From: Campylobacterales bacterium
GTDB taxonomy: Bacteria; Campylobacterota; Campylobacteria; Campylobacterales; QNZT01
Direction: 5' to 3'
Assembly (NCBI GenBank): GCA_026994915.1
Contig: JALWPY010000191.1
Span: 1 to 35,874 of the forward strand
Length of the DNA: 35,874 nucleotides
A program made the position numbers and the translations under genes. Positions 1-35,874 of the stretch are shown here, piece after piece. The notes under the pieces are model-generated. The model saw only the letters and a list, made by a program, of their open reading frames with translations, was not told where the DNA came from and made no database searches. Numbering within the stretch: the stretch's first letter is position 1; each line of letters opens with the position of its first letter.

Positions 1-88
1 ATTCCACGGAGTCTGAGGCGATGGCTTCCTAGCCATCTGACACTATATTTCAGGAGAAATTGTAGAGTGTCAGATTAAGTGTTAGCTA
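1..88. mobile_element. Candidate terminus of an insertion element (family not assigned)
   Basis: Non-homologous sequence begins where a response-regulator ORF is interrupted (~86-95). It contains a 10-bp inverted repeat atctgacact (35-44) / agtgtcagat (66-75). It lies at the window edge and no transposase is visible. Confidence 0.35.
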
Positions 89-193
89 GTACACTTTATG
101 AGAGACTTCAAAGCCGTGCGTTTCCAGAAATTCTGTCAGATATTTCGCTGTTGTGAAGTCATCTTCTACAGATAGAATACGTATCTTTTCCAT
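86..193 (-). pseudogene. Truncated response regulator receiver domain (35 codons, then TAG)
   Basis: Minus-strand translation from the ATG at 193: MEKIRILSVEDDFTTAKYLTEFLETHGFEVSHKVY*. This is a typical receiver beta1-alpha1 start (ILSVEDD) that stops abruptly next to unrelated sequence. Confidence 0.7.
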
Positions 194-469
194 CTTAACT
201 GCTCCCGATTACTCAGATTCCTAAGATTTTACTTTTTTTTTACTTAGAATGAGAGTGTATCATTTTGGTTCTGATACCGATACTCCTCCATGTTATAAAA
301 ATTCATCAAGAGTCTCCAGAAAACATTCCGTATTCGGTATCAGAGTTCTGCTTTGGGAGAGCGCACCGGCATGGCAGACTAAAAGAGCTAACAGATAATT
401 TAACTCTTTTGATTGTAATATGCAGGACCGTTGCCGCAAAATTTGTCTGTGAAAGGTGGTATAGCTGTG

Positions 470-2131
470 ATGTCGCGCTTTCAGATGCTCTCTTCCCTCT
501 TTCTTTTCGTATCGTTTTTTATCGCGACAGAGATATAGGCCGCTGCTTCAGAAGATAAAAGTATTCGCATGTGTGTCGATCCTGACTGGATGCCTTTTGA
601 ACATATCGGAAAATATGGCAACTATGAGGGGATCATCGCAGACTATATGGCACTCTTTTCAAAAAAGACGGGTATCCCTTTTGAATTGGTTCCGACAAAA
701 GATTACCACCAGAGCCGTCTCTTTCTGAAAAATGGAAAGTGCGATATCATCGCGGCAGAACAGGCGACAAAAGAGATACGCAAAGTGTTTCTGGTGACCC
801 AGCCATATTTCTTCTCACCGCGTGCTTTCGTGACGGATACAGATGCGAGACTGGTGCTCGATTTTTCTCAGATCGCCCACTCCGGAAAGGTCGGGGTGTT
901 GAAGGACTCCCCTGCGCAGGTGATCCTGCCACAACTCTATCCGGGTATCGATCTGCAGGTACTGGATAACGGCGATGCAGGAGTGCGTCGTGTCGCGTCC
1001 GGTGATCTGGTCGCATTTGTCAATATCCTCCCTGCGCTGGTCTACTCGCTTCAGAAACAGGGACTGACCAATGTCAAAATCTCCGGTACGCTTCCCTCTA
1101 AGGTAGCGCTTTCAGTACTGATCAATCCCTCCAGACCCGAACTGCTCCCGTTGCTCAACGATGCCATCGACCATATTACCCAGAGTGAGAGACAGAAGAT
1201 TCTGAGCAAATGGGTACAGGTGAAGTATGAAAAGGGGGTCGATTATTCATTGCTCTGGAAGCTTTCGGCACTTTTTGGTGTGATCATACTGCTGCTGGGA
1301 CTTCGCTACTATCATCTCAGCAGACTCAGGAGCAAACTCGAAGCGATGCATGAGAGATTGTCGGCACAGATGATGCAGGAGATCCAGAAAAACCAGCAGC
1401 ATCAGTTGATGATCTTACAACAGAACCGCCTTGCGCAAAAGGGGGAGATGATCAGTATGATCGCCCACCAGTGGCGACAGCCTCTCAATACGCTCTCCAT
1501 ACTGACGCAGAACTTTCTGATCAAGCTTCGCTCCGGCAATGCCGATGAAGCATCGATCGAAGATTTCAGTACTACTTCACGCCGGCTGATACGGCAGATG
1601 TCAGAGACGATCGACGACTTTCGTAATTTCTTCAAAAGTGACAAAGAGCGCCGCAGGTTCAGTGTCAACGATGTGACAGCACATGCCTTGTCGATTCTCA
1701 AACCGCTTCTCGATGACAATGGCATTAGCGTTGTTGTCACCGAGAAGGATCGTTGCATGAGTGAGGGCTTCCCCAACGAGCTTGGACAAGCGATCATCAA
1801 TATCCTCAACAACGCGCAAGATGCATTGATCGAAAACGAGGTTGCGGAGAAAGAGATTAGGCTACGGATCGAAAAAATGGGCAGAGAGGTAGTGATTGAA
1901 ATCTGTGACAATGCAGGAGGCATCGATGAAGAGATACTCCCGCAGATATTTGATCCATACTTCTCGACCAAATCACAGCGTCATGGGACGGGTCTGGGAC
2001 TCTATATGAGTCGCATGATTATCGAAGAGCATATGGGCGGCAGGCTGGAGGTCTCTAATGGTGAGAAGGGGGCATGTTTTCGTATTGTGTTGCCCCGGGT
2101 GCTTCCCGCAGGCAACGGGAAGCCGGAGTGA
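470..2131 (+). pseudogene. Sensor histidine kinase with periplasmic SBP_bac_3-like domain; in-frame TAG (536-538) in the signal peptide
   Basis: ATG 470 is in frame with the 569-2131 ORF: MSRFQMLSSLFLFVSFFIATEI*AAASEDKSIRMCVDPDWMPFEH... The body has an SBP3-like domain, one TM (LLWKLSALFGVIILLLGLRYY), an H-box (MIAHQWRQPL) and HATPase motifs (NILNNAQDAL, DNAGGI, GTGLGLYMS). Confidence 0.75.
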
Positions 2132-2133
2132 TG

Positions 2134-3582
<1,449 letters not shown>

Positions 3583-4947
3583 TTACGCCTTTGTTTTGAG
3601 GATGTTTTCCAGGCTCAGTGAACCGTCAAAGAGTGTCTGTTCGTCGAATGCTTTGGCGACAAACTGTGCGCCGATGGGCAGGCCTTCACTGCTCTTGCCG
3701 ACAGGAAGGGAGAGGGCGGGGAGTCCCGCGAGGTTGACCGCGATCGTGTAGATATCACTGAGGTACATCTCGAGCGGATCTTTTTTACTGCCAAACGCAA
3801 ATGCCGGGGTCGGAGCGACCGGCATGAAGATCAGGTCGGCCTCTTCGAAGATCTCTTCGTACTGCGCTTTGATCAGATGTCTCGCTTTCTGTGCACGGAT
3901 ATAATAGGCGTCGTAATATCCGGAGCTGAGGACGAAGGTCCCCAGCAGGATACGCCGCTTCACCTCTTCGCCGAAGCCCTGAGATCGGGTTTTGAGATAC
4001 ATCTCTTTGAGCGAATCGGCTTCGGCGCGGTTGCCGTAACGTACGCCGTCATAGCGGCTGAGGTTGGTGCTCGCTTCCGCTGTCGCAACGATATAGTAGG
4101 TGGCGACATCATATTTGGAGTTGATCATGTTTTTATGGATGATTGTATGGCCGGCATCTTCGAGGGCTTTGATCGCCTCTTCGGTCGCTTTGCGCACTTC
4201 GTCGCCCGCCTCTTCCATGTAGTTGTCGATGACGGCGATGGTGAGTTTACGGTCAGGGTCGATTTTGTCGCTCACCTTTTCATGCGGCATATCGACACTG
4301 GTGGAGTCTTTGGGTTCATGCCCTGCAATGATGTCGTAGAGGATCGCCGCATCTTCGACATTTTGGGTGATCGGTCCGATCTGATCCAGTGAACTGGAGT
4401 AGGCGCCCAGACCGTAACGGCTCACTTTGCCGTAGGTCGGTTTCATCCCCACACAGCCGCAGAATGCCGCCGGCTGACGGATACTTCCGCCCGTGTCGCT
4501 TCCCAGTGCAGCGATCGCGATACCCGCCGCAACTGCCGCCGCGCTGCCGCCGCTGCTGCCGCCGGGAACGCGCTCCGGATCATGCGGATTGCGTGTCTTG
4601 CCGTAGAAGGAGGTTTCGGTGGAGCTTCCCATTGCAAATTCGTCCATGTTGGTGCGCCCGAAAGGGCTGAGGCCGCTGGCAAGCAGCTTCTCTATGACAG
4701 TCGCATTGTAGGGTGCGACGTACCCCTGGAGGATGTTGGAGCATGCCGTGATGTTCCACCCTTTGACCTGGATATTGTCTTTGACGGCGATGGGAATTCC
4801 CTCCCCGGACTCAGCCAGATCGCTGCCGGTGAGTTGCTCGACATAGGCGCCGATCTCTTTTTTGGCTTCGATATTTTCTCTGAGTTCTTTTTTGAGTGCT
4901 GCGACTTCCTCTTTGGGAAGTGCGAGTGCTTCTTTGAGTGTGATCAA
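3583..4947 (-). CDS. gatA: Aspartyl/glutamyl-tRNA(Asn/Gln) amidotransferase subunit A
   Basis: 454 aa with the amidase signature [16 protein letters not shown]...[13 protein letters not shown]. It lies 3 bp upstream of guaB. Confidence 0.96.
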
Positions 4948-5041
4948 AACTGTCCCCTGTATCTAAATTTGAGACATTTTAGCGAAATGTTGGTTAGAGG
5001 TTGAAGATAGCCCACCATACCGATCTATCAGGGAGGATGGA

Positions 5042-6316
5042 TCATATCTGCATGTTGAATTTTTCGGTATGTTTTTGTGTGTGGCGATAGAGATAGATCG
5101 CATAGATGAGATGGTACAAAAGCCAGCCGAATGAGAGCATGACAAGTATGCCGGAAACTCTGAAGAGCGGTGGAAAGAGGAGGCCTCCCAGAAGTGTTAC
5201 AAAAAGCAGACTATGGAGATAGAAGTGGACTTTGACACGTTTGGGATGGATGATGTCATGCATCATCGGAGCCATCATATAGCCCTGGTTCGAGAGGTGA
5301 AACCAGGTCAGAAAAGGCACGATCTTGTAGACCATCGCCAGAACGATACTCAGTGCAAAGAGCGTAAATGCGAGATAACTCAGCGGATGGAGTGCCGGTG
5401 AGGGGATGAGCAGATCGAATAGCATGAGCAGCATCGTGACGATCAGCATGGCCATACCAAAACGCCAGAACCACACTGTTGCGTCCGAAGTGGGACGTTT
5501 GCGTCTCTGCAGCCGTAAAAGAGTTGTGCCGGCATAGAGTATGAAGAGCAGTGCCAGAGTGCCATCCACAGCAGTGGCCGGGATGCCCGAAAAGAGCAAC
5601 ACCGTTTTAATGATCAACAATGTCACGATCGCGAAGGTCAGGTAGCGCAGCATCCATTCGGGGTAGGGCGGTGTTACATAAAACATCTCGACCACCTGAA
5701 AGGAGATCGAGACGATCAGCAGTGTGATCCAGCCAAAAAGTCCGAATGTGTAGTGCACCGCTTTGGCCTCCATGTACTCTGTACCGGTGTGCAGACCTCC
5801 CAGTGCCGTGAGCATGTAGAGTCCCAGCAGGAGTGTGATGCCAAAGGAGAAAAGAGCGAGCTGCATGCCGCGGGAAGAGGCGGAGTGGCCAGGAAGTCGG
5901 ATGAGATGGTAGAGCATCAGTATGACGGCATAGAGAAGGGCGGCACCCAGCAGGAGGGCCGAGAGGAGATAGAGTCTGTACGTCGCAGTGTAAAAAGCAG
6001 CGATCAGGATAAGCACGCCCGCTGTAAAGGTCAGATGGACGAAGGTCGCCTTACGGGTGGGGGAGGGCAGGACCACGCCTGCGATGACCGGCAGCATCTG
6101 AAAGAGCGCACCCAGTATGAAGGATGCCATCACTCCCAGGGCAAAGAGATGGGTTGTGATACGGGCTGCGCTTGTAGCGGGATCGAAGATCTCGCCGCCG
6201 TAAAGCAGCAGCATACTTCCAGCCGCGATGCCGAAAAGGGTTGCTGTAACGAAAAAACGCAATACCACGGAGAGTGGCGGTGCCTGTTCGAGAGAGAGTC
6301 CGTTCTGGTTAAACAT
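5042..6316 (-). CDS. Multi-TM membrane protein, NnrS / heme-copper-oxidase-subunit-I-like
   Basis: ~12 hydrophobic segments with conserved His, e.g. ITTHLFALGVMASFILGALFQMLPVIAGV. ATG at 6316 overlaps the upstream DUF2249 gene. Confidence 0.6.
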   Translation of the reverse strand: MFNQNGLSLEQAPPLSVVLRFFVTATLFGIAAGSMLLLYGGEIFDPATSAARITTHLFALGVMASFILGALFQMLPVIAGVVLPSPTRKATFVHLTFTAGVLILIAAFYTATYRLYLLSALLLGAALLYAVILMLYHLIRLPGHSASSRGMQLALFSFGITLLLGLYMLTALGGLHTGTEYMEAKAVHYTFGLFGWITLLIVSISFQVVEMFYVTPPYPEWMLRYLTFAIVTLLIIKTVLLFSGIPATAVDGTLALLFILYAGTTLLRLQRRKRPTSDATVWFWRFGMAMLIVTMLLMLFDLLIPSPALHPLSYLAFTLFALSIVLAMVYKIVPFLTWFHLSNQGYMMAPMMHDIIHPKRVKVHFYLHSLLFVTLLGGLLFPPLFRVSGILVMLSFGWLLYHLIYAIYLYRHTQKHTEKFNMQI

Positions 6317-6578
6317 GAAGCAGTGTCTCCAGATCTGTTTCGGGAGAGGGGGTGATGAGGATATGCCAGATCCCATCTTCTGCCTCTCTGCTCAGAGTAT
6401 AGAAACCGTTGTTTTGTGCTATCTCCAGCAGCGGGAGAGGATTTTTGCGGTGACGCATGTAGAGGTAAGTATCCGCATCGAGTCTTTTCAGATGGTCAAT
6501 GGCCATCTCGAGCGGTTTGGGATGTTCCAGCTCCGTCGCGTCGAAAAAGATCTCTTTGGGGCACCTCCTGGTGGACAT
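6309..6578 (-). CDS. DUF2249 domain-containing protein
   Basis: 89 aa; pattern DATELEHPKPLEMAIDHLKRLDADTYLYMRHRKNPLPLLEIAQNNGF. Confidence 0.7.
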   Translation of the reverse strand: MSTRRCPKEIFFDATELEHPKPLEMAIDHLKRLDADTYLYMRHRKNPLPLLEIAQNNGFYTLSREAEDGIWHILITPSPETDLETLLHV

Positions 6579-6579
6579 G

Positions 6580-7020
6580 TCAGGCTCCGTGCTTTTTCAT
6601 CTCTCCCACCGTTGCCTCTTTTTTCTCGGGAGGGATGACCCGGTCACACATGGCGTAGAGCATCTGCTCCTCTTTCATGTTGTGTTGCTGCAGGAGGATC
6701 ATCATCGATTCTGCGATGGAGAGAAAGGCATCTTTGTCACGTTTTTCAACCGCTTCTGCCAGCCGTCCGATCAGACCGCGCATCTGCTCGTGTTCGTAGC
6801 GCATGACATTGGTAGGGCCTTCCGTTGAGCCAGTGATCTCTTCGAAGGTTGGAAAGAGAATCTCCTCCTCTTTGGCGAAGTGTTCGAGTGTATCTTCTGC
6901 AAATGCGACAAATTTCTCTTCCGCACTTTCAAAGTCACCTTCGATGATCGCTTTTTCTGCATCGGCGAAGAGTTGATCGCAAGCGCGGTGCTCTCCTTTC
7001 ATATAGTTTGAGATTATCAT
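6580..7020 (-). CDS. Hemerythrin (HHE) domain-containing protein
   Basis: 146 aa; MKGEHRACDQLFADAE...FAEDTLEHFAKEEEILFPTFE...MRYEHEQMRGLI...QQHNMKEEQMLY matches HHE iron-ligand spacing. Confidence 0.85.
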   Translation of the reverse strand: MIISNYMKGEHRACDQLFADAEKAIIEGDFESAEEKFVAFAEDTLEHFAKEEEILFPTFEEITGSTEGPTNVMRYEHEQMRGLIGRLAEAVEKRDKDAFLSIAESMMILLQQHNMKEEQMLYAMCDRVIPPEKKEATVGEMKKHGA

Positions 7021-7084
7021 CGTACTCCTCCTTCTTTACTTTCATGGTTTAAAATAAAGTATAACAAAAACTTCTCAAAATAGA

Positions 7085-7098
7085 TTGATTTATATCAA
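7085..7098. promoter_or_regulatory. FNR/CRP-family binding site TTGATTTATATCAA
   Basis: Perfect TTGAT-N4-ATCAA palindrome. A minus-strand -10-like TATACT (7058-7063) places the box near -41 of the hemerythrin operon promoter. Confidence 0.7.
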
Positions 7099-7174
7099 TG
7101 TAACCGGTTACTTCTTCAGAAACAGCGGGATATGCCGATATAGGATCAGGGACTCTCCCAAAAAGGAGCATCAA

Positions 7175-7753
7175 ATGCAAATAGCACAATCTACCATGAA
7201 TCTGCAGTACAGAGCGCTGGATTTCAGTATCAGCAAGAGTGTCGGGCACGACGGGGATGGTATGGCAACAGAGTCGATGTCACTCAATGTCCGCTATATG
7301 GAGTTTACGTTCCAGAGCAGTGAATTTATGCAAAAAAACAGCGATGCCCAGAGTGCGCTCTTTCATATGATCGATCATAACGACGAGATGAAAGATTTTC
7401 TGATGGGGATTGAAACGGAGGGGAAACTCTCACTCAAAGATCTGGGATATGAGGGCAAGCCGATTTTGAAACTGAGTCCCGAAGAGGCGACCACTCTGAT
7501 CTCCGACGGAGGCTTCTTCTCTGTAGAAAATACCGCCAGGCGCGGGGCGGACTTTGTTCTCTCCGGTGCCGGTGACGATCTCGACATGCTCAAAGCGGGG
7601 CGTGAGGGTATCGTCAGAGGTTTTGAAGAGGCAGAGAAACTGTGGGGTGGCAAGCTGCCCGATATCGCCTACGAGACACAGAAACGCACACTCGAGTTGA
7701 TCGATGAAAAGATCCAGAGTCTGGGTGCCAACGCACTCGACCTCGCAGCATAG
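7175..7753 (+). CDS. Conserved hypothetical protein (DUF5610-like / 'hydrogenase-4 component G'-annotated type)
   Basis: ATG 7175 with AAAAGGAGC ribosome-binding site. Region GADFVLSGAGDDLDMLKAGREGIVRGFEEAEKLWGGKLPDIAYETQKRTLELIDEKI resembles that family from memory. Confidence 0.55.
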   Translation: MQIAQSTMNLQYRALDFSISKSVGHDGDGMATESMSLNVRYMEFTFQSSEFMQKNSDAQSALFHMIDHNDEMKDFLMGIETEGKLSLKDLGYEGKPILKLSPEEATTLISDGGFFSVENTARRGADFVLSGAGDDLDMLKAGREGIVRGFEEAEKLWGGKLPDIAYETQKRTLELIDEKIQSLGANALDLAA

Positions 7754-7762
7754 GAGGATCCG

Positions 7763-7957
7763 ATGACTATCATGCCAAACAGCAACGCAATCGCTACACA
7801 GCTTATTAACAGTGATACCACGACACGACAGATGACGACCGATCCCGTTCATGCCGTACCTCAGAGTATGATGGAGGAGAAGACGGTAGAAGCCAATGTG
7901 GCCGCCATCAAAACCATCGACGAGATGCACGGGAGTCTGCTCGATATCAAGGGGTGA
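7763..7957 (+). CDS. Small protein with flagellar rod/hook-like C-terminal motif
   Basis: 64 aa, 9 bp after the preceding gene; C-terminus VEANVAAIKTIDEMHGSLLDIKG. Confidence 0.5.
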   Translation: MTIMPNSNAIATQLINSDTTTRQMTTDPVHAVPQSMMEEKTVEANVAAIKTIDEMHGSLLDIKG

Positions 7958-7980
7958 GCAGCGCTCCCCTCTCTTCAGGA

Positions 7981-9231
7981 TCAGAGTACTTCGATCTCTA
8001 CTGCCCTCTCACCGCTTTTCAACGTAAATGATGCTCTGTTATCCGACTCCAGTTTCAACTGGAGCGTATTTTGGTCCAGATATTTTACACGTACATCTGC
8101 AGGGAAGCGCAGATCGCCCAGTGTATCGTGTCTGTTTTGGGGCGGGAAGTAGAGGATATAGGTGGTATGAGGTTTGATGGTGATCTTCCCGTTCATCTTT
8201 TTAATGACAAATGCGGGCTGCTTGAGTTTTCGGGTGTGAAATTGCCAGCGTTTGATGACCTCTTTTCCATGGCTTTTGTAGTGCAGAACGACACGGTAGG
8301 TGGTATCGTAAGCGAGTCTGGTCAGAGGCAGCAGTGCATACTGTCCCGGTTTCATGAGATGGTTCGAGTCGTTTTTGTCGTAGAGGATTTTCGATTTAAT
8401 CTCTTTGCCAGAGGGATCGAAAAGTGAGATGGAGCGTACCTGCGCCTCTTTGATGTAGTAGTCGTTGAACTGGATGGTAATCGGAAAACCGCTGACATCG
8501 TAATCGGGAAGAGGGTCCGGTGTCTCGTTGTAAAAGACAGGCGGGACATCACTCTGGCCGTCGTAGGGATAGACGACGATCGGTTTGGAAGCGATCTTCT
8601 GAGCACTGAGAATCGCCAGCAGTCGCCGCTCTTCGATGCGATGTTGCGGATCGACACAGATTTTGTAGGCGTATCGGTTGGGCCCGCTGTAGCTTTCAGC
8701 ACTGCAGGCTTCGTTGAGTGCATGCACGCCCATGTCGAAAACGAAAGCATTGTACGCAGTATCTTTCGGATTCTGCGCCACACCGATGCCGATCTCATCG
8801 CTGATAAAGTCGAGAAAGCCGAATCGATGGTAGATAGCGGAGAAGAGATTGTCGATGGCATCTTTGTAATCGATACTGTTGTTGGTGACGTTTTCTGTCA
8901 GCATAGGGACTCTGTAGCCGGCATGTATCGCTCTTTCATGAGGCATCTTTCCGGTAAATCCCGGCTTTCCTGATTTTTCGTAATGTCCTGTTTCATGATT
9001 GGTGATGAGGCAGGAGGCATGGTTTTTGGCCGCTTTGGTGAGGATGTCGCTGGTGCTGTAGGCAGCCATACCGGCATTTTGACGCAGGGTGTTGAGGTAC
9101 TTCAGTGCCATCGTCTCTTCGTAAGCGGTATCCATCACAGGTGGTTTGATCTGAAATGTCCTGGATGCAGGGGGCAGCCAGATGGCGTAGAGATCGATCA
9201 CAACTATGATGGCATAGAGCAGATAACGCAT
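7981..9231 (-). CDS. CAP/SCP-domain (PR-1-like) exported protein
   Basis: From MRYLLYAIIVVIDLYAIWLPP: TMALKYLNTLRQNAGMAAYSTSDILTKAAKNHASCLITNHETGHYEKSG...RAIHAGYR...TENVT shows CAP-domain organisation. Confidence 0.75.
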   Translation of the reverse strand: MRYLLYAIIVVIDLYAIWLPPASRTFQIKPPVMDTAYEETMALKYLNTLRQNAGMAAYSTSDILTKAAKNHASCLITNHETGHYEKSGKPGFTGKMPHERAIHAGYRVPMLTENVTNNSIDYKDAIDNLFSAIYHRFGFLDFISDEIGIGVAQNPKDTAYNAFVFDMGVHALNEACSAESYSGPNRYAYKICVDPQHRIEERRLLAILSAQKIASKPIVVYPYDGQSDVPPVFYNETPDPLPDYDVSGFPITIQFNDYYIKEAQVRSISLFDPSGKEIKSKILYDKNDSNHLMKPGQYALLPLTRLAYDTTYRVVLHYKSHGKEVIKRWQFHTRKLKQPAFVIKKMNGKITIKPHTTYILYFPPQNRHDTLGDLRFPADVRVKYLDQNTLQLKLESDNRASFTLKSGERAVEIEVL

Positions 9232-9445
9232 AGATTCTCCTTTCGGCAGTCCGCTTTCTGGATTCATTATGACAAAAAGAGGTTCCAAAAGGCAATAAAA
9301 GGTAAAAAATAGTTGTATATATGTGTCAGAGTTACACACCTGTGACTTTTTTGTACCCTTTTGGCCACTATCTGTTCAAGTGACCGGCGGAGGTGCCGAT
9401 AAGGCCCGCTCTGTTAAGATAGTGCTAAAAATCGAGGAGTTTGCG

Positions 9446-9955
9446 ATGGTAGTCATCACCCCGATATTGATCATCCTGAATGTCATAATCTACTTTTTGA
9501 CGCAGGATCCGGTTTCGCATGTGAAGTATGGTCTCAATTTCTACTTTTTTCAGGGTGCGTGGTGGCAGCCGGTAACGTCGATGTTCATGCATGCGTCGCT
9601 CACTCATCTGGCGATGAATATGGTGGTGCTGTTTCAGTTTGGATATCTGCTGGAGAAGGAGCTCAATGCACATCTGAAGTATCTGCTGATCTATCTGGGC
9701 GGTGGGGTTGTGACGAGCCTGCTGACGATCTACTTCATGGCTTATTTCGGGCTCGATCACAACGTCGTCGGTGCTTCCGGAGCGATCAGTGTGCTTTTTG
9801 GCTGGTTCGCAAAAAAAGATCCCCATCTGCGAAAAGGGTTGATTGTTGCGATTTTGATCATCAGTTTTGTACCGCTTCTGATGGGCATACCCGTCGCATG
9901 GTATGGGCATCTGATCGGTTTCGGACTGGGGTATCTGCTGGGATTTGTACTCTAG
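9446..9955 (+). CDS. Rhomboid family intramembrane serine protease
   Basis: WWQPVTSMFMHASLTHLAMNMVVLFQFG...VVGASGAISVLFGW...YGHLIGFGLGYLLG: GASG catalytic Ser and late-TM His. Confidence 0.88.
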   Translation: MVVITPILIILNVIIYFLTQDPVSHVKYGLNFYFFQGAWWQPVTSMFMHASLTHLAMNMVVLFQFGYLLEKELNAHLKYLLIYLGGGVVTSLLTIYFMAYFGLDHNVVGASGAISVLFGWFAKKDPHLRKGLIVAILIISFVPLLMGIPVAWYGHLIGFGLGYLLGFVL

Positions 9956-9958
9956 CGA

Positions 9959-10840
9959 TCACCCTTTTTTGACGAGAAGTCCGGAGATGACGATCAGGAG
10001 GATCCCAGTGAGTGTGAAGGCATCGGGCCACGGGTCGCCCAGCAGGGCTCCGAAAAAGATGGAAAAAGGGATGACGGTATAGCTGATGATACCGATGATA
10101 CCGGCGTTGGTGGCGCTGTAGGCTTTGGTCAGCAGCCACTGTGAGAGTGTGGCGGTGATGCCGATGATCGTCAGTAGCAGCCATGTATGCAGGGTCTCTG
10201 GCATGATAAAGGGGGCGAGGATGAAGTCCAGTGTTTTCGGAGCGTAAAAAGTGCTGATGCCAAAGAGTATGAGAGGGATGAGCGTACCCGTCGTCATGAA
10301 AGAGAGTACGATCACCCTCGAATCGTAGATATGTTTGATCTTGCGTATGGTCGTGTAAGCGGCGGCTGCCAGGAAACCGCCGATCAGTCCCAGCAGATGT
10401 GGCAGGCCCACTTCCACGCCTGTCGGTTTGGTGATCAGAACGACACCGGTAAATCCCAGAAAGAGGGCAAACCATCCGAGTCTCGATAACTTTTCATGCA
10501 GGAGAAAAAAGGCGAGGATCGCGACAAAAAGCGGTGATGTCTTGTTGAGGGTGATCGCTTCACCGAGGGGAATACGGGTGATGGTATAGAAAAAAAGCAG
10601 CAGGGCACTGAAGCCGAAGATTCCCCGCCACAGCAGCAGAAGCGGCTTGCCTCCCGGCAGTCGTGCCGGTGTGTGCCTGAGTGTCAGAAAGATAAAGAGC
10701 ATGCCGAAAAGGTTACGAAAGAAGACGATCTCCAGAGCGCTCATATCTTCTCCCAGCATCTTGGCGACAGCTCCGTTGAGTGCCGACAGGAGTGCGGAAA
10801 AGAACATGAAAACGACACCTCTGTCAAATCCGTACAGCAT
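9959..10840 (-). CDS. EamA/DMT family transporter
   Basis: ~10 TM with two EamA-like halves (FFRNLFGMLFIFLTLRHTP...TGVVLITKPTG...GILLIVISGLLV). Confidence 0.85.
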   Translation of the reverse strand: MLYGFDRGVVFMFFSALLSALNGAVAKMLGEDMSALEIVFFRNLFGMLFIFLTLRHTPARLPGGKPLLLLWRGIFGFSALLLFFYTITRIPLGEAITLNKTSPLFVAILAFFLLHEKLSRLGWFALFLGFTGVVLITKPTGVEVGLPHLLGLIGGFLAAAAYTTIRKIKHIYDSRVIVLSFMTTGTLIPLILFGISTFYAPKTLDFILAPFIMPETLHTWLLLTIIGITATLSQWLLTKAYSATNAGIIGIISYTVIPFSIFFGALLGDPWPDAFTLTGILLIVISGLLVKKG

Positions 10841-10944
10841 ACCACTCCTTCTGATCAAAATCCGCTATTGTACTGTAAGTAAGTAAAAATTATTTATATA
10901 TATGTTATAATTCTTTTATATAAAAATTTTATAAGGCTAAATTG

Positions 10945-11856
10945 ATGAAGACACTGTTTGAAGATCTCTCCTATCTGAAAGAGAGAGTACATGAAAAGGA
11001 TTTGAAAGAGAAGCTGGATGATCTGGAAGAGAAAATCCACAAACTCCGTACCAAAGAGGGCGTCAAAGGGCTTTTGAAACAGAAGAAGATTCGCAAAGTT
11101 CTGCGCGATATCGCCTACGAAGATGAATTGCGTAAATTGCAGATCGAACTGATCAAGATGCAAAACTGGGTCTATGAGAATAAAAAACGGCTGATGATTA
11201 TCTACGAGGGGCGTGATGCAGCCGGAAAGGGCGGGGCGATCAAACGCTTTACGATGTATCTCAACCCCAGAAAGTATCGTGTCGTGGCACTGCCTGCACC
11301 GAGTGACGTCGAGAAGGGCCAGTTCTATTTCCAGCGCTATTTTGCACAGCTTCCCAATCCCGGTGAGATCGCCTTCTTCGACAGAAGCTGGTACAACCGT
11401 GCGATTGTCGAACCGGTTTTTGATTTTTGTACACCGGAGCAGTATGAGAAGTTTATGAAAGAGGTGCCGGAGATCGAGCATGCGCTCATCGACGACGGGA
11501 TTATCCTGATCAAGTTCTGGTTTTCGATCTCCAAGGAGACACAGCAGCAGCGTTTTCATGAAAGAGAGCACAATCCTCTCAAGCAGTGGAAACTGAGTCC
11601 TGTCGACAAAAAGGCTCAGCAGATGTGGGACAAGATCACTTACTATAAAGATGAGATGTTTTCACGCACCCACAACTCATACAGCCCGTGGATCATCGTA
11701 GACTCCAATGACAAGAAAACGGCGAGGCTCGAGTCGATCCGATATGTCCTTTCACAGATTCCTTACGATGGGAAAGAGGAAGCGATGGTCAATCTCCATC
11801 CCAACCCCGATATCGTACAGCGATATTATCAGAGCAGCCGACTGGATCACAATTAG
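10945..11856 (+). CDS. ppk2: Polyphosphate kinase 2 (PPK2)
   Basis: Walker A EGRDAAGKGGAIKRFTMYLNPR, Walker B FFDRSWYNRAIVEPVF, lid RFHEREHNPLKQWKLSPVD. Confidence 0.93.
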   Translation: MKTLFEDLSYLKERVHEKDLKEKLDDLEEKIHKLRTKEGVKGLLKQKKIRKVLRDIAYEDELRKLQIELIKMQNWVYENKKRLMIIYEGRDAAGKGGAIKRFTMYLNPRKYRVVALPAPSDVEKGQFYFQRYFAQLPNPGEIAFFDRSWYNRAIVEPVFDFCTPEQYEKFMKEVPEIEHALIDDGIILIKFWFSISKETQQQRFHEREHNPLKQWKLSPVDKKAQQMWDKITYYKDEMFSRTHNSYSPWIIVDSNDKKTARLESIRYVLSQIPYDGKEEAMVNLHPNPDIVQRYYQSSRLDHN

Positions 11857-11948
11857 GTTATAAATACGATAATACCGACTTATTTTAATCTAAACAAAAG
11901 AGGATATAATCTCTCCAAATAATACTTATTAGAAGGAGAGATATCTAT

Positions 11949-12455
11949 ATGAAAAGACGTTTGTCATGGTGGGGTGGTGGTGTTCTGATGGCACTGCTGC
12001 TGCTCTTTACATTTTCAGTTTTGGGCGCCAACCGCCCTATCGGTGCATCGACCTATGTTCCTTACTATGCCGGGATACTGTTTGGTATGGACCCTCATAA
12101 ATATACCTATCTTCAGGAGATCGAAAAACCAGGTGCATGGGAAGGGATCATGCTGCTCGGTGCACTTGTCGGTGGTTTCATCACTTCTGTCTTTATCACA
12201 AAATCGTTTCGTTTTTCCGTCATGCCTACGGCATGGAAAGAGTACAAAAACGGCTCAGTCGTTTCCCGGCTGCTCTGGAGCTTTTTCGGTGGTTTTCTGC
12301 TGATTATCGGTGCAAGACTCGCCGGCGGATGTACTTCTGGACACTTCCTCTCGGGTATGAGTCAGACAGCGTTTAGCAGTATGATCTTTGGTGTCGTGGT
12401 ACTGGTGACCCTGCTGGTGACCGGTCGACTCTTTTATAACACGAAGGAGAAGTAG
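11949..12455 (+). CDS. YeeE/YedE family half-transporter (sulfur transport)
   Basis: 168 aa multi-TM; GARLAGGCTSGHFLSGMSQTAFSSMIFG. Confidence 0.82.
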   Translation: MKRRLSWWGGGVLMALLLLFTFSVLGANRPIGASTYVPYYAGILFGMDPHKYTYLQEIEKPGAWEGIMLLGALVGGFITSVFITKSFRFSVMPTAWKEYKNGSVVSRLLWSFFGGFLLIIGARLAGGCTSGHFLSGMSQTAFSSMIFGVVVLVTLLVTGRLFYNTKEK

Positions 12456-13124
12456 ATGAGTGTTGCAGAATATTTTGACTTTGTGCTGACACGTACGGAA
12501 CAGATGTACAACATCGTTCAGAACGAGGGGCATGGCCCGGTCTGGCTCGTTTTTCTCATTGGGATCATCTTCGGTGCGATCATCCAGTACTCCCGTGTGG
12601 ACAAGTTTGAAAAGATTGCCGGTTTTGCGATGATGAAAGATACGATCATCCCGAAGATGCTCTTTTTCGCCATCGGCCTGACGAGTATCCTGCTCTATCT
12701 GGAAGTGAAGATGGGATGGGCATCGTGGCATATCAAGCCGATCATGCTGCAGGGGCTGATTATCGGCGGGACCATCTTCGGTATCGGCATGGCGATCATG
12801 GGTAAGTGTCCCGGTACCGGACCTGTCTCGATCGCTGAAGGGCGTATCGGCGTACTTGTAGGAGCGAGCGGAGGAGTTTTTGGTGGTTTCGTTTTTACCT
12901 ACTATGACGAGGATTTGTTCAAACCACTGATGGGACCGAGCCTCGGCAAGACGACGCTGGCGGATGTGAGTGGCGCCTATGCTCCCGAAGCGGTATTCCT
13001 CTTTGGCGCGATGCTGATCATCATCGCGTTTGCCATTCCCAAAATGGAGCTCTTCGACGAAGCCGATCTCTCGAAGCTCGATACTTGCGAAAGACCGGAT
13101 GTGGAGTGTGAGGAGAAGAAGTAA
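12456..13124 (+). CDS. YeeE/YedE family half-transporter (sulfur transport)
   Basis: 222 aa; GIGMAIMGKCPGTGPVSIAEGRIGVLVGASGGVFGG. Abuts the previous stop codon. Confidence 0.82.
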   Translation: MSVAEYFDFVLTRTEQMYNIVQNEGHGPVWLVFLIGIIFGAIIQYSRVDKFEKIAGFAMMKDTIIPKMLFFAIGLTSILLYLEVKMGWASWHIKPIMLQGLIIGGTIFGIGMAIMGKCPGTGPVSIAEGRIGVLVGASGGVFGGFVFTYYDEDLFKPLMGPSLGKTTLADVSGAYAPEAVFLFGAMLIIIAFAIPKMELFDEADLSKLDTCERPDVECEEKK

Positions 13125-13298
13125 CAACTCCTCCTGACACGAAATAAAGCTTCCTCTTTCTCGAGAGGGAGTGATTAAAATTTTTCTCTCTTAACCATAA
13201 ATTATACGATTTAAGAATAAGTTACTACACAACATCCCAAAAGCATACAAAATATATTATACGTTATAATAAAACATAATACTTTCTAACGAGGTCGC

Positions 13299-15431
13299 AT
13301 GCACTCCTATATCTCTATTCACCATCTGACGCCTGCAGCCCATTTTCCGCCGCTGGCATCGTTGCGCAGTTCTGTCACAAGGGCGATGGCCGGCAAAGAT
13401 GTTGCAGCACGTATCGGAGAAGAGGGCGCAGCACTGATGGAGCAACGGATCATGGATGCGATGGGTGTCTACTATCGACTGACAGGTGCAGATCTGGAGA
13501 GTCCCACGAGCGAGCCAAACGGTCTGTTGCCGCGTTTTGTCCGGAGTCTGACGGAGTACTTCGCCACGCTGGAGAGAGAGTACCCTCCCAACAAAGAGAT
13601 CTCCATCCTGCGTACGAGTGGTGTGCAGACGATCAAGATTCGTTACAAGTTCACCGAGAGTGTGATCAAGAAGCTTGTAAAGCTTGGGCTTCGTGATCTT
13701 GAGCTGCTTGCCGACCCGCTCAAGATCTTTCTGCGCGGGGGTGCGCTGCATGATCTCATAGGCGTGCTCTTTGTCTGTACCTATCCTTACGAGCAGGCGT
13801 GGGTCGCCAGGTCACTCTACAACTTTTTCTACTATCCGCACCGTACCGACGATCATCTGCTCTACGGTTTCTATACGGTGAAAAAGAAGAGTGGTTATCA
13901 GGCGCTGCATTGCGATGAGACTCTGTTTCATCCGCGTTTCGATGAGACACTTTCTCAGGCAGAGCCACATCATCCGATCGATCCCGATGCGATTTTTGGG
14001 CTGCTGGAGGAGGGTGACGATGCCCGGACGGTACTTCGCAAGCTGAGCCCCTATTTCAACATCGAGATTCAGCTGCGTTCACGCCTGGAAAATGTCTGGG
14101 CCGATATGGAGCATGCCAACAGTTACAATGTACTGGCGAAGGGGAGTGGCAGGAGTGATGATATCACCGTACAGTGGCGTCTGCTGGCTGAGAGTCTCAA
14201 AAACATCGAAGCACAGCTGCAGCAGTTGCAGATAGATACCGAGCAGTCGCGATTCAGGGACAATCGGCGCACGGGTTATACCTTTGTCATGAGAATGCTG
14301 CGTAACTACGATCCGGGGGCACTTGCGCTCTTTAAGAAGTCGATAGCTCATGTGCAGAGTCTGCGGGAGAACTTTATCGCGCATGAGATATCCCGCAGAA
14401 CCTATGTTCATGACCTTGGCGAGGAGGCGGAGCGTATCCGTCACTATGCCAACCACCATCCTAATCCCCTCGTGATGTTGATTTTCAGGATGCAGAGTGC
14501 CTATATTTACTACCGCCTGGCGAACCATTTCGAGTATTTCAACCATTACGATATCCGACAGTTTGCACACCTCGCACTCAAAGCCTACAGTCATATCGAC
14601 AACTACTTCAGCACGCACAGGGAGGTTTGCGAAGAGGGGGCACTGCTGCATATCATCGCGATTTTGCGCTATCTGAGGCTGGGGCAGAAGTATGGCATGG
14701 GGTTGGTGGCAAACGCTAACGATGGTGTCGAATCGATCGAGCTCGTATCCTATAGCGTGCAGGTACGCCTCTTTTTGCATGCATTGCAGGAGCTCAACGG
14801 GCTCAGAGAGAGTGATCTTGACTATCTGAGGGAAGACAATATCGCCTACATCAAGATCATACACCGGTTTGACGTTTTGGCGAGAGAGTGGGAGATCTTT
14901 TCCGAGCGGGCTGGCATGCTGGAGTCTGCGCAGATCGCGGAGGAGATCGCCCGTTTTCGCAACAGGTATCTGACAAAGGAGCTGGTCGACTACTTTCATG
15001 CGCTGCTGCAGCGCGACAAGATCAAAGAGGCCCCTTTTCTGGTGCAGTTTTATGCAACGCTGATCTGGCACGGTCTCTACCTGCCGCTCGATGCGCTGCG
15101 GGAGATCATTCGGCTTTCGGCATATGAAGAGATTGCCAAAAGCCACCTCTTCAGGTATGAACTGGCTGCTTATCGCTTTCTGGTGCTGCAGCGCTGTGAG
15201 AGTGTGGATGAGTGCGCGAAACCGTTGCAGGAGCGGCAGCTGAGTGAACGCAAGATCAGACACTACGCCCATTATCATCGTGAAAATATGATTCAGCTTC
15301 TTTTTCATATAGAGCGTGAAGAGCCAGAAAATATCTTTTTGAAAGCGAAGATAGCATTTGAGAAGATTACCGGAGAGCTCTTTCGGATAAAACAGTTCAG
15401 TGAAATTCTGAAAAATGGGCGGGGAAATTGA
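13299..15431 (+). CDS. RelA/SpoT synthetase-domain protein with long uncharacterised C-terminal region
   Basis: RYKFTESVIKKLV...LHDLIGVLFVC...VKKKSGYQALHCDETL...EIQLRSRLENVWADMEHANSYN align with synthetase motifs. No HD, TGS or ACT motif seen. Confidence 0.75.
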   Translation: MHSYISIHHLTPAAHFPPLASLRSSVTRAMAGKDVAARIGEEGAALMEQRIMDAMGVYYRLTGADLESPTSEPNGLLPRFVRSLTEYFATLEREYPPNKEISILRTSGVQTIKIRYKFTESVIKKLVKLGLRDLELLADPLKIFLRGGALHDLIGVLFVCTYPYEQAWVARSLYNFFYYPHRTDDHLLYGFYTVKKKSGYQALHCDETLFHPRFDETLSQAEPHHPIDPDAIFGLLEEGDDARTVLRKLSPYFNIEIQLRSRLENVWADMEHANSYNVLAKGSGRSDDITVQWRLLAESLKNIEAQLQQLQIDTEQSRFRDNRRTGYTFVMRMLRNYDPGALALFKKSIAHVQSLRENFIAHEISRRTYVHDLGEEAERIRHYANHHPNPLVMLIFRMQSAYIYYRLANHFEYFNHYDIRQFAHLALKAYSHIDNYFSTHREVCEEGALLHIIAILRYLRLGQKYGMGLVANANDGVESIELVSYSVQVRLFLHALQELNGLRESDLDYLREDNIAYIKIIHRFDVLAREWEIFSERAGMLESAQIAEEIARFRNRYLTKELVDYFHALLQRDKIKEAPFLVQFYATLIWHGLYLPLDALREIIRLSAYEEIAKSHLFRYELAAYRFLVLQRCESVDECAKPLQERQLSERKIRHYAHYHRENMIQLLFHIEREEPENIFLKAKIAFEKITGELFRIKQFSEILKNGRGN

Positions 15432-15483
15432 TGGGAAAGGGAGATGTGGGTGGATATGCCGGTTTCGGCATATCCTGAGAAGT

Positions 15484-15756
15484 TTACTTGTCTCTGATAC
15501 CCAGAGCTTTGATCACTTCCATGTATTTTTCATAATCTTTTTTCTTGAGATAACGCATGAGTCTTTTTCTCTGACCGACCAGTTTCAAAAGTCCCAGTCT
15601 TGAGCTGTGATCTTTTTTGTTGGTTTTCAGATGCTCTGTAAGATAAGAGATTCTGTTTGAAAGCAGTGCTATTTGCACTTCCGGAGAACCTGTGTCGTTC
15701 TCACCTCTGCCGAATTGTTTGACTATTTCCGCTTTTTTAGCCGAATCCAAAGCCAT
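15484..15756 (-). CDS. rpsO: 30S ribosomal protein S15
   Basis: [74 protein letters not shown]. Confidence 0.98.
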
Positions 15757-15844
15757 AACGACCTCCTGATTGGTATTTTCCTATCTGCAAAACAGATCGG
15801 TCGGGGATTATACCCCAGTTAAACATAAAAGCTCTTTAAAGTGC

Positions 15845-16408
15845 TTAGTTTAAAACACCTTCTTTATAGTGCCACTCCGCTTTGAGGTTGCCGTTTTCGA
15901 AATACTCTTTACTGATACCGTTGAGTTTGCCATTTTTGTAGTTGAGCTCGAATTTCTTTTTCCCGTTAGGATAGTAGAGTGTGCTCACTCCCTCTTTGAT
16001 ACCGTTTTTATAGTGCCATTTGGCTTTGAGATGACCGTTATCATACTCTTTGACGATCCCGTTGAGTTGCTCATTTTGATAGCTGAGTTCATATTTGAGC
16101 TGACCCTTTTCATACTTTTTGGTGGTGCCCTCCTGTTTGCCGTTGACAAAATTGACTTCGGCTGTTTTGATCCCCTGTTTGTCATACTGGATGGATGTGC
16201 CGTTGAGGAGATCGTTTTTATAGTGCCATTTGGCTTTGAGGTTGCCGTTTGGGTAGTACTCTTTGGTGATACCGTTTTTTTTACCGTTTTCAAAGTTGAT
16301 GGCGAAATGGACTTTGCCGTTTTCGTAATACTCTCTGGAGATTTCTGCATGCAACACAGTGGTGAGAGAGATCGCAAAAAGCAGGGAAGAGACTATTTTT
16401 TTCTGCAC
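15845..16408 (-). CDS. MORN-repeat (YwqK-like) exported protein
   Basis: Signal peptide plus ~7 tandem ~23-aa units such as KEYYPNGNLKAKWHYKN-LLNG. Confidence 0.8.
   Translation of the reverse strand: MQKKIVSSLLFAISLTTVLHAEISREYYENGKVHFAINFENGKKNGITKEYYPNGNLKAKWHYKNDLLNGTSIQYDKQGIKTAEVNFVNGKQEGTTKKYEKGQLKYELSYQNEQLNGIVKEYDNGHLKAKWHYKNGIKEGVSTLYYPNGKKKFELNYKNGKLNGISKEYFENGNLKAEWHYKEGVLN
15862..16350. repeat. Tandem coding repeats (~69 bp) of the MORN-type protein
   Basis: Near-identical segments tttatagtgccatttggctttgag (about 16009 and 16217), with a diverged copy at about 15864. Confidence 0.7.
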
Positions 16409-16530
16409 TTTTATCCTTTTTTATTAAATATTTTAAATTATAAGTTAAATCTTAAAAATTTATATCAGTAAAATTAGTGAAATTATTATATCATAACAGT
16501 ATAGGATTTACAATACCGGGGAGGTATTTC

Positions 16531-16917
16531 ATGGATAGAAAATTTTATGGCCTGTTTTTGGCTGCGATGGTGGTCATTTACAGCGGTTGTGCAGGGTCGA
16601 CACCACCGTTGCAGGATATGAAGATCGCCAAAATGGCGCTTTTGAATGCCGATGAGGCACAGGAGAGCACGGAAGCATCCCGATACTTCAAGCTTGCCCG
16701 GAAGGAACTGATAGAGGCGCAGCAGAAGATGCAGGAAAAGCGTTACGATGAAGCGAGATACCTTGCCCAAAAAGCGACTGCTGACGCCAGACTCGCCAAA
16801 ATAAAGGCCGAAAACGAGACGCTCCGGCATGAGGTGGAGAAACTCGAAGGCGAACTGAGGCGACTGCAGGGGACGTTTGCGACGATCGAGAAAGGGGAGG
16901 GTGGCGATGCTGAGTAA
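16531..16917 (+). CDS. DUF4398-like lipoprotein
   Basis: MDRKFYGLFLAAMVVIYSGCAG lipobox, then a coiled-coil region EASRYFKLARKELIEAQQKMQEKRYDEARYLAQKATADARLAKIKAE. Confidence 0.7.
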   Translation: MDRKFYGLFLAAMVVIYSGCAGSTPPLQDMKIAKMALLNADEAQESTEASRYFKLARKELIEAQQKMQEKRYDEARYLAQKATADARLAKIKAENETLRHEVEKLEGELRRLQGTFATIEKGEGGDAE

Positions 16918-17719
16918 TCATATGAAGTTTCTGACACTGTTGGCACTGGGAGCGGCTGTAGCGGGCTGCAGCAGCAAACCGGTTGTAACACCGAAGCTGC
17001 AACAGGCGCAAAAAATGTACGAAAAGGTGCAGTCCGATACTGCAGTACAGCAGAAAGCACCACTGGCTCTCCTGCAGGCAGGTAAGATCTACGATATGAG
17101 CCTGAAAGCCAAAGATACACAGGAAGCGGACCATCTCGCTTATCTTTTAAAGCGTGAAGTGGCTGTGACGAGAGAAACAGTGCGGCAGGAGATGTTGAAA
17201 AAGAGGATCGCATCGCTTCGTACACAGATACAAAAAGCGCAGCTCGATGCCAAAGAGAGTGAACTGCTGCTGCTTAAAAAACAGATGCAGCAGGCTAAGG
17301 CAAAACTCAAAGAGCTCGAAGAACTCAACGCCAAAGAGACCAGTCGCGGGCTGGTGCTGACACTGGGTGATGTGCTCTTCGCGAGTGGCAAAGCGACACT
17401 GTTGCCAGGTGCCAGACGAACACTGGATAAACTGGTGACGTTTTTGAAGGAGAACCCCGAACGCAAAGTGCTCATCGAGGGGCATACGGACAATGTTGGC
17501 AGCAGCGCCTACAATCTCGATCTTTCACTGCGACGGGCAGAAGCGGTGAAAGAGGCTCTCGTAGCACAGGGTATCGATCCGGAGAGGATCGTCGCACAGG
17601 GATATGGCGAGATCTACCCGGTTGCATCCAATGCCGATGCCGCGGGAAGACAGCGAAACCGTCGTGTGGAGATTGTCATTCTGGATGAAGGTGTATCGCC
17701 GGAATCGATGGAGAGGTAA
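16907..17719 (+). CDS. OmpA-family lipoprotein
   Basis: LTLLALGAAVAGCSS lipobox; C-terminal OmpA signature VLIEGHTDNVGSSAYNLDLSLRRAEAVKEALVAQGIDPERIVAQGYGE. Confidence 0.9.
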   Translation: MLSNHMKFLTLLALGAAVAGCSSKPVVTPKLQQAQKMYEKVQSDTAVQQKAPLALLQAGKIYDMSLKAKDTQEADHLAYLLKREVAVTRETVRQEMLKKRIASLRTQIQKAQLDAKESELLLLKKQMQQAKAKLKELEELNAKETSRGLVLTLGDVLFASGKATLLPGARRTLDKLVTFLKENPERKVLIEGHTDNVGSSAYNLDLSLRRAEAVKEALVAQGIDPERIVAQGYGEIYPVASNADAAGRQRNRRVEIVILDEGVSPESMER

Positions 17720-17849
17720 AGAAGTATATCTTATAAATACTATTATATAATCTATGTTTAAGTCTTTATTCAGAAACAGTGGTTATAATATTTCTAACTT
17801 ATGGTTATAAATCTGGGTTGATATTTTAATCACTATGGAGCAATAAAGT

Positions 17850-18068
17850 ATGAAAAAAACAGTTATTTTATGGATGATGGGTGCCATGGCACTGATGGCA
17901 AGTCAATCTTTCACAGATGTGCAAAAACACAACTATAAAAATGAGAGACTCTGCAAACTCTTTCAGCAGAAAATCGTCTCTTATCAGAAAGATATGCGCA
18001 ACGACGACTATGCCAAAGCGACACTTGCATCGTACGAAAAACGTGCGAAAATGTTCTGCGGCAAATAG
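17850..18068 (+). CDS. Small secreted protein (72 aa)
   Basis: Signal peptide MKKTVILWMMGAMALMASQS; mature part has two Cys. Confidence 0.55.
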   Translation: MKKTVILWMMGAMALMASQSFTDVQKHNYKNERLCKLFQQKIVSYQKDMRNDDYAKATLASYEKRAKMFCGK

Positions 18069-18228
18069 TGTTCTGTATGCAACAGGGAGGCTCTTCCCTT
18101 GTTGCAAAATAGATACAAAATATCTAACATCTTCTCTAATATTATTTAAATAATTTCATTATTTTAAAAACTCTCTTTTTTGGGCGCTTTTTGTGCATTG
18201 CTTTGGATAAATTTCCAAAGGTTTCAAA

Positions 18229-19952
18229 TTGTTTATCAAAAGTGCTCTTCTTGTCGGGATGTTTCTCTTTTTTACTGGCTGTGACAGCAGTGATATGCCA
18301 TCGCAACTTTCCGCTAAAAGTGTGGAGAATTCCTCCGTTCAACAGCTTGAATCGAACCAGTCGGAGTCACAAGAGACTGTTATGGCAGAGCCAGAGATAT
18401 CTGCTGTACCGTTTGTGACGGAGCAACATGAAGATTTCAATATCACTGAAGTAAATAGAAGTGAAATGAATCTCTCCATCCCTATGGACTATCCCTACCA
18501 CCCTCCAAAAGGCAAAAATATCGCCGCTGCCAGTTTCGATGGCAGCTTTGAAAAGTTAAATGCCAATATCTCACTCGAACACGCCGTATGGGATGATACG
18601 CTGGCCAGAAGCGGGAGCCATTCGATCTTGCTGGCGCAGAAGGGTGATACGTTACAGATGCAAAATATCCCGGTAGAAGAGGGTGCTTGGTATGTCGTAA
18701 CGGGGTATATGTATCTGCCATCGTTGCCGGCGGATGTCGTGCGATACTATGTTGAGTTCATGTATAACGATCAGTCTGTCGATATCCCCAACTATCCTGT
18801 GGTGTCAGTTTTCAAAGCGAAAAGCTGGGAACCTTTCGTATTGCCGGTCTATATCAAAAAAGACGCCAATATCACAGATATCCGGCTGGTGTTCAGAAAT
18901 ACCGGTGTGCCCAAAAGCGCCTTGCCTCATGCATCCGGTGTCTGGCTTGATGATATCGAGGTGCATAAAGTCGGCAGCAGTGCAAAGCTGTTTGGTTTGG
19001 AAGCACCCTCTCAAAAGCGCGATTTCAACGGTACCCTCGTACGGGTCGATGCACTGGGAAACTTCTCATTACGGGATGGTGACGGCTACAAACCGTTTAT
19101 GCCTGTCATCATCTATCCGGGCGGCAATATGAGCCGGTGGGACAAATACAGAGAAAAAGGATTCAACACGATCATCTGCAACTCTCTGAAAGAGGCACAA
19201 AAAGCGGTGGCGCTGGGGATGCACTGGATCTGGTCGCTCTACGACTACGGTATCTATGAGGGGGATAAAGCGGGATATGCCCGTTTTGAAAGAGAGTACC
19301 GGCAGATGCGTCGTGACATGCCGGAACTTTTCGAAAAACTGCTCTGGTTTTACTGGGATAATGAGCGTTACCGTCTTTATGACAGTGTCAAACATTTCAG
19401 CGATACGATCAAAAAGCTCGATGTCGATGCGCAAGGGCGACGCTATAGACCCTTTTTGATGCAGCTTGATTTTGCCACAGCCAATCCCCATTATGTGAAT
19501 GAGAGGGAGGCACTGGTCGATCTGCAGGGGCTCTATGCCAATCCGATGGTCTTTGAAGACAACGATCCCCAAAATTATCAGGGAGTCGAGTTCAAAGGCA
19601 ATTATGACGGTGAGTTTGCCAACTTCGCCATCTTTGACCATATTCCGGGTGTGACTATCCCTAAAACTGTCTTTGTCATCAACTCGCCCTTTGGTGACAA
19701 ACACCTGGCAAACACGATTTTTGCCGCATTTGCCAGAGGGGGCAAGGCGTTTGCCTACTGGAAGGATGGCGGCAGTCAGCCGGCAGTTGAGACAAAACCC
19801 TGGTGGAGAGATTTCAACCGGACCACCAGGAAGATGTGCAGGAGGGTGCTGCAGTCATCGACTACTTTACACAAAAACGTGTGGCCGTCTGGCACGACGG
19901 CGCTTTCGAGCTGGATCTGAAGCCCAGAGATTATGGCGTCTACTGCTGGTAA
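18229..19952 (+). pseudogene. Lipoprotein with beta-sandwich-like and TIM-barrel/glycoside-hydrolase-like regions; C-terminus frameshifted
   Basis: TTG start, lipobox MFLFFTGCDSS. ORF ends at 19920 in an atypical tail, while the -1 frame from ~19818 reads PDHQEDVQEGAAVIDYFTQKRVAVWHDGAFELDLKPRDYGVYCW* to 19952. Confidence 0.6.
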
Positions 19953-21097
19953 GCACTCGGACGCGATTTGGCCATCGCAACCGCCCTGGCTGCATTGATC
20001 TTGCCGTAAGCGCGTCTGGTGTTGAACCCGTCCGCATTGTAGTAAACATACTCACTTTCGATCTTCTCCGCAGTTTCGATCAATATCTCCCGGATAGCAT
20101 CGGGAGTGAGAGAGGGATTGACACTGAGCATGAGTGCCGCCGTGCCTGCTGCGAGGGGGCATGAAAAACTGGTACCGGTTTCGAAAGCATGTGCATCGTC
20201 AATTTCGAGCGTATATCCGTTGGGAAAGCGGTAACTGGTATAGGCGACCCCTTTGGGACCAGTGTCATCCAGTCCCAGCAGTCCCAGATATTCTCCACCG
20301 GGTGCCAGTATATCGATATTTTTGCCGTAGTTGGAGTAGCTGGCGAGTCGGTTGTATTCGTTGGTTGCGCCTACGCCGATGACGCTGGGAAGTTCTGATT
20401 CGTCATAGATGCCCGGTGCATCGAGATTCTGGTTGCTGTTGACGGGCGTAGGGCCGTTGTTGCCGCTGGCGAAAAAGATCGTGATATTCTGCTTTTTTAG
20501 TGAGGCGAGTTCAGAGGCGACCGCTTCGGAGACATCGCCGGTACCCCAGCTGTTGCTGATGATTTTCGCACCATGTTTTTTGGCGTATTCGAAAGCCCTG
20601 ATCGTTGCGGCATCGTCAGCATAGACCTGAGCGATCAGCAGAAGCTTACTGTCAGGGGCGGCACCGAGTATACCGTAACCGTTCGGAACAGCAGCGATGA
20701 AACCGGCTGCGGCAGTTCCATGAGATGATGTATCTTCCTTGTTTTTGACATCCCGCGAATCTTCGTCTGCATTGTAGCGATCCGCGACATTCTCCTGCAG
20801 ATCGGGATGGTCGATTTCAAAGTTTCCATCGATGACGGCGACTGTAATATCTTCTCCCCGGGTCTCCTGCCATGCATCACGTATATGGATGGAGGCATCG
20901 GGATTGACGCCGATCGTTCGGGTAAATTCGTTTTGTGTATAAGAGAGGTACCACTGATAGGGAAAGTAGGGCTCATTGTCGGGATTGAAGTGGGTACGGT
21001 ACTCGCTGCTTCGCATGGTTTTGATACCGTTGTCGTTGCCGCATGCAGTCAGCATGATGAGTGCTGCGAGCAGTGGGAAAAGCGTTCCTTTTTTCAC
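19940..21097 (-). CDS. Subtilisin-like serine protease (S8), lipoprotein, lacking its own propeptide
   Basis: GTG start, lipobox LLAALIMLTACG; triad Asp VAVIDGNF, His SSHGTAAAGF, Ser GTSFSCPLAAGTAA; oxyanion ASGNNGP. Confidence 0.9.
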   Translation of the reverse strand: MKKGTLFPLLAALIMLTACGNDNGIKTMRSSEYRTHFNPDNEPYFPYQWYLSYTQNEFTRTIGVNPDASIHIRDAWQETRGEDITVAVIDGNFEIDHPDLQENVADRYNADEDSRDVKNKEDTSSHGTAAAGFIAAVPNGYGILGAAPDSKLLLIAQVYADDAATIRAFEYAKKHGAKIISNSWGTGDVSEAVASELASLKKQNITIFFASGNNGPTPVNSNQNLDAPGIYDESELPSVIGVGATNEYNRLASYSNYGKNIDILAPGGEYLGLLGLDDTGPKGVAYTSYRFPNGYTLEIDDAHAFETGTSFSCPLAAGTAALMLSVNPSLTPDAIREILIETAEKIESEYVYYNADGFNTRRAYGKINAARAVAMAKSRPSAYQQ

Positions 21098-21486
21098 CGC
21101 GGTTGCCTCTTTTTGATGAAGTTGGGATGGGCAAGGGTGATGCATGGGAGTGCATGGAGGGCATTTGCCACGGCAAAAGGATCGGCATCTTTTTTGAGAT
21201 GGAGCAGATAGAGGGTATCGGAGAGTTTTTCGATCTTTTCGATCGGATAGTCTCTGAAGTTCTGACAACAGTGGTCGAAATCGTCACATCCGATGATCAC
21301 TTCATGTTTGACGCCCAGTTTCGTCCCTGCAGGGGTGAGATACCAGGTGGTGCTGTTCTCCCCCGCAGATCTTTGTGACGGCAGTGGTGTCAGCGGGACT
21401 TTTTTGCCAAAAGAGTAGTAGTAGGTATCGGCGCCCAGCGAGAGACTGAAAGTGAGTAAAAACAATAGTTTATATTTTCTTCGCAT
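21094..21486 (-). CDS. Stand-alone S8 propeptide / inhibitor I9-like secreted protein
   Basis: Signal peptide MRRKYKLLFLLTFSLSLGA; TKLGVKHEVIIG...SDTLYLLHLKKDADPFAVANALHALPCITLAHPNFIKKRQPR resembles subtilase N-terminal prodomains; GTGA overlap with the protease. Confidence 0.6.
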   Translation of the reverse strand: MRRKYKLLFLLTFSLSLGADTYYYSFGKKVPLTPLPSQRSAGENSTTWYLTPAGTKLGVKHEVIIGCDDFDHCCQNFRDYPIEKIEKLSDTLYLLHLKKDADPFAVANALHALPCITLAHPNFIKKRQPR

Positions 21487-21631
21487 ATTCTATCCATATG
21501 TTGATTTCATAATTTTATCATACCAAATCAGTGTAAACAGAGTGTCTATCTGCAAAGTATATCGGGTAAAAATTTGTTTTCTTCAATTTTGTGTGCTATA
21601 ATGAGATAAAAACAGCCTGAATTGGAGTGCC

Positions 21632-22030
21632 ATGTTACTGACAAAAGCGAGCGAGTATGCGTTACTCTCTTTGGTATTGATCGCCAGACAACATGCCCCC
21701 GAAGATGTAGACACTCTCTCCAAAAGACTCAATATCTCCAGAAGTTTCCTCGCCAAAATCCTCCAGGCACTTGCCAGAGACGGGATACTCAAATCCTACA
21801 AGGGCGCCAAAGGCGGTTTTGCACTCAATATGGATCCGAAAGATATTTTGGTGCGTCGGGTGATCGAAGTGGCGGAGAAGAAACCGTTGACGGTTTTCGA
21901 GTGTGCCTCCTCTTCGGACGCCTGTCCGACAGGCAAAGGGGACTTTTGTATGATCTGGCCCTTTTTAAACAAGTTTCAGCTCAAAATGGATGAGTTTTTT
22001 GAAACCCTCACGCTCAATGAAATCATGTAG
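21632..22030 (+). CDS. Rrf2 family transcriptional regulator
   Basis: MLLTKASEYALLSLVLIA...ISRSFLAKILQALARDGILKSYKGAKGGFAL; Cys cluster ECASSSDACPTGKGDFC. Confidence 0.92.
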   Translation: MLLTKASEYALLSLVLIARQHAPEDVDTLSKRLNISRSFLAKILQALARDGILKSYKGAKGGFALNMDPKDILVRRVIEVAEKKPLTVFECASSSDACPTGKGDFCMIWPFLNKFQLKMDEFFETLTLNEIM

Positions 22031-22060
22031 CCTGCGTGATACCATACGACAGGAAAAGGT

Positions 22061-24226
22061 TTGGCATTAAGTAAGAATGCGCAGCGCGTGCACCGTGTAC
22101 GCAAACTGCTGGCACCGATCTCTGCCTCCAGAGATCTGGCTGTCATTTTCTTTGTCATTTCGATTCTTGCGATCATCATCGTACCGCTGCCAAGCGGGGT
22201 GCTCGATGTCCTGCTGACGATCTCCCTGGCCGTTTCTGTGCTGGTGCTGATGATCTCGCTCTATATCCCCAAACCGACCGATCTGACTACTTTCCCGACA
22301 CTGATTCTGATCATCACGCTCTTTCGCCTCTCTCTCAACATCGCCACCACGCGGATGATCCTCTCGAAGGGGCATGCAGGTCCGGAAGCAGTGAGTGATA
22401 TCATCACCTCTTTTGGTGAATTTGTGGTGGGTGGCAACTATGTCATTGGTACGATCGTATTTACGATACTCGTGCTGATCAACTTCATGGTCATCACCAA
22501 AGGTTCGACCAGAGTTGCGGAAGTTGCTGCACGCTTCACCCTCGATGCGATGCCGGGAAAACAGATGGCGATCGATGCCGATCTCAATGCCGGACTCATT
22601 GACGAGCAGACCGCAAGAGAGCGGCGTGAAGCGATCATCCAGGAGGCGAACTTCTATGGGGCGATGGACGGTTCGAGCAAATTCGTCAAAGGGGATGCCG
22701 TCGCGGGTATCATCATCACGATCATCAACATTATCGGCGGTTTTCTGATCGGTATGTTTCAGTTCGACATGAGTGCCGCCGACTCTGCACAGACCTTTAC
22801 GATTCTGACGATCGGTGACGGTCTGGTGAGTCAGTTGCCCGCGCTCATCCTCTCCACTGCGACGGGTATCATCATTACCCGTGCGACGAAGGCGGAAGGG
22901 AACGAGAGTTTCGCGACCAGTGTCGTCAATCAGCTTCTCAGTGACTACAAAGCGCTCTACATCGTGGGCGGTATCCTGTTGCTGTTCGCGATCGTTCCGG
23001 GACTTCCGACGCTCTCTCTGGGGTTTGTCGGGCTTATTTTTGTCGGATTGGGCTATCTGCTGAGCCACTCGGCAGAGATGCCGGAGGGGATCGCCGAGGC
23101 GGAAGCTGGCGCAGGGGAAGAGGAGGCGGGGGCAGCCGCCGCACCCAAATCTCCCGAAGAGGCGAGAGAAGAGGAGTCCAAAGTGCTTGAAGATATCCTC
23201 AAGCAGGAGGTTCTGGAGCTTGATCTCGGGTATCAGCTGATCCGCCTGGCCGATCCCGCGCTCAAAGGGGATCTGCTCGACCGTATCAAATCGATGCGCC
23301 GAAAGATCGCGACCGACTACGGCTTTCTGATCCCGCAGGTGCGCATCCGTGACAATCTCCACCTCAAACCGACGGAGTATCAGCTGTTGCTCAAAGGGGT
23401 GGAGATCGGCAGCGGAGAGGTCTATCCGGACAAGTTTCTGGCGATGGACAACGGACTGGTGAGCGAACCGATCGAAGGGATTCCAACCAAAGAGCCCGCT
23501 TTCGGACTCGATGCGATCTGGATCGATGCTTCCCAGAAAGAGGAGGCGATCACCAAAGGCTACACCGTCGTCGATCCCTCGACGGTCATCTCGACCCATC
23601 TGAGTGAACTGATCAAGAAGTATGCCGATGAGCTGCTGACACGTCAGGATGTGCAGGAGTTACTCGAAAATGTGAAAAAGAACTATCCGGTCGTCGTCGA
23701 AGATGTACTCAAAGTCGCTTCGATCGGTTTGATCCAGCGGGTCCTCAAAGAGCTGCTTTCCGAGAAGATCCCGATCAAAGATATGCTGACGATTCTGGAG
23801 ACGATCAGCGACGTGGCGGAAGTGACTAAAAATGTCGACATCATCACTGAGCAGGTGCGTGCGCGACTGGCGCGGGTCATCACCAATCAGTACAAAGATC
23901 CCGCCGGTGTGCTCAAGCTGGTGACACTTGCGGCACCGACTGAGCAGAAGCTGCTGGAGCATCTGCAGGAGCGTGAAGGGATGCGTGAGCTGATGCTCAA
24001 TATCGGTCAGATCAATGCCCTCGTTCAGAAGGTGAGCGATGTCGCGGCGGAGATTTTGCAAAAGGGTGTGGCACCGGTGATTTTGATCGTCGATCCAGCC
24101 CTTCGTAAGCCGCTTGCCGATATATTTAAAAAGTTCAATCTCGATATCGTCGTGCTCTCTCATGCAGAGGTCGATTCGAGTGCGCAGTTTGAAGTACTTA
24201 GTTCGATCGATGTCGAAGAGTTGTAA
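22061..24226 (+). CDS. flhA: Flagellar biosynthesis protein FlhA
   Basis: 721 aa (TTG start); [41 protein letters not shown] and FHIPEP-type features. Confidence 0.97.
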
Positions 24227-24260
24227 GTTTTTGAATCGAATATATCACTCTATTCAGGGG

Positions 24261-24335
24261 TTTTGTTACGACAGCCAAAAAAGAGGCTCAGACCAAAGGG
24301 AGGATTTGTCCTCTTTTTTGGCTGTCGTAACAAAA
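24261..24335. terminator. Very long perfect hairpin (26-bp arms, 23-nt loop); terminator or small RNA/element
   Basis: ttttgttacgacagccaaaaaagagg (24261-24286) is the exact reverse complement of 24310-24335, between flhA and the DHH gene. Confidence 0.65.
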
Positions 24336-24380
24336 CTTTAAGTACTAATTTAAACAGATAAAAAAGAATTTGGAATAATC

Positions 24381-25430
24381 ATGCCACATGCAAAACAGAA
24401 AGTCTACCACCTCTCCCATACCGACCTGGACGGCTACAGCTGCCAGCTCATCACCAAGCGGATATTTGACGATATCAGCTACTACAACTCCAACTACGGA
24501 TCGGAGATCGACAGCCGTATCGAGACGATTCTGCGCAAGATCTACATCGAAGGAAGCGATGACAACCTGATCCTCATCACCGATCTCAACCTCACGCTTC
24601 AGCAGGCGAAAAACCTGGTCAAAGGGGTGGAGAACTCACCCAAAAATATCGAACTGCTGCTGCTGGACCACCACAAAACGGGACAGGAGTGTGCCGATCT
24701 CTATGACTGGTACTATCTGGACACGACACGCTGCGCGACGAAGATCACCTACGACTACTTCACCGATCTTGGGTTCGATCTCAAAGAGCTGGAAACCTAT
24801 GTCGACGTCGTCAATGCCATCGATATCTGGCAGAGTGAGAGTGAACATTTCGAGCTGGGCAAAGTCTTCATGCGGCTGGTGGCGGGGTCGCGCGAGATCA
24901 ACCGCATGCTCTTCAGCGAGCAGAACAGCGAATATATCTTTCACTCTCTCGAAAGGGCGATGGCCTATCTGAAAGAGGAGAATCCCCACATTGCGCTGGA
25001 TGATGCGATCCATCAGATCAAAAAGAGTTATTTCATGCAGAATCAGCAGCGGAACAATACGCTGGAAAATCTGATCGCCTCTTTCGTCGTCGACATGCTG
25101 AGTCTCAAAAAGGAGCAGATGGCGGTGCACTATAAAGGATACAAGGGGATTTTGACCTACTCCATCGGCAACACATCCCTGATCGGCAATGAATTTCTGG
25201 TGCGCAACCCCGACTTCGACTTCTTCATGGATATCAACAGCCGCAAAAATATCTCGATGCGCGCCAACAACAAAGTCGATGTCAGCAAGATCGCCAAAGA
25301 GCTCTTCGGCGGAGGAGGGCATGCCAATGCCAGTGGCGGACGATGTGAGAGTTTCAAAGACTCTTTTGAATATGATAAGGTTAAAGAACAGATCCAGGAG
25401 ATCATGACTATAGGAGAAAACAATGAATGA
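24381..25430 (+). CDS. DHH-family phosphoesterase
   Basis: SHTDLDGYSCQLI, LLLLDHHKTGQE; C-terminal DHHA1 motif GGGGHANASGG. Confidence 0.88.
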   Translation: MPHAKQKVYHLSHTDLDGYSCQLITKRIFDDISYYNSNYGSEIDSRIETILRKIYIEGSDDNLILITDLNLTLQQAKNLVKGVENSPKNIELLLLDHHKTGQECADLYDWYYLDTTRCATKITYDYFTDLGFDLKELETYVDVVNAIDIWQSESEHFELGKVFMRLVAGSREINRMLFSEQNSEYIFHSLERAMAYLKEENPHIALDDAIHQIKKSYFMQNQQRNNTLENLIASFVVDMLSLKKEQMAVHYKGYKGILTYSIGNTSLIGNEFLVRNPDFDFFMDINSRKNISMRANNKVDVSKIAKELFGGGGHANASGGRCESFKDSFEYDKVKEQIQEIMTIGENNE

Positions 25431-25668
25431 CGAAATCAAAGAACTTAAAGCCGAAATCGAAGATCTGACGATCCATCTGGCGGATATGCTCGAAGCGGTG
25501 CTCTACTATGCCGGTGTCAAAGAGGAGAATCTCGAAAAGGGTGTCAAAGCCTATATCGAAGCGCTCGATGAAGTGTTCGACGAAGAGGAAGATTCCGACA
25601 TGGGCTATCGTGAGATGATCGAAGTGATCGACTACCTCAAACAGAAAAAGCCTGAACTCTTCAAATAG
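25423..25668 (+). CDS. Small acidic hypothetical protein
   Basis: 81 aa, overlaps the DHH stop by 8 bp; MNDEIKELKAEIEDLTIHLADMLEAVLYYAG... Confidence 0.7.
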   Translation: MNDEIKELKAEIEDLTIHLADMLEAVLYYAGVKEENLEKGVKAYIEALDEVFDEEEDSDMGYREMIEVIDYLKQKKPELFK

Positions 25669-25685
25669 TACAGGCGTTTGCGCGT

Positions 25686-26597
25686 TTGGAGCTTTTCCTT
25701 TCGATCGGCGGGATCTATCTCTTTATCGCACTGGGATACCTCGCCAAACTCACCTTTAAGGAGCAGATGCATGAGCGTACACTCGTGCTCTTCTCTATCT
25801 ACTTTCTGCAGCCGATTCTCGTCTTCTGGGGATTGACCGGCCAGAAGATCGATTTTCGCGTCGTCGAAGCGCCGATACTCTTCCTGGTGGTGACGCTGCT
25901 GGCACTGGCGATGAGTTTCCTGCTCTCGCATCTGCTTTTCCACTCCCGAAAGGAGCGCTCGATCGCCACGATCGCGGGGATTGTCGGCAACACGGGCAAT
26001 CTCGGCATACCGCTTGGGATCGCGCTTTTTGGTGAGCAGAGTGTCATCTACACCAGCATCATCAACATGGCCAATGTCTTTCTGGTCAATACGCTGGGCG
26101 TCTACTTCTACTCACGTGGCAACTTCAGCATCAAAGCGTCACTCATGAACATCTTCAAACTGCCGCCCATCTGGTTTGGCTTTCTGGCGCTCTGGTTCAA
26201 TCATGCAGGTTTGGAGATTTCGCCGCATCTGCAGACACCGCTCAGGATGGGTGCCTATGCGACGATGGTGATTCAGCTGGCGATATTCGGCATGTACCTC
26301 TACAGCGTGGAGATCCGAAAGATCGACTGGAAACTTTTCACCTTCGTTACCGCCGCGAAATTTATTGCAATCCCTCTGATGGCGATGGTGCTGCTGCATC
26401 TCTGGCATGTTGATGCGATGGTTTACAACGTCGTCTTGCTGGAACTGATCGTCCCGCTTGCAGTCATGAACGTCAACCTTGCAGCACTCTATGATTGCAA
26501 ACCCTCTGTGGTCACTTTTCTGGTCTTCGGCACCTCTTTACTCTTTTTGTTCTATATCTTTTTAATTTTGCCACTCTTCCGGCATCTTATACTTTAG
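25686..26597 (+). CDS. AEC family (auxin efflux carrier-like) transporter
   Basis: ~10 TM; GNTGNLGIPLGIALFGEQSVIYTSIINMANVFLVNTLGVYFYSRG. Confidence 0.85.
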   Translation: MELFLSIGGIYLFIALGYLAKLTFKEQMHERTLVLFSIYFLQPILVFWGLTGQKIDFRVVEAPILFLVVTLLALAMSFLLSHLLFHSRKERSIATIAGIVGNTGNLGIPLGIALFGEQSVIYTSIINMANVFLVNTLGVYFYSRGNFSIKASLMNIFKLPPIWFGFLALWFNHAGLEISPHLQTPLRMGAYATMVIQLAIFGMYLYSVEIRKIDWKLFTFVTAAKFIAIPLMAMVLLHLWHVDAMVYNVVLLELIVPLAVMNVNLAALYDCKPSVVTFLVFGTSLLFLFYIFLILPLFRHLIL

Positions 26598-26625
26598 ATG
26601 GCCCTAACTATTTTACAGAAAATGT

Positions 26626-26659
26626 TTGTAATCGTTTTGTAATCTAATTATATTATGAT
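26626..26659 (+). promoter_or_regulatory. Pho-box-like direct repeat plus -10 upstream of the porin
   Basis: TTGTAAT-CGTT-TTGTAAT (26626-26643), 10 nt, TATGAT (26654-26659). Confidence 0.6.
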
Positions 26660-26688
26660 TACGCAAAGCAAATCAAAAAAGGATAACG

Positions 26689-27726
26689 ATGAAAAAAGTT
26701 CTACTCTCCGCATACGCTCTCGGTGCACTCTTCGCGACCGCCGCCCAGGCCGATGTGACCGTCAAAGCCAACGCCGCCACACTCAAGTTCAGCGGTACAC
26801 ACTATCTCGGATTTGTCCACAGCGAGCCAGAGCAGGGTGACAGTAGCGACTACTTCGAGACACGCAGAAACTACTTTCAGGTCAAAGCCTATTTCAAAGA
26901 TCGTCCCAAAGATTACATGCGACTGACACTCGACACCCACAACGAAAAGAGCGGTGAAGTCAACGTCCGCCTCAAGTACGCCTACCTCTATCTGGACAAT
27001 GTTCTGGAGAACACCGGCGTCGAGATGGGACAGGTGCACAGACCCTGGATCGACTATGAAGAGCATCATGGCTGGCTCTACCGAAGTATCGCCAAAACTT
27101 TCGTCGAAGAGAGCAACGGGGCACACTTCTCCAACTCCGCTGACAAAGGTATCAACTTCAAAACCAAAACCGCCAACTTCTCCAGCGAACTGGCGATCGT
27201 CAACGGCGAGGGGTACCACGGGCAGGACAACGATGGTGAGAACGGCCTCTCCTACGAGTGGCGCCTGACCGCCTCACTCTTTGGCAACGCAGACAAACAT
27301 GTCCATGCGACAAGAGACACCTACGGTGAGATCTCCTTCACCGGGCAGTACAACACCAAAACGCTCAAAAACGATGAAGATTTCGTATGGTACGGCGTGC
27401 ATGCGGTTTACAACCAACCCGATTTCCTGATCGCGGGGATCTACCTCACCTCCGACGACGCCGGCAGCGCGAACAATGCCAAAACCGGAAGCGGCTGGAG
27501 TCTCAACGGTGAGTACAGACCCGCACCGAAGTGGGCGATTTTGGGCAGATACGACACCTTCGAAAACGACAACAATGTCAAAAGAGAGGAGTATATCGCC
27601 GGTGCCGCCTACACCTACTCCAAAAATGTCAAATTTATCGGCAATATCTTCCACATCGATCCCGATACAGACACCGACAACGATGCGCAGGACAAGTACA
27701 TGCTCACTGCCGAGGTGAAGTGGTAG
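26689..27726 (+). CDS. Outer-membrane porin, possibly phosphate-starvation type
   Basis: Signal peptide MKKVLLSAYALGALFATAAQA; alternating amphipathic beta strands ending in a terminal aromatic (MLTAEVKW). Confidence 0.8.
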   Translation: MKKVLLSAYALGALFATAAQADVTVKANAATLKFSGTHYLGFVHSEPEQGDSSDYFETRRNYFQVKAYFKDRPKDYMRLTLDTHNEKSGEVNVRLKYAYLYLDNVLENTGVEMGQVHRPWIDYEEHHGWLYRSIAKTFVEESNGAHFSNSADKGINFKTKTANFSSELAIVNGEGYHGQDNDGENGLSYEWRLTASLFGNADKHVHATRDTYGEISFTGQYNTKTLKNDEDFVWYGVHAVYNQPDFLIAGIYLTSDDAGSANNAKTGSGWSLNGEYRPAPKWAILGRYDTFENDNNVKREEYIAGAAYTYSKNVKFIGNIFHIDPDTDTDNDAQDKYMLTAEVKW

Positions 27727-29011
27727 GCACCGCCTCCGCCTCCCGGTACTTTACCGGAACCACCGGGGCGCTTCGGCCCCGAAACTTCGCGACGATATCC
27801 TCCGTTTTCTGCGGCAGATGTCGCATAGTACGGACCAGCTCCAGAGATTTTCCCGCTATCTTCACCGGTTGAAAATTGGCGCTTCGGCTCTCGAGCGTGA
27901 CCGGATAGCGGCTCGTGTTGAGTACCCAGAAGTCGGTACGGTCGATCTCTTTCTCATCGTTTGTGACTCCGCTTTCGCCGTCGCTGGCGATCCCCTCCAG
28001 TATGAAAAGATCATGATAGAAGTCGTTGGGGACCTTTTCCTCCATGAGGTTGCCCCTGCGGTCACGCGAGACGAAACCGATGATCTCGATGCGGTCGTCG
28101 GTCCGGGCGTTGATACGGCGGTAGAGTTCCCGTTTGTCGGTGATCTTCGCCATATCCGGGAAGGTGTGGTAAGCGTCGATATGGCCGCGCATAAGGCTGT
28201 TTTGCAGCACGTCGAAACCGAGCAGTTCATAGCCGATCTTTTTGTTGTGAATCCAGGAGAGGAGTCTTTGGTTGAGTCTGCGGCTTTTGTCCGAAAGCGT
28301 GCGCCGCAGAAAGGGAGTCACATGTCTTCGGTGCAGCAGCCCGATCTTCTCCAGCAACCTCTGCATGCTGTTGCCCACCGCGGTGAGGAAACGGTTGAGC
28401 GGATGTTCCGGTCCCAGTCTGCGCTCCAGCCACTCCAGCAGAAAGCCCAGTGCAATAAACTCCAGAAGAGGTGCCATCCAGCTTTGGGAGAGTTCGGTGA
28501 ACCAGCTCGCAGCCTGTGCCGCCAGCAGCCAGAGAGCTTTGAAAAAGCCGCTCACAAGGAGCTTGATCTCCGCGGTCAGGGCGAGGCTTCCCAGCAGATT
28601 ACCGGTATAGAAGAGCCATGAAACGACGCCCAGCGGGAGGATCAGCAGCAGGGTGTTTTTGATTTTGGCTTTGAGAGGAAGACGGCGGTAGAAGGCGGCG
28701 ATCTCGGAGAAGGCTTCCCTGAAATGGGAGAGGATGTGCCTTTTGATCCAGCGGCTCAGGACGTTGTCGATGAACCAGCGTTTGATCGCCAGCGCTATGG
28801 CCTGTGTCAGTGTTAACCCTTTGAGAAAGGCGACGATCTTGAGTTTGGAGGCGAGCCAGAGCGAGAGGAGGGCCGATTTGAAGAGGAGGGCCACGGCGAG
28901 CACATACCCCCAGACAATGCCGAATGAAAGCGGCCAGAACTGTTGCAGGAGTGCGAGGGCCGCTACGGGCAGAAAGATCGCCAGCAGCAGAATCCCCCGT
29001 CTCTCTCGCAT
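27704..29011 (-). CDS. Uncharacterised multi-TM membrane protein
   Basis: 435 aa; N-terminal half with several TM segments, C-terminal soluble domain GFVSRDRRGNLMEEKVPNDFYHDLFILEG... Confidence 0.75.
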   Translation of the reverse strand: MRERRGILLLAIFLPVAALALLQQFWPLSFGIVWGYVLAVALLFKSALLSLWLASKLKIVAFLKGLTLTQAIALAIKRWFIDNVLSRWIKRHILSHFREAFSEIAAFYRRLPLKAKIKNTLLLILPLGVVSWLFYTGNLLGSLALTAEIKLLVSGFFKALWLLAAQAASWFTELSQSWMAPLLEFIALGFLLEWLERRLGPEHPLNRFLTAVGNSMQRLLEKIGLLHRRHVTPFLRRTLSDKSRRLNQRLLSWIHNKKIGYELLGFDVLQNSLMRGHIDAYHTFPDMAKITDKRELYRRINARTDDRIEIIGFVSRDRRGNLMEEKVPNDFYHDLFILEGIASDGESGVTNDEKEIDRTDFWVLNTSRYPVTLESRSANFQPVKIAGKSLELVRTMRHLPQKTEDIVAKFRGRSAPVVPVKYREAEAVPTTSPRQ

Positions 29012-29015
29012 CGGC

Positions 29016-29483
29016 TCACTTCAGCAGAGTCAGTGCTTTGGTACTATCCCACTTTTGGGGATAGAGTCTGGTCAGCGTTTCGAAGTGTTTGGTGGTGAGT
29101 AGTTTGTATCCGGGAACCGCTTTGCGTAACTCTGTGAAAGCCGCCTTCGCCTTTTGTGTATCCCCTTTGAGCAGCCACGCTTCACCGAGTGATTCGAAGG
29201 CGTAGTATTCGCCGCGATCGATCGCTTTACGGGCGGCGGTGATCGCCCGGTCAAAGTCACCGCCGACGATGAAGTACCAGCTTGCACGGCCCGGACTTTC
29301 ACCCTCCAGCAGGCCACTGGCATAGGTCAGACACGCTTTTTGCTGTGTGAGATCGCCCTGTTTCTCGACGTAGTAGGCACAGCGCAGAAACTCTTTGCCG
29401 ACGGCGCAGTTGCAGCCCGCTTCTGCATGGCCGGCAAGCAGCACACCGGTCAAAATGAGTGTATGCAGCATGTTTTTGAACAT
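29016..29483 (-). CDS. Exported TPR-like protein
   Basis: Signal peptide MFKNMLHTLILTGVLLAGHAEA; TPR-like GEYYAFESLGEAWLLKGDTQKAKAAFTELRKAVPGY. Confidence 0.7.
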   Translation of the reverse strand: MFKNMLHTLILTGVLLAGHAEAGCNCAVGKEFLRCAYYVEKQGDLTQQKACLTYASGLLEGESPGRASWYFIVGGDFDRAITAARKAIDRGEYYAFESLGEAWLLKGDTQKAKAAFTELRKAVPGYKLLTTKHFETLTRLYPQKWDSTKALTLLK

Positions 29484-29599
29484 CTTCTTCTCCCTGATAC
29501 ATTTCTCTGTATGATAACACAAATATGGTATAGTTTCAGGCTCAGGCAGATCCCGGAAGCAAGGAGCGGCATATCGAAACACCTCTTGAGAAATCCCCT

Positions 29600-30433
29600 G
29601 TGTTCATTACAGACCTCGACCACACTTTTTTGCGCAGCGACCTGACCGTCAGCCCTTACAGCGAAAGGGTCTGGAACGAAACGGCGCGGGAGGCGACTCT
29701 TACCGTCGCGACGGCCAGGAGCCTGACCAAGTCCCGCGAATTGCTGGCCGCGTTGCAGATCGATGCACCGATGATCCTGCTCGACGGCGCGATGGTCGTG
29801 ACACCCTCCGGTGAGGCCGTCGCACTCCACACGCTCGACAAAGAACGGGGTGACGCGGTGGTAGAGCGGGGGCTGGAGTTCGGAATCGATCCCTTCGTCA
29901 TCGGACTGGCCGACACAGATTCACTCAGGGAGTCTTTTCTCTATCCGCGCCGTCTCAACGCACACCAGAAAGAGGTGCTCAAGGGGTACCGGGACGATCC
30001 GCGGCTGCAGTTCAACCTGCACAACCGGACGATGTCCCGAAACCTCAAAATCGTCTACTTCGGGGAGCATGCGCGGCTGGCGCCACTTGCGGAAGCGCTG
30101 CGGCAGGAACACGGCGGGGAGATCGAGTGCAAACTCTCTCCTGAAAAGTACGGCGGCGGTTACTTCCTGACGATCCTCCACCCCAGAGGGGACAAAGCGC
30201 ATGCACTCGAAGATGTGGCGGCATATCTGGAGCGCGATCTTTCGGAGTTTACCGTGTTTGGAGACAGTATCAACGATCTGGGGATGTTCGCCAGAGCCGG
30301 CACCGCCGTCGCCGTGGCCAATGCGCTCGATGAAGTGAAAGCGCAGGCCGACCTCGTGCTGCCCCATACCAACGATGAAGACGGTGTCGCCCGCTATCTG
30401 GCGGCTCGTCACAGAAAGGAAAAAGATGCGTAA
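29600..30433 (+). CDS. HAD superfamily hydrolase (Cof-like)
   Basis: FITDLDHTFLRSDLTVS (motif I) and TVFGDSINDLGMFARAGTAVAVANA (motif IV). Confidence 0.88.
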   Translation: MFITDLDHTFLRSDLTVSPYSERVWNETAREATLTVATARSLTKSRELLAALQIDAPMILLDGAMVVTPSGEAVALHTLDKERGDAVVERGLEFGIDPFVIGLADTDSLRESFLYPRRLNAHQKEVLKGYRDDPRLQFNLHNRTMSRNLKIVYFGEHARLAPLAEALRQEHGGEIECKLSPEKYGGGYFLTILHPRGDKAHALEDVAAYLERDLSEFTVFGDSINDLGMFARAGTAVAVANALDEVKAQADLVLPHTNDEDGVARYLAARHRKEKDA

Positions 30434-31853
30434 AACGAAAATCGTCGTCACACTCGGTCCGGCAACGGAAGCACCGCAGATGATCGAATCGCTGATCACG
30501 AAGGGGGTCAACGTCTTTCGGCTCAACTTCTCGCACGGTACCCATGCGATTCATGAAGCCAATATCCGCAACATCCGTGCCGCGAGCGAGAAGCTGGGTA
30601 AAGAGGTGGCGATCCTGCAGGATATTTCGGGTCCCAAAGTGCGTATTGGCAAGATCAAAGGGGCACTGCAGCTCAAAAAGGGCGATCGGCTCGTTCTGGT
30701 GAAGGAGAAGAGCGGCGATACGCCGAATGAACTCGATCTCTCCTACCCTCAGATCATCGACATGGTTAACATCGGGGATGAGATCTATTTCGCCGACGGT
30801 ACTATCCGCAGCCTTGTCGTGGACAAGGAGCCGGACAGACTCATACTTCGCATACTCGTGGGCGGGTCGCTGACGTCGCATAAAGGGGTCAACTTCCCCC
30901 ATACAAAGCTCATGATTCCGGCGATCACACCCAAAGACGAAGAAGATCTGCGTTTCGGCGCGGGGCATGATGTCGACATCGTCGCGCTCTCTTTTGTCCA
31001 GACGGCAGAGGATATCCGTATGGCCAAAAAGATTCTGGCGGAGGTGCAGGCCGATCCGACGATTGTCGCGAAGATCGAAACGGGGCATGCGATCGAAAAT
31101 CTCGATGCGATACTTTCCGAGAGCCATGCGGTGATGGTAGCCAGAGGTGATCTGGGTGCGGAGTTTGGCGTGACGAAGGTGCCGCGGATCCAGAAACATG
31201 TGCTGAAACGCGCGAACGAGATGAACAAACCCTCCATCACCGCGACACAGATGCTCACCTCGATGAAGGAGAATCCCTTCCCGACCCGCGCGGAGGTGAG
31301 TGACATCGCCAATGCCGTCTACGACGGGACAGATGCGGTCATGCTGAGTGACGAAACGGCGATCGGAAAATATCCGCTTCAGGCGGTGGAGGTGCTGCAT
31401 GATGCGATCAAAGATGCCGAAAAAGAGTATCCGTGGTACAAAGAGTTCAAACCGCTTGACAAGTACGACGCCGTGGCAAGAGCGGCGGTCCAGCTCGCGG
31501 AAGATTTGAAAAAGGAGGCGCTCGTAGCCTTCACGACCAGCGGGTACAGTGTGCAGGTGCTTTCGCGCTACCGCCCCAAAGAGAATATCTATGCCGTCTC
31601 CCATTCGCTCAAAACCCATCGTAAACTGAGTCTGCTGTGGGGTGTCCATCCGCTCTTTGTTATGCCGCCGCTCAATAACCCGACGAAACTGCTCTACGCA
31701 TTTGTCAAAAAGCTGCTGGATGAGGGGCGGATTACGCTGGAGAAGCGCTACATCGTCACGATGGGAGACTACACCGGTAAGAGCGGTTCGAACAACCTGA
31801 TCCGCCTGCTCGACAAGGAAGGAATGGAGTCGGTACTGGGATATGAGTTTTAG
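30426..31853 (+). CDS. pyk: Pyruvate kinase
   Basis: [69 protein letters not shown]. Confidence 0.97.
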   Translation: [475 protein letters not shown]

Positions 31854-31960
31854 GAAAAGATAAAAACATAATAAAAAGTTATTTTCATTTAAAAAAAACT
31901 AAAGTTGTTTTTGGCTATTATTTGTGCACAATTTATAAAAAAAACAAATAAAGGATAAAT

Positions 31961-32551
31961 ATGGGTTTTATCAAAGGCTTACTGATGCTCCTTGGAGCAC
32001 TTTTTCTCGCAATGCTGATCTACATGGGCGTCAATTTCGGAGGCATGGCCTCCAAGGCTGCAAGTCTCGATCCAAAGGCGATGAATCTCTACATGAGTAT
32101 GTTCGATACCGTGCTCAAGACAGGAAATGCGGCCGACGGTATGGTCAGAATGCGCAAAGTGAGTCCCGATGTGACCAATGAAGATATCAAAGATATCATC
32201 GAGAGTGTCTCTGCCGACGGTAACATGCAACTGGTCGGTGACGTGACGATGTTCGACGGAACACCGCTTCGCGAGGGAGGACCAAAAACCAAATATACCA
32301 GAATCTTCTCGATCTGCAGCCGCCCGATCGCGGACAAGTTCCTCAACTACTCTATGGCATATGGTGCATTCATGCCGTGTCGTATCATGTTGCGTGAAGA
32401 TGACAAAGGTGACAGATGGCTCATCACGATGGATATGGGACTGATGATCCATGGCGGTAAACCACTTCCCGAAGAGATGCTCAAGATGGCAGAGGGTGTC
32501 AGAGATACTATCTACGCTGCGCAGGACAAAGCCGCAACAGGCGACTTCTAA
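31961..32551 (+). CDS. DUF302 domain-containing membrane-anchored protein
   Basis: N-terminal TM; TKYTRIFSICSRPIADKFLNYSMAYGAFMPCRIMLREDDKGDRWL. Confidence 0.65.
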   Translation: MGFIKGLLMLLGALFLAMLIYMGVNFGGMASKAASLDPKAMNLYMSMFDTVLKTGNAADGMVRMRKVSPDVTNEDIKDIIESVSADGNMQLVGDVTMFDGTPLREGGPKTKYTRIFSICSRPIADKFLNYSMAYGAFMPCRIMLREDDKGDRWLITMDMGLMIHGGKPLPEEMLKMAEGVRDTIYAAQDKAATGDF

Positions 32552-32667
32552 ACCAGACCGACTTTTTCCTTTCAGCTTTCTCGCCCGGTTTTTTGGGTGG
32601 GAAGGTTTACCGTTACTGCACTATTTTTTTACTCTTAAAACGTTGACCATCATTGTTTCAAATACCC

Positions 32668-32701
32668 TTGTAACCATTCTGTAACCGAACACTTTTATAC
32701 T
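32668..32701 (+). promoter_or_regulatory. Pho-box direct repeat plus -10 upstream of pstS
   Basis: TTGTAAC-CATT-CTGTAAC (32668-32685), 10 nt, TATACT (32696-32701). Confidence 0.75.
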
Positions 32702-32734
32702 TCCTCCCGAATATCAACATTTCAGGAGAGAATC

Positions 32735-33736
32735 ATGAAGATCAGATCATTGGCGACACTGGCGATTGCGATATCGGTTATGACGACTTCACTCATAGCG
32801 GGTGAGATCACGGGGCGCGGTGCCTCGTTTCCGGCTCCGCTCTACAAAGAGTGGGCGCAGGCTTACTACAACGCTACCGGCAACAGAATGACCTACACCG
32901 GCACGGGCAGTGGAGACGGTATCAAATCGATCAAAAAACGTCTGGTCGATTTTGGCGGCAGCGACAAACCTCTCAAGCCCAAAAGCCTCAGAAAGCACAA
33001 GCTCGACATGTTTCCGGCCGTCGTCGGTAGCATCGTACTGGCCTACAATCTGCCGGGCGTCGAAGATCAGCAGCTCAAACTGAGTGAAAAGGCGATTGCG
33101 GCGATCTTCAGCGGCAAGGCGAAGTACTGGGACGACGCACGCATCACCGAGAACAACAAAGCGTTCAAACTTCCGCACAAGCCGATCAACGTCTGCGTAC
33201 GTGCCGACGGTTCGGGTACGACCTACAACTTCACCTACTATCTGAGTAAGATCGATCCGGCAGACTTCAAACCCAGGAAAAAACTGAATTGGAACGCCAA
33301 CGTCATCGGCGGCAAAGGGAACCAGGGCGTGACGGCCAACATCATGCAGAACAAGTACGCCATCGGCTATATCGAGTACTCCTACAAACTCAAGTCCGGC
33401 CTGCCCGCCGCGACGATCGAAAACAGAGAGCACAGGTGGATCGCACCGACTGTCTCCTCTTTTCATGATGCGGCGAAGTATGCTGTATGGGACAAAAGCA
33501 AGGATTTCTACGCGGTCATCGGCTACCCCAAAGGGGCAACCTCCTATCCGATCGTAGCGGCGTCGTTCATCCTGTTACCGGATGAAAAAAAGGCCAAAGA
33601 CAAAGAGGTCACAGCCTTTTTCGACTGGGCGTTTCAACACGGCGATGCGATCGCGGTGAAATTGGGATATGTAGCGCTTCCGGACGCAACCGTCCAGGAG
33701 ATCCACAGCTACTGGGAGGAGAAGGGTGTCAAATAA
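32735..33736 (+). CDS. pstS: Phosphate ABC transporter substrate-binding protein
   Basis: GRGASFPAPLYKEWAQAY...YTGTGSGDGIKSI...DFGGSDKPL...RADGSGTTYNFTYYLSK. Confidence 0.95.
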   Translation: MKIRSLATLAIAISVMTTSLIAGEITGRGASFPAPLYKEWAQAYYNATGNRMTYTGTGSGDGIKSIKKRLVDFGGSDKPLKPKSLRKHKLDMFPAVVGSIVLAYNLPGVEDQQLKLSEKAIAAIFSGKAKYWDDARITENNKAFKLPHKPINVCVRADGSGTTYNFTYYLSKIDPADFKPRKKLNWNANVIGGKGNQGVTANIMQNKYAIGYIEYSYKLKSGLPAATIENREHRWIAPTVSSFHDAAKYAVWDKSKDFYAVIGYPKGATSYPIVAASFILLPDEKKAKDKEVTAFFDWAFQHGDAIAVKLGYVALPDATVQEIHSYWEEKGVK

Positions 33737-33775
33737 TCCATTTCGGTACATTATCGAGCATCAAAAGGTATCTCC

Positions 33776-34630
33776 ATGTTCCTTCGTATCTTCAAACCGC
33801 TGAGTCTCGTATCTGCATGGATGGTTCTGCTCATCCTGGCGGCGATCTTCGGCACACTCTGGTACTACTCCCGCGACGCGATGCATGATTTCGGCTTCTG
33901 GCACTTCATCACCACCTCCACATGGGAAGTGGGGGAAGATGACGAAGGGGGTGTCTTCGGCGGGTTGATTCCGATCCTCGGTACCCTCGCTTCGACACTG
34001 ATCGCGATGCTCTTTGCAGTGCCGATCGCGATGGGGATCGCGATATTTCTGACCGAAATCGCGACCGAGTCGCTCAAGGCGCCTGTGGGGATCGCGATCG
34101 AACTGCTGGCGGCCATTCCGAGCATCATCTACGGCATGTGGGGGCTCTTCTACTTCGGACCGATCGTCCAGTCGCTTTTCGGCGGACAGAGCAACTCGCT
34201 CCTGACGGCGGGTCTGGTACTGGGCATTATGGTCATTCCTTTCATGGCGGCGATCACGCGTGATGCGATGAATACCACCCCTGCGGTACTCAAAGAGTCG
34301 GCCTATGCGATGGGGGCGACGCGCTTTGAAGTGATCAAAGATGTGATCTTTCCCTACGCAAAACGGGGCGTGATCGGTTCGATCATCCTCTCTCTGGGGC
34401 GCGCACTCGGTGAGACGATGGCGGTGGCGTTTCTGATCGGCGGGGTCTTTCGGTTTCCCGACTCGCTCACGCAGCCGACCATCTCGATTCCGGTGCTGCT
34501 GGCCAACAATTTCGCCGAAGCGGGCGATCTGGAACTCTCGGCGATGTTCTATATGGCGCTGATCCTCTTTGGGATCAGTTTCCTGACGATCACGATCGCC
34601 AAATTTTTCTTCCTGAGGAGAGAGGCATGA
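33776..34630 (+). CDS. pstC: Phosphate ABC transporter permease PstC
   Basis: ELLAAIPSIIYGMWGLFYFGP...GATRFEVIKDVIFPYAKRGVIGSIILSLGRALGETMAVAFLIGG. Confidence 0.94.
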   Translation: MFLRIFKPLSLVSAWMVLLILAAIFGTLWYYSRDAMHDFGFWHFITTSTWEVGEDDEGGVFGGLIPILGTLASTLIAMLFAVPIAMGIAIFLTEIATESLKAPVGIAIELLAAIPSIIYGMWGLFYFGPIVQSLFGGQSNSLLTAGLVLGIMVIPFMAAITRDAMNTTPAVLKESAYAMGATRFEVIKDVIFPYAKRGVIGSIILSLGRALGETMAVAFLIGGVFRFPDSLTQPTISIPVLLANNFAEAGDLELSAMFYMALILFGISFLTITIAKFFFLRREA

Positions 34631-35442
34631 ACCGACTGCTGCTCAACAGAGTGATCATGGCCCTCTCGACGCTTGCTGCACTGACCGGGCTGGGCTTTCT
34701 TTTATGGATACTGGTTACGCTCGGGATCAAAGGGGTCGAGAGTATCGACTGGCACCTCTTCACTGCCGACCTGGTCAACAAGGGGCTGCGCAACGTCATC
34801 GTCGGACAATTCATGCTGGCGGGTATCGCCACGCTGATCGGCGTGCCGCTGGGGATGCTGGCGGGGATCTATCTGCGCGAGTATGGCATTGACTCGAAGT
34901 TTGCGGTCTTCATCCGCAACCTGAGTGATGTCATGATGAGCGCTCCGTCGATCGTCGTGGGCGTCTTCGTCTATGGGCTTTTTGTCGCACCGTTTGGCGG
35001 ATTCAACGGCTGGGCGGGGAGTGTGGCGCTGGCGATCATGATGATCCCCATCGTTGTCAGCACGACCGATTCGATGCTCTCACTCGTGCCCAGAGAGCTG
35101 AGAGAAGCGGGAATCGCGCTGGGCGCTTCCAAAGCGCAGGTGATTGTCAGCATCGTACTGGCGTCGGCGAAGATCGGGCTCATCACCGGAATACTCCTGG
35201 CATTTGCCAGAGTGGTCGGCGAGACGGCGCCACTGCTCTTTACCTCCGCCAACAACGACTACTTTACCCTCAACATGAATGAGCAGTTTCCTTCGCTGAC
35301 CGTCTCGATCTATCAGCTGGCGACCTTCCCCGACAAGGTGAGCCAGAACCTTGCATGGGCGGGCTCGGTGATCCTGACACTGATGGTACTCATGATCAAC
35401 CTCACTACACGATACATTTTCAGAAAAAGGAGACAGAAATGA
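34627..35442 (+). CDS. pstA: Phosphate ABC transporter permease PstA
   Basis: [11 protein letters not shown]...[21 protein letters not shown]...[24 protein letters not shown] overlap with pstC. Confidence 0.94.
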
Positions 35443-35874
35443 ATCTGGCGATCGATACGAAAGATTTCTCTTTCATCTATGGCGGCGCCTCCGAGCCCAC
35501 ACTCAAAAAGATCAATATGCAGATCCGCACCCGAAAGGTAACTGCACTGATCGGTCCCAGCGGATGCGGCAAGTCGACGCTGCTGCGCTCCTATAACCGT
35601 ATTCATGACGTCTATCCCGGAAACCGGTACGACGGTGAGATCTTGTTCTATGATAAGAGCGGTGAGCAGAGTGAAAACATTTTGAGCTATCGGAAAGAGA
35701 ACGAACTGATCCATCTGCGCCAGCGCGTGGGGATGATCTTTCAAAAACCCACCCCCTTTCCGATGAGTATCTACGACAATGTCGCCTACGGGCTCAAACT
35801 CGCCGGGATCAAAAACAGAAGTGAGCTGGAGGGGCGGGTCGGGACGGCGCCCAAAGGTGCCGCACTCTGGGGCG
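35439..35874 (+). CDS. pstB: Phosphate ABC transporter ATP-binding protein (truncated by window edge)
   Basis: [57 protein letters not shown]...[21 protein letters not shown]; Walker A and Q-loop. Confidence 0.95.

Follow-up and report, generated by a model that had tools for sequence, protein, structure and literature searches.

A subtilase of a Campylobacterales bacterium probably has its prodomain made as a separate, independently exported protein, which would assist folding of the enzyme in trans and then block its active site with an Arg-ended tail; we put the probability of this reading at roughly 87%. The two genes lie in the stretch of DNA that was analysed as a whole (hereafter the window: positions 1 to 35,874 of contig JALWPY010000191.1, assembly GCA_026994915.1), and sequence and prediction back the reading through the layout of the genes, the homology of the small protein to part of one-piece subtilases, its predicted fold, the lack of a cis prodomain in the protease and an Arg residue at the junction.

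Two minus-strand ORFs constitute the pair – the upstream one encoding 130 aa, the one that follows 385 aa – and share the four nucleotides GTGA at 21094-21097, just as an earlier sequence-only reading of this DNA had placed them, both the ORF coordinates and the overlap being borne out on re-reading the sequence (Table 1). For the protease, the mechanical ORF caller chose a TTG at 21268 as the start; the lipoprotein leader begins at the GTG at 21097. Both ORFs are real genes under purifying selection, as dN/dS against the nearest relative amounts to 0.115 for the small gene and 0.088 for the protease. The promoter-like site seen at 21509-21537 does not exceed chance expectation. The neighbourhood is kept in near relatives: to one side of the pair lie an Rrf2 regulator gene and flhA, and three of these relatives also have a gene for a 563-aa lipoprotein on the opposite side. 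In the window, this predicted lipoprotein gene (18229-19920, plus strand) is convergent to the pair; a Pfam search with its product gave no match, and the relatives in which it also adjoins the pair are L062, L067 and L078.

Table 1. Features of the split subtilase locus in the window (functional assignments are predictions)
Feature	Position	Strand	Remarks
Putative separate prodomain protein, CDS, 130 aa	21094..21486	-	ATG start, TGA stop; homologues in 35/99 relative genomes
Sec signal peptide, residues 1-19, cleavage about LGA/DT	21430..21486	-	Sequence reading; hydrophobic leader retained in relatives
Residues 20-130, the predicted mature prodomain: a pair of N-terminal strands followed by a beta-alpha-beta x2 core	21097..21429	-	AlphaFold2 model; best PDB match 3wqb_B
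C-terminal tail RQPR, Arg130 adjoining stop codon, predicted P1 residue	21097..21108	-	28/28 split, 25/27 one-piece
AGAGG, Shine-Dalgarno-like, within small gene, before protease GTG	21106..21110	-	Sequence
GTGA, protease start codon overlapping small-gene stop codon (putative translational coupling)	21094..21097	-	Same -1 offset in most relatives
Prodomain-less S8 subtilase lipoprotein, CDS, 385 aa	19940..21097	-	GTG start; PF00082 E=5.9e-48
Lipobox LTAC, Cys19 (predicted acylation site), Gly next	21041..21052	-	24 aligned split proteases all have this Cys
Catalytic Asp90	20828..20830	-	Invariant
Catalytic His126	20720..20722	-	Invariant
Oxyanion Asn213	20459..20461	-	Invariant; aligned to subtilisin BPN' Asn155
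Asp232-Glu233 pair, candidate basic-P1 determinant	20399..20404	-	Invariant; aligned beside subtilisin S1-pocket residue 166
Catalytic Ser310	20168..20170	-	Invariant

In the small protein, a Sec-type signal peptide (MRRKYKLLFLLTFSLSLGA) comes first; the C-terminus, directly before the stop codon, reads ...AHPNFIKKRQPR (also given as ...SDTLYLLHLKKDADPFAVANALHALPCITLAHPNFIKKRQPR), its final residues being Gln-Pro-Arg. Direct searches of the window copy against Pfam, NCBIfam and PDB sequences gave no significant match, and a profile of 53 relatives retrieved only chance matches from PDB sequences. Of 99 related genomes, 35 encode homologues, which take one of two forms: stand-alone ORFs about 130-150 aa long, or N-terminal domains within one-piece S8 ORFs about 470-720 aa long. 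In 27 one-piece forms the homologous domain lies N-terminal to S8 in a single chain, among them L013, which matches the small protein at E=5.1e-20. Within the same genomes one finds both the stand-alone form (beside a prodomain-less S8) and the one-piece form, and the window's own genome encodes a one-piece paralogue of 486 aa on contig C94 (E=9.4e-9 to the small protein). Viral contigs and plasmid records, also searched, yielded no relatives.

At the level of domain families, 25 of the 53 members match Fervidolysin_NPro-like (PF22148) at E<=1; the window copy gives no such match, and those above the curated cut-off include the one-piece paralogue from the same genome and the stand-alone proteins L026, L046 and L052. 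ORF_2_N (PF18492), the family of the ASP chaperone discussed below, is matched weakly by seven of the 53 at E<=1 (best E=3.8e-4), all members scanned singly falling below its cut-off, and a search with PF18492 across the order found sub-threshold matches only. In Pfam, Inhibitor_I9 did not match the window protein at E<=10, and it is absent from the 25 families listed for the 53 members at E<=1.

For the mature small protein, AlphaFold2 predicts a core of two beta-alpha-beta units (pLDDT 83.9, pTM 0.71), whose best Foldseek match among 350,542 PDB chains is 3wqb_B, that is ORF2, the external chaperone of the Aeromonas sobria protease ASP (probability 1.00, TM 0.60/0.66, 113 columns, E 5.5e-3); at a threshold of E 0.001, no match among these chains passes. 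The PC1/3 prodomain is matched as well, also with probability 1.00, and the prodomain 9fid_D is among the matches. When the one-piece paralogue from the same genome was modelled in search of canonical docking of the prodomain, that docking was not reproduced: compared over both domains with pro-subtilisin E (3whi) and fervidolysin (1r6v), the model deviates by 24-25 Angstrom rmsd.

The one-piece homologues in related genomes, the PF22148 matches of relatives and the predicted fold support the identification of the small protein as a subtilase prodomain of the fervidolysin/ORF2 type. This agrees with the sequence-only reading, which had taken the upstream gene, with its own signal peptide, for a prodomain-like protein and had named the lack of a prodomain fold as the outcome that would speak against it; the predicted fold is of the prodomain type (pLDDT 84). 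As to the prodomain families it had proposed to search by profile and fold, the fervidolysin/ORF2 type was recovered, via relatives and fold, and the I9 model was not. That the window copy has no direct Pfam or PDB sequence match might suggest an unrelated periplasmic protein, co-operonic with the protease by chance, but we regard this as highly improbable, given that the small protein matches ORF2 in fold and shares highly significant homology with the N-terminal domain in one-piece S8 proteins such as L013; the one-piece homologues refute it.

Two features of the small protein vary within or mark parts of the family. Cys67 and Cys73 do not vary among the 15 closer split prodomains and might form a disulfide. 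In L031, L032 and L056, the small protein itself bears a lipobox (TAC-A, SAC-A and NAC-A, respectively), so that both partners would be membrane-anchored there; the earlier description of the propeptide as diffusible thus fits the window protein but does not extend to at least these three relatives.

The protease has a complete Asp-His-Ser triad and the oxyanion Asn within a highly significant Peptidase_S8 match (Table 1), and none of the 24 aligned split proteases deviates at Asp90, His126, Asn213, Ser310 or the lipobox Cys. Since only 28 residues lie between the lipobox Cys19 and the conserved Trp that opens the catalytic module, there is no room for a cis prodomain, and PF00082 is the sole Pfam match, with no P-domain; the lipobox, the complete triad and the missing prodomain noted earlier from the sequence agree with this spacing and with the invariant residues. 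The closest solved catalytic domains are those of mirolase (from Tannerella) for the split proteases, and of mirolase followed by furin/Kex2 for the one-piece paralogue. Mirolase, Kex2 and furin all have a cis prodomain, unlike the window protease.

The paired two-ORF form recurs in dozens of genomes from many genera of the order, their Campylobacterota hosts being sulfur-cycle bacteria, and most protease starts in these relatives show the same 4-nt start/stop overlap. Phylogenetic analysis of 65 catalytic domains places split proteases in two clades, both well supported – one of 25 rows, including the window, and one of 11 – with the main one-piece clade (19 rows) apart from both; the free tree separates the two split clades, and a single origin of the split pairs, imposed as a constraint joining them, is not rejected (p-AU 0.151). 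The split is genuine and ancient. Next to no weight can be given to the idea that a frameshift, through sequencing error or in a pseudogene, has cut a single gene into these two ORFs: although related one-piece genes do exist in the same genome, the two-ORF form is found in tens of genomes in well-supported clades, the protease ORF comes with a start, a leader and a lipobox of its own, and dN/dS is about 0.1 for both genes. We reject this explanation on the strength of the recurrence across independent assemblies, the dN/dS values and the separate leader. The sequence-only reading had likewise argued against a simple frameshift, and the split, the separate starts, the signal peptide and the lipobox indeed recur across many genomes; the comparison of split and fused relatives that it had suggested turned up both forms, including the one-piece copy in the same genome.

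A telling new feature of the split is where it falls. In the window's clade (clade A), each of the 28 split prodomains ends in Arg immediately followed by the stop codon, and in clade B 10 of 11 have Arg as the last residue; of 27 one-piece homologues, 25 carry Arg at the corresponding model position, mostly 9-18 residues before the W-H-L motif of the mature domain. On the simplest reading of these sequences, the conserved Arg would be the P1 residue of self-processing, and the split gene would end exactly there – the stop codon, in other words, appears to be placed where the precursor would be cut. We infer that the protease prefers a basic P1 residue, which fits both the Asp-Glu pair near S1-pocket residue 166 and the resemblance of the one-piece paralogue to furin/Kex2, enzymes that cut after Arg. 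The Arg-stop rule places the split at the likely processing site and thereby predicts the inhibitory end and the P1 preference without a structure.

The explanation that we propose extends from here to binding, help with folding, inhibition, release, P1-Arg specificity and membrane location. Coupled translation of the two-gene unit, with its 4-nt overlap, would yield similar amounts of both proteins, which would cross the inner membrane separately, the protease acquiring a lipid anchor. The partners might then find each other at the membrane or in the periplasm, and the small protein would there act in trans as a folding template for the lipid-anchored protease. The Arg-ended tail of the small protein would occupy the active site in the manner of the product of a completed self-cleavage, and the protease would stay inactive until the small protein departs or is digested. 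A one-piece subtilase would reach the same state after self-cleavage; the split pair would require none. From the conserved C-terminal Arg, we infer that the helper is needed for folding and that it would inhibit the mature enzyme via its C-terminus.

Both activities have precedents. Maturation of ASP requires ORF2, whose C-terminal Lys lies at the catalytic Ser and which inhibits ASP with an IC50 of 84 nM (PMC5638518). The retained prodomain of the clostridial protease CspB restores folding in trans when supplied separately and plugs the active site with its three C-terminal residues (PMC3567191), yet in CspB prodomain and protease are encoded in one chain.

Inhibition might also be the main task of the small protein, which would then act as a standing periplasmic inhibitor shielding the cell from an anchored protease that folds without it. 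The same fold class provides stand-alone inhibitors in eukaryotes (PMC6993865), a product-like Arg C-terminus fits inhibition, and orphan copies without an adjoining protease exist. Nevertheless, we consider this unlikely, as the split protease lacks any other prodomain and prodomain-bearing subtilases generally depend on that domain for folding; moreover, an obligate partner fits both the tight gene overlap and the matched evolution of the two proteins, pairwise distances of small protein and protease correlating with r=0.86 in split pairs, against r=0.81 in one-piece proteins – a tracking that can, however, arise from shared ancestry alone. Small proteins with the prodomain fold, such as POIA1 (from Pleurotus), yeast IB2, SPI-1, TgMIC5 and the malaria SUB1-ProM, are eukaryotic inhibitors, and enzymes inhibited by stand-alone inhibitors of the POIA1 type keep their own prodomain, whereas the putative cognate protease in the window has none.

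Among the closest known systems is ASP/ORF2, found in Aeromonas sobria and also from Vibrio, Shewanella, Chromobacterium and Pseudoalteromonas. It shares with the window pair a prodomain-less subtilase and a separately exported protein of prodomain fold encoded by adjacent genes, a helper ending in Gln-Pro and a basic residue (Lys in ORF2, Arg in the window protein) and, ORF2 itself being the best PDB match of the window protein, the predicted fold. It differs in that the helper gene is downstream of the protease in ASP/ORF2 but upstream in the window; in the enzyme, the window protease being a 385-aa lipoprotein without a P-domain and ASP an extracellular, kexin-like protein of about 600 aa; and in family ties, as the window family has recognisable one-piece relatives and matches ORF_2_N below the cut-off. 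Given these differences, we do not count the pair as a member of ASP/ORF2, although it would operate in the same manner. ORF2 was reportedly described, in a 2015 JBC paper, as lacking recognisable propeptide relatives. Several relatives of the window protein belong by profile, above the cut-off, to the domain family of the fervidolysin-type prodomain (PF22148) of one-piece subtilases; the window copy lies below the cut-off, and it has its own gene and its own export. Elsewhere in the Campylobacterota, an ORF2-like gene is adjacent to or downstream of the protease gene at L096, L097 and L105, of which L096 and L097 encode P-domain subtilases; this layout is apparently the classical ASP/ORF2 arrangement. 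L112 is an ORF2-like protein (PF18492 E=4.5e-6); no S8 was found in its retrieved locus.

According to a 2022 survey of subtilases, ASP is the exception to the rule that the N-terminal propeptide acts as an intramolecular chaperone (PMC9549277), and in the open-access literature that we searched, pairs of this sort are not described for Campylobacterota. The split family would add a widespread second case beside ASP, and we are inclined to see in it a second, separately derived propeptide-deficient subtilase, in which gene fission at the self-processing residue gave rise to a trans-acting chaperone and inhibitor with a ready-made product end. Since a single bacterial order contains one-piece forms alongside split ones with the helper upstream or downstream, the transition from an intramolecular to an external chaperone could be traced in living lineages. 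Two questions – what purpose the covalent link between prodomain and enzyme serves, and how an intramolecular chaperone turns into an external one – become directly testable, since for the split pair, unlike ASP/ORF2, one-piece forms exist among close relatives and even within its own genome.

Some relatives depart from the common layout. In L056, a member of the window's clade, the order is reversed, with the helper gene downstream. The same genome, G012, which carries its helper there, has a second split-type lipoprotein protease (L115:1789-2856) with neither a cis prodomain nor an adjoining small gene, so that two proteases might share a single helper. L116:7304-7693 and L058:3422-3823 (minus strand) encode prodomain proteins that stand alone, with no neighbouring protease, the latter having lost the Arg-stop end. 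At L044 (genome G097), the protease lies in two overlapping frames (2407-3396 and 3300-3575, minus-strand coordinates); judged by its sequence, with the near-identical L102 intact, this is a frameshift or an assembly error. Finally, the genes L066:4294-5430 (= the L010 gene) and L060:1968-2738 (= the L008 gene) look like a natural circular permutation of a subtilase: the C-terminal segment GFDTxRAYGKLNAIKAVxMAQS stands at the N-terminus, directly after the lipobox, and L066 stops where this segment should start, while the L060 contig ends within the gene.
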